Shown: in pieces, positions 1 to 64,000 of the stretch
Layout of the letters: each line of letters begins with the position of its first letter
Numbering within the stretch: the stretch's first letter is position 1
Assembly: GCF_030127105.1 (NCBI RefSeq)
Contig: NZ_CP126161.1
Coordinates: 620,001-684,000, forward strand
DNA: 64,000 bases
Direction of reading: 5' to 3'
Source: Haloarcula pelagica
GTDB lineage: Archaea > Halobacteriota > Halobacteria > Halobacteriales > Haloarculaceae
Notes under the pieces: model-generated
Told to the model about the DNA's origin: nothing
What the model saw: the letters and a program-made list of their open reading frames with translations, nothing else
Databases searched by the model: none
Position numbers and translations under genes: made by a program

Positions 1-2
1 CC

Positions 3-593
3 GTCGCCGCGACGGTAGTCGGGACGGCGATCCTCCCGCTGCTCGGTGTCGGTCTCTTCGGCGGGAACACGGCCGTCTCGTGGGTGATCGGGCCGGCAGC
101 GATCGTCCTCGGCGGCCTGGTGACGGCCGCGTTGCTGGTCGGCGTCCTCGTCACCGTCGTGCCGATGCTGAGCCAGCGTGGCTTCCTCCCCCAGCCCGCC
201 GGAGGGTTCGCACTCGGCAGTGCGGTGCTGTTCCTGACGATCCTGCTCGGGGCGGAACTGGGCGTCCCGACCGTAGTAGTCATCGCCGGCGCCGCCGCCA
301 CGCTGCTGGTCTGGGACGCCGGCGCCCACGCGAGCAGTATCGGCGCCCAACTGGGCCGTGCGGCGGGGACGACCGACAGCGAGTTCGTCCACGTCACCGG
401 GACGGGAATCGTGCTCGGCCTGGCCGTGGTCGGTGCCGTCGCCGCGCGCTACCTCGTGGTGCCGGCCATCGCCCCGCCGGAGACGAGCGCGGCGGCGTTC
501 CGGTCGGCCGTCTCGCTGTTCCTCATCGTGCTGGCGATCCTCGCGCTGGGGCTTGCCCTCTCCGTACGATCGGACACCCCGATCGCCGAGTAG
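3..593 (+). CDS. Membrane protein, 5' end outside window
   Basis: The frame is open from base 3 and no start is visible, so this is the C-terminal 196 residues of a longer protein. At least five hydrophobic segments can be read, with glycine/alanine/valine-rich helices and short charged loops, ending in a helix followed by a short tail. It resembles the multi-helix haloarchaeal membrane proteins of unknown function often grouped as DUF7519, but that assignment is from memory of composition and order, not from a search. The stop is 37 bases before the threonine synthase start, on the same strand, so co-transcription is possible. No catalytic motif is visible. Confidence 0.7.
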   Translation, partial: VAATVVGTAILPLLGVGLFGGNTAVSWVIGPAAIVLGGLVTAALLVGVLVTVVPMLSQRGFLPQPAGGFALGSAVLFLTILLGAELGVPTVVVIAGAAATLLVWDAGAHASSIGAQLGRAAGTTDSEFVHVTGTGIVLGLAVVGAVAARYLVVPAIAPPETSAAAFRSAVSLFLIVLAILALGLALSVRSDTPIAE

Positions 594-630
594 CCCCTTG
601 CGCTACGGGGCGGTAGGCCCTACCGGTCAC

Positions 631-1809
631 ATGGACCGGCTACGCTGTTACGCCTGCGGAGCGACCACGAGCGAGAGCGACCGCTATCGCTGTTCGTGTG
701 GCGAACCGCTCTGGCTCGACACCGACCCGACCGGGTTCGAGTGGCCCGCCGACACCGATCGGTCGATGTGGCGCTACAGCGCTCTCCTGCCGGCCGTGAC
801 GCCGACCGGGCTCGCGGCGTCCGCGGGCGGGACCCCGCTCGTTCGGACGGATCGGCTGGACGGCGATGTCGGGGCGACCGTCTCGGTGAAGTACGAGGGG
901 TCGAACCCGACCGGGACGTTCAAAGACAGGGGGAGCGCGGTCGGCGTCGCGATGGCGAAGACCGGGACCGTCGCCACGGTCTCGCACGGGAACATGGCCC
1001 GGTCGATGGCGGCACACGCCGCGAGCGCGGGGCTCGACTGTCTCGTGTTCGTCCCGGCGGACGTACCCCAGGAACGGCTCTCGCTCCTGGCGCGCTACGA
1101 CCCGACGATCCTCCGCATCGAAGGGGAGTACGGTCGACTCTACGAAGCCTCGCTCCGGTTGGGCAGGGCACACGACATCGCGGTCGTCAACTCGGACGCG
1201 CCGGCCCGCGTGGCCGGCCAGAAGACGACCGGCCTGGAGATACTGGCGGCGTTCGCGCCGTCGGTTCCCGACGCCATCGTGCTCCCGGTGTCGAGCGGGG
1301 GCCACGCCAGCGGCATCTGGAAGGGGATCGAGGAGCTGTTCGCGGCGGGCGTCGTCACCGAGCGCCCGCGGCTCTACTTCGTCCAGGCGGCGGCGTGTGC
1401 ACCGATCGCCGCGGCCTGGGACCGCGGCGAGACTACCGTCGCGCCGGTCGACGGCGGCGAGACGGTCGCGTACTCGATCGCGAACGCGGACCCACCCAGC
1501 GGGAACCGGGTGCTCGCGGCCGCTCGGCGGACGAGCGGGGGTGTCCTGGCGGTCGACGACGACGCGATCCTCGACGCCCGACGGACCCTCTCCGAACGGA
1601 CGGGGCTGTTCGTCGAGTCCGCGTGTGCGACGGCCCTCGCTGGCGCGCGAGCATTGGGAAGACAGAGGGCGTTCGAACCGGACGACGAGGTCGTCCTCGT
1701 CGCGACCGGGACCGGCTTCACGGAACGCGACCTGGCGACCCCGTCGGTCTCTGCGCCGACGGTCCCGCTTGCCGACCTCGACGACGCGGTCGCGGCACGT
1801 ACCGACTGA
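631..1809 (+). CDS. thrC: Threonine synthase (PLP-dependent)
   Basis: The 392-residue protein belongs to PLP fold type II. It makes threonine from O-phosphohomoserine. Residues 6-23 hold two cysteine pairs (C6/C9 and C21/C23), the small zinc-ribbon head seen in archaeal threonine synthases. The PLP lysine is K98 in SNPTGTFKDRGS, and the phosphate loop SSGGHASGIWKG lies near residue 230. The frame is open further upstream, but the ATG at 631 is chosen because the zinc-ribbon head starts directly there. Homologous paralogs (cysteate synthase, diaminopropionate-type enzymes) share this fold, so the substrate is inferred. It is the first of two convergent genes with the aldehyde dehydrogenase, 7 bases apart. 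Confidence 0.85.
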   Translation: MDRLRCYACGATTSESDRYRCSCGEPLWLDTDPTGFEWPADTDRSMWRYSALLPAVTPTGLAASAGGTPLVRTDRLDGDVGATVSVKYEGSNPTGTFKDRGSAVGVAMAKTGTVATVSHGNMARSMAAHAASAGLDCLVFVPADVPQERLSLLARYDPTILRIEGEYGRLYEASLRLGRAHDIAVVNSDAPARVAGQKTTGLEILAAFAPSVPDAIVLPVSSGGHASGIWKGIEELFAAGVVTERPRLYFVQAAACAPIAAAWDRGETTVAPVDGGETVAYSIANADPPSGNRVLAAARRTSGGVLAVDDDAILDARRTLSERTGLFVESACATALAGARALGRQRAFEPDDEVVLVATGTGFTERDLATPSVSAPTVPLADLDDAVAARTD

Positions 1810-1816
1810 GGGGGCG

Positions 1817-3397
1817 TCACTCCCAGGGCGGCCATCGCCGTCCGAGTTCGCGCACCGTCCGGACACCGAGTGTCGCGGCGCGTGCGAGAAAGCGGGTCGG
1901 GATCGACTCGGCGGGGACCAGCGGCGGCCCGCGCTGGGTCGCGACGGTCTGGACCTCGGTGAACTTCCGGATCCCCTCCGGACCGTGGCGGCGCCCGACG
2001 CCGGAGTCGGCGACGCCGCCCATCGGCGCGTCCGTCGACCCCCACATGCCGACGAACGCGTCGTTGACGGACACCGACCCGGTCCGAATCCGGTTCGCCA
2101 GGTCCACCCCTCGCTCGCGGTCGGCCGTCCAGACGCTCGCGTGGAGGCCGTAGTCGGTCGCGTTGGCCCGCTCGACCGCCGCCTGGGCGTCGGGGACGGG
2201 TTCGACCGTGACCACCGGCCCGAACGTCTCCTCGGTTGCGGCCGTCGCGGACTCCGGGAGGTCGGCCAACACGGTCGGCTCGTAGAACAGCGGCCCGACA
2301 TCGTCGCGGCGCCGGCCGCCGGTCAGGACGGTCGCACCGCGCTCGCGAGCGTCTGCGACGTGTTCTTCGACGACCGAGCGCTGGGCCTCGCTGACCAGCG
2401 ATCCGACATCGGGGCCGTAGTCGAAGGTGGCACCGAGCGTCTGTGCGTCGGTCGCCGAGACGAACCGGTCACGGAACTCGTCGTACACTGGCCGTTCGAC
2501 GTAGATTCGCTCGAAGGAGATGCACAACTGCCCGGCGTTGGCGTAGCTCCCCCAGACGAGCGCCCGGACCGCGGCGTCGAGATCGGCGTCGGCCAGCACC
2601 ACCGCAGGGTTCTTCCCGCCCAGTTCCAGCGAGGCGTCGACGAGGTGCTTGCCCGCCAGTGTGGCGATCTCCCGGCCCGTCGCCGTGCTGCCGGTGAACG
2701 TGATCTGGTCGACCCGGGAGATCAGCGGTTCGCCCAGCGGCGCGCCCTCGCCGGTGACGACCTGAACGAGATCGGCGGGGACGCCGGCGTCGACGAGCAG
2801 TTCGTGGGCCAGCAGGGCCGTAAACGGCGTCTCCTCGGCGGGTTTGAGGACGACCGCGTTGCCGGCGAGCAGCGCCGGCAGGAAGTCCGAGATCGCGAGC
2901 GTGAGCGGGTAGTTCCAGGGTTCGACGAACCCCGCGACGCCGACCGGGTGGTGGTCGGTCTCGACGCGGGTGAGTCCGGGGAGTCGGCTGTCCCGGCGGG
3001 TGGCCCCCACCTGGCCGGGGCCGTGCTGTGCGTAGTAGCCGGCAGTGAGGGCGACATCGAGGACCTCCGTCAGCGCGTCGAATCTGGTCTTGCCGGTCTC
3101 GACCTGGATCGCGTCGAGCAGTCGCTCGCGGTCGGCGAGGACGCTGTCCGCGAACCGATCGAGGACCTGCGCCCGGTCCTCGATCGACCGCGCTGCCCAC
3201 GCCGACTGTGCCGACCGTGCCCGGTCGACCGCGGCCGCGACATCCGCCGGTCGACAGCGTGGGACCGTCCCGACGACAGCACCGGTGTAGGGAGCGGTGA
3301 CCGGAAGTTCGTCGCGATCGCCGACCGTCGCCACCCGCGTCCGGAGTCGCTCACAGGTCGCCTCGTCGAGGCGACTCCCGACTGTCTCGGCTGCCAT
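1817..3397 (-). CDS. NAD(P)-dependent aldehyde dehydrogenase (succinate-semialdehyde type)
   Basis: This 526-residue enzyme oxidises an aldehyde to the acid with NAD(P). Family signatures are all present: FVEPWNYPLTLAISD near residue 155, the general base E258 in LELGGKN and the nucleophile C292 in GQLCISFERIY, 34 residues apart as in the family. The GSVSVND and late GRRHGPEGIRKFTE segments match the C-terminal oligomerisation region. Closest recognised haloarchaeal relatives are annotated as succinate-semialdehyde dehydrogenase, but substrate cannot be read from sequence. The start at 3397 gives the usual family N terminus; upstream the frame stays open but is repetitive arginine-rich shadow. 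It is divergent from dys with about 100 bases between starts. Confidence 0.9.
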   Translation of the reverse strand: MAAETVGSRLDEATCERLRTRVATVGDRDELPVTAPYTGAVVGTVPRCRPADVAAAVDRARSAQSAWAARSIEDRAQVLDRFADSVLADRERLLDAIQVETGKTRFDALTEVLDVALTAGYYAQHGPGQVGATRRDSRLPGLTRVETDHHPVGVAGFVEPWNYPLTLAISDFLPALLAGNAVVLKPAEETPFTALLAHELLVDAGVPADLVQVVTGEGAPLGEPLISRVDQITFTGSTATGREIATLAGKHLVDASLELGGKNPAVVLADADLDAAVRALVWGSYANAGQLCISFERIYVERPVYDEFRDRFVSATDAQTLGATFDYGPDVGSLVSEAQRSVVEEHVADARERGATVLTGGRRRDDVGPLFYEPTVLADLPESATAATEETFGPVVTVEPVPDAQAAVERANATDYGLHASVWTADRERGVDLANRIRTGSVSVNDAFVGMWGSTDAPMGGVADSGVGRRHGPEGIRKFTEVQTVATQRGPPLVPAESIPTRFLARAATLGVRTVRELGRRWPPWE

Positions 3398-3459
3398 TGG
3401 TGCCCTCTCGGTTCCCACCCGTATGTGATTTGCCCTGCGCGCGATGTGTGACGGAACCG

Positions 3460-3475
3460 GTCGGTTGAAACCGAC
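3460..3475. promoter_or_regulatory. Perfect inverted repeat between ALDH and dys
   Basis: GTCGGTT-GA-AACCGAC is a perfect 7-base stem with a 2-base spacer. It sits 20 bases before the dys start and about 60 bases from the divergent aldehyde dehydrogenase start, where an operator for either gene would lie. No terminator-like T run follows it. Confidence 0.4.
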
Positions 3476-3495
3476 GGCCGTCGGACACTGCGACG

Positions 3496-4500
3496 ATGAC
3501 TGACCACGAGGACCGGGAGACGTTCCACCACGATCCGATCGGGCACGCCGAGGTCCGGGCGGGGATGACCGTCGGCGAACTGGCAGACAGCTACGGGGAG
3601 GCCGGGATCGGCGCCAGCGACCTCCACGAGGCCGTCGATATCTACAGCGAGATGCTCGACGACGACGTGACGACGTTTTTCGGGCTGGCCGGGGCGATGG
3701 TCCCGACCGGGATGCGGGCCATCGTGAGCGAACTGATCCGGGACGGCCACATCGACGTGTTGGTGACGACGGGCGCGAACTGCACGCACGACAGCATCGA
3801 GGCCATCGGCGGTAAGCACCACCACGGCGAGGTGACGCCGCCGGAGAAGACCGAACGCGAACACGACGAGACGCTGCGCGACGAGGGCGTCGACCGCATC
3901 TACAACGTCTATCTCCCCCAGGAACACTTCGCGCTGTTCGAGAGCCACCTCCGCGAGGAGGTGTTCTCCGAACTCGAACCCGAAGGCGCCGTCCCGATCC
4001 AGCGGATGACCGAGGAACTGGGGCGGGCAAACAGTGAGGTCAACGACCGCGAGAACGTCGCCGAGGACGCGGGTATCCTGGCGGCCGCCTACGAGCACGA
4101 CGTGCCGGTGTACTGTCCGGCCGTCCAGGACTCGGTGCTCGGCCTCCAGGCCTGGATGTACTCCCAGACCAGCGACTTTACCCTGGACGCGCTGGCGGAC
4201 ATGACCGACATCACCGACATCGCCTACGAGGCCGACAGCGCCGGCGCGATGGTCGTCGGCGGTGGCGTCCCGAAGAACTACGTCCTCCAGACGATGCTCG
4301 TCTCGCCGGACGCCTACGACTACGCCGTCCAGTTGACGATGGACCCCTCCAACACCGGCGGCCTCTCGGGCGCGACCCTGGAGGAGGCCCGGTCGTGGGG
4401 GAAACTGGAGAAAGACGCCCGGAACGTCTCCGTGTACGCCGACGCGACCATCACGCTCCCGCTGGTGGTGGCCGCGGCCCGCGAACGGGTCGGCGAGTGA
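3496..4500 (+). CDS. dys: Deoxyhypusine synthase
   Basis: The 334-residue enzyme transfers the aminobutyl group of spermidine to a lysine of translation factor aIF5A, the first step of hypusine formation. The N-terminal half has FFGLAGAMVPTGMRAIVSEL and TTGANCTHDSIEA (NAD-binding), and the catalytic lysine is K260 in GGGVPKNYVLQT; the end SGATLEEARSWGKL matches the family C terminus. Length is normal for the family. Many haloarchaea lack spermidine and use agmatine for a deoxyhypusine-like route, which is relevant because two agmatinase-family genes lie in the same window, though about 36 kb away. It is followed after 55 bases by the receiver-PAS gene on the same strand. Confidence 0.93.
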   Translation: MTDHEDRETFHHDPIGHAEVRAGMTVGELADSYGEAGIGASDLHEAVDIYSEMLDDDVTTFFGLAGAMVPTGMRAIVSELIRDGHIDVLVTTGANCTHDSIEAIGGKHHHGEVTPPEKTEREHDETLRDEGVDRIYNVYLPQEHFALFESHLREEVFSELEPEGAVPIQRMTEELGRANSEVNDRENVAEDAGILAAAYEHDVPVYCPAVQDSVLGLQAWMYSQTSDFTLDALADMTDITDIAYEADSAGAMVVGGGVPKNYVLQTMLVSPDAYDYAVQLTMDPSNTGGLSGATLEEARSWGKLEKDARNVSVYADATITLPLVVAAARERVGE

Positions 4501-4555
4501 CTGAAGTCAGGGGGATATATTCCGGCAGGAACCGAAGAGCGAACGTGAACCGTCC

Positions 4556-5326
4556 GTGACCGACTCGATCCGCGTGCTCCACGTCGACGACGATCCGGCG
4601 TTTCTCGAACTGGCACAGACCGTACTGGAGAGCGAGCACGGGTTCGACGTGACCACCGAGAGCGATCCCGACGCGGCGCTCGATCGGTTCGAAGGGGCGT
4701 CGTTCGACGCCGTCGTCAGCGACTACGAGATGCCCCGGATCGACGGGCTGGCGCTGCTGGCGACCGTCAGAGAGCGCGATTCGTCGATCCCGTTCGTCCT
4801 GTTCACCGGGAAAGGATCGGAGGAAGTCGCCAGCGACGCGATCTCGGCCGGCGTCACGGACTATCTCCAGAAGGGGTCGGGACTCGAACAGTTCGAGTTG
4901 CTGGCGAACCGGCTGCTGAACGCGATCGACCACGCCCGGACCGTCGAGCGGCTGGGCCGCGAGAAACGCCGACTCGACCGAATCCTCACCGCGACGCCGA
5001 TGGCCATCGTCGTCCACGACCGCGACGGGAGCGTGAGTCGCTGGAACGACCGGGCAGAAGCGATACTCGGCGCACCGGCCTCGGAACTCGACGCGGCAGC
5101 GTATCCGGACGTGTCGTGGACGCTCAGGGAGTCTGACGACACCGTCGTCACGGCCGACCGCCTGCCGTATCGACGGGTCATCGACACCGGCGAGCCGATC
5201 CGTGATGTCCGATACGTCGGCGAGGCCGGCGACGGGTCCGAACTCCACATCGTCGTCCACGGCGCGCCGCTGTTCGACGAGAGCGGTGCGGTCGACGGGG
5301 CGGTGATCGTGTTCGACACCGTATGA
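4556..5326 (+). CDS. Response regulator with receiver and PAS domains
   Basis: The protein has 256 residues from a GTG start; no ATG is available before the conserved receiver beta strand. Residues 5-120 form a receiver domain with acidic pocket D11/D12, phospho-acceptor D56 (VVSDYEMP) and the conserved lysine in YLQKGS. A helical linker is followed by a PAS domain at about 145-250 (ILTATPMAIVVHDRDG). There is no DNA-binding or kinase output, so it probably acts through protein contacts, as many haloarchaeal receiver-PAS proteins do. No partner kinase is adjacent; the only histidine kinase in the window is at 45112-46803. Confidence 0.85.
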   Translation: MTDSIRVLHVDDDPAFLELAQTVLESEHGFDVTTESDPDAALDRFEGASFDAVVSDYEMPRIDGLALLATVRERDSSIPFVLFTGKGSEEVASDAISAGVTDYLQKGSGLEQFELLANRLLNAIDHARTVERLGREKRRLDRILTATPMAIVVHDRDGSVSRWNDRAEAILGAPASELDAAAYPDVSWTLRESDDTVVTADRLPYRRVIDTGEPIRDVRYVGEAGDGSELHIVVHGAPLFDESGAVDGAVIVFDTV

Positions 5327-5424
5327 GTCGAGCGCGCCGGACTGCCGATCCCGTGCATGGCACTCACACACGCTCTCGCTCGCTTTGACAACGTTTTAGC
5401 CGCCGATCCGACTCTAGATTTCCA

Positions 5425-6612
5425 ATGAGCTACAAGATCGGACTCGTCGGCAAACCCTCCGTCGGCAAGTCCACGTTCTTCAACGCGGCGACGATGAACG
5501 ACGTGCCCGAAGGGGCCTACCCGTTCACGACGATCGACCCCTCGGTGGGCGAGGCCTACGTCCGGGTAAACTGTGCGGCCCCGGAGTTCGACCACGCCTG
5601 TACGCCCAACCACGGTTACTGTTCGGACGGCGTCCGCTTCGTCCCGACCCAGTTGGTCGACGTGGCCGGCCTGGTCCCAGGTGCCCACGAAGGCAAGGGC
5701 CTGGGGAACCAGTTCCTCTCCGACCTCAACGAGGCCGACGTACTGGTCCACGTGGTCGACTTCACCGGCGAGACGGATCTCGAAGGGGAACCCACAGATG
5801 ACCACGACCCCCGCGAGGACATCGACTTCTTGGAGAACGAACTCGATATGTGGTATCTCGACATCTTGGAGAAAGGCATCGAGCGCTACCGCTCGGGGTA
5901 TCACGGCGAGGACGCCGACATCGAGGCTGACCTCGCCGAACAGATGTCCGCGTTCAAGATCAGCGAGGAGGAGATCAAGCAGGTCGTCCTCGCGCTGGAA
6001 CTGGAACTGGACCCCGACACCTGGGACGCCGCGGACCGCGAACGGCTGGCCCGGGAGATCCGCATCCGGACGAAGCCGATGGTCGTCGCGGCCAACAAGA
6101 TGGACACGCCTGCCGCTCAGGCCAACTGGGAGACGGTCACCGAGGACCCCGACTACGAGCACCTGACGTTCGTCCCGGTGTCGGCCCACGCCGAGAAGGC
6201 GCTGAAAAACGGCGACGAACAGGACGTGCTTGACTACCGGCCCGGCGACGACGACTTCGAGGTGACCGCCGACCTCCCCGAGGAGAAAGCCGCCGGTCTC
6301 GAACAGATCCGCGAATTCGTCACAGAGTTCGGCGGCACCGGCGTCCAGCCGGTCCTGGAGACGGCGCTGTTCGAGGAACTGGGCGCCATCGCCGTCTTCC
6401 CCGGCGCGCGTAAACCCCAGGAGGACGGGACCTTCCTGCAGGACTGTTTCGTGCTGCCGGACGGGTCGACCGCCGAGGACTTCGCGTACTTCCTGCACAC
6501 CGACATCGGCGAGGGGTTCCTGCACGCCCACGACGTGCGGTCCGGTCGACAGGTCGGTGCGGACACGGAACTCGCCCACCGGGACGTGGTCGAGATCACG
6601 ACGACGAACTGA
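5425..6612 (+). CDS. OBG/YchF-family GTPase with TGS domain
   Basis: The 395-residue protein is a translation-factor-class P-loop NTPase. The P-loop GKPSVGKST is at residues 9-17, DVAGLVPGAHEGKGLG is the G3/switch II region, and NKMD is the G4 motif near residue 228. An insert of helices (about 115-215) and a C-terminal TGS domain (about 305-395, ending HDVRSGRQVGADTELAHRD) complete the archaeal OBG architecture. These proteins associate with ribosomes; YchF members can prefer ATP when G4 diverges, but NKMD is intact here, so GTP is expected. Presence next to dys fits a translation-related neighbourhood. Confidence 0.92.
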   Translation: MSYKIGLVGKPSVGKSTFFNAATMNDVPEGAYPFTTIDPSVGEAYVRVNCAAPEFDHACTPNHGYCSDGVRFVPTQLVDVAGLVPGAHEGKGLGNQFLSDLNEADVLVHVVDFTGETDLEGEPTDDHDPREDIDFLENELDMWYLDILEKGIERYRSGYHGEDADIEADLAEQMSAFKISEEEIKQVVLALELELDPDTWDAADRERLAREIRIRTKPMVVAANKMDTPAAQANWETVTEDPDYEHLTFVPVSAHAEKALKNGDEQDVLDYRPGDDDFEVTADLPEEKAAGLEQIREFVTEFGGTGVQPVLETALFEELGAIAVFPGARKPQEDGTFLQDCFVLPDGSTAEDFAYFLHTDIGEGFLHAHDVRSGRQVGADTELAHRDVVEITTTN

Positions 6613-6750
6613 CCGCCGCGACGGACGGCCCGTATCAGTCCTGATAACCGGGAGTCCCATCTTTTTGCTCGTCAGCGCCGTATCCGGTGGCATGAGCGAC
6701 TGGTCGACACGCTGCGATCGAGGCTTGCGGTTCGGATCGGAGGGAGACCC

Positions 6751-8397
6751 ATGACCACTGCCATCGCCGGCAAACGCCGGCTCGGACAGTTCCTCGCCGC
6801 CGTCGGCGCGGTCCCGATGGCCGTCGAACCGGCGCTCCCCGGGCCGCTCAGACGGAACTTCGGCGCGCGGCTGTTCGCGCTGGCACTGATCTCCGTCGTC
6901 GTCGGCCCGGCGATCGCGGCGACGCTGTTCTCACAGGCGCTTCCCGCGGTCGCCTTCGCGGCCGGAATCGTCCTCGTGACGGGGTTTCTGGGCTACTGTG
7001 AGCTCTACCGGGCGATCATCCAGATCAACGAGCAGGTCGTCGCGATCGACAACGGCAACTACGACATCGACTTCGGCGTCGATCGGGTCGACGAGATCGG
7101 CGAGACCTACGAGACGCTCGAACGGACCGCTCGATCGATGGGCGAGACGATCCAGGCGGCCGACGAGGCCCGGGAGGAAGCCGAAACCGCACAGTCCGAG
7201 GCCGAGGAAGCACGCGAGCAGGCGGAACAGGAGCGCACGGAGATGGAGGCGCTCAGCAGCCACCTCGAACTGAAGGCCCAGCAGTACGGCGACACGCTGC
7301 GGGCGGCAGCCGACGGTGACCTGACCGCCCGCGTCGACACCGACAGCATGAGCGACGCGATGGTGGCCGTCGGCGAGGCGATCAACGACACGCTGGCCGC
7401 CCTCGAACGCGCCGTCGACCAGGGCCAGACCGTCTCGGACCGGATCGCCTCCGAGAGTGAGGGCGTCGCCGACGCCGGGCGGGACGTTCGCAGCGAAGTC
7501 CGGACGGTCTCGAACTCCGTTCAGGACATCGCCGACGGTGCCGGGCGACAACGCAGTCAACTCGGCGAGGCCGCCGACGAGATGAGCGACCTCTCGGCCA
7601 CCGTCGAGGAGATGGCCTCCTCCGTGACCGAGATCGCGGAGCGCAGCGACACGGCCGCGGAACTCGGTCGAGACGCCCAGCAGTCCTCCTCGGAGGCCCA
7701 AAGCGCCGTCGACGCCATCCGCCACCAGTCGATGTCGGCCGCCTCGGAGGTCGAGCAACTCGACGAGATCGCCGAGGACATGGCCGAGATCGTCGAGGTC
7801 ATCGACAACATCGCCGAGGAGACGAACATGCTCGCGCTGAACGCCTCGATCGAGGCCGCTCGGGCCGGCGAGGCGGGCGAAGGCTTCGCCGTCGTCGCCG
7901 ACGAGATCAAGAACCTCGCCGCCGAGACCCAGAGCGCCACCGGCGACGTGGAGGCACTGATCGAGACGCTGCGGGGTCAGGTCGGCGACAGCGTCGAGGC
8001 CATGGACACCATGGAGTCGGCGGTCGACCGCGGGAGCGACACCATCTCCTCGACGATCACGACGCTCGACGACGTGGTCGACGCGACCGTCGATGTCAAC
8101 GAGAGCATCCAGGAGATCGACCGGGCGACCAACAGACAGGCCGACACCGCACAACAGGTCGTCGGACTCATCGACGACATCGGGGACATCGCGGCCGACA
8201 CCGCCGCCGACGCGGACGCCGTCGCGGAGACGGCCACCCAGCAGGACACGGCCGTCGCCGAGATGGTCGACTCCGTCGAGTCGTTCGTCGACGACGCCGA
8301 CCGGCTCCAGGCCGAACTCGCGCAGTTCGAGACGGGAACGGCCGAAGCGGCGGCCGGCTCGGACGCCGAGAGCGCGCCGGCCATGACCGACGACTGA
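6751..8397 (+). CDS. Methyl-accepting chemotaxis-type transducer without extracellular sensor domain
   Basis: The 548-residue protein has two membrane helices (about 40-60 and 64-86) joined by only a few residues, then a HAMP segment (about 86-140), a long coiled coil, and a signalling domain. The conserved hairpin tip is at about 350-395 ([18 protein letters not shown]), the CheW/CheA contact. The layout matches haloarchaeal Htr proteins that work with a separate membrane sensor such as sensory rhodopsin, rather than transducers with their own ligand domain. No rhodopsin gene is adjacent. A start at 6751 gives a cytoplasmic tail of about 40 residues before the first helix. It is convergent with the next gene, 1 base apart. 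Confidence 0.9.
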
Positions 8398-8398
8398 G

Positions 8399-8941
8399 CT
8401 ACAGAAGGAGGTACGCGATCAGCGCGACGATCAGGAGCTTCTTCACGAGGACGACGGCGATGATCGTCTGTGTCATCGAGAGGGACCGAACCCGCCGGAC
8501 GCCCCGGCGGAGGATGGCCGGCGAGCCGGCGAGTTCCCGGGCCAGCAGTTCCAGTTCGGCGCGGAACGTCTCGCCGACCGAGCCCTGGCCCTGCTCGTAG
8601 CCGGCCTCGGCCGTCGGGACCCAGCGCTGGCCGCTGTACTGGAGTTCGACGAGTGACCCTTCCAGGTGGTCGGCCTGCTCGAAGGCCAGTCCGTTGCTCT
8701 CACAGAGCCGTTCGAGCCTGGCGACGCCGCGGTCGCTGTTCAGGTCGTAGCCGAGCCGCGTCGGCTCGGTCGCCCAGTCGAACCGACAGCGGAGGACGAC
8801 TTCGTCCGTCCCGACCCACACGTCGACGACCTCGGCCAGTTCGACGGTCCCCTGTGTCTCCTTTCGCTTGCGGCGGAGGTGCTCGTACTCGTCGGTGTCC
8901 GTGACAGCGGTGGAGGTGGAGGCGGAGGCAGTGTCGGTCAT
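8399..8941 (-). CDS. Tail-anchored conserved haloarchaeal protein, function unknown
   Basis: This 180-residue protein begins with a Ser/Thr-rich disordered stretch, then a soluble alpha/beta region (about 25-150), and ends in one hydrophobic helix of about 22 residues at the very C terminus, so it is probably tail-anchored with its soluble part in the cytoplasm. No cysteine pair, nucleotide loop or catalytic triad is visible. A TATA-like GATTATATCG lies about 31-38 bases upstream of the start, which supports the ATG at 8941. I do not recognise the family. Confidence 0.75.
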   Translation of the reverse strand: MTDTASASTSTAVTDTDEYEHLRRKRKETQGTVELAEVVDVWVGTDEVVLRCRFDWATEPTRLGYDLNSDRGVARLERLCESNGLAFEQADHLEGSLVELQYSGQRWVPTAEAGYEQGQGSVGETFRAELELLARELAGSPAILRRGVRRVRSLSMTQTIIAVVLVKKLLIVALIAYLLL

Positions 8942-8986
8942 TCGCGGGTATCGGTTCGTTACGACTGCGACGATATAATCTTTCTC

Positions 8987-9565
8987 TCAGTCGACTCGTT
9001 CGAGATCCCGCTCTGTCGGTTCCCACCCGACGAAAGCCGTCTCCGGGGTGACGCCCATGGCGTCGATGAACAGGCCCGTCCCGACGTAGTGGCTGACCAG
9101 CAACGCGATAGCGACCAGTTCCGCGGGCTCGTAGTGGGCCGTCGCGCGTTCGTGGATCGTGTCGGTCACCGCCCGGTCACAGTAGGCCCGGACGTACGCG
9201 ACCAGCGCTGTGGCGTCGTCGGCCAGCGGGTCGGTCTCGTCCCGGCCGATGGCCCGGATCGTCGCCAGCGAGAGGCCGGCCTCGCGGGCCTCGAAGACGT
9301 GTTGGTGCCACTCGTAGCGGTCGTCGAGCGCCCGCGCGGCGGCCAGGATCGCCAGTTCGCGGGTCCGCTCGGGAAGGGCCGCGTAGAGCACGTCCAGATA
9401 CTCGAGCAGGCCGGCGAACACCGTCGGGTCGTTGCCCATCGCCCGGGCGACGTGGAGGTCGTCGATAGCCAGTGAGTCGAACAGCTCGGGGGCGGCCTCG
9501 ACGACCGCCGAGGAGTCCGGCAGCGGGACGCGGGTGTCCGGGGCCGTGTCGTGATCGGGGTCCAT
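8987..9565 (-). CDS. Carboxymuconolactone decarboxylase (CMD/AhpD-like) family protein
   Basis: The 192-residue all-helical protein carries the family core: ALPERTRELAILAAARAL, then EWHQHVFEAREAGLS, then the C-terminal LVAYVRAYCDRAVTD and VAIALLVSHYVGTGLF segments. The EWHQH pattern stands where AhpD proteins carry the C-x-x-C pair; there is no C-x-x-C, so an alkylhydroperoxidase reaction is unlikely and the protein is closer to gamma-carboxymuconolactone decarboxylase-like members of unknown substrate. An AT-rich promoter-like element GATATTTAGC is about 25-30 bases upstream of the start. Confidence 0.85.
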   Translation of the reverse strand: MDPDHDTAPDTRVPLPDSSAVVEAAPELFDSLAIDDLHVARAMGNDPTVFAGLLEYLDVLYAALPERTRELAILAAARALDDRYEWHQHVFEAREAGLSLATIRAIGRDETDPLADDATALVAYVRAYCDRAVTDTIHERATAHYEPAELVAIALLVSHYVGTGLFIDAMGVTPETAFVGWEPTERDLERVD

Positions 9566-9589
9566 AGGGCGATGTTCACCCCGGTCCAG

Positions 9590-10210
9590 CTAAATATCGA
9601 CGGGACAGCCCCGTATCTCCCCGCCCCGCATCCCCTCGGCGAGCCAGTAGATCGAGAGGGTCAACACGACCAGGGCGCCGACCGCGAACTCCAGGCCGTC
9701 AAGCGGGAGAAAGAGCAGCGAGGTCGAGATGCCAAACAGCGACAACAGCCCCAACAGGACCGCCGAGCCACAGGCCGCACAGCCGGCCCCCAGCGTGCCA
9801 AGCAAGACACCGGCCGCGCCCGCGCCGCCCTGCTGGAGCGCCAGCCCGTGCTCACGGAAGTGATAGGCCGCAAGCGCGATGTCGACGCCGGTCAGGAGCG
9901 CGACCGCGACCAGCAAGATCCCCTGCAGCGGATGAAAGGAAGTCCCGACGAACGGGTACAGCTCCGACAGGACGATCAGCCGATCGACGAGGGGGAGCGA
10001 ACCCCCGACGACCAGATCCAGGACGAGCGGGACGTTCAGCGAGACGACGAACGCCGTCAGCGACGCGCCCGCCGCGAGGACGGCCACCGCCGAGTACGTC
10101 GGCAACCCAAGCACCAGCCTGATCGTCCGGCCCATCAGCCGCCAGTCGGTCCGCCGGGTCGGAAACTTGATGACACCCCGCCACCGCCGGAACCGGGTGC
10201 GAACGCTCAT
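9590..10210 (-). CDS. Polytopic membrane protein with membrane-embedded C-x-x-C
   Basis: The 206-residue protein has about five to six hydrophobic helices and a lone C-x-x-C pair (C144/C147 in GAGCAACGSAV) at the start of a predicted helix, with a further Cys at 202. Its start codon overlaps the stop of the upstream DsbA-like lipoprotein by 4 bases (ATGA), so the two are translationally coupled. A membrane thiol pair beside an exported thioredoxin-fold protein suggests an electron relay, comparable in role to DsbB, VKOR or CcdA, but the sequence is none of these as far as I can see; this is inference. It is a conserved type in haloarchaea. Confidence 0.8.
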   Translation of the reverse strand: MSVRTRFRRWRGVIKFPTRRTDWRLMGRTIRLVLGLPTYSAVAVLAAGASLTAFVVSLNVPLVLDLVVGGSLPLVDRLIVLSELYPFVGTSFHPLQGILLVAVALLTGVDIALAAYHFREHGLALQQGGAGAAGVLLGTLGAGCAACGSAVLLGLLSLFGISTSLLFLPLDGLEFAVGALVVLTLSIYWLAEGMRGGEIRGCPVDI

Positions 10211-10860
10211 TCGGCCTCGCCGATGGCCCGTGCGACGATCTCGTAGCTGACGCTCCCGTTGACTTTGGTGACGAACTCGCCGTCCTCGAACAGCAGGACG
10301 ATCGGCGTCGACTCCCCCAGGTCGGCGTTCTCGGCGGCCGTGATATCGGCCTGGACCTGCTCGTCGTAGGCGCCCTCACGTGCGTCGGCCGCGACCGCCT
10401 GCCCGTCGAGGTCGGTCTCGCTGTCGAGAAACGACGCGGTCCGGTCGAGCACGTTGTCCGTCGAGAACGCGGACTGATTCCCGAAGTAGTGGGCCAAGAG
10501 CGTCCAGAACGCGTCGGCATCGCGGGCGAAGGTCGCTTCCAGGGCCTGTGTGGCCGGTTCGCCCCAGGGGTAGATGACCGGGTACGTCCGGACAACGTAG
10601 GCGCCTTTCCCCGGGTCGACGATGTTCGACCGGATCTGTGGCACCGTCCGCTCGTGGAAGTCACGACAGGTCGGACAGGAGGGGTCTTCGAACGTCAACA
10701 CGACGTGGCCGTCCAGTGGCCCCAGGTGTGGCTGGGCGTCGAGGTCGGCGGCCGCGGGGTGGTCGTCGATCGACTCACCGCTCGCCTCGCTCCCGCCACA
10801 GCCCGCCAGTCCCGTGACGGCACTCGCTGTCGCGAGTCCGAGAAAGCGCCGTCGGTTCAT
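10207..10860 (-). CDS. DsbA-family thioredoxin-fold lipoprotein
   Basis: The 217-residue protein has a Tat signal (RRRFLG), a lipobox ending at C21 (GLAGC), and a thioredoxin fold with active-site C62-P-T-C65 (DPSCPTCRDF). An inserted helical region (about 95-165) and a late cis-Pro element (ESTPIVLLF) follow, as in DsbA/DsbG and NrfA-type oxidoreductases. It should sit on the outer face of the membrane and form, break or shuffle disulfides in surface proteins. It is the first gene of a two-gene unit with the C-x-x-C membrane protein downstream (4-base overlap), the likely redox partner. Confidence 0.9.
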   Translation of the reverse strand: MNRRRFLGLATASAVTGLAGCGGSEASGESIDDHPAAADLDAQPHLGPLDGHVVLTFEDPSCPTCRDFHERTVPQIRSNIVDPGKGAYVVRTYPVIYPWGEPATQALEATFARDADAFWTLLAHYFGNQSAFSTDNVLDRTASFLDSETDLDGQAVAADAREGAYDEQVQADITAAENADLGESTPIVLLFEDGEFVTKVNGSVSYEIVARAIGEAE

Positions 10861-11012
10861 ACTGCCGTCGAAGACCCGCGGGTGTTTATGCGTTGTTCCA
10901 TATTGGGCCCGAATGGAGAACCGTCTTGCCGCCGGAGGCTGTAGGCCCGTCTGGCCGATGACGAACGCGTACGGGACCGAGTCGGGGTGACTCCCCGGCG
11001 ACGACGAGCCCT

Positions 11013-11029
11013 ATGAGTGCCGAGGCCGC
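11013..11029 (+). repeat. Direct repeat copy 1 (left)
   Basis: TGAGTGCCGAGGCCGCT; an exact match to the copy at 13832-13848 and a 14/17 match to the copy at 11935-11951. It lies 126 bases before the antitoxin start. The two exact copies bracket the toxin-antitoxin, DUF389 and toxin-remnant segment. Confidence 0.7.
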
Positions 11030-11124
11030 TATTATTGAGGGTAGAAGGCGTCTCTGAGGGTATCTAGTTGTGGCCACGGTAGACATAGGCCCCGGTCAGA
11101 TTCCCGCCGAGCAGGCAGACACGG

Positions 11125-11131
11125 ATTTATG
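11125..11131 (+). promoter_or_regulatory. TATA box of the antitoxin-toxin pair
   Basis: ATTTATG, 25-31 bases before the ATG at 11156, is at the spacing expected for a leaderless haloarchaeal transcript. Confidence 0.5.
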
Positions 11132-11155
11132 AACGTTGCCGAGTAATCACACGGT

Positions 11156-11407
11156 ATGGCCGCCGAAATTTCCGACCGGGTACGAGAAATCGCGGAGGCT
11201 CGCGGCCTTCCAGAGTCCGAGGTGTTCGAACGGGCACTGGAACGCGGTCTCGAAGACCTGTGGGAGGACCTCGTACTCGCACAGTACCTCGACGGCGAAC
11301 TCAATCGCGAGGAGGCCATCGAGCGCGTCGGTCGGACGAAAGTCGAGCGAGCGGACCGAGAGCGTGAGGTCGTCGAGGAAGATGTCGACTGGGGCCTGAA
11401 CGCGTGA
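11156..11407 (+). CDS. Antitoxin of a PIN-domain toxin-antitoxin pair
   Basis: This 83-residue, strongly acidic, helical protein (RVREIAEARGLPESEVFERALERGLEDLW region) looks like the UPF0175-type or ribbon-helix-helix-type antitoxins that precede DUF3368 PIN toxins. Its stop overlaps the GTG start of the toxin by 4 bases (GTGA), the typical coupled arrangement. It should bind and block the toxin and probably represses its own promoter, with a TATA box 25-31 bases upstream. Base composition is less GC-rich than the surrounding chromosome. The exact antitoxin family is not certain. Confidence 0.75.
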   Translation: MAAEISDRVREIAEARGLPESEVFERALERGLEDLWEDLVLAQYLDGELNREEAIERVGRTKVERADREREVVEEDVDWGLNA

Positions 11408-11874
11408 CGCTTGCGGCTGTCTCAGACGCGGGACCGCTCATTCACCTCGCCGAAATCGGTTCGCTCGAACTGCTCTCGACGTTTGACACACTACTCGTAC
11501 CAGAGACGGTTTACGAGGAAGTCGAGGCCGGTGGTGTTCCGGACGAGTTTGCCGACCTCTCGTACGAACTCGTCGAAGCCGATGAAAGCCAGGTCGGGGC
11601 TAAAGAACTGGACGCCGGAGAACGCGCCGCGATTGCGGTCGCTGAAGAGCGGGGCATCGTTCTTCTAACCGACGACCTCGCCGCCCGAGAGGCAGCGTCC
11701 GACGCGGGCGTAGAAGTACACGGCTCTATCGGCGTAATTGCGTTCGGTTACGCTCGGGGATTACTAGATAGAGATGAGGCGGCGTCACTCATGCGAGCAC
11801 TCCAGCGTCAAACAAGTCTCTTCGTGACCGAGGCAGTCGTAGAGCGCGGCATCCAGATGCTGGACGAACAGTAA
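11404..11874 (+). CDS. PIN-domain toxin (DUF3368 type)
   Basis: The 156-residue protein is a predicted VapC-like ribonuclease. The acidic PIN residues can be read: D in VSDAGPLIHL at the N terminus, E in VYEEVEAGG, E and A in LDAGERAAIAVAEE, and D in LLTDDLAARE. The C-terminal part GSIGVIAFGYARGLLDRDEA is typical for DUF3368. It starts with GTG overlapping the antitoxin stop. Its last 27 codons and about 75 bases of downstream DNA are repeated at 13696-13848, where only a broken second toxin remains. Confidence 0.85.
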   Translation: MTLAAVSDAGPLIHLAEIGSLELLSTFDTLLVPETVYEEVEAGGVPDEFADLSYELVEADESQVGAKELDAGERAAIAVAEERGIVLLTDDLAAREAASDAGVEVHGSIGVIAFGYARGLLDRDEAASLMRALQRQTSLFVTEAVVERGIQMLDEQ

Positions 11875-11934
11875 CGAGACGAACGGGCACTAAAGCCGTG
11901 CTAACCACATTCACTATGGATAGATTGTGAGTCG

Positions 11935-11951
11935 TGAGTGCAGAGGCCACC
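11935..11951 (+). repeat. Direct repeat copy 2 (imperfect)
   Basis: TGAGTGCAGAGGCCACC matches the 17-base repeat at 14 positions. It lies 61 bases after the toxin stop, in the same place relative to the toxin end as copy 3 relative to the toxin remnant (55 bases). Confidence 0.6.
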
Positions 11952-11977
11952 CTTCAGCGTCGATAGCCCCACCACAC

Positions 11978-13258
11978 TCACCTGCCGTCGTATCGTTGTC
12001 TCTCGACGAACTCTACCCGGACGGTCACGTCTCGACCGGTCGTTCTCGAGATAGCCTGACCCAGATCCGCGGCGAGCGTCGGGTAAGACTGATGTGCCGG
12101 TCGGCCGACGACCACCGCAACGCCAGGCGGTTCGGATCCGGGGACGAAGACGAAGTCCGTCTGCGTCCGAATCAGTTCCAGGTCCTCGTACTCACTATCG
12201 TCGAGGACTCCGTCGACCGCCCCGTTGACATCGTTCTCGAAGGACGCCTGCAGAGTGAAAGTCACACCGGTGGCGACCACGAGAGCGATCAAGACGAGGG
12301 ACGCTGCCGACGTTCGAATCGACGGAAGTCCACCCTCGTCGTCTCTCGGTTTGTAGCCGAACGCTCGGAGAGTGGCGTAGCCCGCCGCGTTGACCGCGAC
12401 GATGTTGGCGACGAGCAGAACCAGGGCACCGATGGCCACGCTCGGGGCGTTCCAGGCGATACCCACCCCGACGGCAGCGGCGGCCGGGATGAGCGCTGCG
12501 GCGATCATCACCCCGACGAGCGACACCGGCAGCGCCGTCGCGAGGCCCACGGCGCCCGCGATACCCGCCGCCAGACCGACGGCCAGCGTGAGCAGCCCCG
12601 GTGAGGTGCGCTCGCCGATCTCGGCGATGGTTTCCAAGTGTACTACCGGGGAGACGGAGCCGAGCGACTGCAGCGCGACGCCGAAGACTGCGCTGGCGAG
12701 GACGGCGAGCGAGAGACTCAGGACCTGAGCACGCACCCCGCGTTTCAGCATGGACCAATCGCGCATGGTCGTACCGACGCTGGCAGTGAGCGCCGACCCT
12801 ACCTGTGGGGCGATGACCATCGCGCCGACCACGAGCGCCGCGGAGTTGAGCAGCAGGCCCGCGACGGCGACGAGTGTGCTGACGACGGTCATCACGTAGT
12901 ATGCCGCCGGATCGGGATGGAGCGACAGCGCGGTCGAGCGGAGTTCCTCCGGCGAAACGCTGTCGCCCTCCTCGGTCCCAGTGATGAACCGGTCCTCGAG
13001 CGCGTCGAAGTGCTCGGTCTGAGCCATCTCGGCGTTGACCGCGACGAAATACCGACCCGTAACCCCGGTCTCGTCGAGACGGTCGCGGACGTACTCGACC
13101 GCCTGGTTCGGGAGCGGGAATTCGACGAGCAACTCTTCGCTCGTCTCGGCACCGCTGGTGACGCGTTCGAAACTGACGTGATCGATGTCCTCGTCGTCGA
13201 GTACGGACAGCACAGCGTCGAGGTCGTCCTCGTCGACGAGGATCTTTACCAGTCGCAT
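11978..13258 (-). CDS. DUF389 (TIGR00341) family membrane protein
   Basis: The 426-residue protein has a soluble N-terminal ferredoxin-like region (about 1-110; MRLVKILVDEDDLDAVL), then about six membrane helices (about 120-345; VVSTLVAVAGLLLNSAALVVGAMVIAPQ is split by the characteristic hydrophilic turn ALTASVGTTMRD), then a soluble C-terminal part. The family is widespread and uncharacterised. The frame continues upstream, but the start at 13258 is chosen because family members begin at the MRLVKI strand. It lies within the segment bracketed by the exact 17-base direct repeats. Confidence 0.85.
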   Translation of the reverse strand: MRLVKILVDEDDLDAVLSVLDDEDIDHVSFERVTSGAETSEELLVEFPLPNQAVEYVRDRLDETGVTGRYFVAVNAEMAQTEHFDALEDRFITGTEEGDSVSPEELRSTALSLHPDPAAYYVMTVVSTLVAVAGLLLNSAALVVGAMVIAPQVGSALTASVGTTMRDWSMLKRGVRAQVLSLSLAVLASAVFGVALQSLGSVSPVVHLETIAEIGERTSPGLLTLAVGLAAGIAGAVGLATALPVSLVGVMIAAALIPAAAAVGVGIAWNAPSVAIGALVLLVANIVAVNAAGYATLRAFGYKPRDDEGGLPSIRTSAASLVLIALVVATGVTFTLQASFENDVNGAVDGVLDDSEYEDLELIRTQTDFVFVPGSEPPGVAVVVGRPAHQSYPTLAADLGQAISRTTGRDVTVRVEFVERQRYDGR

Positions 13259-13337
13259 GAGTAGCCGCGGGACCGCGTCCGTGAACGGATTGGCCCCGAA
13301 CCGTCCGTGGTCTCGACGAAGCGATGCTCGCCCCTCA

Positions 13338-13580
13338 TCAGAGCAGGAGCGAGACGAGCGCCAGCACAAGGAAGATGATGACGAACCACTTCGCAACTGT
13401 CATCGTGACACCCGCGACGCCCCGGGCGCCCACGATGGCAGCGACGATCGCGATGACGAAAAACACGACGGCCCACTGGAGGAACTCTCCCGACATCACG
13501 AGCGGCATGGAAGTCACCTGTTCGAACGTCATCACGGGGTCGCTCGACGATATCAACGATACAGAGGTCATACGGATCAC
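13338..13580 (-). CDS. Small DUF1328-like membrane protein
   Basis: The last 52 residues contain two hydrophobic helices: WAVVFFVIAIVAAIVGARG, and then KWFVIIFLVLALVSLLL. This is the pattern of the DUF1328 family of about 55 residues. The longest reading gives 80 residues from 13580, but an internal ATG at 13496 gives a 52-residue protein of family length; that shorter start is the better one. It lies 79 bases upstream of the DUF389 gene on the same strand, so they may form one unit. Function is unknown. Confidence 0.7.
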   Translation of the reverse strand: MIRMTSVSLISSSDPVMTFEQVTSMPLVMSGEFLQWAVVFFVIAIVAAIVGARGVAGVTMTVAKWFVIIFLVLALVSLLL

Positions 13581-13639
13581 AGAGATATCGACCCGTTAGT
13601 TATTCTGTGACTAGGACCCAAGAGAGCGAGTTACGAACG

Positions 13640-13777
13640 AATTATCGCGCTTCGCTATCTCCTCGGTCAGATAGAACCGGAGTTGCATCCCGAGTGCGAG
13701 CACTCCAGCGTGAGATGAGTCTCTTCGTGACCAGGGCAGTCGTGGCGCGTGACATCCGTATACTGGACGAGCAGTAA
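13640..13777 (+). pseudogene. Decayed 3' end of a second PIN (DUF3368) toxin
   Basis: The last 27 codons match the end of the intact toxin at 11793-11874: ALQREMSLFVTRAVVARD here against ALQRQTSLFVTEAVVERG there, both ending LDEQ-stop. GCGAGCACTCCAGCGT is identical at 13696-13711 and 11793-11808, and both copies are exactly the same distance from their stop. Upstream (13640-13690) similarity continues weakly and needs a frame change, and no antitoxin or toxin N terminus remains. The similarity also runs past the stop to the 17-base repeat, so this is a remnant of a duplicated cassette rather than convergent sequence. Confidence 0.8.
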
Positions 13778-13831
13778 CCGGACAAGCGAACGCTATCGAC
13801 GCGGTGTTCACTCTAGATCGATCCTGAGACG

Positions 13832-13848
13832 TGAGTGCCGAGGCCGCT
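13832..13848 (+). repeat. Direct repeat copy 3 (right)
   Basis: TGAGTGCCGAGGCCGCT, identical to copy 1 at 11013-11029. It follows the toxin remnant by 55 bases. The preceding TTCACT and GAT-N-GAT spacing is also shared with copy 2. Confidence 0.7.
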
Positions 13849-13944
13849 TCTCCGTAGAACCGGGCCACACGCCAGCCGGTGACCTGGCTGACAGCACAGT
13901 CCGGACCACCGACACGTATCCGTCTGGCGCGAAAACGGGCGGGC

Positions 13945-15030
13945 ATGAGTCGGGAGACGCTCGGGGGGCTGTCGCGGTCACGTGCGGCCTGGTGGCTGCT
14001 CGCGGCGGGCGCCCTCGGCGTCGTCGGGTTCGTCGCCTGGACGCTCGTCGGGCCGCTGGTGCTCGGACTCGGTCTCTACTACGCCGCTCGTCCGCTCGCG
14101 CGACGGCTCCAGCCGCGCCTCCCCGACGGCGTCGCGGCGGCGCTCCCGCTGTTTGGCCTGTTGGTCCCGGCACTGGCCGTCGTCACCGTCCTCGTCGCTG
14201 TCGGGTTACAGGAACTCTCGGCGATAGACGGGCGGCAGGCGGCGCCGGTTCTGGACCTGCTCGGCCCGTACGTCGAGGAGTCGGTCGCCCGTAATCCGCG
14301 GTCACTGCTCCGGGACCCGACCGTCGAGAACCTCCGCCGGGCGCTGACCGTCGGTCTGCAAGTGGCCGGCGCCGTCATGGGCGGGGTGCTCCGGGTGACG
14401 CTGGCGTTCGCGCTGGCGTTTTTCCTCCTGCGGGACGACGACCGGGTCGCCGACTGGCTCCGGACCACGCTCGGCCCGGACAGCGAGGGGTACGCGTTCG
14501 CTCGCAGGGTCGACAGCGACCTGCACACAGTGTACTTCGGGAACGTCCTGACCGTACTCATCGTGACGATCGTGGCGACGCTGTTCTACAACGGGTTCAA
14601 CCTCGTCGCGCCACAGGCCCTGACGATCCCGCTGCCGACGGTGCTGGGGATCGCCACGGGGTTCGCGACGTTCGTCCCGATCGTCGTCGGCAAGTTCGTC
14701 TACGTGCCGGTCGCGCTGTCGATCGTCGCCCGGGCGCTCGTCACCGACGGCACCTTCGTCGGTTACGTGGTCGGGTTCGTCGTCGGGGCGTTCGTCCTCC
14801 TCGACGTGCTCCCGGTGATGGGGATTCGGCCGTACCTGTCGGGGCGAGACCTCCACGGCGGGGCGATGATGTTCGCGTACGTCCTCGGGACGGTACTGTT
14901 TGGCTGGGCCGGACTGTTTCTGGGGCCGCTGTTGCTGGTCGGCATCCTGCGGGTCGCTCACGACGTGCTTCCCGCACTCGTCCGGCGGGAGCGTGTCGCA
15001 ATCAGCGGCGGCGACCCCGGCGAGGAGTGA
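13945..15030 (+). CDS. AI-2E family (PerM-like) transporter
   Basis: The 361-residue protein has the family pattern: two or three N-terminal helices, a soluble loop (about 90-145), a long helix pair LRVTLAFALAFFLLRDDDR, then a C-terminal group with the conserved segments IPLPTVLGIATGFATFVP and YLSGRDLHGGAMMFAYVLG. The last of these matches the conserved P/G-x-x-x-G-x-x-L region of the family. Substrates differ widely (autoinducer-2, sodium/proton exchange in halophile members), so none is assigned. The start is set at ATG 13945 because the earlier open frame is intergenic-like. Confidence 0.85.
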   Translation: MSRETLGGLSRSRAAWWLLAAGALGVVGFVAWTLVGPLVLGLGLYYAARPLARRLQPRLPDGVAAALPLFGLLVPALAVVTVLVAVGLQELSAIDGRQAAPVLDLLGPYVEESVARNPRSLLRDPTVENLRRALTVGLQVAGAVMGGVLRVTLAFALAFFLLRDDDRVADWLRTTLGPDSEGYAFARRVDSDLHTVYFGNVLTVLIVTIVATLFYNGFNLVAPQALTIPLPTVLGIATGFATFVPIVVGKFVYVPVALSIVARALVTDGTFVGYVVGFVVGAFVLLDVLPVMGIRPYLSGRDLHGGAMMFAYVLGTVLFGWAGLFLGPLLLVGILRVAHDVLPALVRRERVAISGGDPGEE

Positions 15031-15106
15031 GCCGACGGGGAGTGCCCCCCTCACGACGAGTCGGACAGCCGAAAGGCCCGAGTGTCCGACCGTGTGAGTG
15101 CGGACG

Positions 15107-16225
15107 ATGACTGGCACGGAGCGGGGCGAGAGCTTCGGCGCGTTCTTCAAGCGGTACGCACGGACGTGGCACCACGCCGTCGCGACGGCGGCACTGACCG
15201 CGCTCGGGACACTGACCGTCCTCCACCGGCTCTTTGCTCTCCTGGCGCTGCTGGCGTACGTCCTGCCGCCGGTGGTCCTCTACGCGCGTTCCCGATCGGA
15301 CGCCGGTAGTGACAGCGCAGGCGACTCCCACAGCGAGCACCACGGGAGTGGCGAGCCGGCGTGGACGACGCGGACGGTCCCCACCGACGAGGCGCTCACC
15401 GACGTGACGGTCGACGGTGGCCGTGCGTACGCGGTCGGGGCGGCTGGAACCGTGCTGTGTGACGACGGCGACGGGTGGGAGGAGGTCGTCGCCGACGGGC
15501 CGGAGGCACGGTCGACCGCACTGGCGGGCGTCGCCGCGACGGGAACGGGGGCCGTCTGGGTCGCCGGTGACGCCGGGACCGTCGCCAGAATCGACGCGGA
15601 GACGGGCCGTCACGTCTCGTACGCCGAGCCGGACGGCGACACGACGAACGTGGTCGCGCTCGGTGCCGCCGGGGCCGCCGACGGGGAGACGGTGCTGCTG
15701 GCGGACGGGTCGGGCCGACTCCGGCGCGGTCGGTACCGCGACGGCGAACTGGCGTGGGACGAACCGACGACGCCGGGGAGTGGCTCCAGCGTGAGCGGTG
15801 TCGCCCTCTCGACCCCGTCGACGGGCTTCGTCTGTGACACGAACCAGGCGGTGTTCCGGACGACGGACGGCGGGCGGACGGCCGACCGGATCGGTCTCGA
15901 CGCCCCCGGGACGCCGACGGATCTGGCGGCGGCCGGTGCCGACGGCTGTCTGGTGAGTGACGACAGCGGGGCGGTCAGCCGGTACGACGGGAGGCAGTGG
16001 ACGCCGGACCGAGTCGCCGACAGCGCGGTCGCCGCGGTCGCCACGCGGGACGGACAGTGTCTCGCCAGCGGCCCGGCCGGGACGGTGTTCGAGCGGGACG
16101 GCGACGGCTGGACGCGGGTCGCGACGCCAGCGACGGTGCCGCTGGACGCGGTGGCACTGGGCGAAGACAGGGCCGTGGCTGTCGGGGCCGACGGCACCGT
16201 CGTCGAACGGGTGGCCGTCCCGTAA
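15107..16225 (+). CDS. Membrane-anchored beta-propeller (YCF48-like) protein
   Basis: The 372-residue protein has two N-terminal hydrophobic helices (about 25-60), an acidic linker, then repeated units of about 40-45 residues with the pattern DVTVDGGRAYAVGAAGTVLC, GVAATGTGAVWVAGDAGTV and so on through the C terminus. Such repeats of a G-T-V strand after an A-V-G loop are typical of YCF48/sialidase-type propellers. It probably displays a propeller outside the cell. A GTG 9 bases earlier is in frame, but ATG 15107 is preferred. I see no enzyme motif. Confidence 0.75.
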   Translation: MTGTERGESFGAFFKRYARTWHHAVATAALTALGTLTVLHRLFALLALLAYVLPPVVLYARSRSDAGSDSAGDSHSEHHGSGEPAWTTRTVPTDEALTDVTVDGGRAYAVGAAGTVLCDDGDGWEEVVADGPEARSTALAGVAATGTGAVWVAGDAGTVARIDAETGRHVSYAEPDGDTTNVVALGAAGAADGETVLLADGSGRLRRGRYRDGELAWDEPTTPGSGSSVSGVALSTPSTGFVCDTNQAVFRTTDGGRTADRIGLDAPGTPTDLAAAGADGCLVSDDSGAVSRYDGRQWTPDRVADSAVAAVATRDGQCLASGPAGTVFERDGDGWTRVATPATVPLDAVALGEDRAVAVGADGTVVERVAVP

Positions 16226-16354
16226 GCGGGCGCCGACTATCGCGGGAGGGGTGTGGACACCGCTCGGACGGAGTTCACCGCCCGGAAGCCGGCTGCCGAA
16301 CTGCCGGAGGGACATCGGAGACGAGTTACCGACGGCTACCGCGGGTAAGGAGCC

Positions 16355-16360
16355 TATTAC
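16355..16360 (+). promoter_or_regulatory. TATA-like element before the ATP-grasp pair
   Basis: TATTAC within AGCCTATTACAAATC, 36-41 bases before the start at 16396, is the only AT-rich patch in this intergenic region. Confidence 0.4.
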
Positions 16361-16395
16361 AAATCCCGCGACGCGTGCCGTCTGCAGGCATACCC

Positions 16396-17472
16396 ATGTC
16401 CGGGCTGCTCGACGGTGTTCGGTCCTTCCTCAGGGCAGAGGCGCGGAACGTTCGCCGGTACGACGTGCCCTGGGAGCGGCGGCTCTGGCTGTACGCACAC
16501 GGGTTCCTCTCGTCGAAGGCGCCGCTGTGGGACCTCCGTGAGGAGACCGTGGACCAGTATCTCTCGGATGTCGAGTACCGATCGGTGAACGGCCTCTCAC
16601 ACTACGCCGAAGGGCTCGGCAACAAGCTGTTGTTCCATCTCCTGCTCGCGCCGTCACACGGGGCGGTCCTCCCCACACTCCACGGCCTGGTCCGAGAGGG
16701 GCACCTGCTGGACACCGCGCGGTTCGACTGGGCGACGACGTTCGACGACCTTCACGACCGCATCCGGAACGGATCGATCGTCGCGAAACCGATCACGGGC
16801 GCGCAGGGAAACGGTGTCAGGATACTCGACAGCGACGACGGCGCGGTCCGGATCGACGGCACCCCAGTCCCCGACGACGAACTCCTCTCCCGACTCCCGG
16901 ACGGCCAGGACCTCTTGCTCGAAGAACACGTCTCGGCCGCGGACTACGCGAGCGAGGTCTTCCCGCAGTCGACGAACACGCTGCGACTGCTCACGATGAT
17001 CGATCCGGCGTCGGGGACGCCGTTCGTCGCGGCGGCCAGTCACCGGTTCGGGACCGCCCAGAGCGGCACCACCGACAACTGGTCCGCCGGCGGGCTCAGC
17101 GCCGGAGTCGACCTCGATACGGGGCAACTGGGGGCGGCGGTCACGAGTCCGGCCGGCGAGGGCCGACCCGGGACACGGCTGGCGCGCCATCCCGACACCG
17201 GTGCCCGGATCAGTGGTGTCGAAGTGCCGGGCTGGGAGCGCGTGAAAGCGACCGTCCGTGATCTGGCGGGCGCGTACGGCTGGCTGTGGCCCCACGTCGG
17301 CTGGGACGTTGTGGTCCGGACCGACGCCGGTGAGATCACCGTGCTGGAGGGCGATCCCCAGTCCGTCGACCCGGACCAGCAGGCACACGGCCCGCTGCTC
17401 ACGGACGAGCGTGCGCGGCGGTTCTACGAGCACCACGGCGTCCTCTCGAACCCGTGGAGACGGTGGACATGA
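16396..17472 (+). CDS. Sugar-transfer-associated ATP-grasp enzyme
   Basis: The 358-residue protein matches the ATP-grasp type linked to sugar-transfer loci. K131 and the glycine-rich loop (VAKPITGAQGNGVRIL) bind ATP. STNTLRLLTMID (about 195) and DNWSAGGLSAGVDLDTG (about 230) are highly typical of this family, and the metal-binding end is TVLEGDPQSVD. It should ligate a carboxylate to an amine or hydroxyl on a precursor of a surface polymer or small molecule. Its stop overlaps the next ATP-grasp gene by ATGA, so two ligases are made together. Substrates are not known. Confidence 0.85.
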   Translation: MSGLLDGVRSFLRAEARNVRRYDVPWERRLWLYAHGFLSSKAPLWDLREETVDQYLSDVEYRSVNGLSHYAEGLGNKLLFHLLLAPSHGAVLPTLHGLVREGHLLDTARFDWATTFDDLHDRIRNGSIVAKPITGAQGNGVRILDSDDGAVRIDGTPVPDDELLSRLPDGQDLLLEEHVSAADYASEVFPQSTNTLRLLTMIDPASGTPFVAAASHRFGTAQSGTTDNWSAGGLSAGVDLDTGQLGAAVTSPAGEGRPGTRLARHPDTGARISGVEVPGWERVKATVRDLAGAYGWLWPHVGWDVVVRTDAGEITVLEGDPQSVDPDQQAHGPLLTDERARRFYEHHGVLSNPWRRWT

Positions 17473-18719
17473 CACCGGACGGCGAGGACGGCGTGCTCGT
17501 CCTCGACAGCGACGGCCAGTGTGCGCTGAGTATCGTCCGTTCACTGGGGAGCAAGGGTATCCCCGTCACCGCGGGGAGCAGTACGCCGTGGTCGCTGGGC
17601 CGGCTCTCGCGGTACAGCGACGACTGGTACGTCTATCCGGACCCGACGCGGGACTGCCGGGCGTTTCTGGAAGTGTTGCAGTCACACCTGGACCAGTCCG
17701 ACTACGACATCGTGATCCCCGCGAACGACGCGACGGCGCTGCTCGTGGCACAACACAAGCCGACCCTGGAGGCGACCGGGACCCGCGTCGCCTGCGAGGA
17801 CTGGCCGACCTTCCGTCGGGTATACGACAAAGGAGCGCTGTTCGAGACCATCTCGCCGCTCGATGTCCCCACCCCCGAGACACACAGCCCGGAGTCGATC
17901 GAGGCGGTGGAGGCGATGGCCCCGGACCTGGACTACCCGGTCGTCGTCAAGCCCCGGAGCAAGAGCCACCTCGTCGACAACGCCGTCGAGACCACGCTCG
18001 TGACCGACGACAACTACGCCCGGTCACCCGCGGAGTTAGTGCGTACCTACCGCCGGTTCGTCGAGGGACACGAGGGGCTGACTCGCCAGTATCCGCTCGT
18101 CCAGGCGTACGTTCCCGGCCGGACGACCACGACGGTCGGGCTGGCGATCGAGGGGACGTTCGTCGAGTTCTTCCAGGAAGTACGGCTGCGGACCTACCCC
18201 GCGTCCGGCGGGAACTCGGCACTGCTCGGATCGATGCGGGACCGGACGATGCTCGACCACGCCGAGACGGTCCTGACGGCCGTCGACTGGACCGGGCCGG
18301 CGATGGTGGAGTTCATGCAGACTCCGGACGGCGAGTTCTCCGTCATCGAGGTCAACGGCCGCTACTGGGGCTCGCTTCCCTTCGCGATTGAGAGCGGCGT
18401 CGACATCCCCTGGCACCACTACCGACACCTCATGGGACACCGGCCGGTCAACCCCCGTCCGAGCGGGGCCTACCGGACCGACATCGTCCAGCGGCGGCTG
18501 TTCTACGAGGACTGCAAGTGGCTCGTCGAGAACCTCGCCCGCGGGAACGTCGCCGCTGTCGCACCGTTTCTCGGTGACTTCCTGCGCACCCGACACACCT
18601 TCGTCGACGACGACGACCCGCTGCCGACCCTGGCGGTGCTGGCACAGGCCGGCTGGCTCGGCTCGACGACAGGCTGGGCGGAGCTCCGGGGGGCGATCGA
18701 CCGGTTCACCGGTTCCTGA
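17469..18719 (+). CDS. ATP-grasp carboxylate-amine ligase
   Basis: This 416-residue protein has an N-terminal Rossmann-like pre-ATP-grasp domain (GVLVLDSDGQCALSIVRSLG), ATP-binding lysines (YPVVVKPRSKSH, then PLVQAYVPGRTTTT) and the metal-binding motif FSVIEVNGRYWGSLPFA. It resembles the CarB/D-Ala-D-Ala ligase-like proteins used in polysaccharide and natural-product clusters. ATG 17469 overlaps the previous stop by 4 bases; an in-frame GTG at 17454 is less likely. The 3' end overlaps the convergent gene by 14 bases. Confidence 0.85.
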   Translation: MTPDGEDGVLVLDSDGQCALSIVRSLGSKGIPVTAGSSTPWSLGRLSRYSDDWYVYPDPTRDCRAFLEVLQSHLDQSDYDIVIPANDATALLVAQHKPTLEATGTRVACEDWPTFRRVYDKGALFETISPLDVPTPETHSPESIEAVEAMAPDLDYPVVVKPRSKSHLVDNAVETTLVTDDNYARSPAELVRTYRRFVEGHEGLTRQYPLVQAYVPGRTTTTVGLAIEGTFVEFFQEVRLRTYPASGGNSALLGSMRDRTMLDHAETVLTAVDWTGPAMVEFMQTPDGEFSVIEVNGRYWGSLPFAIESGVDIPWHHYRHLMGHRPVNPRPSGAYRTDIVQRRLFYEDCKWLVENLARGNVAAVAPFLGDFLRTRHTFVDDDDPLPTLAVLAQAGWLGSTTGWAELRGAIDRFTGS

Positions 18720-19917
18720 CCGCCTGGAGATACGTAGCCAGGGCGTAACAGGGCCAGGCCTGACACCAGCGCATCAGCGTCGTCCGCTCGGTGTACAGTC
18801 GGTGTTTCCTGAAGGCGAACCGCCCGCCGCCGACGTAGAGGGTATCGAGCAGCCACGCGACGATGCGGCCGGCGAAGGCGTGGTCCCCGGCAGCGGTAAA
18901 CGCCAGGATTCCCTGTGCGGCCGCGTGGACATCTCGGGGGTACGACGCCGTCTCGTCCCAGTTGGGCGCTCCGTCGGCCCGGAACAGCGACCGCCGGAGG
19001 AAAGCGAGCGCGTCGGCGAGCGACTCCGCGTATCTGTCCGTCCCGGTGACCTCGTGGTACCGGAGCAGCGACTCGACGACGAAGCAGTTGTGGTGGGTGT
19101 CCATCGAGAGGTGTGAGGCGCTGGCCGGGACCCGGTAGTACCAGCCGCCCCGGTCGGTCTGGTGGCCGACGACGAAGTCGAGCAACGCCGCGGCCCGTTG
19201 GCGGAGGCGGTCCCGGCCGACCCGTTCGTAGAGGTCGAGGAAGGTCTGTGCGGCCATCGCGGTCGCGTTGAGCGTGTGCTGGGCCGGCCGGTCCTGCGGG
19301 TAGTAGTCGATCCGGGCGGTGCCGTCGACCGTCCGATACCGCATGTCCTCGACGAGGAACCGTTCGGCGGTCCGGGCGATGTCGGCGTAGCGGTCGTCGT
19401 AGTCGGCCGCGGCCAGCAGTCCCTTCACCGCGACGGCGGTCGTCACGACATCGGGTTCGGCGGGTGTCGTCTTGTGGTCGAGGTGCTGGTGGTCGTGGCG
19501 GTGGCCGCCACAGAACCCGCTGTACCCCCGACAGCGGTTGTCGACGAGCCAGTCGGCCAGCCGACACGCCGCCGCCCGGTGGTCGAAGCCGTCGTGTTCC
19601 GGGGGGAGTCGATCGAGGATTCGGTGGACGAGCACGAACAGGCCGGCGCCCATGAAGCTCCGGCGCTGCTCGACGAGAAACAGCGGCCGGACGTTGACCG
19701 GTGTCCGTTTGATCCCCTCCTGGAACGCGAGGTTCAGCCACCGGTTCTCGACGGGGAGCGCGGTCCGGAAGCGACTGCTCAGCCCGTCGGCGTAGTCCCA
19801 GCCGGTGTACTCGCGGTCGGCAGCGTAAGCCAGCGCCTGTTCGAGGACCTGACGGGCGCGGTCGGTGTCGGCCGGAGGGACCGACGGTGACCGCGCCGCG
19901 GCCGGTGACTGGTGCAT
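18706..19917 (-). CDS. Alpha/alpha-toroid (terpenoid-cyclase/glycosidase-like fold) protein
   Basis: The 403-residue, helix-rich protein has repeated blocks that end in GGW or G-x-F turns (HQTDRGGWYYRVPAS, GHRHDHQHLDHKT, YVGGGRFAFRKHRLY), as in alpha/alpha barrels. Histidine clusters near residues 145-155 (HRHDHQHLDH) may bind metal. Haloarchaeal relatives often carry misleading transporter names; there are no membrane helices here. Being opposite to, and overlapping, the ATP-grasp pair and next to a sulfatase-fold enzyme, it may process a glycan or lipid-linked polymer, but this is context only. Confidence 0.7.
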   Translation of the reverse strand: MHQSPAAARSPSVPPADTDRARQVLEQALAYAADREYTGWDYADGLSSRFRTALPVENRWLNLAFQEGIKRTPVNVRPLFLVEQRRSFMGAGLFVLVHRILDRLPPEHDGFDHRAAACRLADWLVDNRCRGYSGFCGGHRHDHQHLDHKTTPAEPDVVTTAVAVKGLLAAADYDDRYADIARTAERFLVEDMRYRTVDGTARIDYYPQDRPAQHTLNATAMAAQTFLDLYERVGRDRLRQRAAALLDFVVGHQTDRGGWYYRVPASASHLSMDTHHNCFVVESLLRYHEVTGTDRYAESLADALAFLRRSLFRADGAPNWDETASYPRDVHAAAQGILAFTAAGDHAFAGRIVAWLLDTLYVGGGRFAFRKHRLYTERTTLMRWCQAWPCYALATYLQAVRNR

Positions 19918-19980
19918 GGGCCGTTCGCCTGCCGGGTTTCGCCGTCCCGGGCTTGGTTATGTCGCGGTTACCGGGGACGC

Positions 19981-21300
19981 TCAGTAGTAGCCGAGCGCGG
20001 CCAGTTGCTCCTTGGTCGCGTCGCTGGCCTGGCGGCCCTCCAGTGGCTCACGCACCCCTGGCTGTGCCTCGGTGAACGCCTCGTCGACCCGGTGCGGTTC
20101 GATCCGCTCGCTCCGCGAGACTGCTCCGGGGCCGTGGATGCGGCACTCGGCGGCCGTCTCCCCCCAGTAGTACCGTTTCCGAACGGCACGCTCGTCGTCC
20201 GGGTCGGGACGGTAGACGGCCCGACTCGGGGCCAGGAACTGCGACGGGTCCACACAGGCGTCTTCGAACCGCTCGCGAAGGTCGGCCGTCACGGGCTGTT
20301 TGGTCGTGAGAACCCGGTCACGAGCGAATCCGTCGACGATCGGCTCCCCGTCGAGGGCCGACTCGACGACCGACGGGAACGCGGTCAGCGCGGCGGGCCG
20401 GTGACACCGCCGGCCGTCGCCACCACCGGGCGGACGGACCACGAGCGGGACGTACAACAGCGTCTCGTGCATCGGGACGATGTGCGAGACGGCGGGCGGT
20501 TCGTCCGGGAGCAGGCCCGGGCGGCCGAACCCGTCGCCGTGGTCGCCACAGATCACGACGAGCGTCTCGTCGAGCACGCCGTCGTCGCGGAGGCGGCCGA
20601 GCAGTCGCTCGACGAGAGCGTCGGCCTGTCGGATCCCCCCGTCGTAGAGGGCTTCGAGTCCGTTCAGTTGCCAGTACGGTCTGTCGCCGCCGTGGAACGC
20701 CCACTCCCAGCGCGTCGGGAGGTCCCGCTGGAGCGCCCTGGCCTCGTCGTCGCCCCAGCGGTCGAACGCCGCCCGGGGTTCGAACGGCCGGTGGGCGTCC
20801 ATGAAGTTGACACAGGCGGCCCAGGGGCCGTCCCGGTCGGTGACCCACGAGTCGAAGCTATCGGCGTAGTAGAACCCGTCGGGGCCGGGGTTCAGCGCCG
20901 TCGTGTCGTAGCCCCCGGGACAGGAGTCGGGGACCGTCTCCACCGTCTGGAAGGCGTCTTTGAGGCCGACCTTGTGGCTCGCGACGAACCCGTTCTCCGT
21001 GAACAGGCCGGTGTCGTACCCCTCGGCAGCGAGCGTCTCGAACACCGTGTTCCCCGGGAGCAAGCGGTCGTGGACCGTCACCCTGTGTTCGTGGGCCTCC
21101 AGTCCCGTAAAGAGGGAGACGTGGCTCGGCAGACTCCAGTTCGACGGCGCGCGGGCCTGGGTGTACACCGTCGACTCCGCGGCCAGCGACTCCAGAAACG
21201 GTGTGGTCGGCCGTCGGTGGCCGTACAGCGAGCAGTTGTGTGCTCGAACGGAGTCCAACACCACGAGCAAGACGTTCGGTGCCGTCTCGACGCCAGACAT
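19981..21300 (-). CDS. Sulfatase / alkaline-phosphatase-superfamily enzyme with Ser nucleophile
   Basis: The 439-residue protein has the metal-binding start NVLLVVLDSVRAHNCSLYG (D16), the nucleophile region SNWSLPSHVSLFTG and the second metal cluster VVICGDHGDGFG. The sulfatase position that would carry Cys/Ser-x-Pro-x-Arg is S56-L-P-S-H: Ser rather than Cys and His rather than Arg. A formylglycine-dependent type I sulfatase is therefore doubtful; a phosphoglycerol- or phosphoethanolamine-transferase-like or phosphodiesterase role is equally possible. No signal peptide or membrane helix is seen, so it may act inside the cell. Confidence 0.8.
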   Translation of the reverse strand: MSGVETAPNVLLVVLDSVRAHNCSLYGHRRPTTPFLESLAAESTVYTQARAPSNWSLPSHVSLFTGLEAHEHRVTVHDRLLPGNTVFETLAAEGYDTGLFTENGFVASHKVGLKDAFQTVETVPDSCPGGYDTTALNPGPDGFYYADSFDSWVTDRDGPWAACVNFMDAHRPFEPRAAFDRWGDDEARALQRDLPTRWEWAFHGGDRPYWQLNGLEALYDGGIRQADALVERLLGRLRDDGVLDETLVVICGDHGDGFGRPGLLPDEPPAVSHIVPMHETLLYVPLVVRPPGGGDGRRCHRPAALTAFPSVVESALDGEPIVDGFARDRVLTTKQPVTADLRERFEDACVDPSQFLAPSRAVYRPDPDDERAVRKRYYWGETAAECRIHGPGAVSRSERIEPHRVDEAFTEAQPGVREPLEGRQASDATKEQLAALGYY

Positions 21301-21533
21301 ACCCTCCCGTCGGTGGCATCCGGTGTAGGGGTCGCTAATTGGGCAACGTGTGTGGGTTGTCGTCTCCCGACCGCTCGTGAGTGGTCAGGAGACTCGACAG
21401 CCACTCGTCGAACGCCGTCTCCACGGCCCGCTCGGATCGTAGCGGTGGCTGTCGGCCGACGCCCGGAATCCGCCGCGTGCTCGCCCCGACAGTGGGGTAA
21501 GACCTCCCTACCGCGAGCCAGCGGACAGTATCC

Positions 21534-21543
21534 AAAAGTTAAG
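21534..21543 (+). promoter_or_regulatory. TATA-like promoter of the TFB-like gene
   Basis: AAAAGTTAAG, about 26-35 bases before the ATG at 21569, is at the right distance for a leaderless or short-leader transcript. Confidence 0.45.
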
Positions 21544-21568
21544 ACAGTGACGGTCGAATGGGGCAACC

Positions 21569-23317
21569 ATGTCGAGCAGCTCAGACGACAGCGTCGAAAG
21601 TCGGTTGGCCCAGGTGGGCGAACAGCTCCGGATCCCGAACAACACACTCCAGATCACACAGGTCCGGCTGAACCAGCTGAGCAACGAGCCCGATGTCGAC
21701 GCGGACAGTCTCGACAACGTCGCGGCAGCGGCGCTCGCCCTCTCCTCGCGTGAAGACGGGCTGCCGGTCAGCGAACACGACATCGCGAAGGCGTGGTCCG
21801 AGTTGCTCGACGCCGACCGGGATATCGCGATCTCACACCAGCAACTCGAAGCCGTCGGCTCCTATCTCGATATCGACGACGTACCGCCGCATCCGGACGC
21901 GCTCGTCCAGGGCTTCGGCGAGGCCGTCGACATGCCCGACGAACTCGTCAACGTCGGCCACCGCATCCTCCACGATTCGTTCGAGGCCGACGCGACGGTG
22001 GTCTCGGGCGGTCCCTCGCCGGCGGCGACGGCGGGCGCGGTTCTCTCGCTTGCGGCGATCGTCAACGGCGACGCCGACACCTTCGATCAGGACACGCTCG
22101 GGCAGGCCTCGGGGACGAACGAAGTGACCGTCCGGAACCGCGCCCACGAACTCAAGGACCTCCTGGGCGAGGACCACTTACAGAGCGACCGATATCGGGT
22201 CGCGCCGGACGCCGACGGGACCGAGACAGCAGCGTCGAGCGACGATACGGCCGACGGGACCGAGACACAGTCGACGGCCGCCGACGGCGCCGGCACCGAG
22301 AGCGAGGACGCCGCGGCGGACGACGACACGGTGACCGCGGCCGAGGACGGTACGGCGGTCGTCGAGGCCGAGAAGTACGTCGAGACGGTCACGTCGATGT
22401 ACCCGGACGAGCTCCCGACCACCACGAGCGTGGCCGAGGCCCACGACGAGAGCGAGGGGACCGTCGGTGACGCCCTCGAACAGCTCGCCGACGACGGGAC
22501 GCTCAAGCGCAAGCACGCCGGGTCCGTGGTCGTCTGGATCCCCGCCGAGCAGAACGGTGTCGGGACGGACCTGACCGTCGACGCCGTCGAGACCGAGGTC
22601 GACGCCCTGGTCGAGGAGCTCGACATCGGCGCCTCGACGCGGCTGCTGGCCCGCGGGATGGTCAGCGACGCGGTCGACGACGTTGCCGTCGAGGACGCTG
22701 CCGAGCTGGCCGGTGCGACGGTCGTCGGGGCGTCCCGGATGGAGGAAGGCGATGTCGGCGCGGTCGAGGTCGCACGGGTCCGGGAGTTCCCGCCGCGGGT
22801 CCTCTCACAGTGGCTCGACACGCTCGACGGGACCGTCGATGTCGAGATTCCGCGGCGGGACCCCGAGGAGGTCGTCGGTGACATCGCCGACGAGGTCGGG
22901 ATCGCCACCGACATCCAGGAGGAGAGCCTGCGATCGCTCGACCGGTACGACCCCACCGAGAGCGACGCCGACTACACGGCGGCCGAACTGGGCGCCGGCG
23001 CGGTCGTCTTCGCCGCGACCGTCAACGGCACCCAGCTCGATATCACGTCTCTGGGTGAGGTGAGCGGTGCCGACCCGAACTACATCACCGACGCGATGAA
23101 CAGCATCGTCGTCTCGCTGTGTCTCGGGCTCGTCCGCGGTGACATCGACTACGCGGAGTGTGCCTGGACGACCGACCTCCTGGAGTCGGAGCTGTCGCCG
23201 GACATCGGCGACTCCTACACGGGCCGTGTGATCGCGCTCGCCAAGACCTACACCGCGGGCCGCGAGGGGCGTCACATCGACGACGCCACGCTCGATGTCG
23301 TGCTCGGCGAGGAGTGA
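21569..23317 (+). CDS. TFB-like multi-cyclin protein with winged helix, no zinc ribbon
   Basis: The protein has 582 residues. Residues 11-100 and 107-199 line up with the two cyclin repeats of archaeal TFB: the second has SGGPSPAATAGAVLSLAAIV and TNEVTVRNRAHELKDLL, the TFB pattern GKSPxGLAAAA and SEVTIRNRYKEL. There is no N-terminal zinc ribbon and no B-reader/linker, which TFB needs to recruit RNA polymerase. A Thr/Asp/Glu-rich linker (212-265) leads to a winged helix (268-325; SVAEAHDESEGTVGDALEQL). A further cyclin-like repeat is at about 430-520 (EVGIATDIQEESLRSLDRY; TSLGEVSGADPNYITDAMN). It may be a promoter-binding regulator or TFB antagonist, or could have moved to another role. The gene is 64 bases before a coiled-coil membrane protein gene. 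Confidence 0.75.
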   Translation: MSSSSDDSVESRLAQVGEQLRIPNNTLQITQVRLNQLSNEPDVDADSLDNVAAAALALSSREDGLPVSEHDIAKAWSELLDADRDIAISHQQLEAVGSYLDIDDVPPHPDALVQGFGEAVDMPDELVNVGHRILHDSFEADATVVSGGPSPAATAGAVLSLAAIVNGDADTFDQDTLGQASGTNEVTVRNRAHELKDLLGEDHLQSDRYRVAPDADGTETAASSDDTADGTETQSTAADGAGTESEDAAADDDTVTAAEDGTAVVEAEKYVETVTSMYPDELPTTTSVAEAHDESEGTVGDALEQLADDGTLKRKHAGSVVVWIPAEQNGVGTDLTVDAVETEVDALVEELDIGASTRLLARGMVSDAVDDVAVEDAAELAGATVVGASRMEEGDVGAVEVARVREFPPRVLSQWLDTLDGTVDVEIPRRDPEEVVGDIADEVGIATDIQEESLRSLDRYDPTESDADYTAAELGAGAVVFAATVNGTQLDITSLGEVSGADPNYITDAMNSIVVSLCLGLVRGDIDYAECAWTTDLLESELSPDIGDSYTGRVIALAKTYTAGREGRHIDDATLDVVLGEE

Positions 23318-23381
23318 CGCGACGGTCGGGTGAGCAACAAGCTACTTGTGGTGTGGTGTCGACATCCCACGCAGAAGGGTC

Positions 23382-24092
23382 ATGAGCGACGATAACAACC
23401 CGCAGGACGACCTCCCGTTCGAGACCAGTGAGGGGGACGAGAGCGATCAACCGCCCGACGGCGACGTAGCAGGCGGCGGCCAGAGCATCGAACGGGAAGA
23501 GCGGCTCAACGAGTGGGAACAGCGCCTCGAACAGCGCGAGCGGGAACTCGACCAGCGCGCACAGGAGCTCGATCAGCGCGAGCGGGAGCTCGATCAACAG
23601 GAAGAAGAGACGCTCAAGCGCCGCGAACAGACCGTCGACCTCCGGGAGGAACTCGAAGACAAGGAGGCCGAACTCGCCGAGTTCGAGTCCAACCTCGAAG
23701 ACCGGCGGACGGCGCTCAACGAGCGCGAGCGGGAACTCGACGAGCGGGCGGCCCAACTCGACCGCGAGGCCGAGACGCTGGAGGCGTACGTCGGCGACCA
23801 GCTCGACGATCTGACGGGGGAACTGGGCGAGCAGGTCGAAGCGTCGGTCACCGCGGCCATGGAGTCTCAGGACTTCGGTTCCGGCCGCCTCGGCGCACTC
23901 GGCGGGGTGTCGCTTGGGCTGCTCGGCCTGGTGCTCGTCGTCGGCGGGGTCGCCAACGGCATCGCGCTGCAGGCCGGCGGACTGCCGACGCTGTTCAGCC
24001 CGGCGGCCGCGACGCTGAACTACGCCGCCAGCACGGTGTTGCTCCTGTTCGGACTGGCCCTGAACCTCGCCGCCGCTGCCGGCCGAGTGTGA
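23382..24092 (+). CDS. Coiled-coil protein with two C-terminal membrane helices
   Basis: The 236-residue protein has an acidic disordered head (1-35), a highly charged coiled coil (about 37-140) built from repeats of REREL-DQRAQELDQ type, an amphipathic linker, and two hydrophobic helices at about 170-192 and 205-228 with a short hairpin. Topology predicts a long cytoplasmic rod anchored in the membrane. The start at 23382 follows a short promoter-like gap after the TFB-like gene on the same strand. I do not recognise the function. Confidence 0.75.
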   Translation: MSDDNNPQDDLPFETSEGDESDQPPDGDVAGGGQSIEREERLNEWEQRLEQRERELDQRAQELDQRERELDQQEEETLKRREQTVDLREELEDKEAELAEFESNLEDRRTALNERERELDERAAQLDREAETLEAYVGDQLDDLTGELGEQVEASVTAAMESQDFGSGRLGALGGVSLGLLGLVLVVGGVANGIALQAGGLPTLFSPAAATLNYAASTVLLLFGLALNLAAAAGRV

Positions 24093-24159
24093 CGCGAGGG
24101 TCGTCGTTCCTCGACGGGCCGGGAGAACGACTTTAGCCGGGTCGCGCGTACAGTCGGCT

Positions 24160-24315
24160 ATGGGATTCGAAGCCTATCTCGACGACATCGGTCCAGCGAC
24201 GATGGCACTCATCGGGTTCATCCTGTTCGTCATCCCGGAGCCGGCGACCTCGGCGCTGGGTGCCGGACTCCTGTTACTGGGGGCGGCGTGGTGGTTCTAC
24301 GAGTGGCAGCGGTGA
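24160..24315 (+). CDS. Small two-helix membrane protein (51 residues)
   Basis: An ATG at 24160 opens a 51-residue frame: MGFEAYLDDIGPATMALIGF, then a short IPEPATS turn and a second helix GAGLLLLGAAWWFYEWQR. Two clean membrane helices with a proline turn, acidic N-terminus and codon third-position GC bias like the neighbours support a real gene. It ends 2 bases before the convergent deaminase stop. Function is unknown. Confidence 0.65.
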   Translation: MGFEAYLDDIGPATMALIGFILFVIPEPATSALGAGLLLLGAAWWFYEWQR

Positions 24316-24316
24316 G

Positions 24317-24778
24317 CTACCAGTCGTAGTCCTCGTGGATCTGACGCCCGACGGCGTTCTGGTGAGGCCCGACGACCTCGGTGACACCGTCTAAGATCTC
24401 CGCCGAGCGGACAGGGGCCTCCTGGTCGGTGAAGTCGCCGATCTCGTCGCCGCCGACGCTGTAGACGACGCGCCCGAGGCCGGCGTGTCTGATCCCGCCG
24501 GCACACATCGGACACGGCTCGGTACTCGTGTACATCACCGTCTCGGCGCGTTCCTCGGCTGTCAGCTCCTGGCGGGCGCGTTTCGCGAGGTCCAGTTCGG
24601 GGTGGCGGCGCACGTCGTCCTCGGTGACGACGCGGTTCGACGCCTCCATGATCACCTCGTCGTCGCGGACCAGAACCGATCCGAAGGGGCGATCGCCGCG
24701 CTCGGCCGCGACACGGGCGCGGACGAAGGCTGTCGCCATGTGTGCGTCGTGGTCGAACTCGTCGAACTCGGCGGACAT
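24317..24778 (-). CDS. Nucleoside/base deaminase (cytidine-deaminase superfamily)
   Basis: This 153-residue zinc enzyme has H-x-E as RRHPELDLAKRARQEL and the second zinc pair in TEPCPMCAGGIRHAGL. This is the tRNA-adenosine, guanine and cytosine deaminase layout. The H-P-E form in place of the usual H-A-E and the following D-L-A-K pattern argue against tRNA adenosine deaminase TadA, which is not expected in archaea anyway; guanine or cytosine deamination are options. The earlier in-frame start (24880) would add an arginine-rich leader that family members lack, so 24778 is chosen. Confidence 0.85.
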   Translation of the reverse strand: MSAEFDEFDHDAHMATAFVRARVAAERGDRPFGSVLVRDDEVIMEASNRVVTEDDVRRHPELDLAKRARQELTAEERAETVMYTSTEPCPMCAGGIRHAGLGRVVYSVGGDEIGDFTDQEAPVRSAEILDGVTEVVGPHQNAVGRQIHEDYDW

Positions 24779-24888
24779 ACTCGACCCTCGGACGGGACGG
24801 GCAAACGTCTCACGGTCGTCTCGTCCGCCGTCGCCGGGCCGGAGCGGTGACGGTCCGGCGCTCGCAAAAGTCGTGCCCACCCGTTAGG

Positions 24889-24895
24889 TTAAATA
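24889..24895 (+). promoter_or_regulatory. TATA box of the HTH gene at 24925
   Basis: TTAAATA, 30-36 bases before the ATG, sits in a marked AT-rich stretch (24887-24912) that stands out against the GC-rich background. Confidence 0.55.
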
Positions 24896-24924
24896 GAGTA
24901 TACATTAAATTCGTACAACACTTC

Positions 24925-25314
24925 ATGGGCAGCGACGAACGCAGGAGCGACGAGACGGTAGCTGATCGCTGGGACCGAGTGTTGCGGCAGTTGTCGGCGG
25001 AACCCCGCCGACAGGTACTGGCCGCGCTGCTGGAAGCCCCACCCGACAGCCGCCTCGCGGTTCCGGAGGGCGTCGTACCGGCCGGCTCGTCGATCGACCC
25101 GGAGGCGCTTTCGGTCCAGTTGCGCCACTGTCACCTGCCGACGCTGGCGGACGCGGGCTACGTCGTGTACGACGACGCGCCTTTCACCGTCGCCCGTGGT
25201 CCGAACTTCGACGAGGTGGCGGCGCCGCTGGAACTCGCCCGCAACGGGACGGCGGAGTTACCGGCCGATCTGGTCGACGGCTATCCGATACTTGATCCGA
25301 CGGCGACGGAGTGA
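24925..25314 (+). CDS. Small winged-helix-type protein, paralog of 29497-29892
   Basis: This 129-residue protein has a helix-turn-helix core: WDRVLRQLSAEPRRQVLAALL, a wing-like acidic region, and LRHCHLPTLADAGYVVYDD, the pattern seen in the haloarchaeal family called DUF7344 (name from memory). It shares DRWD, AEPRRQ, LLEAP, HSHLP/RHCHLP and the PFTV-RG-P-F-E segment with the protein at 29497-29892. Such proteins are probably transcription regulators. A strong TATA box is just upstream, and the gene stands alone. Confidence 0.75.
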   Translation: MGSDERRSDETVADRWDRVLRQLSAEPRRQVLAALLEAPPDSRLAVPEGVVPAGSSIDPEALSVQLRHCHLPTLADAGYVVYDDAPFTVARGPNFDEVAAPLELARNGTAELPADLVDGYPILDPTATE

Positions 25315-25407
25315 CGCTGTCGTCTGCGAGAAGTCACGGCCCGCACGTCACGGTCGGTGATCGGTCCAGACACAGCGTTTTTGCACGGGCACGCCTTGGA
25401 ACGGACG

Positions 25408-25761
25408 ATGACAGGCGGGACCACAGACGAGGAGTCGCTGTTCACGTTCCGGCGGGAGCGGCGGCTGACCCGGTCCCACGCGGTCCTGTGGGCGGTGATC
25501 CTCGCCGCGACGGTCGCCGACGTGCTGTTGACGATGACGGGGCTGGCACGCGGCTTCGAGGAGGGCAACGTCGTCGTGGCGACGCTGCTCGCGGAGTTCG
25601 GACTCGCCGGCCTGTGGCTCGTGAAGTTCGGGGCAATGGTGTGGCTCGTCGGCGGGTGGGCGCTGCTCTCGGACCGGAACGCGACGGTCTTTCTGGCGCT
25701 GTTCGCGACCGTGACGCTGGCCGTCGTGGTGTACAACACCGCGTTACTGCTGGGCGTCTGA
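25408..25761 (+). CDS. DUF5658-like membrane protein
   Basis: The 117-residue protein has three to four hydrophobic helices. The first carries VADVLLTMTGLARGFEEGN, the D-x-x-x-T and E-x-N pattern of the DUF5658 family, and the last ones (FGAMVWLVGGWALLS; FATVTLAVVVYNTALLLGV) end in the usual V-x-N motif. The start at 25408 is 52 bases after the longest open reading begins and fits the family length. Function is unknown. Confidence 0.7.
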   Translation: MTGGTTDEESLFTFRRERRLTRSHAVLWAVILAATVADVLLTMTGLARGFEEGNVVVATLLAEFGLAGLWLVKFGAMVWLVGGWALLSDRNATVFLALFATVTLAVVVYNTALLLGV

Positions 25762-25784
25762 ACGGCTGTCGCTGTGACACCCGT

Positions 25785-26279
25785 TCAGGACGACGGTGAG
25801 TCGCGCCGGTCGAACGCCGGAACGTCCGCGGGATACCGCTCCCGGTTCCGGTCGTAGTACCGCGCCACGTACGCGACGAAGGCGAACTTCGTCAGCATCG
25901 ACAGCGCCGTGGCAACGACCGTCCGTAGCGGCTGGCGCCGGTAGGCGGCGTACACCGCGTAGGCGCTGATCGGTCCGTTCACGTAGTTGAGCAGGTCGAT
26001 CGGGCGACGGCCGTCGCGGTGGCGGTAGTACATCCGCTCGCCCAGGACGACCCGGGTCATCCAGGCGTCCGCGTCGGCCGGCGGCGAGAAGAGGACGGGA
26101 TTGACGACCGTAAACGTCAGGGCGGCAACGACGAGTCGCGGTCGGCGCGCGTAGATTCCGTACATCAGGACGGGGAGGACGGCCACGCGGGACCACCCGC
26201 TCAGCGGGTTCGCGTGCCGTCGCCAGACGGCGTCCGCGAGCCGCTGGCGGACGCCCCGGTCGGGCTCTGTATCGGCCAT
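25785..26279 (-). CDS. DUF6653-like membrane protein
   Basis: The 164-residue protein has an N-terminal RRHANPLSGWSRVAVLP motif, then two to three membrane helices with VVNPVLFSPPADADAWMTRV and LGERMYYRHRD between them. This order resembles DUF6653, a small haloarchaeal family. It is divergent from the ABC permease gene and probably unrelated to it. Confidence 0.7.
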   Translation of the reverse strand: MADTEPDRGVRQRLADAVWRRHANPLSGWSRVAVLPVLMYGIYARRPRLVVAALTFTVVNPVLFSPPADADAWMTRVVLGERMYYRHRDGRRPIDLLNYVNGPISAYAVYAAYRRQPLRTVVATALSMLTKFAFVAYVARYYDRNRERYPADVPAFDRRDSPSS

Positions 26280-26375
26280 GGATACGCCCTCTCGTCACGG
26301 AGTGATCACTGTTTGCCCACACTCGTGGGCGACAGAACGCGGAAGCTAAGTACCACTGGGTGTGACCACCGCGTG

Positions 26376-28166
26376 ATGGAACGACCGGGGTTCCCGCGGG
26401 TGATCCGCCAGCGCCTCGACCGACGGGCGCTGCCTGCGCTGGCCGCCGGGACCCTGCTCGTGTTGCTCGTGCTGTTTTACTACCCGATCTCGACAGTTTT
26501 CGTCGACAGCGTCTTCGTCGAGGGGCGACTGACGCTGTCGGTGTTCTGGACGATCCTCTCGGACCCGTTTTACTTCGGCGAGCCGGCGCGACTGTTGACC
26601 GGCGACTCGCCGATCGCGGTCGCTCGGGCCGCGCTCTCGCCGGATCGCCGGCTCGGTATCGTCGGCTTCACCGCCTACCAGGCCGCGCTCTCCTCGGTCG
26701 CGAGCGTCGCCCTGGGGTTGCCGGCGGCGTATCTGCTGGCCCGCTACGACTTTCCCGGGCGGCGGCTGCTGCGGTCGCTGACGATCCTCCCGTTCGTCCT
26801 GCCGTCGATGCTGGTCGCCGTCGGGTTCGTCGCCACGTTCGGGCGGACCGGAACGCTGAACGCGGTCCTGACCGCGCTGGGGCTCCAGCGGGTCGAGTTG
26901 CTGTTCACGCTAGAGGCGGTGATCGTCGCCCACGCCTTCTACAACGCGCCGCTGGTGGCCCGGGTGACCACGGCCGCCTGGGAGTCCGTCGACGCCAGCG
27001 CCGTCGAGACGGCGCGCAGCCTGGGTGCGGGGCCGCTGCGCGCGTTCCGCGATATCGTCGCGCCACAGCTGTATCCGGCGGTGCTGATGGGCGGGGCGCT
27101 GACGTTCGTGTTCACGTTCAGCACGTTCCCGATCGTCCTCGCGCTGGGCGGCTACCAGCTGGCGACCGTCGAGGTGTTCGTCTACCGCCTCGTCGACGAG
27201 TTCGAGTACGCCGAGGCGGCGGCTCTGGCGCTGCTCGAACTGGGAATCTCGCTGGGGCTGCTGTACGCCTACCTCCGGTACGAGGCGCGAAACACCGTCC
27301 AGCGAGCAGGCGGACAGCCACTCGCCCGGAAGCCGCTCGTCCCCGAGCAGTGGTCGCCGCGGGAACTGCTCCCCCGGTTCGGCCTGGCGGTCTACGCGCT
27401 GGTCGCGCTGGCCGTGTTCGTCGGCCCCATCGCGAGCATGCTCCTGGCGAGTGTCACCGGCCCGAACGGGCTGACGCTGGACCACTACCGGTTTCTCGTC
27501 GAGCGCCAGGCCACCGGCGCGGCGTTCCAGGTCAAACCCTGGGACGCGGTGCATAACTCCGTGCTCTTCGCCGCGGCGTCGCTGCTGATCGCGCTGCCGA
27601 TGGGCGTCGTCGTCGCCGTCCTGACGACCCGAGACTACCGCGGCCGGAAGCTCGTCGACGCGCTGGCGATGGCGCCCCTGTCGGTGTCGGGCATCGTCGT
27701 CGGGCTCGGACTGCTCCGTGGCCTGGTGTTCGGCGTCGAGATCGGCGACGCGCGCCTGGCCGTCGGCGGGGCGCTGGCCATCGTCGGCGCCCACGCCGTC
27801 GGCGGCTACCCCTTCGTCGTTCGGACCGTCGCGCCGGAACTCGATAGCCTGGACCAGTCCCTCGTCGAGTCCGCACGGGCGCTCGGGGCGCCCCGAGCGC
27901 GGACGCTCGTCGACATCGAACTGCCGCTGGTCTGGCCGGCCGTGGTCGCCGGTGCGGCCTTCGCTGTCGCGCTCTCGATCGGGGAGTTCTCGGCGACGAT
28001 CGTCCTCGCGACCGGGACGAGCCAGTTCACCATGCCCATCGCCATCGAGCGGTTCATCGGCCGACGGCTCGGGCCGGCGACGGCGATGGGCGTCGTCTTG
28101 CTCCTGGTCACGAGCGCGAGTTTCCTCGTCATCGACCGGCTGGGGGGTGACGACGTTGGCTTCTGA
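26376..28166 (+). CDS. ABC transporter permease, fused tandem (thiamine/iron type)
   Basis: This 596-residue protein contains two copies of a six-helix permease domain. The two coupling EAA loops are ETARSLGAGPLRAFRDIVAP near residue 215 and ESARALGAPRARTLVDIELP near 500. Such fused permeases belong to the ThiP/FbpB type for thiamine, ferric iron or phosphonate. The next gene supplies the ATPase, but there is no substrate-binding protein on either side. Upstream, the divergent small membrane protein is not a binding protein. The substrate remains unknown. Confidence 0.88.
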   Translation: MERPGFPRVIRQRLDRRALPALAAGTLLVLLVLFYYPISTVFVDSVFVEGRLTLSVFWTILSDPFYFGEPARLLTGDSPIAVARAALSPDRRLGIVGFTAYQAALSSVASVALGLPAAYLLARYDFPGRRLLRSLTILPFVLPSMLVAVGFVATFGRTGTLNAVLTALGLQRVELLFTLEAVIVAHAFYNAPLVARVTTAAWESVDASAVETARSLGAGPLRAFRDIVAPQLYPAVLMGGALTFVFTFSTFPIVLALGGYQLATVEVFVYRLVDEFEYAEAAALALLELGISLGLLYAYLRYEARNTVQRAGGQPLARKPLVPEQWSPRELLPRFGLAVYALVALAVFVGPIASMLLASVTGPNGLTLDHYRFLVERQATGAAFQVKPWDAVHNSVLFAAASLLIALPMGVVVAVLTTRDYRGRKLVDALAMAPLSVSGIVVGLGLLRGLVFGVEIGDARLAVGGALAIVGAHAVGGYPFVVRTVAPELDSLDQSLVESARALGAPRARTLVDIELPLVWPAVVAGAAFAVALSIGEFSATIVLATGTSQFTMPIAIERFIGRRLGPATAMGVVLLLVTSASFLVIDRLGGDDVGF

Positions 28167-29220
28167 GCCCGCGGTCGAACTCGACGGTGTGACGCGGCGC
28201 TACGGGGAGACGACGGCCGTCTCGGCGCTCTCGCTGTCGGTCCGGGAAGGCGAGTTCTTCACCCTCGTCGGCCCGTCGGGCTGTGGGAAGACGACGACGC
28301 TGCGCCTGCTCGCGGGGTTCGAGACGCCCACGACCGGCACCGTCCGCTTCGGCGGGCAGTCCGTCGCCGGCGTCCCGCCCGAGAGCCGGGACGTGGGCGT
28401 CGTCTTCCAGAGCTACGCGCTCTTTCCCCACATGACCGTCGGCGAGAACGTCGCTTACGGGCTGAACTTCGCCGACCCGCCGGGCGGGGTCGGCCGCGAC
28501 AAGCGGGTTCGGGACTTGCTCGAACTGGTCGACCTCGGAGGGATGGCCGATCGGGACCCCGACACTCTCTCGGGCGGGCAACAACAGCGCGTCGCCATCG
28601 CCCGCGCGCTGGCGCCGGGTCCGGAGGTCCTCCTGCTGGACGAACCGATGAGTGCCCTGGACGCGAAACTCCGCGAACGGCTCCGGGTCCAGGTCCGGGA
28701 GCTCCAGCAGGAACTGGGGATCACGACGGTGTACGTCACCCACGATCAGGAGGAGGCGCTGGCGATCTCGGACCGGGTCGCGGTGATGCGCGACGGGACC
28801 CCCGAGCAGGTGGGCTCGCCCCGCGAGATCTACCGGCGGCCCGCGACGCCGTTCGTCGCGGACTTCATCGGCGACAACAACGTGCTCTCGGGGACGGTGA
28901 CCGACCTCCGGGAGACGGCGGCCGGCCGGGTCGCCGACGTGGCGATCGGCGAGGAGCGTCTGGCCGTCGGACTGGACGGCCGGACGGCCGCTCGCGGCGA
29001 CGAACTCACCTTCTGTGTCCGGCCGGAACGTCTGGCCGTCGGTGACGGGGAGAACGCGCTGTCGGCGACAGTCACCAGCGCGGAGTTCCTGGGCGAGACG
29101 ACGCGGGTCCATCTGGACTGGCACGGCCGACAGCTCCGACTCCGGACTCGCTCGCCGCCGACGGGAACGGCGACCGTTGCGTTCGAACCGGCCGACGCAC
29201 ACGTCGTCACGATCCGGTAG
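28147..29220 (+). CDS. ABC transporter ATP-binding protein
   Basis: The 357-residue ATPase has Walker A GPSGCGKTT, Q-loop VFQSYALFPHMTV, signature LSGGQQQR, Walker B VLLLDEPMSALD and the H-loop TVYVTHDQEEAL, followed by a TOBE-type C-terminal domain (about 270-357). Start codon is GTG 28147, inside the permease 3' end (20-base overlap); a TTG 9 bases later is an alternative. PotA/FbpC-like. With the permease it forms a translationally linked pair. Confidence 0.88.
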   Translation: MTTLASEPAVELDGVTRRYGETTAVSALSLSVREGEFFTLVGPSGCGKTTTLRLLAGFETPTTGTVRFGGQSVAGVPPESRDVGVVFQSYALFPHMTVGENVAYGLNFADPPGGVGRDKRVRDLLELVDLGGMADRDPDTLSGGQQQRVAIARALAPGPEVLLLDEPMSALDAKLRERLRVQVRELQQELGITTVYVTHDQEEALAISDRVAVMRDGTPEQVGSPREIYRRPATPFVADFIGDNNVLSGTVTDLRETAAGRVADVAIGEERLAVGLDGRTAARGDELTFCVRPERLAVGDGENALSATVTSAEFLGETTRVHLDWHGRQLRLRTRSPPTGTATVAFEPADAHVVTIR

Positions 29221-29236
29221 GGGTCGCCCGGGCGGG

Positions 29237-29500
29237 TCAGTGTTGCTCAGAGGACAGGTCAGCGTCTAGCTCGCGGACGACCTCGCCGTCGAGGGTGATC
29301 GTCCCGTCCCCGGTGACCGTGATCTCGTGGTCGGGCACCGAGAAAGTCAGCGTCCACTCGCGGTTGTCCATCGCGGCCAGTCGCTCGACCGCGTCCGTGT
29401 CGACGTGGGTCCCCAGCGAGTAGCCCAGTCGGTGCGGTTCGCGTCCTTCGACCTCGGCGATCGCTTCCACGATCGCGACGGTCACGTCCTGGTTGGTCAT
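29237..29500 (-). CDS. HalOD1 output domain protein
   Basis: This 87-residue protein fits the HalOD1 domain: VAIVEAIAEVEGREPHRLGY near the N terminus and FSVPDHEITVTGDGTITL in the middle. Such small proteins occur alone or as the output end of haloarchaeal receivers. Its ATG overlaps the stop of the preceding HTH gene (ATGA), so the two are coupled and probably act together, with the HTH protein as the DNA-binding part. Confidence 0.8.
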   Translation of the reverse strand: MTNQDVTVAIVEAIAEVEGREPHRLGYSLGTHVDTDAVERLAAMDNREWTLTFSVPDHEITVTGDGTITLDGEVVRELDADLSSEQH

Positions 29501-29892
29501 CGGCTGTCCCCCCGTTTCTCCTCCAGTCGCTGACAGCCCTCGGCGAGGCCCGGCGGGATCTCGTCGGCCCAGTCGTGCAGCGCCCGGAAGACGATCGCGG
29601 CCTCCTCGAACGCCGGCCCGCGGCGGACGGTAAACGGCTCTGACTCCCAGCGGACGAACCCCGGCGCCGCCAGTTCGGGGAGGTGCGAGTGGACCAGTTC
29701 GGTCGCCAGCCGTGATGGGTCCACGCGGAGGTACGAGGGGTTGGCGGCTTCGGGCAGCGACAGCACTCGATCCTCGGGCGCCTCCAGCAGCGAGACGACG
29801 ATCTGTCGCCTGGGTTCGGCCCCGAGCGTCTGGAAGACGGTGTCCCACCGGTCGATCATCCGCTGTTTCTGTTCGTCCCGGAGTTGTTTCAT
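29497..29892 (-). CDS. Winged-helix-type protein, paralog of 24925-25314
   Basis: This 131-residue protein repeats the design of the 24925 gene: WDTVFQTLGAEPRRQIVVSLL and LVHSHLPELAAPGFVRWES with PFTVRRGPAFEEA. Unlike its paralog, it is coupled to a HalOD1 gene by a 4-base overlap. A TATA-like AAATATTA (29918-29925 on the opposite strand) is 26-33 bases upstream, so it has a short or no leader. A regulator role is inferred from the HTH-like core. Confidence 0.75.
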   Translation of the reverse strand: MKQLRDEQKQRMIDRWDTVFQTLGAEPRRQIVVSLLEAPEDRVLSLPEAANPSYLRVDPSRLATELVHSHLPELAAPGFVRWESEPFTVRRGPAFEEAAIVFRALHDWADEIPPGLAEGCQRLEEKRGDSR

Positions 29893-29917
29893 ACTCGGAC
29901 GTGTATGCCTGAAAACA

Positions 29918-29925
29918 TAATATTT
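29918..29925 (-). promoter_or_regulatory. TATA box of the HTH-HalOD1 pair
   Basis: AAATATTA read on the minus strand, 26-33 bases before the start at 29892, is flanked by a locally AT-rich stretch. Confidence 0.5.
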
Positions 29926-30007
29926 CGTGGTGGACGGCCGGCGTCGGCACCGAACGCGCCAGCCCCACGGCGTCGATTTCAAGTCCGGTGACCGCCAAGA
30001 CCGCGCC

Positions 30008-31114
30008 ATGCGACCGACCCGTCGTGCGTTTCTCGGTTCGTCGGCCGCGCTCGCAGGGACCGCCCTCGCCGGCTGTCTCGGCCGCGTCCCGGAACCCGCG
30101 TGTCCGCCGGCCGTCGAGAGCGACGGCGCGGTGCGGATCGGATTCGTCGGCGACACGATGCTGGGCCGGAACGTGGACGCGACCTGGGACGGGCGCGACC
30201 CGGCGGGGGTGTGGGGGTCGACGATCGACCGACTGGACGTGCTCGACGGCCTCGTCCTGAACCTGGAGTGTTGTGTCTCCGAGCGCGGCCGGCGCACGCC
30301 GGGCCGGGGGTACTACTTCCGTGCCGGCCCGGACTGGGCGGTTCCGGCCCTGCAAGCCGCGGGGACCAGCGTGGCGGGCCTGGCGAACAACCACCTGCTG
30401 GACTTCGGGTATCGGGCGTTGCGCGATACCGTCACACACCTCGAAGCCGGCGGGATCGCCACGACGGGGGCGGGCGCCGACCGGTCGGCCGCGGCCGCGC
30501 CGGCGACGGTGACCGTCGGCGGGATCGAAGTCGCGGTCGTCGCGCTGACCGACCAGGCGCCCCTGTACACCGCCCGGGGGAACAGCCCCGGGACCGCGTA
30601 CACGACGCTGTCGACGGGCGACCCGCTGTCGAGACGGCGGATCGACGCCGCCCTCTCGCGGGCCCGGGAACGCGATCCGGACCTGCTCGTGGCGACGCTG
30701 CACTGGGGGCCAAACTGGGAGGTCCGCCCCTCCGAGGGGCAACAGCGGACCGCCCGCTGGCTGATCGACCGCGGCGTCGACGTTGTCCACGGCCACAGCG
30801 CCCACGTGATCCAGGGCGTCGAGACGTACCGCGGCCGGCCGATCGTCTACGACGCCGGCGACTTCGTCGACGACTACCTGATCAAGGAGGGGTTGCACAA
30901 CGACCGGAGCTTCCTGTTCGAGTTGGTCGTCGCCGACGGTACCCTCCGGGCGCTGGACCTCGTCCCGGTCGTGATCGACGACTCGGCGGTCGGCCTGGCG
31001 GGCGAGACGGCCGCGACGTGGCTGCGCGAGCGGCTGCGAACGCTCTCGGAGCCGTTCGGGACGACCGTCGAGCGGGCCGGCGACGGTCTGCGGATCCCGC
31101 TGGGCGAGTGTTGA
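30008..31114 (+). CDS. CapA-like metallophosphatase lipoprotein
   Basis: The 368-residue protein has a Tat signal (R5-R6-A-F-L) and lipobox ending at C23 (LAGC). The calcineurin-like metal motifs GDTMLGRN, LANNHLLDFG, LHWGPNWE and HGHSAHVIQG are those of the CapA/PgsA family, required for poly-gamma-glutamate capsule and related polymers. It should sit on the outer face of the membrane. No CapB or CapC gene is nearby, so the polymer is not clear; the ATP-grasp pair at 16396-18719 could be part of the same surface chemistry. Confidence 0.87.
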   Translation: MRPTRRAFLGSSAALAGTALAGCLGRVPEPACPPAVESDGAVRIGFVGDTMLGRNVDATWDGRDPAGVWGSTIDRLDVLDGLVLNLECCVSERGRRTPGRGYYFRAGPDWAVPALQAAGTSVAGLANNHLLDFGYRALRDTVTHLEAGGIATTGAGADRSAAAAPATVTVGGIEVAVVALTDQAPLYTARGNSPGTAYTTLSTGDPLSRRRIDAALSRARERDPDLLVATLHWGPNWEVRPSEGQQRTARWLIDRGVDVVHGHSAHVIQGVETYRGRPIVYDAGDFVDDYLIKEGLHNDRSFLFELVVADGTLRALDLVPVVIDDSAVGLAGETAATWLRERLRTLSEPFGTTVERAGDGLRIPLGEC

Positions 31115-31177
31115 AACCCGGTGGGTGTTGCTCCCCGTTCAGAAGGGTTGAGGCGTGTGGGGACTGTCCGAGGAGAC

Positions 31178-32146
31178 ATGGACGCTATCGAGGTGACCGA
31201 GTTCGGCGGCCGCGAGGCACTGTCGGTGACAGAGCGGTCGGTTCCCGAGCCGGACGCCGGCCAGATCCGTATCGAGGTCGAGGCGGCGGGGATCAACTTC
31301 GCGGACATCATGCAACGGCGGGGCCACTACGAGGGCGGGCCGGAGCCGCCCTACGTCCCCGGGATGGAGGTCGCCGGCCGCATCGACGCCGTGGGCGCGG
31401 ACGCAGGACTCGACAGCGGCGACCGCGTGGTGGCGCTGATCGACGAGGGCGGCTACGCCGAGTACGCGCTGGCGGACCCACAGCTGACCTTCCCGATCCC
31501 CGGCGAGATGTCCCTGACCGAGGCCGCCGGGTTCCCCGTCCAGTTCCTGACCGCCCACAACTGCCTGTTCGAGTGGGGCGACTTAGAGCGCGACGAGTCG
31601 GTGCTGATCCACGCCGCCGCCGGCGGCGTCGGCACGGCCGCGGTCCAGCTGGCCAGCCGGGCGGGCGCGGAGGTGTTCGGGACCGCGAGCACGGCCGAGA
31701 AACTCGACCTCGCCGAGCGGCTCGGCTGTGCCCACCCGATCAACTACACCGAGACCGACTTCGTCGAGGCCGTCCGGGCCGAGACCGACCACGGCGTCGA
31801 CCTGGTGCTGGACGGGGTCGGCGGCGACACGTCGAGCGACTCGCTGGCCGCGCTACGGGAGTTCGGCCGGATGGTCGTCTACGGCGCGGCCAGCGGACAG
31901 CCGGGGTCGCTGTCGACCAGCGACCTCCTGTTCGCGAACCAGCAGGCGATCGGCTACCACCTCGGTCGGGGCCTCCTCCGGGAGCCACAGCGGGTGATGG
32001 CGGCGGTCCCGGACCTACAGGAGGGGCTGGCAAGCGGCGACCTGGAAGTGATCGTCGGCGAGACCTTCCCGCTAACGGACGCCGCCGCGGCCCACGAACA
32101 CATCGAGAGCCGGGCCTCCAGCGGGAAGGTCGTGCTCGAACCCTAG
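31178..32146 (+). CDS. Zinc-type alcohol dehydrogenase/quinone oxidoreductase family protein
   Basis: The 322-residue MDR enzyme has AAGINFADIMQRRGHY and PYVPGMEVAGRI at the N-terminal domain and the NADPH-binding loop HAAAGGVGTAAVQLA near residue 150. No structural-zinc Cys set or catalytic Zn ligands are visible, as in quinone oxidoreductases. It probably reduces quinones or enones with NADPH. Start at 31178 follows an AT-poor gap after capA-like gene; relation to it is doubtful. Confidence 0.88.
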   Translation: MDAIEVTEFGGREALSVTERSVPEPDAGQIRIEVEAAGINFADIMQRRGHYEGGPEPPYVPGMEVAGRIDAVGADAGLDSGDRVVALIDEGGYAEYALADPQLTFPIPGEMSLTEAAGFPVQFLTAHNCLFEWGDLERDESVLIHAAAGGVGTAAVQLASRAGAEVFGTASTAEKLDLAERLGCAHPINYTETDFVEAVRAETDHGVDLVLDGVGGDTSSDSLAALREFGRMVVYGAASGQPGSLSTSDLLFANQQAIGYHLGRGLLREPQRVMAAVPDLQEGLASGDLEVIVGETFPLTDAAAAHEHIESRASSGKVVLEP

Positions 32147-32201
32147 TGTCTGTCACCACGACTCACAGAGACGCTTTACGTCTGTGGCTACTCGTCCCCG
32201 T

Positions 32202-32813
32202 ATGAACTACGAGCAGGCACTCGACCGCGCGTACGACGTACTGCCGGACCAGCCACGGGAGGCCGGCGAGCGGCTCTCGGTCCCCGATCCCGAGGGACAG
32301 ACCGACGGGGCCTTTACACGACTGACCAACCTCGGCGCCATCGCCGACGCCCTCTCGCGGGAGTCCCGCCACCTCCACCGGGCCATCCAGCGGGAGTTCG
32401 GGACCAACGGCCAGTTCGACGGCAACGAAGCCCGCTACAACGGGTCGTTCGATGTCGCGGACTTCCAGGCGGCCATCGACGCCTACATCGCCGAGTACGT
32501 CACCTGTTCGGAGTGTGGGCTGCCCGACACCGTCCTCAAGACCGAGGACGGCGTCGACATGCTCCGCTGTCAGGCCTGTGGTGCCTTCCGCCCGGTGGCC
32601 AAGGGCGGGAGCTCCTCACAGCAACACGACCAGCCGACCCTCGAAGAGGGCAAGACCTACGAGGTCAAGATCACCGGCACCGGCCGCGAGGGCGACGGTG
32701 TCGCCGAGAAAGGGAAGTACACCATCTTCGTCTCGGGCGCCCGCGAGGGCCAGGTCGTCGACGCCTACATCGAGTCCATCAGCGGCACGCTCGCGTTCGG
32801 CCGCGTCCAGTAA
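32202..32813 (+). CDS. Translation initiation factor aIF2 subunit beta with C-terminal TRAM domain
   Basis: The 203-residue protein has the N-terminal aIF2-beta domain (1-100), the zinc pair C102-x2-C105 and C123-x2-C126, and then a short Gly/Ser/Gln linker and a TRAM RNA-binding domain (about 146-203; EGKTYEVKITGTGREGDGVA). aIF2 delivers Met-tRNAi. The TRAM extension is a known haloarchaeal feature and is absent from eukaryotic eIF2-beta. It stands alone between an oxidoreductase and a small membrane protein. Confidence 0.93.
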   Translation: MNYEQALDRAYDVLPDQPREAGERLSVPDPEGQTDGAFTRLTNLGAIADALSRESRHLHRAIQREFGTNGQFDGNEARYNGSFDVADFQAAIDAYIAEYVTCSECGLPDTVLKTEDGVDMLRCQACGAFRPVAKGGSSSQQHDQPTLEEGKTYEVKITGTGREGDGVAEKGKYTIFVSGAREGQVVDAYIESISGTLAFGRVQ

Positions 32814-32874
32814 CCCCACCCGTTTTCTCGCCTGTCGTGACAAGACACTTATCGAGCGGTGCGTGAGACGAGGT

Positions 32875-33288
32875 ATGGCACGCACGAGCGACCCGAAGCT
32901 CCACGTCGTCGCCGCAGTCGCCGTCGGGCTCGGCCTCGTCCAGGCCGCCTCCGGCGCGGTGAGTCTCCTGTTCGGCCTCGGGTCGCTTCCGACGACACTG
33001 CTCGCACTCGCCCAGGGAGTCGCCGGGCTCGTCCTCGTCCCCGCGGGCGTCGGGATCGCGCTCCGGAAGGGCTGGGGGAGAACCCTCGGGATCGTCGCCT
33101 TCGGCGGTGTCGCCGTCCTCCAGCTAACCCCGCTGATCGGTGGGGCGACCGTCGGCGTCCCGCTCGTCGGGCTGGCCGTCTCGGTCGGCAGTTCGCTCTA
33201 TCTCCTACTGGCCAGCGAGGCCTTCGCGGACGCCGAGGACACGCGCCCGCTCTCGAAAGACGAGAGCGCTCACGAGTTCGTCCGCTGA
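32875..33288 (+). CDS. Small four-helix membrane protein, unknown
   Basis: The 137-residue protein has four hydrophobic helices between 10 and 117 and a short acidic tail. No charged residues inside helices or ligand motif suggests function. The 3' end is 7 bases from the convergent cysteine synthase stop. It does not look like a member of a named family that I can recognise. Confidence 0.7.
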   Translation: MARTSDPKLHVVAAVAVGLGLVQAASGAVSLLFGLGSLPTTLLALAQGVAGLVLVPAGVGIALRKGWGRTLGIVAFGGVAVLQLTPLIGGATVGVPLVGLAVSVGSSLYLLLASEAFADAEDTRPLSKDESAHEFVR

Positions 33289-33295
33289 CCCGCGT

Positions 33296-34224
33296 TCAGG
33301 CCCACAGCTCCGTCGAGAGGTACCGCTCACCGGTGTCCGGGAGGACCACGACCACGGCCTCCGCGGGGTTGTCCTCGGCGTAGGCCGTCGCCGCATGTAG
33401 CGCCGCGCCCGCGGAGATGCCGACCATGAGTCCCGCCTCGCTGGCCAGCCGACGGGCCGCCGTCCGGGCCTGCTCGGCGCTCGCCGTCCTGACCTGGTCG
33501 AGCAGTTCGGTCCGCAGGATATCGGGGACGAAGCCGGGGCCGATCCCCTGGATGTCGTGACTGTCGGGGTCGTCGTCCGAGAGCAGTTGCGAGGAGTCGG
33601 GTTCGACGGCGACCGAGGTGAGGTCGGCGCCGCGTTCTTCCTCGATGTGCTCCGTGATCCCGGTGATCGTGCCGCCGGTGCCGACGCCGGCGACGACAGC
33701 GTCGACCGCGCCGTCGGTGTCGCGCCAGATCTCGGGGCCGGTCGTCTCCCGGTGGGCGCGGGGTTCGCCGCGTTCTCGAACTGGCGGGCGCGGACGGCCC
33801 CCTCGGCCTGTGCCAGTTCGTCGGCGCGCTCGATGGCGCCGCTCATCCCGTCGTCGGCGGGCGTGAGTTCGAGGTCGGCCCCGAGCGCCGACAGCAGCCG
33901 ACGGCGTTCCTCGCTCATCGACTCGGGCATCGTCAACACGCAGTCGTACCCTCGCGCGGCCGAGACCATCGCCAGGCCGATGCCGGTGTTGCCGCTCGTG
34001 GCCTCGACGACGGTGCCGTCCGGCGGCAGGTCGCCCGACTCGGCGGCCGCCTCGATCATGTACAGCGCGACCCGGTCTTTCACCGAGTAGGGGTTCGCGG
34101 CCTCGTACTTCCCGGAGAGGTTCTCGGCGAAGCCGTCGAGGTGGACTAGCGGTGTCTCGCCGACGAGATCGGTCACGCTCGACGCGGCTGGGCGCTCGGG
34201 CCGTGGCTCCGGGGCTGACTGCAT
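33296..34224 (-). pseudogene. cysK: Cysteine synthase A, broken by a one-base frameshift
   Basis: The enzyme makes cysteine from O-acetylserine and sulfide. Reading from 34224 the frame gives a typical start (SSVTDLVGETPLVHLDG), the PLP lysine K49 in NPYSVKDRVALY and SGNTGIGLAMVSAARGYD, up to RQFENAANP; there it turns into nonsense. In the next frame the family continues at once, HRETTGPEIWRD, VVAGVGTGGTITGI, GIGPGFVPDIL and GISAGAALHAATAYAEDNP, ending YLSTELWA-stop at 33296-33298. One base (a G after the third C of the CCCC at 33759-33762 in the coding strand) restores a 309-residue enzyme. Either a real loss, or a base missed in sequencing. Confidence 0.85.
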
Positions 34225-34279
34225 ATCCCGCGATAGTCCGGTCGGATCGGTAAGCTGCCCACCAGAATACTGTGGGTGC

Positions 34280-34978
34280 CTACACCTCGACCTCATCGAC
34301 CAGCCCCGGGTGGTCGTTGCCGGGGCTGTTGACCGCCGTCGAGACCGGATAGCTCCGCATCGGGCCGTCGTAGGGATCGAGCAGCGAGTCGAGGTCGTCC
34401 GTATCGTCGGCGAGCCACGCAGCCTCCTCGTCGGGGCCGAGAACGACCGCCATCCGGTGGTGGAGCGCTTCGACCGTCTCGTTGGGCTCGGTCGTGATGA
34501 TCGTGAACGTCTCGACGATGTCGTCCCCGTCGCTCCCGCCGCTGGCGCCGAACTCGCCGAGCCCGGTCTGGCGCTGTGGCGGACGCCACCGCTCGTAGAG
34601 GCCGGCCATCGCGAACGGCTCGTCGTCGGGGAGCGCGACCCGATAGGGCTGTTTGCCGCCCTCGCGGTCGACCCACTCGTAGAAGCCGTCGGCGGGGACC
34701 AGACAGCGCCGTGACTCGTAGGCGTCGGCGAAGGAGGCCCGCTCGGCGACCGTCTCGGCGCGGGCGTTGATGTAGCCGTGGTCGGAGCGGTCGTCGGCCC
34801 ACGAGGGGATCAGCCCCCACTCCATCCGCTGGATGGTCTCGGGCGCCTCGTTCGTGACGACCGGGAGCGACTGGCTCGGCGCGGCGTTGTAGGTCGGCTC
34901 GAACGGCTCGGAAAACGCCGCGCCGAACCGGGACTCGATCTCGTCGGGCGGGGTAAACAGGCTGTACCGACCACACAT
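34280..34978 (-). CDS. SRAP (HMCES/YedK) abasic-site peptidase/DNA-protein crosslinker
   Basis: The 232-residue protein begins MCGRYSL; after removal of Met the Cys at position 2 forms the thiazolidine crosslink with abasic sites in single-stranded DNA. Family motifs are present: YNAAPSQ near 37, LIPSWADD, NARAETVAER, CLVPADGFYEW and HHRMAVVL. It shields abasic sites in DNA. An in-frame start further upstream (35005) would bury the catalytic Cys, so 34978 is required. Confidence 0.93.
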   Translation of the reverse strand: MCGRYSLFTPPDEIESRFGAAFSEPFEPTYNAAPSQSLPVVTNEAPETIQRMEWGLIPSWADDRSDHGYINARAETVAERASFADAYESRRCLVPADGFYEWVDREGGKQPYRVALPDDEPFAMAGLYERWRPPQRQTGLGEFGASGGSDGDDIVETFTIITTEPNETVEALHHRMAVVLGPDEEAAWLADDTDDLDSLLDPYDGPMRSYPVSTAVNSPGNDHPGLVDEVEV

Positions 34979-35033
34979 ACCCGAACCGAGGGCGCGAGCG
35001 GACAAAAACCCGGCTCATCAGCGAGCCAGGAAG

Positions 35034-35042
35034 AATATATCT
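35034..35042 (+). promoter_or_regulatory. TATA box for the lipoprotein pair
   Basis: AATATATCT, 28-36 bases before the ATG at 35070, is a strong haloarchaeal-type TATA element. Confidence 0.55.
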
Positions 35043-35069
35043 CTGGGCGTCACAGTCGAAAACGAGACA

Positions 35070-35797
35070 ATGGTCCCTCCAACGCGACGACGGTTCCTCC
35101 ACGGAGCCGCCGGCCTGGCCGCCGCCCTGACCGGGTGTAGCGGGCTGACCGGTGGCTCGGCGAGTAGCACGGCGACGGCCGGCGAACGCGACGACGTGCC
35201 GCCCGACGGCGGTCGCGAGATGACGCCCGAGAGCGTGGTCCTCCGGACCGACAGCGAACGACCCCGATCTGGCTCGCCGACGAGGACGGCGACGAGCGGC
35301 CGGACCCGGACGACCGGCGCCGCCACATCACGTCGACGCTCGTCGACTCGCCCGAGCGCGCCGACCGCGTGACAGTCGCGGATGTCGAGGGGAGAGCGCG
35401 CGTCCGCTCGTTCGTCGACGCCACCGACTTCGCCAGCGAGACGCTGTATCTGGAGACGAACCGCGTCGAGGAGTGTTTCGAGTTGACGCTGTGTTACGTC
35501 GCCTGGTCGCCCGATTCGGTCGAGACGGACTACGCCCGGACGATCCGCCCCTACAACGAGGCCTGCGCGGTCGAGAACCGCGTCTTCGAGGCGCGGCTCA
35601 TCCGTATCCCGGCCGCGCTCGACGAGGGCGAAGTCAACAGCCACGGCTCCTCGATCGGGTCGGGGACCTGTAACCGAGGCCCAGGAATGACAGCGGAGAC
35701 CGGCGGCGGCGAGAGCGAGTCGACGGCCGCCGAGGCGTCGGGGTCGGGAACCACCGCACAGGCAGGGACCGACACCACGTCGGGGGGTGACAGCTGA
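35070..35797 (+). pseudogene. Tat lipoprotein with a one-base frameshift
   Basis: It starts as a Tat lipoprotein (RRRFL at 6-10; lipobox at C23, LTGC). After DSERP the frame is shifted; reading in the +1 frame from there gives PIWLADEDGDERPDPDDRR, TLVDSPERADRVTVADVEG and FVDATDFASETLYLETNRVE, a continuous soluble domain to a stop at 35795-35797. Adding one C to the CCCC at 35262-35265 repairs a 242-residue protein. The 3' part contains four Cys residues and a Gly/Ser/Thr-rich tail. I do not recognise a family. Its stop overlaps the next lipoprotein gene (TGATG). Confidence 0.7.
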
Positions 35798-37083
35798 TGC
35801 GGGACAGCGCAGTCACCCGGAGAGGGTTCCTCTCTCTCGTCGGGGCCGGCGCGCTCGCCGGCTGTTCCACCCTCGAAAACGCCACCGAGGAGGACGTACC
35901 GGAGATCAACACCTACGGCCTTCCAGACATCGAAGACGGCGAGGAACCGGCGACCCCCGTCCCGCCGACGGTTCCGGTCGACATCGAAGCGGCCTATCTC
36001 GACGAGGGCCGGTCGCGGACGACCGAACTCCTGTCGACGCTCCCGACGGCGCTGGGTCCCGACGACATCCCGAACGGGCACGTCAGGGGCCACCTCACGA
36101 CCGCCGCCGCGGACGCGCGGTCGAACCTGGACGAGGCGCTGCGGTCGCCGACGGACCTGTCGGCGCTCCAGTCGCTCCGGCAGGCCCGCGAACACGCCAG
36201 GTACGCCGCGGAGGGCTGGGCGTTCGTCACCGAGGGCCGGACCGTCCCGGAGCTCCGGGAGCAGCGCAGCGAGGTCGTCTCGACGGCCCGTTCGGTCCGC
36301 GAGGGACACGAGTACGTCGGCGAGGACCCGGTCAGGGCCACCGTCGTCCACGCGGTGATCGAGGAGGCCTTAGAGCAGGCGACCGAGGAGGACCGCGTCC
36401 ACACCTCCCACGGCGGGACGCTCCTGACGATCGCCGGGTGGGGAGAGGCGATCGAGACAGCACAGGCACACCTCGACGACGCCCGGTATCTCGACGCGCA
36501 GTACACCGCGTCGCTCCCGTCGGACACGGGATCGGTCGAATCGGCGCTCCGGAGCGCCCGGGAGACGCTTGGCACGGCGCTCCGCGAGCGCCAGTCACAG
36601 CTCCCGCCCGAGCCGACTGCGGACGACTGGGGACCGAGAGAGGAACTGATCCACGACCTTCGCTGGCGGGTCGACGACGGCAGAGAGACGGTCGTGGCTG
36701 GTGTCGGGCCGGCCGCCGGCGTCGTCGACGGCACCCGGCTGCTGGCGACCCACGGCGCCATCGACCGCGCCCAGCAGCGGATCGACGACGGCGAGCGCTT
36801 CCGTGTCGAGAGCGCCGAGGCGGTCATGGAGTACCGACAGACGGCTCTCGACGCGCTCCAGACGGCACTGGCGGAGAGCAGCGCGACGCCGCTTTCCCGG
36901 GCGGTCCTCAGCGACGCCAGCTACTCGGTCGTCTCGGCCGACTGGGAACTGGGCCGGCTCGACGGCACCGTCAGGCCGACCCGTATCGACGACGCCATCG
37001 TCAGTTACGTCATCGCGACGACGATCGCTCGCGCGACGCCCGCGGCCGTCGACCGGGCCGTCGAGGCACTCGGGGCTGCCTGA
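35797..37083 (+). CDS. Tat lipoprotein, helical, unknown function
   Basis: The 428-residue protein has a Tat signal (R8-R9-G-F-L) and a lipobox ending C23. The mature part is acidic and almost wholly helical, with repeats of paired helices (ARSNLDEALRSPTDLSALQ; SVESALRSARETLGTALRER; AIDRAQQRIDDGERFRVESA), resembling a tetratricopeptide-like solenoid but without clear consensus. The ATG shares bases with the preceding stop, so it is coupled to the frameshifted lipoprotein. Probably an envelope-associated structural or binding protein. Confidence 0.75.
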   Translation: MRDSAVTRRGFLSLVGAGALAGCSTLENATEEDVPEINTYGLPDIEDGEEPATPVPPTVPVDIEAAYLDEGRSRTTELLSTLPTALGPDDIPNGHVRGHLTTAAADARSNLDEALRSPTDLSALQSLRQAREHARYAAEGWAFVTEGRTVPELREQRSEVVSTARSVREGHEYVGEDPVRATVVHAVIEEALEQATEEDRVHTSHGGTLLTIAGWGEAIETAQAHLDDARYLDAQYTASLPSDTGSVESALRSARETLGTALRERQSQLPPEPTADDWGPREELIHDLRWRVDDGRETVVAGVGPAAGVVDGTRLLATHGAIDRAQQRIDDGERFRVESAEAVMEYRQTALDALQTALAESSATPLSRAVLSDASYSVVSADWELGRLDGTVRPTRIDDAIVSYVIATTIARATPAAVDRAVEALGAA

Positions 37084-37120
37084 TCGCCGGCGGGCGGCGG
37101 GGGTTCGTGAGCGAGGCGGA

Positions 37121-37128
37121 TTTTAAAC
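37121..37128 (+). promoter_or_regulatory. TATA box before 37160
   Basis: TTTTAAAC, 32-39 bases before the ATG at 37160. Confidence 0.5.
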
Positions 37129-37159
37129 CCCGTGACGACGTACACCGTCACAGCACCGC

Positions 37160-37543
37160 ATGACGACCGATCCCTCGTTCGAGATTCCCGCCCGGCCACA
37201 GCGGCGCTTTCCCCACGACAGCGGGGTCGAGTACGAGGGCGGGACGGAGTTTCGGTTGCTCCCCGACCGGTCGTTCGACGACGGCTCGCTCCCGGCGCTC
37301 GTCCGCGAACTGCTCGCGGCGGGACCGTACCGCTACGGGGACTTTCACGACCTGCCGATGCCGCTGTGGCTGGTCCGCGACGAGGAGACGGCCGACGTGT
37401 TCCGTGTCGCGGTCCGCGACGGGACTGTCCGGCTGCACGTGCTGCCGACGACGGAGTCGGCGGGCCTGCGGCGGTTCTACGACAGACTCAGGGACGCCTC
37501 CGGCGGGGACTGGACCGTCGAGCGCCACGTCACCGGCGCCTGA
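37160..37543 (+). CDS. Conserved haloarchaeal protein, unknown
   Basis: The 127-residue protein is soluble and has alternating hydrophobic strands (FRVAVRDGTVRLHVLP) and helices near the C terminus (GLRRFYDRLRDASGG). A YGDFHDLPMPLWLVRDEET segment in the middle is likely to be conserved. No cofactor motif. The TATA box and RBS-free start agree with a single-gene unit. Convergent with the amidohydrolase. Confidence 0.7.
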   Translation: MTTDPSFEIPARPQRRFPHDSGVEYEGGTEFRLLPDRSFDDGSLPALVRELLAAGPYRYGDFHDLPMPLWLVRDEETADVFRVAVRDGTVRLHVLPTTESAGLRRFYDRLRDASGGDWTVERHVTGA

Positions 37544-37576
37544 GGCACGCCCTGGTCGGCTGCCGGCGTCGCCGTC

Positions 37577-39127
37577 TCACGCCGGCCAGCCCTCGCGTCT
37601 GAACGCGACGGTCCCGTCGACCACCGTCGCGAGCACGTCGATCTCGTCGATCGCCGTCGGCTCGTCGAAGGGGTCCCGGTCGAGGACGACGGCGTCGCCG
37701 ACCATCCCCGGTTCGAGTGTGCCTTTCCAGTCCGCGGCCCCCTCGGCGACGGCGCCGCCCTGCGTGTAGGCGCGGATTGCCGTCTCGACAGCGAGTCGCT
37801 GTGCCGGGGCCGGAGCGGTCACCGCCTGGTGGATGCCGTACAGCGGCCCCGACGGCATGGTGTCGCTGCCGAAGGCGAGATCGATCCCGCGGTCGAGGAC
37901 CGTCGAGAACCGGTTGGTCCGACCCTGCCACTGCTCGCCCAGCCGATCGGCGTACAGTCCGTCCGGGCCGGCCCACTGGAGGAAGTTCGGCTGCATGCTC
38001 GCGAGGACCGACAGGTCGGCCATCCGTCGGAGGTGGTCGTCGGTCGCCAGTTCGGCGTGTTCGATCCGGAGGTGTGGCGGCGGCGTGTCGTAGCTGTCCG
38101 CGACCGCGGCGTAGGCGTCCAGCACCCGCTCGATGGCGGCGTCGCCGATGGCGTGGACGGCGAGGTGCTGATCGGCGCGAGCGGCGGCCGCGAAGACCGC
38201 GTCCAGTCGCTCCCGGTCGACGACGAACTGGCCGTCCGCGTCGGGGTCTTCGGCGAAGGTCCCGGAGAGTTTCGCCGTCCGGGAGCCGATCGAGCCGTCG
38301 GAGAAGAGTTTGATCCCGAGGACGCGCAGCCGCTCGTCACCGAACCCCGGCGCGAGCTCCAGCGTCGTCAGGGCGTCGTGGCGATCGACGTGGACGTAGT
38401 AGCCGATCCGCACCGGGAGGCTGCCGGCCCGCCAGGCCGCGTGGAAGGCGGCGTGCATCGGATCGCCGGGCCCCGCCGGCGTGACGAGCCCGGCCATGTC
38501 CTGCATCGAGGTGATCCCCAGTTCGAGCGCGCGCCGACAGGCAGCGTCGAGCAGCGTCCGCGCCCGCTCGCGGTCCGGATAGATCGCCTGCTGGACGCGC
38601 CCGGCCGCGGCTTCGACGACGATCCCGGTCGGCTTCCCGTCCTCGCGCTCGACGCCCGCGACGCCGTCGAAGTCGAGCCGGTCGAGCGCGGCGGTGTTGA
38701 GCGCCACCGAGTGGCCGTCGACGCGCTGGACGGCGACGGGATGGGCGGTCGTGACGCCGTCCAGCACTGCGGCGTCGAGCCCGCGGTCCCACGGCCCGTC
38801 GTCGTAGCCAAAGCCGAGCACCCACTCGCCGGCCGGCGTCCCATCGGCGTTGCGTTCGAGCGCGTCGAGCGCCCCGGCTCGGGACGTGATCCCGCTCAGG
38901 TCGCTCTCGTGTTCGTACAACCCCATCCAGAGGACGTGCGTGTGGGCGTCGTTGAACCCGGGCAGGACCGTCGCCCCGTCGAGATCGAGCGTCCGGATGC
39001 CGTCCTCTGGCGTCTCGCCGAGCGCCGAGACGCGGCCGTCACGGATCGTCACCGAGTCCGACGCCGAGAGCGCGTCGTCCAGTGAGTAGACGGTGCCGCC
39101 GGAGAGATGCACCGAACCGCTATCCAT
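37577..39127 (-). CDS. YtcJ-like amidohydrolase
   Basis: The 516-residue protein belongs to the metal-dependent amidohydrolase superfamily. Metal ligands: H-x-H in PGFNDAHTHVLWMG, the carbamylated/bridging segment, HAIGDAAIERVL, RIEHAEL and the late D in FGSDTMPSGP. The N-terminal beta domain GSVHLSGGTVYSLDD and the imidazolonepropionase-like C terminus (GDAVVLDRDPFD) are complete. YtcJ relatives hydrolyse N-substituted amides. Start 39127 is set before the beta domain; a more distant ATG would add residues not seen in the family. It is divergent from the isochorismatase-family gene. Confidence 0.88.
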   Translation of the reverse strand: MDSGSVHLSGGTVYSLDDALSASDSVTIRDGRVSALGETPEDGIRTLDLDGATVLPGFNDAHTHVLWMGLYEHESDLSGITSRAGALDALERNADGTPAGEWVLGFGYDDGPWDRGLDAAVLDGVTTAHPVAVQRVDGHSVALNTAALDRLDFDGVAGVEREDGKPTGIVVEAAAGRVQQAIYPDRERARTLLDAACRRALELGITSMQDMAGLVTPAGPGDPMHAAFHAAWRAGSLPVRIGYYVHVDRHDALTTLELAPGFGDERLRVLGIKLFSDGSIGSRTAKLSGTFAEDPDADGQFVVDRERLDAVFAAAARADQHLAVHAIGDAAIERVLDAYAAVADSYDTPPPHLRIEHAELATDDHLRRMADLSVLASMQPNFLQWAGPDGLYADRLGEQWQGRTNRFSTVLDRGIDLAFGSDTMPSGPLYGIHQAVTAPAPAQRLAVETAIRAYTQGGAVAEGAADWKGTLEPGMVGDAVVLDRDPFDEPTAIDEIDVLATVVDGTVAFRREGWPA

Positions 39128-39271
39128 ACGGCCCACCTGTTCGGTGGCCGGTAAGTATCTGTGCATCACCCCGTATAACGTCTTAAAACACGCTCCAGGA
39201 GGTTCCGACGGAGGACGACTAAGGTGTATGTGGTGTATGTACAGCGGGTTTTATCCCCGGATTCGGCGACC

Positions 39272-39277
39272 GAGGAG
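39272..39277 (+). promoter_or_regulatory. Shine-Dalgarno-like site for 39282
   Basis: GAGGAG four bases before ATG 39282 supports this start over the earlier in-frame ATG at 39225. A TATA-like TTTTAT is at 39249-39254. Confidence 0.5.
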
Positions 39278-39281
39278 GCGT

Positions 39282-40016
39282 ATGTTACCGACAACCGAGA
39301 GCGCCATCGGAGAGACACCGGCACTGATCGTCGTCGACGCACAGGACAGCGAATCCGAGACCGACCACCCGATGCGGTCGGACTGTGGTTCGATCCCCGG
39401 CGGGCGGGAAGCGATCGTCGACCGGATCAACACCGTGGTCGAACACGCGCGGGACGCCGACGTGCCGATCGTCTGGGGAAAGGAACTCCACCGGACTGAC
39501 TTCGCCGACTACGGCTCGGAACTGGAGTCCTGCGAGCCCGAACACGGGGCGTACGGGTCGGCGGCCGAGCGACTCGACGCGGACCTCGTCGTCGACGAGG
39601 CGGACCTCCCGCCGGCGGAGTACGTCGTCGAGAAACGGCGGTACAACTTCTTCCACCGGACCGACATTGAACACATCCTCTCGACGTACGATGTCGATAC
39701 GGTGATCCTCGTCGGCTTCATGACGAACATCTGCGTCCACTACACGGCCCACGGGGCCCACGAACGCGATTACGCGTTCAGAGTCGTCGAGGAGGGGACC
39801 GGGGCACCGACCGACCGCCTCCACGAGATCGGCCTCGAATGCATCCGGTATCTCCAGCCGCGGGGGCTGCGGAACGTCGAGGCGGTGACCGAAGCACTCG
39901 ACGACTACGCCGGGAACCCGGTGGTCCAGCGCGTCAAAGAGGAGGGGAAAGTGACACAGGAGACCGGTGCCGTCCCGCCGACGCTCGCCGGGAAGCGGCC
40001 CGCAGAAACGGAATAG
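39282..40016 (+). CDS. Isochorismatase-family cysteine hydrolase
   Basis: The 244-residue enzyme has the catalytic triad: D in ALIVVDAQDSE, K in VVEKRRYNFF and C in VGFMTNICVHYTA. It is an amidase-type member (nicotinamidase, biuret or carbamoyl hydrolases share this set) rather than true isochorismatase. It has a long C-terminal tail (about 205-244). As it precedes two ureohydrolases on the same strand, hydrolysis of a carbamoyl or ureido compound is attractive, but inference. The start at 39282 has a GAGGAG site. Confidence 0.85.
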   Translation: MLPTTESAIGETPALIVVDAQDSESETDHPMRSDCGSIPGGREAIVDRINTVVEHARDADVPIVWGKELHRTDFADYGSELESCEPEHGAYGSAAERLDADLVVDEADLPPAEYVVEKRRYNFFHRTDIEHILSTYDVDTVILVGFMTNICVHYTAHGAHERDYAFRVVEEGTGAPTDRLHEIGLECIRYLQPRGLRNVEAVTEALDDYAGNPVVQRVKEEGKVTQETGAVPPTLAGKRPAETE

Positions 40017-40046
40017 AGGACAGTTGGACAGTTACGGGATAGAAAA

Positions 40047-40058
40047 GTACGTTCGTAC
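40047..40058. promoter_or_regulatory. Palindrome GTACG-TT-CGTAC upstream of ureohydrolase 1
   Basis: GTACGTTCGTAC is a perfect 5-base palindrome with a 2-base centre, about 43 bases before the TATA-like TTTTATT and 75 bases before the ATG at 40133. A second half-site pair with a 1-base centre (GTACGTCGTAC) lies at 51051-51061. Confidence 0.5.
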
Positions 40059-40101
40059 CCTATTTCAGGGATTTAATTCTTATATGTGCCTTGCTCGGGG
40101 G

Positions 40102-40108
40102 TTTTATT
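40102..40108 (+). promoter_or_regulatory. TATA box of ureohydrolase 1
   Basis: TTTTATT, 25-31 bases before ATG 40133; the AT-rich flank (40070-40110) contains a second possible element CTTATATG at 40079-40086. Confidence 0.5.
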
Positions 40109-40132
40109 GTACACTCTCGAATCGAATGACGC

Positions 40133-41176
40133 ATGAGTAGTGATGTAGATGTCGACGATACCGTATCGGAACAGGAGACGGCGGACGGTCAGCACGACCT
40201 GGCCGGGAACGAGTCCTACGGGACCAGTTACGGCGGAATCGAGACCTTCCTCCGCGCACCGCACGAGCCACCGACGGAGCTGACGAGCGATGTCGATGTC
40301 GGCTTCGTCGGCGTCCCGTTCGACGGCGGCGTGACCCGCGAACCGGGGACCCGACACGGCCCCTCCGCGCTGCGGGAGTCGAGCGCCTGGCAGGGCCGTC
40401 GGTTCCACTCCGACGGGGAGTCGGTCACGCTGCCGATGGAACGGCGCGCCGATTACAGCGAGGCGACACTCCGGGACTGTGGCGACGCGCCGACGGTGCC
40501 GAACGACATCGAGGCGACGGCACAGAAAGTAACCGAGTACGTCCGCGCGGTCGCAGAGAAGACGATGCCGGTGGTCCTGGGCGGGGACCACTACATCACC
40601 TATCCGGCGTTCCGCGCGTACGCCGAAACCGTCGGCGAGGACGTGGGCCTCATCCACCTGGACGCCCACTCCGATACCTCCGACGACAGCGACCTGTACG
40701 GGAAACACTACCACGGCTCGCCGATGGCCCGCATCGACGAGAGCGAGTACGGGAGTTACGACACTCACGCGATGATCGGAATTCGGGGCCACTCCCGGCC
40801 CTCGACGCTGGAGATCTTCGAGGAGCGGGACATCTTCGTCGACTACGCCAGTGACGTTCACCGGAAGGGGATCGAGGCCTCCGTCGAGGACGCCATCGAC
40901 CACGTGACCGCCAAGACCGGCCACGTCTACCTCACGCTCGACATCGACGTGGTCGACCCGGGCTTCGCGCCCGGCACGGGGACGCCGGAACACGGCGGGC
41001 TGACGAGCGACCAGTTCCTCAGGGCGGTCGACCGCCTCGGCCAGTGCGAGGCGATCGGCGCCGCCGACCTCATGGAGGTCGCCCCGCGGCTCGACTCCAG
41101 CAACACGACCTCGCTGCTGGGGTCGAACGCCCTCTCGCGGTTCCTCGAAGCGAAGCTCTACGACTCGGTGGTCTGA
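40133..41176 (+). CDS. Ureohydrolase (agmatinase/arginase family) 1
   Basis: The 347-residue enzyme has the manganese ligands of the family: GGDHYITYP, DAHSD, then LDIDVVDPGFAPGTGTPE. An N-terminal 35-residue acidic extension precedes the conserved part. Reaction: hydrolysis of a guanidino group to urea and an amine; agmatine, guanidinobutyrate or other guanidino compounds are possible and cannot be told apart here. It shares about half of its residues with the gene at 44051-45049, including GSPMARIDESEYG and AMIGIRGH, so they are paralogs. A palindrome GTACGTTCGTAC and TATA box precede it. Confidence 0.88.
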   Translation: MSSDVDVDDTVSEQETADGQHDLAGNESYGTSYGGIETFLRAPHEPPTELTSDVDVGFVGVPFDGGVTREPGTRHGPSALRESSAWQGRRFHSDGESVTLPMERRADYSEATLRDCGDAPTVPNDIEATAQKVTEYVRAVAEKTMPVVLGGDHYITYPAFRAYAETVGEDVGLIHLDAHSDTSDDSDLYGKHYHGSPMARIDESEYGSYDTHAMIGIRGHSRPSTLEIFEERDIFVDYASDVHRKGIEASVEDAIDHVTAKTGHVYLTLDIDVVDPGFAPGTGTPEHGGLTSDQFLRAVDRLGQCEAIGAADLMEVAPRLDSSNTTSLLGSNALSRFLEAKLYDSVV

Positions 41177-41210
41177 CCGACGGCTCCCGGATACGCGGTC
41201 TCTCTTCGAG

Positions 41211-42518
41211 ATGACACGAGACTCGACGATCGAGCGTGACGTATCGGACGGGGGCGAGCGGTCGGCACGGACCGTGATCCTCTCGGTAGTCGTCAGTACC
41301 TTCTTCATCGGTTTCGGCGGCGGCGTCGTCTTCCCGATCTTCCCGACGCTGGGGCAGGTGCTCGGCATCTCCCCGCTGTTGGTCGGGGTCATCCTCAGCG
41401 CGAACCGGTTCACCCGCCTCGTCGCCAACGCGCCGGCGGGGTCGCTCGTGGACCGCCTCGGCGCGCGCCAGCCGTTCGTCGCCGGTCTCGCGATCCAGGC
41501 GGTCGCGACCGTCGGCTACGTGATCGCGGTCCGCGCACCGCTCCCGGAGGCGTGGTTCCTCGGCGCGCGGCTGTTACACGGCGCCGGGAGCGCGCTCGTG
41601 TTCGCGACCTCCTACACGATCGCCGCGAACGTCAGCCTCTCCGAATCGCGGGGCACCAGCATGGGGTTGATCCGCGGCGGGAGCATCCTCGGGTTCCCGA
41701 CCGGACTCCTGCTGGGCGGCGTCGTCAGCGAGCTCTCCGGGTCGACGACGGCGTTCGTCCTCGCGACCGGGTTCTCGGTGGTCGCGACGGCCCTGGCCTA
41801 CGCCACCGTCCCGGAGACCCACGTGACCGGCGAGTCTCGTTCGTCGGTCAAACCGTGGGACATCGACACGTCGCTCCCGACGCTGACGCTCGGCCTGGTG
41901 AACTTCGCTACCTGGTTCGCCTACATGGGCGTGCTGTTTGCCTCGCTCGTGTTGTTCCTCCAGGCAAGGGGGATCAGCGCCCTCGGGTTCGACGCGCAGG
42001 GCTCGTCGGGCATCTTCATGGCCGTCACCGTCCTGTCGGCTGCGACCTTCATGTACGTCGGCGGCCGTCTGAGCGACCTCGGCGAGTCGCGGGTCCCGAC
42101 GATGCTCGTCTTCCTGGTGTTGCTCGCCGGCGGATTCTTCACGCTCCCGCGGGCCACTTCGGCTCCCACGCTGATCCCGGCGTGTCTCATGATGGGTGCC
42201 GGGATGGGCGGGACGCTCGGACCGCTGATGGCGCTGCTTGCCGACCTCACGGCGGAGGACCGGATGGGCCGTGCCAGCGGGACGACGAACGTCTTCAGCG
42301 ACATCGGCGGAGGACTGGGGCCGATCGTCTCGCTGCCGCTGATCGACGCCTACGGCTTTCTCCCGGTCTACACGATCTCGGCCGTCTTCCCGCTGCTGGC
42401 CGGCGCGATACTGGTCGCCGGGCTGTACGCGGTGACCGGTCGGCTGTTCCCCGCGACCACGTCCGCTGTCGGCGAGTCCGGGCCCACAGACGCCAAAGCG
42501 ACCGAGGGGCTGGACTGA
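41211..42518 (+). CDS. Major facilitator superfamily transporter
   Basis: The 435-residue protein has 12 hydrophobic helices in two halves. Motif A-like RFTRLVANAPAGSLVDRLGARQPF follows TM2 and the matching loop between TM8 and TM9 is GGRLSDLGES. Drug-exporter type features are seen (DHA1-like). It is 34 bases after ureohydrolase 1 on the same strand, so it may import or export the guanidino substrate or its product. Convergent with the Eis-like gene, 11 bases apart. Confidence 0.87.
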   Translation: MTRDSTIERDVSDGGERSARTVILSVVVSTFFIGFGGGVVFPIFPTLGQVLGISPLLVGVILSANRFTRLVANAPAGSLVDRLGARQPFVAGLAIQAVATVGYVIAVRAPLPEAWFLGARLLHGAGSALVFATSYTIAANVSLSESRGTSMGLIRGGSILGFPTGLLLGGVVSELSGSTTAFVLATGFSVVATALAYATVPETHVTGESRSSVKPWDIDTSLPTLTLGLVNFATWFAYMGVLFASLVLFLQARGISALGFDAQGSSGIFMAVTVLSAATFMYVGGRLSDLGESRVPTMLVFLVLLAGGFFTLPRATSAPTLIPACLMMGAGMGGTLGPLMALLADLTAEDRMGRASGTTNVFSDIGGGLGPIVSLPLIDAYGFLPVYTISAVFPLLAGAILVAGLYAVTGRLFPATTSAVGESGPTDAKATEGLD

Positions 42519-42529
42519 CCGCCGGTCGG

Positions 42530-43729
42530 CTAGAACCCGTCGTTGAAGAAGGTCGTCGTCGCCGGAAACAGCCGGTCGAGCGTCTGGACGGCCGTCGGAT
42601 CGACCGCCTCGATGCGGTCGGCGCGGGCGAGCTCGCCGGCGGTCCGGTAGCCCGTGACCAGCTGTGTGAGCGATCCCACGTCGAGTTCGACGGCGGCGGA
42701 CCCGTCGACCGGCCGACAGATCCCGTCCCCATCGGTGACGGACAGTTCGAACGTGTCGTCGTTCCAGGGAGCCAGATCGTCGGCGACGCCGACGGTCACG
42801 GACTTGTCGACGAGCGGGTACCGCATCGCGTCCAGCGCCGCAACCACGTCGACGAGGCGGGCCATCGGACGGGTGTGCAGTTCGCAGTCCAGTTCGTTGG
42901 GCCGAGTGAGTAAGTCCTGGACGACGGTGTCGTCGGGCACCGTCAGTTCGAACCGCTCGGCCTGGGAGTCGTGGTTGTAACAAAACGCCAGCGCGGCCAG
43001 GAGGCCGTCGACGCCGGTGTAGCCGACCTCGCGGACCGACAGCGTTCGGCCGTCGGTGTCGTCCTCGAACGTGTAGACGAGGTACGCTTCCGGGTCGCCT
43101 TCACGCTCCCAGACGTAGACGAACGGCTCCGTGTCCCGGGCCCGACAGACGCGGGTCTGCCACCACTCGGCGTCCCGAACGAGGGTAAAGGAGTAGTCGG
43201 CGCTGAAGGCGTCGTAGACCGGTTCGACGGACGCGTAGTCGTCGGTGGGAATCCGGCGGAATCGACCCGGCGGTGCCTCGGCCGCGGCGAAGGCCAGTGC
43301 GTCGAGGTCGCCGCTGTACACCCGCTTGTTGCTGACCGTCTCCCAGCCGAACGATCGATAGAAGCCGTAGTCGAACGGCCAGAGGACGGTGAAATGCCGG
43401 TCGCGTTCGCGGTACTCCCGCATCACTTCTTCGAGGAGTTCGGTGACGTAGCCGTCACGTCGGTGTTCCGGAGGCGTGATGACCGAAGTCAGCCCCGCGA
43501 TGGGGTGGACGCTGCCCCGGACAGTCGCGTCGAGCCAGTAGTGCCGGCAGATGCTCAGCGGGTCCTCGGCGCGCTCGTGGCTCCGGTAGAGTCCCCGCCG
43601 GTCCCCGACCGGGTATCGCCGGTCCGACGCGTCGTACTCGGCGGGGCCGTCTTCGGGGCTGAACCCGTACTGCATGTACTCGTAGAACAGTTCGTCCTGA
43701 TCGTCGGGAAACGTCCGGTAGACGGCCAC
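42530..43729 (-). CDS. Eis-like GNAT N-acetyltransferase
   Basis: This 399-residue protein has two GNAT folds and a C-terminal SCP2-like domain, as in Eis. Acetyl-CoA loop: ITPPEHRRDGYVTELLEE at about 83-100. FDYGFYRSFGWETVSNKRVYSG follows, also typical. Eis proteins acetylate amines such as aminoglycosides and polyamines, which would fit a polyamine neighbourhood, but the substrate is not shown. It is divergent from ureohydrolase 2, with a 321-base region between the starts. Confidence 0.85.
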   Translation of the reverse strand: MAVYRTFPDDQDELFYEYMQYGFSPEDGPAEYDASDRRYPVGDRRGLYRSHERAEDPLSICRHYWLDATVRGSVHPIAGLTSVITPPEHRRDGYVTELLEEVMREYRERDRHFTVLWPFDYGFYRSFGWETVSNKRVYSGDLDALAFAAAEAPPGRFRRIPTDDYASVEPVYDAFSADYSFTLVRDAEWWQTRVCRARDTEPFVYVWEREGDPEAYLVYTFEDDTDGRTLSVREVGYTGVDGLLAALAFCYNHDSQAERFELTVPDDTVVQDLLTRPNELDCELHTRPMARLVDVVAALDAMRYPLVDKSVTVGVADDLAPWNDDTFELSVTDGDGICRPVDGSAAVELDVGSLTQLVTGYRTAGELARADRIEAVDPTAVQTLDRLFPATTTFFNDGF

Positions 43730-44050
43730 TCAGACCACTCCCGGGATCAGGTCGCTGCGTTCGGTGTGTCCGCTCGGCGGCGCCCGCGTGGACGGCGTGT
43801 GTGTCGGTCCCATCGTTCGTGTAACGACTCACGGGACCCCGCAAAAGAATTGCCCAATAGCAGATAATACAACGGAAAATACATAATACGTTCCGGAATC
43901 GCTTGGATTCGTTCGTACTCGACAAACGTGTCCGGCCGGGCATTGATTCTTCCAGTTCCTATAACAGCACGCAGCGCAGGATACACGGTTAATCGATATT
44001 CGAGTTGCGTCAAAATCGTCGCTTATGCTCGTCCGGGGCCGCATGGGAGT
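43730..44050. other. Divergent intergenic region with AT-rich promoters
   Basis: These 321 bases hold no gene that I can support. The stretch from about 43850 to 44030 is clearly AT-rich (for instance GAAAATACATAATACG and TTAATCGATATT). CTTATGC at 44022-44028 is 23-29 bases before ATG 44051 and is the likely TATA box of ureohydrolase 2. The AT-rich part is longer than a single promoter needs and may carry regulator sites. Confidence 0.55.
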
Positions 44051-45049
44051 ATGGCACGTTCGGTAACCGATCCGCAGTTGACGACGGCACCGTCTCCGGG
44101 ATACGCCGGCATCAAGACGTTCATGGGCGCGGACACCTGCGAACCCGACGCAGTGACACCCGAGGTCGACGCAGCGGCCTTCGGCGTCCCGTTCGACGGC
44201 GGCGTGACGAATCAACCAGGGACCCGCTACGGCCCCCAGGGACTGCGCGCGGCCAGTTCGCTCCTGTCCAGAACGTTCGACTCCGAGGAGAGACGGTACA
44301 ACATCGCGACCGACCGCAGCGCGGCCTACGACGCCCTGGAACTGCGTGACTGCGGGGACGCGCCGGTCGTCCCCAACGACATCGAGGCGACCTACGACGC
44401 CGTCGAGGCCTACGTCGGTGCCATCGCCGAGCAGACGATGCCGATTCTGCTGGGCGGCGACCACTACCTGACGTATCCGTCCTTCGTCGGCTACTCGCAG
44501 TCCGTCGGCGAGGATGTGGGACTGATCCAGATCGACGCCCACACCGACACCTGGGGGTCGAACGAACTCTACGGCGAGCACCACCACGGCTCGCCGATGG
44601 CCCGCATCGACGAGAGCGAGTACGGCGGCTACGAGAACCACGCGATGATCGGGATTCGGGGCCACGCCGACATGGAGTTCCTCGACATCCTCGACGACCG
44701 CGGCCTCTACGTCGACTACGCACACGAAGTCGCGGACAAAGGGATCACCGAGTCGGTCCAGGGCGCGATCGAGCACGCGACCGACGGGGTCGATCACGTC
44801 TACCTGACCATCGACATCGACGGGGTCGACCCTTCGTTCGCGCCGGGGACCGGGACGCCACAGCCGGGCGGCCTGACCAGTTCCGACCTCCTGAGAGCGG
44901 TCGATCTGCTCGGGGAGTGTCGCGAGATCGGTGCCGTCGACCTGATGGAGGTCGCACCGACGCTGGACCCGACGAACACGACCTCGCTGCTCGGCGCGAA
45001 CGCCCTCTCGCGGTTCCTCCAGTCGTACTTCTACGAGCAGGTCGCCTGA
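44051..45049 (+). CDS. Ureohydrolase (agmatinase/arginase family) 2
   Basis: The 332-residue enzyme has all manganese ligands: GGDHYLTYP, IDAHTD and IDIDGVDPSFAPGTGTPQ. The ATG at 44051 is chosen because the earlier frame is intergenic AT-rich sequence. Paralog of 40133-41176, with the same ends (NTTSLLGANALSRFLQ against NTTSLLGSNALSRFLE). Two copies in 5 kb suggest different substrates, such as agmatine and guanidinobutyrate. Confidence 0.88.
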   Translation: MARSVTDPQLTTAPSPGYAGIKTFMGADTCEPDAVTPEVDAAAFGVPFDGGVTNQPGTRYGPQGLRAASSLLSRTFDSEERRYNIATDRSAAYDALELRDCGDAPVVPNDIEATYDAVEAYVGAIAEQTMPILLGGDHYLTYPSFVGYSQSVGEDVGLIQIDAHTDTWGSNELYGEHHHGSPMARIDESEYGGYENHAMIGIRGHADMEFLDILDDRGLYVDYAHEVADKGITESVQGAIEHATDGVDHVYLTIDIDGVDPSFAPGTGTPQPGGLTSSDLLRAVDLLGECREIGAVDLMEVAPTLDPTNTTSLLGANALSRFLQSYFYEQVA

Positions 45050-45111
45050 CCGGCGCTCCCGAGGGGGCTGGGAGACGGACGCCCTCGACCGACCGGGACT
45101 GTGCCGGTCGG

Positions 45112-46803
45112 TCAGTGATCGATGTCGACACCGGTGATCTCGAACCGTGCGCCACCGTCGCTCCCGTCGGTCACGCGGATCTCCCAGCCGTGTGCTTCGA
45201 CGATGTCCCTGACGATCGAGAGGCCGAAGCCGGTCCCGCCGTCACTGGTCGTGACGCCTCGCTCGAAGATCTCGTCCCGCTGTTCGTCCGGGATACCCGT
45301 TCCGGTGTCCTCGACGAAGAGGCCTGCCCGGCCGCCGTCGGTGGCCCCGTCGTGGTCGCCGAGCGCCCCGACCCGGACAGTGACCGGCGAGTCGTTGTGG
45401 TCGGCCGCGTTCCGATAGAGGTTCTCGAACACGTGTAGCAGTCGGTCGCGGTCGGCATCGACTCTCGTGCCCGACGGAACCGTATATTCGAACTCGCAGT
45501 CGGCGATATCGGCGTGTGCCCAGGCTTCGGCGGCGGCGTCTTCGAGCGTGACAGCCGTGGTCTCGTCGACGGTCTGGCCGTTCCGGGCCATCACCAACAG
45601 ATCGTGTATCATCTCTTCCATCCGACTGAGATGCGTTCTGGCGTCCGCGATCCGGCCGGTGTCGCCCGAGTCGGCAGCGAGCGCGAGCGTGCTGTCGGCG
45701 ACGTGCAGGGGGTTCCGGAGGTCGTGGCTGACGACGTTGGCGAACTGATCGAGCCGGTCGTTCTGTCGTTGGAGCTGTTGTTCTCGGCGGCTCTCTGTGG
45801 TCACGTCGCGGAGAAACGTCAGGACGCCGATGACGTTGCGCCCGTACTGGATCGGGAGACGGGCCGGACGGTAGTGGCGTGTCTCGCCGTCGACGACCAG
45901 TTCGATAGCGTCGTCGCGGCCGTCCCGAACGCACCGCACGACCGACGGTCGGTCGACGAACGCGTCGCCGACGGACACCCCGGCTGGTACGGTCCCGTCG
46001 GTGCTGAGTCGGTCGGCTGCGGCGTTCGTCTCGACGATCGTTCCGTCGGTCGCGGAGACGATAACCGGGTCGGTGAGGGTGTCGAGGATCGTCTCGTGGC
46101 CGGCGACGTTCAACTGGAGGAACTGGTACCGGTTCAGCGCGTAGGTGAACACCGACGCGGTGACGGTGAACGCGATCGGTGTCGGATCGAGCGGGGCGAA
46201 CGTGTCTGCGATGGTGAACACGCCCCCGACGCTGAGCACCAGCCAGCCGAACAACAGCAGTGTGAGCTGTCGGCGCCGCTGGCCGGAGACTGTCAGCCAC
46301 TCCCCGACGAGGACGCTGACGACCGCGACCGCGATCAGGGCGCCGTAGCCGACGCTTACGGGGTACAGGGGGCCGGCCACCGGCTGCAAGAGCCCGGAGT
46401 CGGAGACTGTCGTCCCGGGCGCGTAGACGAGGTTGTGGCCGAGGTCGGACCAGAGCGCGACCTGGATCACGAACGGGACCACCATCAGCGCCCCGAAGGT
46501 CGGCCACGGCACCCGGCGCTGGTGGACGAACTCCACGGCGAACAGGAACCACGTCACGACGGCGACTGTCGACAGGAACACGACGACGTGATCGCCGGCG
46601 AGTGTCAGCAGCCGTCCGTCGGCGATCCGTTCGACCCCGGCCGCGATGCCCCACCCGCCGGTCGCGCCGATGCTGATGATGAACCACCGGATTCCGGGCC
46701 GTTCCCGTATCCGCCAGAGGTAGCCGACGAGGAGCACGGCGGGGAGGACACTCACAGTCATGAGACTCCCGGCGAGATCCGGCGACAGTGCGAGGCCCCC
46801 CAT
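45112..46803 (-). CDS. Membrane histidine kinase with 7-helix sensor and PAS
   Basis: The 563-residue kinase has seven N-terminal membrane helices (about 12-215; the 16TM-type histidine-kinase N domain), a PAS domain (about 235-330, TILDTLTDPVIVSATDGTIVE), HisKA with the phospho-His in NVVSHDLRNPLHVADS, and an ATPase domain with N box (ENLYRNAADHND), VEDTGTGIPDEQRDEIFERG and GTGFGLSIV. It is complete. No receiver gene is adjacent; the single receiver-PAS protein in the window is at 4556. What it senses is unknown. Confidence 0.9.
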   Translation of the reverse strand: MGGLALSPDLAGSLMTVSVLPAVLLVGYLWRIRERPGIRWFIISIGATGGWGIAAGVERIADGRLLTLAGDHVVVFLSTVAVVTWFLFAVEFVHQRRVPWPTFGALMVVPFVIQVALWSDLGHNLVYAPGTTVSDSGLLQPVAGPLYPVSVGYGALIAVAVVSVLVGEWLTVSGQRRRQLTLLLFGWLVLSVGGVFTIADTFAPLDPTPIAFTVTASVFTYALNRYQFLQLNVAGHETILDTLTDPVIVSATDGTIVETNAAADRLSTDGTVPAGVSVGDAFVDRPSVVRCVRDGRDDAIELVVDGETRHYRPARLPIQYGRNVIGVLTFLRDVTTESRREQQLQRQNDRLDQFANVVSHDLRNPLHVADSTLALAADSGDTGRIADARTHLSRMEEMIHDLLVMARNGQTVDETTAVTLEDAAAEAWAHADIADCEFEYTVPSGTRVDADRDRLLHVFENLYRNAADHNDSPVTVRVGALGDHDGATDGGRAGLFVEDTGTGIPDEQRDEIFERGVTTSDGGTGFGLSIVRDIVEAHGWEIRVTDGSDGGARFEITGVDIDH

Positions 46804-46926
46804 CCTGTCACCGGTTCGTTCCCTGCTGTGTTCAAACTACGGTTGCAGGCAGGGACGGTGACGCCGTCGAGATCGATAATGGCGCCGGGCAGGGACGGAA
46901 CGGCAGGTCTCCGACCGGCGGTCGGC

Positions 46927-47769
46927 TCACCAGAGTTGCCCGTCGAGCCGGTAGTTGATCAGCGCCACGATACCGACCGTGACGGTCATGTAGAGGACGC
47001 TCACCGCGGCGATGACCGGCGAGTAGTTGTACCGCAGGCTCGCGAAGATCAACACCGGGATCGTCTCCAGGCCGGGGCCGCCGACGAAGGAGGCGATGAG
47101 GTACTCGTTGAGCGAGAGGATGAACGTAAAGAGGATCGCCACGAGGAAGTTCGAGGCCAACAGCGGGACGGTGATCTGCCGGAGCGTCTGGAAGCGGCTG
47201 GCGCCCAGACTCCGCGAGACCTCCTCGACGGCCTCGTCGATCTCGTCCAGGCCCGAGCTGATGAGGACGAACGGGAACGGCGAGTACACCAGTCCGTGTG
47301 CGAGGACGACGGCGAGTCGCGTCCCCCAGAGGTCGATCAGGAGGAAGAAGCTCATCAGCGCGACGGCAACGATGACCGGTGGCACGAGCAGGGGGAGCAC
47401 GCCCAGCCCCCAGAGCTGTTTCGAGTACGTGATGTCGTACCGGTTCAGCCCGAACGCGAGCGCGCCCCCGACGCTGGTCGAGACGACGGCCGCCCCGACG
47501 GCGATCGTCACCGACAGCCGGAGCCCGCCCAACCACGTCGACGAGGCCAGCACCTCGCTGAAGTAGCGGGTCGAGAACTCCTCGGGCGGGAACGTGAGGA
47601 AGTCGCCGCTCGTGAACGCCACGGCGACGATGATGATCATCGGGAGCACGAGCACGAGGTAGACGAACCCGACGTAGCCCCGGGCGAGCAGCGACGCGAA
47701 GAGCTTCCGGACCAGCCGTCCCGAAGACTGCCCGGGCCGGACGTTGTCGGTCACGTCGGCCTCAGCCAT
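46927..47769 (-). CDS. Pot-type ABC permease (PotC-like)
   Basis: The 280-residue permease has six membrane helices and the coupling loop EVSRSLGASRFQTLRQITVPLL. It is the last gene of a four-gene operon and overlaps the preceding permease by 8 bases. It belongs with the second permease of spermidine/putrescine importers. Confidence 0.88.
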   Translation of the reverse strand: MAEADVTDNVRPGQSSGRLVRKLFASLLARGYVGFVYLVLVLPMIIIVAVAFTSGDFLTFPPEEFSTRYFSEVLASSTWLGGLRLSVTIAVGAAVVSTSVGGALAFGLNRYDITYSKQLWGLGVLPLLVPPVIVAVALMSFFLLIDLWGTRLAVVLAHGLVYSPFPFVLISSGLDEIDEAVEEVSRSLGASRFQTLRQITVPLLASNFLVAILFTFILSLNEYLIASFVGGPGLETIPVLIFASLRYNYSPVIAAVSVLYMTVTVGIVALINYRLDGQLW

Positions 47770-48712
47770 CGGCCTCCTCCTCCGGGGCGTCCCCGACGAG
47801 CTGTTCCGAGCCCAGACCGAGATACCGGACCGAGGCCCAGAACAGGACCACGATCAGCAGCGTCATCACGATGGCCAGCACCGAGCCGAAGGGGACGTTG
47901 AGCTGATCGCGGACGGTGTTCGTGATGATCACGGGCAGCGTCCACTCCGAGGGGTTGCCAAGCAACATCGGGACGGCATAGGAACCGATCGAGAGGATAA
48001 AGACGAGCGCCGCGGAGGCGACGATCCCGTTGCGCGACAGCGGCAGGGTCACCTCGCGGATCGTCCGGAGCTTCGAGGCCCCGAGGTTCCGGGAAGCCTG
48101 TTCGAGCTCGGGATCGATGTTCTTGACGCTCGTGTACATCGTGAGGATCGCAAAGGGGAGGAAGCCGTACAACATTCCGAGCACGACCGTCAGATAGCCG
48201 TTTCCGCCGGTGATCGGCTCTTCGATGACGCCCCCGGCCTGGAGTGCCTGGTTGAACAGCCCGTTGCCCGCGAAGACGACCTTGATCGCGTAGGCCCGGA
48301 TGATGACCGTCAGCCACATCGAGGCGATGATCGTCAGGAGGTACACCTGCCGTTTGAGTTCGGAGTCGACGCGGGCGATCCAGTAGGCGACGGGGTAGCC
48401 CATCGCGGTGCTGAGAACTGCCGTGATGCCGGCGAACTCCAGGGTCTTCAGCAGGTAGTCCAGGTAGATCGGCGACTCCAGCAACTGCCCGTAGTTCGCC
48501 AGCGTGAACCCGACCGAGTAGAACTCGCCGGCCGGTTTCGGGAAGAACGAGACGACCACGAGGTAGGCCGAGGGGAGCACGAAAAACACCAGCAACATCG
48601 CCAGCGGGTAGCCCACCAGCAGCTCCTTGATGTGTGCCCGGAGGAACCCCTTCGCGGCGGTCAGCGGCCGACGGTCGAATCGCCCCTGGTCGATCGCCTC
48701 GGAGCTACTCAT
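47762..48712 (-). CDS. Pot-type ABC permease (PotB-like)
   Basis: The 316-residue permease has six membrane helices with coupling loop EQASRNLGASKLRTIREVTLPLS, and a soluble N-terminal tail. Start at 48712 overlaps the end of the ATPase gene by 8 bases (ATGAGTAG); an ATG at 48724 is possible too. With the neighbours it forms a complete importer. Confidence 0.88.
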   Translation of the reverse strand: MSSSEAIDQGRFDRRPLTAAKGFLRAHIKELLVGYPLAMLLVFFVLPSAYLVVVSFFPKPAGEFYSVGFTLANYGQLLESPIYLDYLLKTLEFAGITAVLSTAMGYPVAYWIARVDSELKRQVYLLTIIASMWLTVIIRAYAIKVVFAGNGLFNQALQAGGVIEEPITGGNGYLTVVLGMLYGFLPFAILTMYTSVKNIDPELEQASRNLGASKLRTIREVTLPLSRNGIVASAALVFILSIGSYAVPMLLGNPSEWTLPVIITNTVRDQLNVPFGSVLAIVMTLLIVVLFWASVRYLGLGSEQLVGDAPEEEADG

Positions 48713-49835
48713 GGGCCATCGCACCCTCCGGCGTCGCCGTCTCGTCGACCGCCGGGTCGTCGGACGCGGGGAACACCGACTCCTGGCCGGCCTCGAAACT
48801 GACGGCGACGGTGTCGCCCTCGGCGAAGTTCGTCGATCCGCTCGACTGCTCGGCCACCGTCAGGACCGTCTCGTCGTCGACTTTGACCTCGTACTCGACG
48901 GTTGGCCCGGTCAGCTGTGCGAGTTCGACGGTCCCTGTCATGACGTTGGCCGCACTCGTCGGTTCCTCGCTCGCGATCGAGATGTGTTCCGGGCGGAGCA
49001 GCACCGTCGCCTCCGTGCCCGGCGACACGTCGGCGTCGAAGGTGATCGAGCGGCGGTTCGTGTGGAGGGTCCTGCCGTCGTCGTCGACGGTCCCCGCGAA
49101 GACGTTGGACTTCCCCATGAACTCGCCGACGAACAGGGTACTGGGCTCGTCGTAGACCTCGCTCGGGCTCCCGATCTGTGCGAACTCCCCGTCGTCCATC
49201 ACGACGATCCGGTCCGACATGGTCATCGCCTCCTCCTGGTTGTGGGTGACGAAGATGGTCGTCACGCCCAGTTCGCGCTGGATGCGGGTCAGTTCCGTCT
49301 CCATCCGCTGACGGAGCTTCTCGTCTAGCGCCGACAGCGGCTCGTCGAGCAGCAGGATCTCGGGTTGTGGCGCGAGCGCGCGGGCCAGGCCGATCCGCTG
49401 GGCCTGCCCGCCCGAGAGCTGGTCCGGCATCCGGTCCTGGTAGCCGGGCATCTCGATCAGTTCCAGCATCTCCGCGACGCGGTCGTCGATCTCGGACTCG
49501 GAGTAGGACTCGTCGGCGACCCGCATCCCGTAGGCGATGTTCTCCTTGACGGTCTTGTGGGGGAACAGCGCGATGGACTGGAACACCATCCCGATGTCGC
49601 GCTTCTCCGGGAGGTGGTGCGTGATGTCGGTGTAGTCCATCTCGACGACGCCGTCTGTCGGCTCGACGAAGCCCGCGAGCATCCGCAGCGTGGTCGATTT
49701 CCCGCAGCCGCTGGGACCGACCAGCGTGACGAACTCCCCTTCCGCGACCGAGAGGTCGACGCCATCGACGGCACGGACCGACCCGTCGTACACCTTCGTC
49801 AGGTCGTGGAGCCGCAGGTGGCCCGGATCGGTCAT
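48705..49835 (-). CDS. Pot-type ABC ATP-binding protein (PotA-like)
   Basis: The 376-residue ATPase has GPSGCGKSTTLRMLAGF, VFQSIALFPHKTVKENIAYG, LSGGQAQRIGLARAL, ILLLDEPLSALDEKLRQRM and TIFVTHNQEEAM, followed by a TOBE domain. It starts inside the end of the binding-protein gene (4-base overlap, ATGA). The frame open upstream of 49835 is in the shadow of the binding protein. Confidence 0.92.
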   Translation of the reverse strand: MTDPGHLRLHDLTKVYDGSVRAVDGVDLSVAEGEFVTLVGPSGCGKSTTLRMLAGFVEPTDGVVEMDYTDITHHLPEKRDIGMVFQSIALFPHKTVKENIAYGMRVADESYSESEIDDRVAEMLELIEMPGYQDRMPDQLSGGQAQRIGLARALAPQPEILLLDEPLSALDEKLRQRMETELTRIQRELGVTTIFVTHNQEEAMTMSDRIVVMDDGEFAQIGSPSEVYDEPSTLFVGEFMGKSNVFAGTVDDDGRTLHTNRRSITFDADVSPGTEATVLLRPEHISIASEEPTSAANVMTGTVELAQLTGPTVEYEVKVDDETVLTVAEQSSGSTNFAEGDTVAVSFEAGQESVFPASDDPAVDETATPEGAMAHE

Positions 49836-50986
49836 TGGATCAGCTCCCGCCACTTCTGTGAGAGGAAGTCCTCGTTGTCGAGGTACACCTCGTGACTCGG
49901 CCGGATGGACGCCTCCGGACCGGGACCGTACACCCGCGAATAGAGCTCGTCGCTCATGTCCAGTTCGGACTCCTGGATGACCGGCGCGGTGTAGAGGTTC
50001 TCCGTGATCCGTTTCTGGACCTCCGGTCGCAGGGAGTAGTCGATGAACTCGATGGCCTCGTCCGGGTAGTCGGTCGAGTCGAGGATGACCCAGGCGCCGT
50101 CGTTCTGGAGCGCTCCTTCCTCGGGGAAGACGGACTCGACGGGCTGGCCTTCCTCTTCCATCACCAGGGTCACGTCGTGGAACAGCCAGGAGGCGGTGAG
50201 GTTCTCGTCCAGCAGGGCCTGCTGTGGCTCGGCCTCGCCGTCGTACCACAGCGACACCTGTGGCTTGATCTCGCTGACCTTCTCCAGGATGTCAGTCAGC
50301 CCCTCCTCGGTCTGCATCGTCTCCGTGCCGTCGAAGAACATCCGGGCCGCGATGTCGAGGATGCCGGCGTCGTAGTCGCTGCTGATCCCCAGGGAGTCCT
50401 GATACTGCTCGTCCCAGTAGACGCTCCAGCTAGAGAGGGGGTCGTCGACGATGTCGGTCTGGCTGACCAGCGTCGCGAACCAGCCAAACGCCCCGGCCCC
50501 GACGATCTGGCCGTCGTCGGTCGTCGGCAGCAGGTCTTCCAGGACGATGTCCGAGCGCGTGAGTTCGCCCGGATCGTAGTTGTGCCAGATGCCGAGTCGC
50601 TGCCCTCTGATCCGGTTGACCGGCGAGGCGACCACCAGGTCGATCGGTGCTTCGCCGGCCTGGACCGCCGACTGGAGTTTCAGCGTGTCCTGGGCGCTCA
50701 CGCCGGCGGAACTCTCGACCGGAATCCCGGTGTCTTCCTCGAACGGTGCGACCAGGTGCTCGTCCATCACCTCCTTGAACACGCCGCCGAAGAACTCGAC
50801 GTTCAGCGGACTGCTCTCGCTCGGGGACGGGCCGTCGCCACCGTCGCCCGTCTGCGTGCCGCTCTCGGTGCTTCCCGCACCGCCACCGCAGCCAGCGAGC
50901 CCCGCGAGCGTCGCGGTACCAGCAGATTGAATAAACCGTCTTCTTCGAATATTTTTGCTACGTTCGTCGGATATACTGCCGCTCAT
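49832..50986 (-). CDS. Pot-type substrate-binding lipoprotein (PotD/PotF-like)
   Basis: The 384-residue protein has a Tat signal (R14-R15-R16-R17-F) and a lipobox ending C33 (AGLAGC). The mature part reads as a class II binding protein: LNVEFFGGVFKEVMDEHL, VPAPFEEDTG-like hinge, LPTTDDGQIVGAGAFGWFATL and IEFIDYSLRPEVQKRI. Family members bind spermidine or putrescine. First gene of the operon, 148 bases from the TrmB-family regulator gene. Confidence 0.88.
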   Translation of the reverse strand: MSGSISDERSKNIRRRRFIQSAGTATLAGLAGCGGGAGSTESGTQTGDGGDGPSPSESSPLNVEFFGGVFKEVMDEHLVAPFEEDTGIPVESSAGVSAQDTLKLQSAVQAGEAPIDLVVASPVNRIRGQRLGIWHNYDPGELTRSDIVLEDLLPTTDDGQIVGAGAFGWFATLVSQTDIVDDPLSSWSVYWDEQYQDSLGISSDYDAGILDIAARMFFDGTETMQTEEGLTDILEKVSEIKPQVSLWYDGEAEPQQALLDENLTASWLFHDVTLVMEEEGQPVESVFPEEGALQNDGAWVILDSTDYPDEAIEFIDYSLRPEVQKRITENLYTAPVIQESELDMSDELYSRVYGPGPEASIRPSHEVYLDNEDFLSQKWRELIQ

Positions 50987-51013
50987 GTTACATAGAGATC
51001 TGACTTTTTCGCG

Positions 51014-51020
51014 ATTTATT
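51014..51020 (-). promoter_or_regulatory. TATA box of the Pot operon
   Basis: AATAAAT read on the minus strand, 28-34 bases before the start of the binding protein at 50986. Confidence 0.5.
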
Positions 51021-51050
51021 AGCGTTTTGTATAATTCGGCAAAGGACGGG

Positions 51051-51061
51051 GTACGTCGTAC
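51051..51061. promoter_or_regulatory. Palindrome GTACG-T-CGTAC upstream of the Pot operon
   Basis: GTACGTCGTAC, a perfect 5-base palindrome with 1-base centre, about 30 bases upstream of the TATA box. Same half-sites as at 40047-40058. Confidence 0.45.
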
Positions 51062-51083
51062 TAGTCCCCCCGCGAATGCAAAT

Positions 51084-51099
51084 CATATAACCGGATATG
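51084..51099. promoter_or_regulatory. Inverted repeat CATAT-N6-ATATG
   Basis: CATATAACCGGATATG, a 5-base inverted repeat with a CCGG-containing centre, between the TrmB-family gene and the Pot operon. TrmB-type regulators bind short inverted repeats, so this is a candidate site. Confidence 0.4.
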
Positions 51100-51134
51100 T
51101 CGCTGCATGAGCACCCTCCCAGACCCGGGGATAT

Positions 51135-51935
51135 CTATATACTGCCGTGACACACGACCGGAACCGCGTCCGCCCACAGCGCCCGGAACTGGCGTTCGAA
51201 CGCGGCGACGACTTCGCTGTCCTGTACCGCGAGGACACCCAACCGATCTGAAGCGGTCCGGGGGTGCGGGATGTCGACCGTCGCGACCGTCCGGTCGAGC
51301 ACGTCGAACGACACCGGGAGTTCGGGGACCGCGCGCAGGTCGGTCTCGGGTCGCCCTGTCTCGATCGTGTCGAAGACGCTCGCTGGGAGCGTGTCGAGCA
51401 CGTCTTCGCTGACCACCAGCGAGACACTCACGTCCGGGTCTGTGCCGTCGAAAAACGCCGTGACCTCCCGCCGGAGCGTCTCCCACGGGGCAGACCCGTA
51501 GGGTGGCCCGACCACCGCGTGTACCGACGAGGTGGCCGTTCGGACGTGCTCTTGCAGCGCCGTCTCCATCTCCGCACTGCCGAGCCCTCCGAGCCAGATG
51601 TTCGCGTCCGCCGGAACGCTCGGGAGCAGGGTCGACCGAACCGTGTCCGCGACCCGGCGGTACCGCGCCCACTCCGCGTGGAGTTCGGCCGCCCGTTCGG
51701 CGAGGAGTTCGGTCACGGCCTCGTCGGGCGCCACCGCCGCGTACTCCGTCGGGTCCGTCGCCCGCGTCCGGACCAGTTGGCGGGCTTCGAGGCCGTTGAG
51801 GATATCGTAGATCCGGCCCCGTGGTACGTCGCTCGCCTCGGAGACGGTCGACGCCGTCGCGGCGCCGGTCACGAGTAACGTCCGGTAGACCTGCTCTTCG
51901 TAGCTCGACAGACCGAGTTCTGCGAGGGCAGTCAT
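51135..51935 (-). CDS. TrmB-family transcription regulator
   Basis: The 266-residue protein has an N-terminal winged helix (1-70; YEEQVYRTLLVTGAATASTV, VPRGRIYDILNGLEARQLV), a coiled-coil linker (about 75-105) and a C-terminal sensor domain (about 110-266) with a PLD-like fold. It is immediately upstream and on the same strand as the Pot operon, so it probably controls it in response to a ligand. Divergent to the SMR transporter gene. Confidence 0.88.
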   Translation of the reverse strand: MTALAELGLSSYEEQVYRTLLVTGAATASTVSEASDVPRGRIYDILNGLEARQLVRTRATDPTEYAAVAPDEAVTELLAERAAELHAEWARYRRVADTVRSTLLPSVPADANIWLGGLGSAEMETALQEHVRTATSSVHAVVGPPYGSAPWETLRREVTAFFDGTDPDVSVSLVVSEDVLDTLPASVFDTIETGRPETDLRAVPELPVSFDVLDRTVATVDIPHPRTASDRLGVLAVQDSEVVAAFERQFRALWADAVPVVCHGSI

Positions 51936-52078
51936 CGCTGGCCGGTAGTGCCTGCCGACGAGTAGTAGCTACGGGAACCGGGAAGAGGCTCCGACGGGCC
52001 TCGGCGGTGTCGAGAAACGGCCCGCAAGTGGCAGCGTATTTCGGAACGACCAATCACGGCGAGCAGCCAGCGATACCC

Positions 52079-52411
52079 ATGAACCCGTACGTGTTGCTCG
52101 CCGGCGCCATCGTCTCCGAACTCGTCGGAACCACCGCGCTGAAGCTCTCCGACGGCTTCAGCAACCCGCTCCCGAGCCTCGGGGTCGTGGTCGGCTACGG
52201 ACTGGCCTTCTATCTCGTCTCGCTCACTCTGGACGAACTCCCGATCGGTGTCGTCTACGGGACCTGGGCCGCGCTCGGTGTCGTCGGCGTCGCGGCGATC
52301 GGTGTGATCGTGTTCTCGGAACCGGTCGACATACCCGGGCTCGTCGGCATCGGTCTCGTCGTCGCGGGCGTGTACTGCCTGAACGTCCTGTCCTCGATGT
52401 CGGCTCACTGA
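52079..52411 (+). CDS. SMR-family multidrug efflux protein
   Basis: The 110-residue protein has four membrane helices and the invariant E14 in AGAIVSELVGTTALKLSDG, the proton- and substrate-binding residue. The YGTWAALGVVGVAAIGVIVF segment is the third helix, ending with the dimerisation segment GIGLVVAGVYCLNVLS. Exports cationic compounds in exchange for protons; the SugE/Gdx branch exports guanidinium, which would be interesting here, but this branch cannot be distinguished by eye. Divergent from TrmB-family gene (143 bases). Confidence 0.88.
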   Translation: MNPYVLLAGAIVSELVGTTALKLSDGFSNPLPSLGVVVGYGLAFYLVSLTLDELPIGVVYGTWAALGVVGVAAIGVIVFSEPVDIPGLVGIGLVVAGVYCLNVLSSMSAH

Positions 52412-52550
52412 CGCTCACAGACGCGACAGCACCCCGAGCGCAACTCCACCGGGACCGAAACGAATGGATCGTCCGCCGTCCGCACCCGCCGATAGCGGCG
52501 GCGGGCCGGTCGTTGCGGCGGCGGCGAGGCCGCTCGACCAGGATGGGGGC

Positions 52551-53222
52551 TCAGTTGGATCGCTGCGGGATCTTCGGGATGAGCCAGGCGAGCAGCGCCC
52601 CTTGACTGCGTGACTGGAGCCAGACCGTCCCGTCGCCACTGAACCGACAGACGATCCCCTCGCCGCTGACGAGTGTCGATTTGAGCCCGCCTACCCGCCG
52701 GACCGTGAAGTTGAGGCTCTCTTCGAACGCGACGATGTGGCCCGTATCGACCACGAAGTCGTCCCGGTCGCTCACGTCCACCGCCTGGATGGCCCCGTAG
52801 CTCGACATGAACAGCGGCCCGCTTCCCGCGGCTTTCAGCAGAAACAGCCCTTCCCCGCCGAGGAACGACTTCGCGCCGCCGAACTCGGTGTCGATGTCGA
52901 GAGCGGGATCACCGGCGATGTACGAGGTGGACTGGACGTAGAGGGCTTCGTCGTCCAGTTCTCGGTGGACGATGTCGCCGGGGAGCACCGACGCGAGCTG
53001 GACTTCCCCGGGCGCCCTCGCGTGGAAGGTGTTCTGGAAGAAACTCTCGCCACCGAGCGATCTGGCGAGCGACTTGAGGAACCCGCCGGTCGCGTTCGTC
53101 TCCATATCGATCGTCGTGTCGTGGCTGACCATCGCGCCGGACTCGGCACGGATGCTCTCGTCCTGGTCGAGTGTAACGGTCAGGAGTGAGAACGACGGGC
53201 TGTAGGAGATTTCGTGCTCCAT
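52551..53222 (-). CDS. AIM24/TIGR00266 family protein
   Basis: The 223-residue all-beta protein has the family start EISYSPSFSLLTVTLDQDES, then VSHDTTIDMETNATGGF and ESFFQNTFHAR, VLPGDIVHRELDDEAL and a C-terminal GEGIVCRFSGDGTVWLQSR. These proteins have a double-stranded beta-helix fold of unknown role (tryptophan RNA-binding attenuator-like). Promoter-like AAATAC is just upstream. Not obviously linked to its neighbours. Confidence 0.87.
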   Translation of the reverse strand: MEHEISYSPSFSLLTVTLDQDESIRAESGAMVSHDTTIDMETNATGGFLKSLARSLGGESFFQNTFHARAPGEVQLASVLPGDIVHRELDDEALYVQSTSYIAGDPALDIDTEFGGAKSFLGGEGLFLLKAAGSGPLFMSSYGAIQAVDVSDRDDFVVDTGHIVAFEESLNFTVRRVGGLKSTLVSGEGIVCRFSGDGTVWLQSRSQGALLAWLIPKIPQRSN

Positions 53223-53446
53223 TGTACTGTATTTCGTGTCACTCGATATGAAGGTTCGTGCATAATTACGGCGAGTGATCGACCGAGACGTTCACGTTCG
53301 GGTTCACCTACCGACCGATGCCCCGACGAAGCCCGTCGCGTCGCCCGAGGATCCGGGGACGCTCCGTACCGGACGTGTGCCGGTTCGTGGGTTTCGACAG
53401 AGGGAGCACCCCAACCGACTTACTCGCCGGTCGTCTCAGTGCTCCC

Positions 53447-54691
53447 ATGGCTGTCTCTCGTGTCGTCGAACTAGAGGGTCACATCATCGACTCCGGAACG
53501 ATGCAGTCCTGTTTCGGCCTCATCATGGATCTGGACGGCTCCTTCACCGTCGAGGCGTTCGACATCGGACGCCGGAAAGAGGAGGAATCCTACGCCCGCC
53601 TGCTGGTCGAGGCCGACGACGAGGCCACGCTCCAGACCATCGTCCACGAACTCCACCAGATCGGCGCGAACCCGGCCGACCCCAAGGACGCGACGTTCGA
53701 ACCCGCACCCGCCGACAAGGTGGTGCCACACGGCTTCTACTCGACGACGAACCACCCGACCGACATCCGCTACGAGGGCGAGTGGCTCCCCGTCGAACAC
53801 GTCGAGATGGACTGTGCGGTCGTCGTCGAAGACGCCGAGCGGAGTCCCACGGACGAACCGCGAGCGTACACGAAGGTCCTCAACGCCGTCGAAGCGGGCG
53901 ATCTGGTCGTCACGGGCGACACCGGGATCCGAGTCCGACCGCCCGACCGACCGCGGGACACCGGCGGCGCCTTCGGCTTCATGAAAGGCGGCGTCTCCTC
54001 GGAACGGCCCTCGGAGTCGACGATCCGCAAGATCGCGACCGCAATCGAGGAGACGAAAAACGAGGGCGGGGAGGTGCTCGCGGTCTGTGGCCCGGCGCTC
54101 ATCCACTCGGGCGCCCGCGAGGACCTCGCCCGCCTGGTTCGAGAGGGGTACGTCGACATGCTCTCGGCCGGCAACGGCTTCGCCGTCCACGACATCGAGC
54201 GGGACCTCTATGGCACCTCGCTGGGGATGGACACCGAGACGCTCGATCACCCGCGTCACGGCCACAAACACCACATCTACACCATCAGCGAGGTGATCCG
54301 CGAGGGTTCCATCGAGGCGGCCGTCGAGTCGGGCACGATCGAGTCCGGTGTGATGTACGAGTGTGTCGAGAACGACCGGCCGTTCGTGCTGGCAGGGTCG
54401 ATCCGTGACGACGGTCCGCTGCCCGACACCATCACCGACGCCGTCGAGGCACAGGAGGCGATCCGCGAGCAGGCCCACGAGGCCGACATGGTGCTCATGC
54501 TTTCGACGCTGTTGCACTCGGTGGCCGTCGGGAACTGCCTCCCCTCGACGACGCGGGTCGTCTGTGTGGATATCAATCCCGCGACGGTCACGCAGTTGCT
54601 CGACCGCGGCTCCGCACAGGCCGTCGGGATGGTCACCGACATCGGGACCTTCGTCCCCTTGCTGGCCGAGCAGTTGGTCGACGGGGAGTGA
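53447..54691 (+). CDS. Ornithine cyclodeaminase-family (TIGR00300) protein
   Basis: The 414-residue protein matches the archaeal TIGR00300/LOR-SDH-like family: VVELEGHIIDSGTMQSCFGL, then SYARLLVEADDEA, GGAFGFMKGGVSSERPSE, the CGPALIHSGAREDLARLV region and a Rossmann-like end with RVVCVDINPATVTQLLDRGS. Members include the archaeal ornithine cyclodeaminase from methanogens and the C-terminal domain of cyanobacterial arginine dihydrolase-type enzymes. It would convert ornithine to proline and ammonia. Placement close to guanidino/polyamine genes supports an amino acid nitrogen role. Confidence 0.82.
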   Translation: MAVSRVVELEGHIIDSGTMQSCFGLIMDLDGSFTVEAFDIGRRKEEESYARLLVEADDEATLQTIVHELHQIGANPADPKDATFEPAPADKVVPHGFYSTTNHPTDIRYEGEWLPVEHVEMDCAVVVEDAERSPTDEPRAYTKVLNAVEAGDLVVTGDTGIRVRPPDRPRDTGGAFGFMKGGVSSERPSESTIRKIATAIEETKNEGGEVLAVCGPALIHSGAREDLARLVREGYVDMLSAGNGFAVHDIERDLYGTSLGMDTETLDHPRHGHKHHIYTISEVIREGSIEAAVESGTIESGVMYECVENDRPFVLAGSIRDDGPLPDTITDAVEAQEAIREQAHEADMVLMLSTLLHSVAVGNCLPSTTRVVCVDINPATVTQLLDRGSAQAVGMVTDIGTFVPLLAEQLVDGE

Positions 54692-54723
54692 GTCGTGGGC
54701 GACGCGGGGGTGGAGATAGGCTT

Positions 54724-55188
54724 ATGCCAGTGAGTGGAAAAATCAACGCCGTGCTCCGACGAACCCTCCTCACAGCGGCCGCGACCACCCTGGCCGGCTG
54801 TGGACTCGCCCCCTCGGACCCCTCGACCGAAGGGTATCCCCAGTCCCCGCCCAACGCCCTCTTCTCCTTCGAGTGGCGCCCCGACGAATCCGGGTACGAG
54901 GTGCGCTTCGACCGCGGGAACGCCATGACGGCCGCCAACACCGCGGCCCTGTACGTCACTTCCGACGACGACACAGAGACGCTCTGGGCCGCCAGCGAGG
55001 GCAGCGGGCACGACGAGATCGGCCCGCCGGCCGGCTCGTTCCCCGTCGAACCCGGCGCGTCGCTGCTCCATCCCTGCAAGCGAGCGACGCGGCTCCGCGT
55101 CGTCTGGGAGAGCGCCGACGGAGACAACTCGGTCGCGTTCGACAGCTACGAGTATTCCGCACCGACGACCACGGAGGGAACGGAATGA
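54724..55188 (+). CDS. Lipoprotein with pilin-like beta domain
   Basis: The 154-residue protein has a lipobox ending at C26 (TTLAGC) preceded by hydrophobic residues with R12-R13. The mature part, NALFSFEWRPDESGYEVRFD, AMTAANTAALYVTSDDDTET and LRVVWESADGDNSVAFDSYE, resembles the beta-sandwich of haloarchaeal type IV pilin-like proteins (DUF1628-type). Such a fold on a lipoprotein anchor rather than a class III signal is unusual. Its stop overlaps the next gene (ATGA). Confidence 0.75.
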   Translation: MPVSGKINAVLRRTLLTAAATTLAGCGLAPSDPSTEGYPQSPPNALFSFEWRPDESGYEVRFDRGNAMTAANTAALYVTSDDDTETLWAASEGSGHDEIGPPAGSFPVEPGASLLHPCKRATRLRVVWESADGDNSVAFDSYEYSAPTTTEGTE

Positions 55189-56099
55189 ACCGCCGGGGCT
55201 ACCTCGCGGCCGCGGGGACCACGGTGGCCGGGCTGTTCGGTTACGCCGGTGTCCGGGTCGCGGATGTCCGGCCGTACGATCCCGAACTTCCCTCCGGTGA
55301 GACACCCCAGGAGCGGATCGTCGCCGCCGCTCGACACCGCTACGCCGCCGACCACCGGGCGATCACGACGGTGACGGTGACACGCGACAGTGCCGGCGAG
55401 AGCGGCTATCGAGTCGGCCGGATTCGTGAACACCACCAACACTCCCGGCGGAAACACCTCTACGTCCTCACGACCGAACGGACGCCGCCGCTGCCGACGC
55501 CACAACCGTATCAGGGCCTCATCGGCCTGCTGCACTGGTCACACGTCACCGACGAGTCGCTGCCGCTGAGTTCGATCGTCTTCATGACCGACAGCGAGAG
55601 CGTCCAGAACTGGTCGGCGCCGGCCCCCGACAGCACCACGGCACGGCCGGATCTGGGCGCCGAGCCGCGATACTCACAGCAGGCGACCGACGGGTCGGGG
55701 ATGTTCAGGGACGTACTCCGCCCCCACGAGGCCGAGTGGACGCCCGTCGACAGCGCGCGGACCTACGAGCTCACCACGCTCGACGACTACGCCAGAGCGG
55801 TGGTCCTCCCCCGGCGGACCGATCGGTTGGGCGGTGGCTGTCGGGTCCGCGTCACGCTCGACGAGAACGGGCGGCTCAGCCGCGTCGTCGACGACTGTAT
55901 CGTGATCTCCGACCCCAGCGAACTGGCCGACGAGCCGAGAGCGGACGACCTGCCCGCGGCGCCCCGGACGATCACGTTCCGCCGTGTGACCGAGTTCGAT
56001 CGCTACGGCACCGCGACCGCGCAGCGGCCGACCGGAAGCGTCGACGCCGGGCCACAGGAACGGCTCCGAAGTCTGCTCACCGACCTGACGATCTACTGA
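55185..56099 (+). CDS. Exported protein of unknown function, coupled to the lipoprotein
   Basis: The 304-residue protein has a Tat-like N terminus (R3-R4-G-Y-L) with a hydrophobic stretch but no lipobox cysteine. The mature part has repeated charged strands (RAITTVTVTRDSAGESGYRV; RKHLYVLTTERTPPLP), resembling LolA/outer-membrane-carrier-like beta proteins, but this is a weak impression. It starts inside the preceding stop. Confidence 0.7.
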   Translation: MNRRGYLAAAGTTVAGLFGYAGVRVADVRPYDPELPSGETPQERIVAAARHRYAADHRAITTVTVTRDSAGESGYRVGRIREHHQHSRRKHLYVLTTERTPPLPTPQPYQGLIGLLHWSHVTDESLPLSSIVFMTDSESVQNWSAPAPDSTTARPDLGAEPRYSQQATDGSGMFRDVLRPHEAEWTPVDSARTYELTTLDDYARAVVLPRRTDRLGGGCRVRVTLDENGRLSRVVDDCIVISDPSELADEPRADDLPAAPRTITFRRVTEFDRYGTATAQRPTGSVDAGPQERLRSLLTDLTIY

Positions 56100-56106
56100 G
56101 ACGGCT

Positions 56107-56379
56107 TCAGACGCCTTCCAGATCGGACCGGTAGTCGTCGATGTGGTCGTCGGCCACCGAGAGCGTCTCCGCGACATCGCTCCCGTCGCCGCTCCCGATG
56201 TCGTCGAGCGCCGACTGGATCCGCGCGAGCCGGCCGTGGTCGGGACCCCGGTCGGCGGTCGAGAGCCGGTCGAGCTGTGCCGCCAGGTCAGAGAGCCGTT
56301 CCCGGGCGGCGTCACTGGCTGTCGATTCGGCGGCCGATTCGAGCGCTTCGCTCGCAGCACTGAGTTCCTCGCGAGTCAT
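56107..56379 (-). CDS. Small acidic helical protein (DUF7553-like)
   Basis: The 90-residue protein is a helical bundle: MTREELSAASEALESAAEST, then RERLSDLAAQLDRLSTADRG, and ARIQSALDDIGSGDG. It looks like the haloarchaeal family DUF7553 (name from memory). Promoter element GGTTTTACCA on the minus strand is 22-31 bases upstream. Divergent with the next gene. Confidence 0.75.
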   Translation of the reverse strand: MTREELSAASEALESAAESTASDAARERLSDLAAQLDRLSTADRGPDHGRLARIQSALDDIGSGDGSDVAETLSVADDHIDDYRSDLEGV

Positions 56380-56425
56380 ACTCGGCCGTTCGCCGAACGG
56401 TGGTAAAACCGTTGCGACGCGGAGC

Positions 56426-56431
56426 TATTTA
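56426..56431 (+). promoter_or_regulatory. TATA box before 56455
   Basis: TATTTA, 24-29 bases before ATG 56455, fits a leaderless transcript. Confidence 0.5.
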
Positions 56432-56454
56432 CCGGCCCGAGCGGATGTCACCGT

Positions 56455-57765
56455 ATGGACACCAAGAACTTCCTCTTTTGTTCGCTCGACGCCGCGTTGA
56501 TAGCCGACCTCGCTTGGCAGGTCCACCGGGAGGGCCACGACGTGAAATACTACATCGAGGCCGAGCGTGATCGGGAGATCGGCGACGGGTTCGTCCCGAA
56601 GACCGACGACTGGCGCGGGAACGTGGCGTGGGCCGACGTGATCGTCTTCGACGACATCTGGGTCGGTTCAGAGGTGGGTACCGGCGAACTCGCACGGGAG
56701 TTGCGCGAGCAGGGAAAGGCCGTCGTCGGTGGCACCCCGAACACGGACCGCCTGGAAGCGGACCGAGGGTACGCGATGGACGTTCTGGAGGACCACGGGG
56801 TCAACACCGTCGCACACCACGTCTTCCACGACTTCGACGCCGGAATCCGCCACGTCCAGGCGAACCCCGCTCCATACGTCATCAAACCGCTGGGCGAGGT
56901 CCAGAACGTCAAGCGACTCCTCTACGTCGGCAACGAGAACGACGGCAGCGATGTCGTGGACGTGCTCCGGGCCTACGAGAAGGCGTGGGGCCACCGGATG
57001 ACGGGGTTCCAGCTCCAGCGGAAAGTCGAAGGGGTCGAAGTCGCGATCTGTGGCTTCTTCGACGGTGAGCGGTTCGTCGACCGGATCAACTTCAACTTCG
57101 AGCACAAGAAGCTGTTTCCGGGGAACATCGGCCCCTCGACCGGCGAGATGGGTACCTCGATGTTCTGGGCGGGCCGGAACAGGCTGTTCGAGGAGACGCT
57201 GGGCAAACTGGCGGGGTGGCTGGCCGACGAAGGCTACGTCGGCAGTATCGACATCAACTGCATCGTCAACGACACCGGCATCTACCCGCTGGAGTTTACC
57301 CCCCGGTTTGGCTACCCCACGATCGCGCTCCAGCAGGAGTCGGTCGAGTCCTCGACCGCCGAGTTCTTCTACGATCTCGCACACGGCAACGCCCCCGAGG
57401 TGGAGGTCCACGACGGCTATCAGGTCGCGGTCCGGGTCGTCCTGCCGCCGTTCCCGTTCGACGACCCGACGACCTACGACGAGAACTCCCGGAACGCCGC
57501 CGTCGTCTTCGAGACCGAGCGCCCCGAGGGGATCCACATCGAGGACGCGAAGAAGGTCGACGGCCAGTGGCGGGTCGCGGGCGACAACGGCATGCCGATC
57601 GTCGTCACCGGCACGGGCGAGACGATGCAACAGGCCCGCAAGCAGTGTTACGACCGGCTCGACGATATCGTGATACCGAACATGTACTACCGTGACGACA
57701 TCGGCGAGCGCTGGATCGACGGCGACGGCGACCGACTCCACGCGTGGGGGTATCTCGGGCCGTAG
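56455..57765 (+). CDS. PurD-like ATP-grasp protein (phosphoribosylamine-glycine ligase-like)
   Basis: The 436-residue protein carries N-terminal FLFCSLDAALIADLAWQVHR, the ATP-grasp lysine/loop PYVIKPLGEVQNVKRLLYV, QRKVEGVEVAICGFFDGERF, and the metal-binding end NDTGIYPLEFTPRFGYPTI. It is related to PurD (GAR synthetase) but the glycine-rich loop and N domain differ enough that it may be a paralog with another acceptor; many haloarchaea have such a paralog next to the true one. Promoter TATTTA upstream; single-gene unit. Confidence 0.8.
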   Translation: MDTKNFLFCSLDAALIADLAWQVHREGHDVKYYIEAERDREIGDGFVPKTDDWRGNVAWADVIVFDDIWVGSEVGTGELARELREQGKAVVGGTPNTDRLEADRGYAMDVLEDHGVNTVAHHVFHDFDAGIRHVQANPAPYVIKPLGEVQNVKRLLYVGNENDGSDVVDVLRAYEKAWGHRMTGFQLQRKVEGVEVAICGFFDGERFVDRINFNFEHKKLFPGNIGPSTGEMGTSMFWAGRNRLFEETLGKLAGWLADEGYVGSIDINCIVNDTGIYPLEFTPRFGYPTIALQQESVESSTAEFFYDLAHGNAPEVEVHDGYQVAVRVVLPPFPFDDPTTYDENSRNAAVVFETERPEGIHIEDAKKVDGQWRVAGDNGMPIVVTGTGETMQQARKQCYDRLDDIVIPNMYYRDDIGERWIDGDGDRLHAWGYLGP

Positions 57766-57854
57766 CTCGACGGCCCGCTTCCCGACGGAACGCGAACCGG
57801 TATCGGGTCGGGACTTCACAAGAGACTTGACCACCATCGGAGAAATGACCGGCA

Positions 57855-58850
57855 ATGACGACCGTTCCCGAGGAGATGCCGACGCTGCGTAGTTCGGTGC
57901 CGTCGGCCCGCGAGTGGCTCCGGACCTTCGTGATCGGGCTCTGTATGGGGAGCGCCGACGCCGTGCCGGGCGTCTCGGGGGGGACGATCGCGCTCATCGC
58001 CGGTATCTACGAGCGGCTCATCGGCGCTGTCAACGCGATCACGCCCGAGCGGGTCGGTCAGTTCCTCGTTGCGCTGACACCGCTGGACGGCGGGATCTCG
58101 CTCCGGGACGCGCTCGTCGTCTTCGAGGAGATCGACGGCTGGTTCGTCGCCGGCCTCTGTGCCGGCATCGCGATCGCGGTCGTGCTGGTCACTCGCGCGA
58201 TCCACGTCCTCGACCAGACCGCGCCGACGCTGCTGTTTGGCTTCTTCTTCGGACTCATCGCGGCGTCGGCCGTCGTGTTGTTGCGCGATCTCTCCGTCGA
58301 GACGCGGTTCCAGGCCGTCGCCGGCGTGACCGGGTTCCTCCTGGCCTTCCTGCTGTCGGGCGAGATCGAGTTCCTCGACGGCGGCGGACTGTTGTTGGTG
58401 TTCGTCGCCGGTGCCGTCGCCGTCAGTGCGATGATCCTGCCGGGGATCTCGGGCTCGCTGTTGCTCGTCATCCTCGGCCAGTACACCCGGATGTCCGAGA
58501 CACTCAGTGACTTCGTCGACGCTCTGCTCGGCCTGGTCACCGGCGGCGGTGTCGACGCCGTCGTCACCCACGGCACCGTCGTCGTCACGTTCATGCTGGG
58601 GGGACTGACCGGTCTGTTCACCATCTCCCGGATCGTCCGGCGCGCGCTCGACCGGAACCGGCGGGCGACGCTCGCCTTCCTCGTCGCGCTCGTGGTCGGG
58701 GCGCTCCGCGCACCGGTGCAGGAGGTCCAGACCGAGGTCGGATTCACGCCGGAAGTCGCCGCGGCGTTCCTGGCCGCCGGCGTCGTCGGCGCGGCGCTGT
58801 TGCTCGTGCTCGACTGGTACGCGGTCGACCTCGATCTGGATTCGGTCTGA
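57855..58850 (+). CDS. DUF368 / polyprenyl-phosphate transporter family protein
   Basis: The 331-residue protein has eight to nine membrane helices. Conserved: GSADAVPGVSGGTIALIAGIYERLI near residue 35 and ILPGISGSLLLVILGQYTRM near 200, an inverted-repeat pair of P-G-x-S-G loops typical of DUF368. Bacterial members (PopT) recycle undecaprenyl phosphate; in archaea dolichyl phosphate would be the expected substrate for glycosylation. Confidence 0.88.
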   Translation: MTTVPEEMPTLRSSVPSAREWLRTFVIGLCMGSADAVPGVSGGTIALIAGIYERLIGAVNAITPERVGQFLVALTPLDGGISLRDALVVFEEIDGWFVAGLCAGIAIAVVLVTRAIHVLDQTAPTLLFGFFFGLIAASAVVLLRDLSVETRFQAVAGVTGFLLAFLLSGEIEFLDGGGLLLVFVAGAVAVSAMILPGISGSLLLVILGQYTRMSETLSDFVDALLGLVTGGGVDAVVTHGTVVVTFMLGGLTGLFTISRIVRRALDRNRRATLAFLVALVVGALRAPVQEVQTEVGFTPEVAAAFLAAGVVGAALLLVLDWYAVDLDLDSV

Positions 58851-58855
58851 TCCCT

Positions 58856-59956
58856 TCAGAACCCGAAGGCCCGTCGGTACTGTGGCGGCCCCTCGACCTC
58901 GTCGGTCGCGTCCAGCGCCTCGGCGGCGTGCAGCGCGAAGTACGGGTCCCGCAGGTGTTCCCGGCCGACGATCGCCAGGTCGGCCCGGTCGGTGGCGATC
59001 ACGGCTTCGGCCTGTTCGGGCGTGGTGATCCCGCCGACCGCACCGACGGCGATGTCGCGCTCGGTCTCGGCGCGGATGGGCTCTGCGTAGCGCAGTTGGT
59101 AGTTCGGGCCGGCGTACTCCGGCCGTGACTCGGGGTGGATGCCGCCGCCGCTGACATCGATCAGGTCCGCGCCGGCGTCGGCCAGGCGGTCGGCCAGTCG
59201 AACGGAGTCCTCAACGGTCCAGGACTCGCGATCCGGGAGCCAGTCGGTCGCCGAGATCCGGACGAAGACCGGCTTCTCGTCGGGCCAGACCTCGCGGACG
59301 GCGGCGGTCACCTCGCGAGCCAGCCGAGTTCGGCCCTCGAAGTCGCCGCCGTAGTCGTCCTCGCGGTGGTTGGTCACCGGCGAGAGGAACTCGTGGAGCA
59401 AGTAGCCGTGGGCGGCGTGGACCTCGGCGACCTCGAAGCCCGCTGCAAGCGCGCGCTCGGCGCCGCTCCGGAAGGCGTCGATCACGTCTTCGATCCCCTG
59501 CTGGTCCAGTCGTTCGGTCCGCGGGGCCTCGCCATCGTAGGGCCAGGGCTCGCCGCTGGGGCCGACAACGTCCCAGCCGCCCTCGTCAGGCGCGACTGGC
59601 TCGTGCCCGTCCCAGGGCCGACTCGTCGACGCCTTCCGGCCGGCGTGGGCCAGTTGGATCGCCGGGGTGCTCCCCTGCGCGCGGACGAACTCGGCGACGG
59701 GTTCGAGAGCGGCCCGATGGTCGTCGCTCCAGATACCGAGGTCCTCCGGGGAGATGCGCCCCCGAGGTTCGACGGCAGTAGCCTCCGTCATCACGAGGCC
59801 GGCGCCGCCGACGGCACGGGAGCCCAGGTGGACCCGATGCCAGTCGGTCGCCAGGCCGTCCCGATCCTCACAGGAGTACTGACACATCGGCGAGACCATC
59901 ACGCGGTTGGGAATCGTCGTCCCGCGGAGTTCGAGTGGGGAAAACAGCGCGGTCAT
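58856..59956 (-). CDS. Old Yellow Enzyme family NADH:flavin oxidoreductase (YqjM type)
   Basis: The 366-residue FMN enzyme has ALFSPLELRGTTIPNRVMVS, MCQYSCEDRDGLATDWHRVH (the Cys sensor of the YqjM type), AIQLAHAGRKASTS and HAAHGYLLHEFLSPVTNHRED, with the FMN-phosphate site in the C terminus (AVGGITTPEQAEAVI). It reduces enones or other alpha,beta-unsaturated compounds. Convergent to the DUF368 gene (5 bases apart). Precedes the carotenoid operon. Confidence 0.92.
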   Translation of the reverse strand: MTALFSPLELRGTTIPNRVMVSPMCQYSCEDRDGLATDWHRVHLGSRAVGGAGLVMTEATAVEPRGRISPEDLGIWSDDHRAALEPVAEFVRAQGSTPAIQLAHAGRKASTSRPWDGHEPVAPDEGGWDVVGPSGEPWPYDGEAPRTERLDQQGIEDVIDAFRSGAERALAAGFEVAEVHAAHGYLLHEFLSPVTNHREDDYGGDFEGRTRLAREVTAAVREVWPDEKPVFVRISATDWLPDRESWTVEDSVRLADRLADAGADLIDVSGGGIHPESRPEYAGPNYQLRYAEPIRAETERDIAVGAVGGITTPEQAEAVIATDRADLAIVGREHLRDPYFALHAAEALDATDEVEGPPQYRRAFGF

Positions 59957-60017
59957 CGGGCGGTGTTGGGGAAGGAGGGCAATAGGCCCGCCGGCGGCCG
60001 TCGATCCTGCCGGTTTC

Positions 60018-60884
60018 TCAGCGCCAGACCGCCCGGCCCAGTCGCGTCTCCGAGAGATCGAAGTCGAAGCGGTCGGTCCAGAGCAGACTGACCCCGAGCA
60101 GTGCGGCCAGTCCGACCGGGACCCAGTTCGCGTAGAAGAGGTTGATCCCGCCCCAGAGGAGGACGAAACTCACCAGGTCGTCGAGCATGAACTCACAGGA
60201 CTCCAGGCGGCGGCGCAGGCCCGCGCGATCGAAGCCCAGGTCGAACAGGAGGACGGCGATCGACCCCGACAGCAGCCAGCCCCGGTAGTTCTGCCAGGGG
60301 ACCCCGTAGAATTGCTGGAGTTCGTACTCCCAGAACCCGATGGCGACCGCGCCCGGATCGAGCACCAGGTCGACGAGCATGACCGTCGCGAGCGTCGCCA
60401 GCAGGCGCGGGAGCACGGACTCCGCCCGGCGACCGAGCAGGAGGAGCACGAGCAGGTAGCTGTTCAACACCAGCGGGAAGAAAAAGACCGGCAGGCCCAG
60501 CGGGACTTCGCCGAACAGCATCGGTCCCAGGTCGACGCCGTAGCTGAACTGGCCGTAGGGCCAGCCGGTGCGGACGCCGAGCAGTTCGATGCCGTAGGAG
60601 TACGCCGTCAGGAGCGCGAGCGCGGCGACGGCCTTGCGGTCGAGCAGGGGCGCGACCCCGGCGGCAAGCGGCAGGCGCATCACGAGCGTCCCGAAGAGGA
60701 CGAAGAAGGGGTTGAAAGCGAGCGGCGGCGGCAAGAGGTTCTCGGCGCTTGCGAGCAGGGTCACCGCGCCGACGAGCGGGAAGACGACGGCGATCGTAAA
60801 GCGGTGTTCGCGCACGAGCGCGTCCAGCCGTCGCTCGGCTTCGGCCCGGTCGGCGGGGAGCCGCCAGCCCGGCAGGTCAGCCAT
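60018..60884 (-). CDS. cruF: Bisanhydrobacterioruberin hydratase
   Basis: The 288-residue membrane protein (seven helices) has RTGWPYGQFSYGVDLGPMLF and VDLVLDPGAVAIGFWEYELQ plus YGVPWQNYRGWLLSG, the CruF family. It adds water at the C50 ends of bisanhydrobacterioruberin to give bacterioruberin, the red C50 carotenoid. It is the last gene of the crtD-lyeJ-cruF operon with overlapping ends (8 bases to lyeJ). Confidence 0.9.
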   Translation of the reverse strand: MADLPGWRLPADRAEAERRLDALVREHRFTIAVVFPLVGAVTLLASAENLLPPPLAFNPFFVLFGTLVMRLPLAAGVAPLLDRKAVAALALLTAYSYGIELLGVRTGWPYGQFSYGVDLGPMLFGEVPLGLPVFFFPLVLNSYLLVLLLLGRRAESVLPRLLATLATVMLVDLVLDPGAVAIGFWEYELQQFYGVPWQNYRGWLLSGSIAVLLFDLGFDRAGLRRRLESCEFMLDDLVSFVLLWGGINLFYANWVPVGLAALLGVSLLWTDRFDFDLSETRLGRAVWR

Positions 60885-61761
60885 ACAGCATCACCCACAG
60901 GCCGAGCATCGTGAAGGCCATCCCGACGACGGTGTTGATCGCCGGGTACCACCAGTAAGCCTCGTCGATGTCGACGCCGATGCCGAGGATACCGAAGACC
61001 AGCCCCGGATAGATCAACAGCAGCAGGCCGAACACCCAGTGCGTGTAGGTGAACACGAAGGCGGCGGTGAGCCAGCACATCACGCAGTAGTAGTAGGTGT
61101 TCGACTCGCCCAGGAACGTCGCGGTGGTCTCGATGCCGGCCTCCCGATCCGGTTCGATGTCCGGGATCGCGGAGAAGGTGTGCATCCCCATCGTCCAGAG
61201 CCAAGCGCCCGCGACGGCCGTCGCCGGCGGGGCGACCCCCTCGATGGCTGCGTAGGCGACCACGCCGGGGAGGATGTACAGCCCGTTCGAGAGCGAGTCG
61301 AGGAAGGGTGTGGTCTTGAACCGCAGTGGGGGTGCGGAGTACTCCACCGAGAGGACGGCCCACGCGCCCAGCGCGACCAGGCCGAGCGGCGGGAGCCACG
61401 GGACGAACGCCAGTGCGAGCAGCCCCGAGGCGACGATCGTCGCGGTGATCGCGGTGTCGTCGCTGCGGAAGCTGACCTCGCGACCCTCGTCTTTCTTCGG
61501 GTTGTGCTCGTCGATGTCGGCGTCGAAGATGTCGTTGACGCCGTAGAGGAAGACGTTCGCCGGCAGCGTGAAGTAGAGCAACAGCGCGACAGACAGCGGC
61601 GAGAACAGCTGTGTCGGGTCGTCGGCCGCGTAGGTCGCCGCGACGATGACCGGCCCGCCCTGGTAGAGCCAGAACCGCGGCCGGGAGAGCCGCAGGAGGT
61701 AGCCCACTCGCGTCTCCTCGGAGGGGACGACCTCGGCGAGACGGTCCGTGACGGTGCTCAT
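60877..61761 (-). CDS. lyeJ: Lycopene elongase / UbiA-type prenyltransferase
   Basis: The 294-residue UbiA-superfamily enzyme has both aspartate motifs: NDIFDADIDEHNPKKDE (first) and DIEPDREAGIETTA (second), and eight to nine helices. It adds C5 units and water to lycopene on the way to bacterioruberin. Starts inside the crtD stop (ATGA). Confidence 0.9.
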   Translation of the reverse strand: MSTVTDRLAEVVPSEETRVGYLLRLSRPRFWLYQGGPVIVAATYAADDPTQLFSPLSVALLLYFTLPANVFLYGVNDIFDADIDEHNPKKDEGREVSFRSDDTAITATIVASGLLALAFVPWLPPLGLVALGAWAVLSVEYSAPPLRFKTTPFLDSLSNGLYILPGVVAYAAIEGVAPPATAVAGAWLWTMGMHTFSAIPDIEPDREAGIETTATFLGESNTYYYCVMCWLTAAFVFTYTHWVFGLLLLIYPGLVFGILGIGVDIDEAYWWYPAINTVVGMAFTMLGLWVMLYG

Positions 61762-63245
61762 TGGGCGTCGTCGATCAGAGCCTTGGCGGTGTGTTCGCCG
61801 CTGATGAGACACATCGGGACCCCGATGCCGGGCGTCGTGAACGACCCCGTGAAGTAGAGCCCGTCGACGGCCGAGGAGCGGTTGTTCGGCCGCAGGAGTG
61901 CGGTCTGGCGCAGCGTGTGCGCCAGACCGAGGGCGGTCCCCTCGGTGGCGTTGTACCGCTCGCCGAAGTCCGAGACGGCGAACTGTTTCTCGTAGACGAT
62001 TCGGTCCCGCAGGTCGACGCCGGTGTTGTCGGCGATGTCGGCCAGTATCTTCTCGCGGTACTCCTCGCGGATCTCGTCGCCGTCGTGGAGTCCGGGCGCG
62101 ATGGGAACGAGGACGAACAGGTTCGAGTGGCCCTCGGGAGCGACCGTGTCGTCGGTCTTCGAGGGGACACAGAGGTAGTAGGCCGGGTCGTCGGGCCAGT
62201 CGGGTTCCTCGAAGATGTCGTCGAAGTGGGGCTCCCAGTCGGTCGGGAGCACGAGCGTGTGGTGTTTCAGGGGCTCGACATCGCCCTCGACGCCCATGTA
62301 CATGAGAAACGCCGAGGGGGCGTACGTCCGGTCGTCCCAGTAGTCGTCGTCGTACTGGCGTTCGTGGTCGGGCAGGAGTTCCCGTTCGGCGTGGGCGTAG
62401 TCGGCGTTGACGACCACGCGGTCAGGGTGGGACACGTCGCCGTCTGTCGTCTGGACGAGGAAGCCGTCCTTCCGGCGGGTGATCTCGTCGACCTCGGCGC
62501 CGGGCTCGTAGGTGACACCGAGTTCGGTCCCCAGTTCCACGAGCCCGTCGACGACGCTGTAGATGCCGCCCTCGGGGTAGTAGACGCCGAGGTTGAAGTC
62601 GACGTGGCTCATCATGTTGTACAGCGCCGGAGTGTTCTTCGGGGACCCGCCGAGGAAGACCAGCGTGTACTGCATGATCTGCTGGAGCTTCGGGTGCTCG
62701 AAGTAGTCCTCGACGTGGCCCTGCATCGACCCGATCAACTGGAGCCCGACCGGGGCGGCCGTCATCACGTCCAGATCGATCCAGTCCCGCAGGCGCGACC
62801 GGTCCTCGTAGACGAACTTGTTCATCGCCGTCTCGTAGTGGCGCTCGCTCGTGGCGAGGTAGTCCTCGAACGCCTCGCCGGCACCGGGTTCGTAGGACTC
62901 GAACAGCTCGCGCATCTCCTCGTGGTCGCCGGTCACGTCCAGCTGGTCGCCGTCCTTGAAGAAGATACGGTAGTGGGGGTCGAGCCGTTCTAGCTCGTAG
63001 AAGTCGCTCGGCTCGCGCCCGAAGTACGCGAAGAAGCGCTCGAAGACATCGGGCATCAGGTACCAGGAGGGACCCATGTCGAACCGGAACCCGTCGGCCT
63101 CCAACCGGGAGGCGCGGCCGCCGACGTGGTCGTTCTTTTCCAGCACGCGGACATCGGCACCGGCGTCGGCCAGATAGCAGGCCGCAGAGAGTCCGCCGAA
63201 GCCACCACCGACGACCGTAACCGTCGTTCCGGAGAAGGAACTCAT
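61758..63245 (-). CDS. crtD: Carotenoid 3,4-desaturase (phytoene-desaturase family)
   Basis: The 495-residue FAD enzyme begins VVGGGFGGLSAACYLADAGA, the dinucleotide site, followed by ADGFRFDMGPSWYLMPDVFE and the C-terminal DGLYFTGSFTTPGIGVPMCL. It introduces the 3,4-double bonds in bacterioruberin synthesis. First gene in the operon; TATA-like CCGTTTTATG is 26-33 bases upstream (63271-63278). Confidence 0.9.
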   Translation of the reverse strand: MSSFSGTTVTVVGGGFGGLSAACYLADAGADVRVLEKNDHVGGRASRLEADGFRFDMGPSWYLMPDVFERFFAYFGREPSDFYELERLDPHYRIFFKDGDQLDVTGDHEEMRELFESYEPGAGEAFEDYLATSERHYETAMNKFVYEDRSRLRDWIDLDVMTAAPVGLQLIGSMQGHVEDYFEHPKLQQIMQYTLVFLGGSPKNTPALYNMMSHVDFNLGVYYPEGGIYSVVDGLVELGTELGVTYEPGAEVDEITRRKDGFLVQTTDGDVSHPDRVVVNADYAHAERELLPDHERQYDDDYWDDRTYAPSAFLMYMGVEGDVEPLKHHTLVLPTDWEPHFDDIFEEPDWPDDPAYYLCVPSKTDDTVAPEGHSNLFVLVPIAPGLHDGDEIREEYREKILADIADNTGVDLRDRIVYEKQFAVSDFGERYNATEGTALGLAHTLRQTALLRPNNRSSAVDGLYFTGSFTTPGIGVPMCLISGEHTAKALIDDAQ

Positions 63246-63270
63246 TGTCTGTAGAGCGGGCCGGAACGAC

Positions 63271-63278
63271 CATAAAAC
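63271..63278 (-). promoter_or_regulatory. TATA box of crtD-lyeJ-cruF operon
   Basis: GTTTTATG on the minus strand, 26-33 bases before the crtD start. Confidence 0.5.
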
Positions 63279-63353
63279 GGTCGCCCAACAGCGTTGTGTA
63301 TGGTACGTGCCATCGCCTCACGCACCTCACAGGACCCGCCCGATACCCGAGGG

Positions 63354-63361
63354 ATTTATTA
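63354..63361 (+). promoter_or_regulatory. TATA box of the ZIP-like gene
   Basis: ATTTATTA, 25-32 bases before ATG 63386. An inverted repeat ACCA-N5-TGGT (63365-63377) begins just after it, near the expected transcription start, a place where a repressor could act. Confidence 0.5.
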
Positions 63362-63385
63362 GTAACCATCCATTGGTGGTAGCTA

Positions 63386-64000
63386 ATGGCTATTAACGAC
63401 GTTACAGTTTTTAATAATGCGACCCGGCCGTCGATCGCCGGTATCGCCAGCGTGGTCGCCCTGGCTGCGCTGTCGGCGTTGGCGTTCGCCGGCGGGCTCA
63501 CGAAGGTACTGGTCATCTCGTGGGTCGCGTTCGCAGCGATGGCGCTCGGGGCGTGGCTGAGCGTCCGGACCGAGCGGACCAACCCACACCGGCTCGTCTG
63601 GGGGTACGGCCTCGCCAGCGGCGCGATGGTCACCTCGGCGGCGATGTTTCTGGTCCCGCAGGCGATGGGACTTGGCGGACAGGCGGGGTCGCCGCGTCTG
63701 GGCGGTATCGGCATCGCGCTGGGTCTTGTCGTCGGCTACGGCAGCCACACCATCGGCCACCGGCTCACCCACGTCGAGACGAGTTTCGACACGACGACGG
63801 CCGCCATCGCCGCTCACGCGCTCTCGGCCGGCCTCATCATCGGCCTCGTGTACGGCTCGATGCCGACGCTCGGGCTCTTGCTCGGGCTGGCGATCGTCTC
63901 GCACAAGGGGCCGGCCGGCTACGCGGCCGCTCGACGGCTGGCTCGGAACGGGAAGTCCGTGACCGCGCTCTTGCTCCCCGCGGCCGGCGTCGGCCTGACG
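63386..64000 (+). CDS. ZIP-like metal transporter, 3' end outside window
   Basis: At least 205 residues with five or more hydrophobic helices are visible; the gene runs past the window end. Histidine-rich helix ends, GYGSHTIGHRLTHVE, AAHALSAGLIIGLVYGSMP and AIVSHKGPAGYAAARR, resemble the metal-binding helices 4 and 5 of ZIP proteins, with the usual N/E ligands replaced or moved. A divalent metal (zinc, manganese or iron) is likely. Divergent from crtD. Confidence 0.7.
   Translation, partial: MAINDVTVFNNATRPSIAGIASVVALAALSALAFAGGLTKVLVISWVAFAAMALGAWLSVRTERTNPHRLVWGYGLASGAMVTSAAMFLVPQAMGLGGQAGSPRLGGIGIALGLVVGYGSHTIGHRLTHVETSFDTTTAAIAAHALSAGLIIGLVYGSMPTLGLLLGLAIVSHKGPAGYAAARRLARNGKSVTALLLPAAGVGLT

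Follow-up and report, generated by a model that had tools for sequence, protein, structure and literature searches.

Two ATP-grasp ligases and an all-alpha toroid protein, encoded side by side in Haloarcula pelagica, appear to form a module for tailoring a surface glycan, in which the toroid would remodel a uronic-acid sugar and the ligases would amidate it; we hold this reading with moderate confidence. The trio lies within the 64,000-nucleotide stretch of DNA analyzed here (the window), beside a gene for a sulfatase-fold enzyme that we place outside the module (Table 1). Open reading frames, profile searches, AF2 modeling and Foldseek confirmed all four genes at the positions given in the original prediction, and the translational coupling it proposed for the two ligases is borne out by their stop/start overlap. 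The ligase pair and the toroid gene are convergent and thus constitute two transcription units.

Table 1. Features of the four-gene region and of the stretch that surrounds the trio, in window coordinates.
Feature	Positions	Strand	Evidence
ATP-grasp ligase 1 (ATPgrasp_ST, PF14397)	16396-17472	+	hmmscan 96.8 bits, cut-off 31.4
ATP-grasp ligase 2 (CPSase-like / PRK06849-like), ATG start codon at 17469	17469-18719	+	PF02786 25.0, cut-off 19.8
ATGA stop/start overlap of ligase 1 and ligase 2	17469-17472	+	sequence
All-alpha toroid protein (putative VpsJ-slot family)	18706-19917	-	AF2, Foldseek, homologues in glycan clusters
14-bp overlap where ligase 2 and toroid converge at their 3' ends	18706-18719		ORF coordinates
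Sulfatase-fold enzyme, backbone neighbor outside the module	19981-21300	-	PF00884 101.5 bits, cut-off 25
Stretch missing in the closest relative, G014	11029-19980		blastn/tblastn, window vs L147

The toroid protein has no Pfam family, and the AGE superfamily profile PF07221 gave no match to it at E-values up to 5. Its AF2 model is all-alpha, with a pLDDT of 76.9 and a pTM of 0.81, and a Foldseek search with this model returned toroid or (alpha/alpha)-barrel proteins, including GH76 enzymes, cellobiose/glucose 2-epimerases and GH88 enzymes, at E-values of ~1e-6. With regard to the (alpha/alpha)6 barrel of the AGE superfamily, the TM-scores for several AGE enzymes (0.53-0.65) equal those for GH76 and GH88 and are near those for terpene cyclases. 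Terpene cyclases/prenyltransferases and LanC-like proteins were rejected as its identity, since the resemblance in fold or profile is only weak and the glycan neighbors argue otherwise. Of the haloarchaeal genomes sampled, 30% have a toroid gene, and the family also occurs in vps-type operons; the window protein matches the vps-operon toroid over its whole length at 25-27% identity (tblastn 3e-24, 91% coverage), and an alignment that includes the Vibrio homologue has 23 invariant columns. From haloarchaea to Burkholderia, D41, D44, N75, Y205, Y261, H276, D329, H331, Q335 and R383 are invariant. Members of the family carry the annotation 'antibiotic ABC transporter permease', 'hypothetical protein' or 'aspartate-semialdehyde dehydrogenase'.

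The two ligases fall within the families of the sugar-transfer-associated PF14397 proteins and the PRK06849-type ATP-grasp proteins, and differ from known members in being paired with a toroid and, for ligase 1, in an Asp at the position of an Asn metal ligand. The Mg-ligand motif of ligase 1 reads EGD in the window and in its orthologues from four Halapricum genomes (54-56% identical), and E-x-N in all eight of the more distant matches shown. Because Asp replaces the usual Asn ligand, activity could be altered; judged from sequence, the ATP-grasp fold assignment stands despite the EGD motif, with full activity putative. Ligase 2 belongs to the ATP-grasp superfamily, with K160, E280, E293 and N295 invariant (alignment A2), and scored under the cut-offs of the NCBIfam equivalogs PRK06849 (61 vs 406 bits) and PRK12767 (49.5 vs 271). 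Its AF2 model had a pLDDT of 54 and was left out of the analysis. A 57% identical orthologue of ligase 2 adjoins ligase 1 in Halapricum.

An ATP-grasp gene lies within 600 bp of the toroid at 13 of 91 haloarchaeal loci, where roughly 0.1 locus would be expected by chance. On the toroid tree this adjacency needs five changes, four or more of them forced by starred branches, compared with a mean of 12.4 after shuffling. The toroid-linked ligases come from three subfamilies that are 19-26% identical, and 4-bp stop/start overlaps running from ligase to toroid are common, in two clades. The same trio occurs in four Halapricum genomes, with a second variant in G034; together with the repeated pairing elsewhere, this argues that the toroid and both ligases belong together, as had been predicted. 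In the window's genome and in Halapricum alike, each of the three ligase subfamilies is matched by its own toroid partner: in Halapricum the three orthologous pairs share a single surface-glycan cluster with WecB, a nucleotide-sugar dehydrogenase and a GT2 glycosyltransferase, and in the window's genome they are spread over three loci. Comparison of neighborhoods, the check suggested for the original grouping, found scattering in relatives, the outcome named as refuting that grouping, for the sulfatase-fold gene and for window-type ligase 2, which occurs in several genera with no toroid within ~10 kb (six loci), and none for the Halapricum trio. Our literature search found no paper joining ATP-grasp, toroid and polysaccharide.

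At least two glycan-assembly families are encoded within 8 kb of 68 of the 93 toroid genes, and the families beside these 93 include GT4-like (48), FemAB/GNAT (48), WecB (43) and nucleotide-sugar dehydrogenase (35). Neighborhoods of this glycan type were seen in Haloferax mediterranei, where the gene order is DegT-Gfo-DH-WecB-deacetylase-toroid-GNAT, and in Natronorubrum, Methanosarcina, Pseudoalteromonas and Vibrio. The window's genome has a fourth toroid in a complete glycan cluster on another replicon, and encodes together WecB, a dehydrogenase, an oxidoreductase, an aminotransferase and a hexapeptide acetyltransferase, the set known as WbpABEDI for diacetamido-mannuronic acid. The lack of glycosyltransferases beside the window genes had been read as a sign of an unusual acceptor; this is not supported, given that complete cluster elsewhere in the genome and the glycan genes adjoining the Halapricum pairs. 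A surface polymer, one of the two products first proposed, is the likeliest target.

The Vibrio toroid locus is a vps operon, as identified by VpsD (9e-157) and VpsF (8e-149), and gene order suggests that the toroid occupies the slot of VpsJ in vps-type operons; vpsJ has no known function (PMC5109742). The Vibrio cholerae polysaccharide VPS contains GulNAcA amidated with glycine, with C5 inversion of ManNAcA as its proposed origin (PMC3901696). Haloarchaeal toroid loci and vps-I-type operons have in common a homologous toroid, with WecB and a dehydrogenase in the same clusters, and the VPS of the latter carries an amidated uronic acid. Unlike the toroids of these operons, the window trio stands apart from any glycan-assembly gene, and in the vps-type operons of Vibrio and Pseudoalteromonas no ATP-grasp gene was seen, a PaaK-like ligase being present instead.

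Agl32, the D-glucuronyl C5-epimerase of N-glycosylation in Halobacterium salinarum, is likewise an all-alpha single-domain protein acting on a haloarchaeal glycan, and its nearest solved structures are cellobiose 2-epimerases (PMC13308652). Agl32 genes lie in aglB islands, whereas most toroid matches are far from aglB: no toroid homologue turned up in the aglB flanks (~20 kb) of ten genomes, and the Natronorubrum bangense toroid has no annotated oligosaccharyltransferase in its 29-kb surroundings. Agl32 reportedly has few His, Glu or Tyr residues in the regions matching the active sites of other epimerases (PMC13308652), while His276, His331, Tyr205 and Tyr261 are invariant in the toroids. We rejected the identity of the toroid with Agl32 on genomic context, given aglB islands without a toroid. 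A likeness by description also exists to AglQ of Haloferax volcanii, an AGE/GH88-like predicted isomerase at the hexuronic acid step of the N-glycan, whose gene, unlike the window toroid, lies inside the agl cluster (PMC3827465). Bacterial PEP-CTERM/XrtA exopolysaccharide clusters have sets of FemAB, deacetylase and amidotransferase genes; toroid neighborhoods resemble them in repeatedly including genes for FemAB, deacetylase, asparagine-synthase-like proteins and WecB, with the toroid-neighbor FemAB far below the TIGR03019 cut-off (52.7 vs 260.35).

What was observed of the module is its gene content and coupling, its recurrent linkage, the glycan surroundings of its relatives and the conservation of candidate catalytic residues; from these we infer substrate, reaction, order of steps and a cell-surface location of the products. 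The toroid would be a carbohydrate-active enzyme, most likely acting on a lipid-linked or growing glycan to alter the configuration of one of its uronic-acid sugars, C5 epimerization of a ManNAcA-type residue being a candidate reaction. The two ligases would use ATP to activate a carboxylate for amide formation, most likely joining the uronic-acid carboxyl to an amino acid or amine. Against this tailoring role stand the modeled toroid fold, which appears equally like hydrolases (GH76, GH88) and terpene cyclases, the occurrence of toroids without ATP-grasp genes in the vps-type operons and of window-type ligase 2 without toroids, and the Asp at the metal-ligand position of ligase 1.

An ~8.9 kb stretch with the toroid and both ligase genes is missing in G014, the closest relative sampled, which has ~107 bp in its place between blocks matching the window; gain or loss of the trio within this stretch is the best explanation. 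The stretch also carries a TA-like pair and DUF389, AI-2E-type and Ycf48-like genes. It is very improbable that the three genes are passengers of a genomic island, decaying or neutral and functionless in this genome: toroids are patchy (among the sampled genomes of the genus only the window's own and G018 carry one), and at the left edge of the stretch short direct repeats accompany the TA-like pair, which is low in GC, yet all three reading frames are intact, their GC3 of 0.86-0.89 is backbone-like, and the conserved residues in ligase 2 and the toroid speak against decay. The sulfatase-fold gene is present in G014, where an 81% identical orthologue has matching backbone and flanking genes without toroid or ligases, and we exclude it from the module for this reason. 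The earlier view of all four genes as a single biosynthetic unit, which this arrangement already contradicts, is accordingly improbable, although the four are adjacent, sulfatase and toroid are separated by 63 bp on the same strand, and a sulfatase-fold gene adjoins ligase 1 in Halapricum; the latter is from another subfamily (cluster 17, against cluster 20 in the window). The protein belongs to the sulfatase-fold/alkaline phosphatase superfamily and has, as predicted, Ser at the nucleophile place (W-S-L-P-S-H), with T-L-P-S-H in several cluster-20 relatives. The S1 formylglycine sulfatase signature [CS]-x-P-x-R is absent from it, S-L-P-S-H standing instead, and that identity was rejected on the change of the signature Arg to His.

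For the toroid itself, activity as a glycoside hydrolase or uronate lyase, trimming the glycan or turning it over while it is assembled, is possible, if on the unlikely side. The best Foldseek match is a GH76 mannanase, with GH88 among the matches, weak Pfam similarities point to GH88 (17.6 bits, window toroid) and GH76/GH127 (Vibrio homologue), and the conserved Asp41, Asp44 and Asp329 could serve as acid/base residues; however, AGE superfamily epimerases score equally well, the archaeal C5-epimerase Agl32 shares the all-alpha AGE-like architecture (PMC13308652), and the toroid has no hydrophobic stretch at its N-terminus, its genes lying among those of cytoplasmic sugar-activating enzymes. 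We consider it quite unlikely that modules of ATP-grasp ligase and toroid, with or without GNAT/FemAB, have a soluble product, a peptide-like or amide metabolite such as a compatible solute, with the toroid acting on a small sugar or amino-sugar part of it and its glycan link being only ancestral. Most ATP-grasp-adjacent toroid loci belong to the 25 that have fewer than two glycan-assembly families in their vicinity, so that a separate small-molecule route fits too; several modules consist of just ligase, toroid and acyltransferase (L032, L036, L084, L093), and the GNAT of L036 is very weakly similar to beta-lysine acetyltransferase. That the module is an operon of the NAGGN osmolyte type was considered as a lead and set aside. 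By contrast, a glycan cluster surrounds the orthologous Halapricum pairs, polymer tailoring typically involves FemAB-type enzymes and asparagine-synthase-like genes, and toroids share 46-65% identity and one set of invariant residues whether or not their loci are paired.

A bolder form of the tailoring reading, which we regard as rather doubtful, is that the toroid founds a new family of uronate C5-epimerases, in archaea and Vibrio-type exopolysaccharide operons, that makes L-gulo aminouronic acids; ATP-grasp partners of the three subfamilies would then amidate these, and toroid plus ligase would be a transferable cassette that gives archaeal surface glycans a peptide-like decoration. The module bears jointly on the enzyme behind the L-gulo aminouronic acid of the Vibrio polysaccharide, whose route is so far a proposal (PMC3901696), and on the possible presence of amide-linked amino acids in haloarchaeal surface glycans. 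The recurrent pairing of toroid and ATP-grasp genes provides a concrete gene set for deletion.

The DNA of the window is haloarchaeal in character, and the four genes that the original prediction had joined into one biosynthetic unit for a surface polymer or peptide-like metabolite, namely two ATP-grasp genes, a toroid gene and a sulfatase-fold gene, were all found where it had placed them. The predicted overlap of the ATP-grasp genes is likewise present, as the position of the ligase 2 start codon means that ligases 1 and 2 share the ATGA. Ligase 2 and the toroid gene are convergent, with a 14 bp overlap of their 3' ends.

Coordinates of the four genes in the window
Feature	Position	Strand	Remark
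Ligase 1, ATP-grasp	16396-17472	+	PF14397 cut-off exceeded
Ligase 2, ATP-grasp	17469-18719	+	start ATG at 17469
Toroid	18706-19917	-	
Sulfatase-fold gene	19981-21300	-	same strand as toroid, 63 bp upstream of it

In the closest relative compared (G014, locus L147), the sulfatase and flanking genes are contiguous, with 80-96% protein identity to the window; window positions 11028-19981 are absent, and ~107 bp lies there between the matching blocks. On the right, this difference ends between the toroid gene and the sulfatase gene. Judged from this one informative relative, the difference is compatible with insertion or deletion, and in both cases the sulfatase belongs to the backbone, unlike the trio. 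The proposed unit thus loses the sulfatase, which G014 keeps without the trio, and retains the toroid and two ligases, since the ligase 1-ligase 2 order with an adjoining toroid recurs in four Halapricum genomes. The sulfatase-fold protein reads S-L-P-S-H at the nucleophile motif, where Thr takes the nucleophile place in several relatives. It therefore carries no formylglycine signature and is better called an alkaline-phosphatase-superfamily enzyme.

The 11028-19981 segment also carries DUF389, AI-2E-type and Ycf48-like proteins and a ribbon-helix-helix/PIN-like gene pair (11156-11874; weak Pfam matches), whose GC3 is 0.61-0.70 versus ~0.88 in the surroundings; the two genes, which lie at the edge of the island, probably encode a toxin and its antitoxin. 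The short motif TGAGTGCCGAGGCCG lies at the indel's left edge (11016-13845 region), with two further, slightly altered copies (~11928-11948 and 13829-13845), and a 127-nt direct repeat (74%; 11766-11892/13669-13795) surrounds the DUF389 gene. These copies and the repeat may be marks of serial insertions.

No Pfam or NCBIfam family exceeded threshold for the toroid. An AlphaFold2 model from seven sequences (pLDDT 76.9, pTM 0.81) gave Foldseek matches to GH76 mannanases, cellobiose/glucose 2-epimerases, GH88 and type II terpene cyclases (E ~1e-6, TM mostly 0.45-0.65), and the predicted fold is clear on this model. Methanosarcina, Vibrio, Pseudoalteromonas and Burkholderia have homologues that are 24-27% identical. 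Twenty-three columns are invariant among eleven sequences, including Asp41, Asp44, Asn75, Tyr205, Tyr261, His276, Asp329, His331, Gln335 and Arg383. Database names in the family (loci L160, L162, L165, L167 and plasmid records) are 'antibiotic ABC transporter permease', 'prenyltransferase/squalene oxidase' and 'aspartate-semialdehyde dehydrogenase'; the analysis supported none of these.

Within the order, the toroid is present in 87 of 293 genomes, ligase 1 in 44 and matches to the ligase 2 ATP-grasp profile in 199. In G034, the region with the trio also has another version of it, ordered ATP-grasp - toroid - ligase 1 paralogue; at six loci from other genomes, window-type ligase 2 had no toroid within ~10 kb. 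The ligase 1 subfamily has a Glu-Gly-Asp metal site (L151-L154; window 17337-17360) versus Glu-x-Asn in other PF14397 matches, and at G084:C1 687-694 kb and G095:C6 244-250 kb three to four PF14397 ATP-grasp genes lie next to one another.

Around 80 toroid neighbourhoods were retrieved, and their genes were called by a simple codon-usage script and clustered. In this set, picked from hits rather than randomly (four entered first via ATP-grasp hits), an ATP-grasp gene lies ≤600 bp from 13 of 91 toroid genes and ≤5 kb from 21; a hand estimate that takes a 3.8 Mb genome to carry about two of these ATP-grasp genes gives a chance expectation of ~0.1 adjacent locus. The adjacent state requires five changes on the maximum-likelihood toroid tree, at least four forced by starred branches, and two clades show a 4-bp overlap between the stop codon of the ligase and the start codon of the toroid gene. 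The paired ATP-grasp proteins form three subfamilies, 19-26% identical to one another. Halapricum has all three in common with the genome of the window, every one of them accompanied by a toroid, and the shared ligases are 46-57% identical. Halapricum holds three ligase-toroid pairs in one region, beside Gfo/Idh/MocA, nucleotide-sugar dehydrogenase, GT2, WecB, deacetylase (labelled from annotated equivalents), FemAB/GNAT, phosphodiesterase-like and asparagine-synthase-like genes; in the window's genome the three are at separate loci (C1:637 kb, the window; C1:2.015 Mb; C2:406 kb).

A fourth toroid of this genome heads a complete glycan cluster on the second replicon (C2:306-350 kb; L069, L188, L189), with WecB, dehydrogenase, Gfo/Idh, DegT, hexapeptide acetyltransferase, glycosyltransferases and a flippase. 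At least two glycan-assembly families lie within 8 kb of 68 of 93 haloarchaeal toroid genes, and toroid clusters carry WecB and dehydrogenase genes, to which DegT, Gfo/Idh and acetyltransferase genes are often added, a set that constitutes a route to ManNAcA or its 3-acetamido form. The Vibrio locus carries VpsD and VpsF equivalogs, WecB and a dehydrogenase, and its toroid has a GT4 gene on one side and one of WecG/TagA type on the other, a slot that we take, from gene order, to be the place of VpsJ.

Natrialba-like haloarchaea have a syntenic stand-alone ATP-grasp/toroid/FemAB cassette (L024, L084, L093, L095, L106, L108), near which glycan-assembly genes were not found. The ATP-grasp/toroid modules may instead serve a small-molecule route: the ATP-grasp-paired toroids are mostly those without nearby glycan genes, which weakens the glycan reading for stand-alone modules. 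The fold points to no single reaction, and the toroid may alternatively be a hydrolase. The function of vpsJ is described as unknown (PMC5109742), and Agl32, a C5-epimerase known from archaea, has a fold that is all-alpha and AGE-like (PMC13308652); the toroid model is all-alpha too. Given these points and the ManNAcA-type gene set, we favour a scheme, inferred for every reaction from the observed linkage, context and conservation, in which the toroid would remodel a uronate and the ligases would form an amide on the uronic carboxyl.
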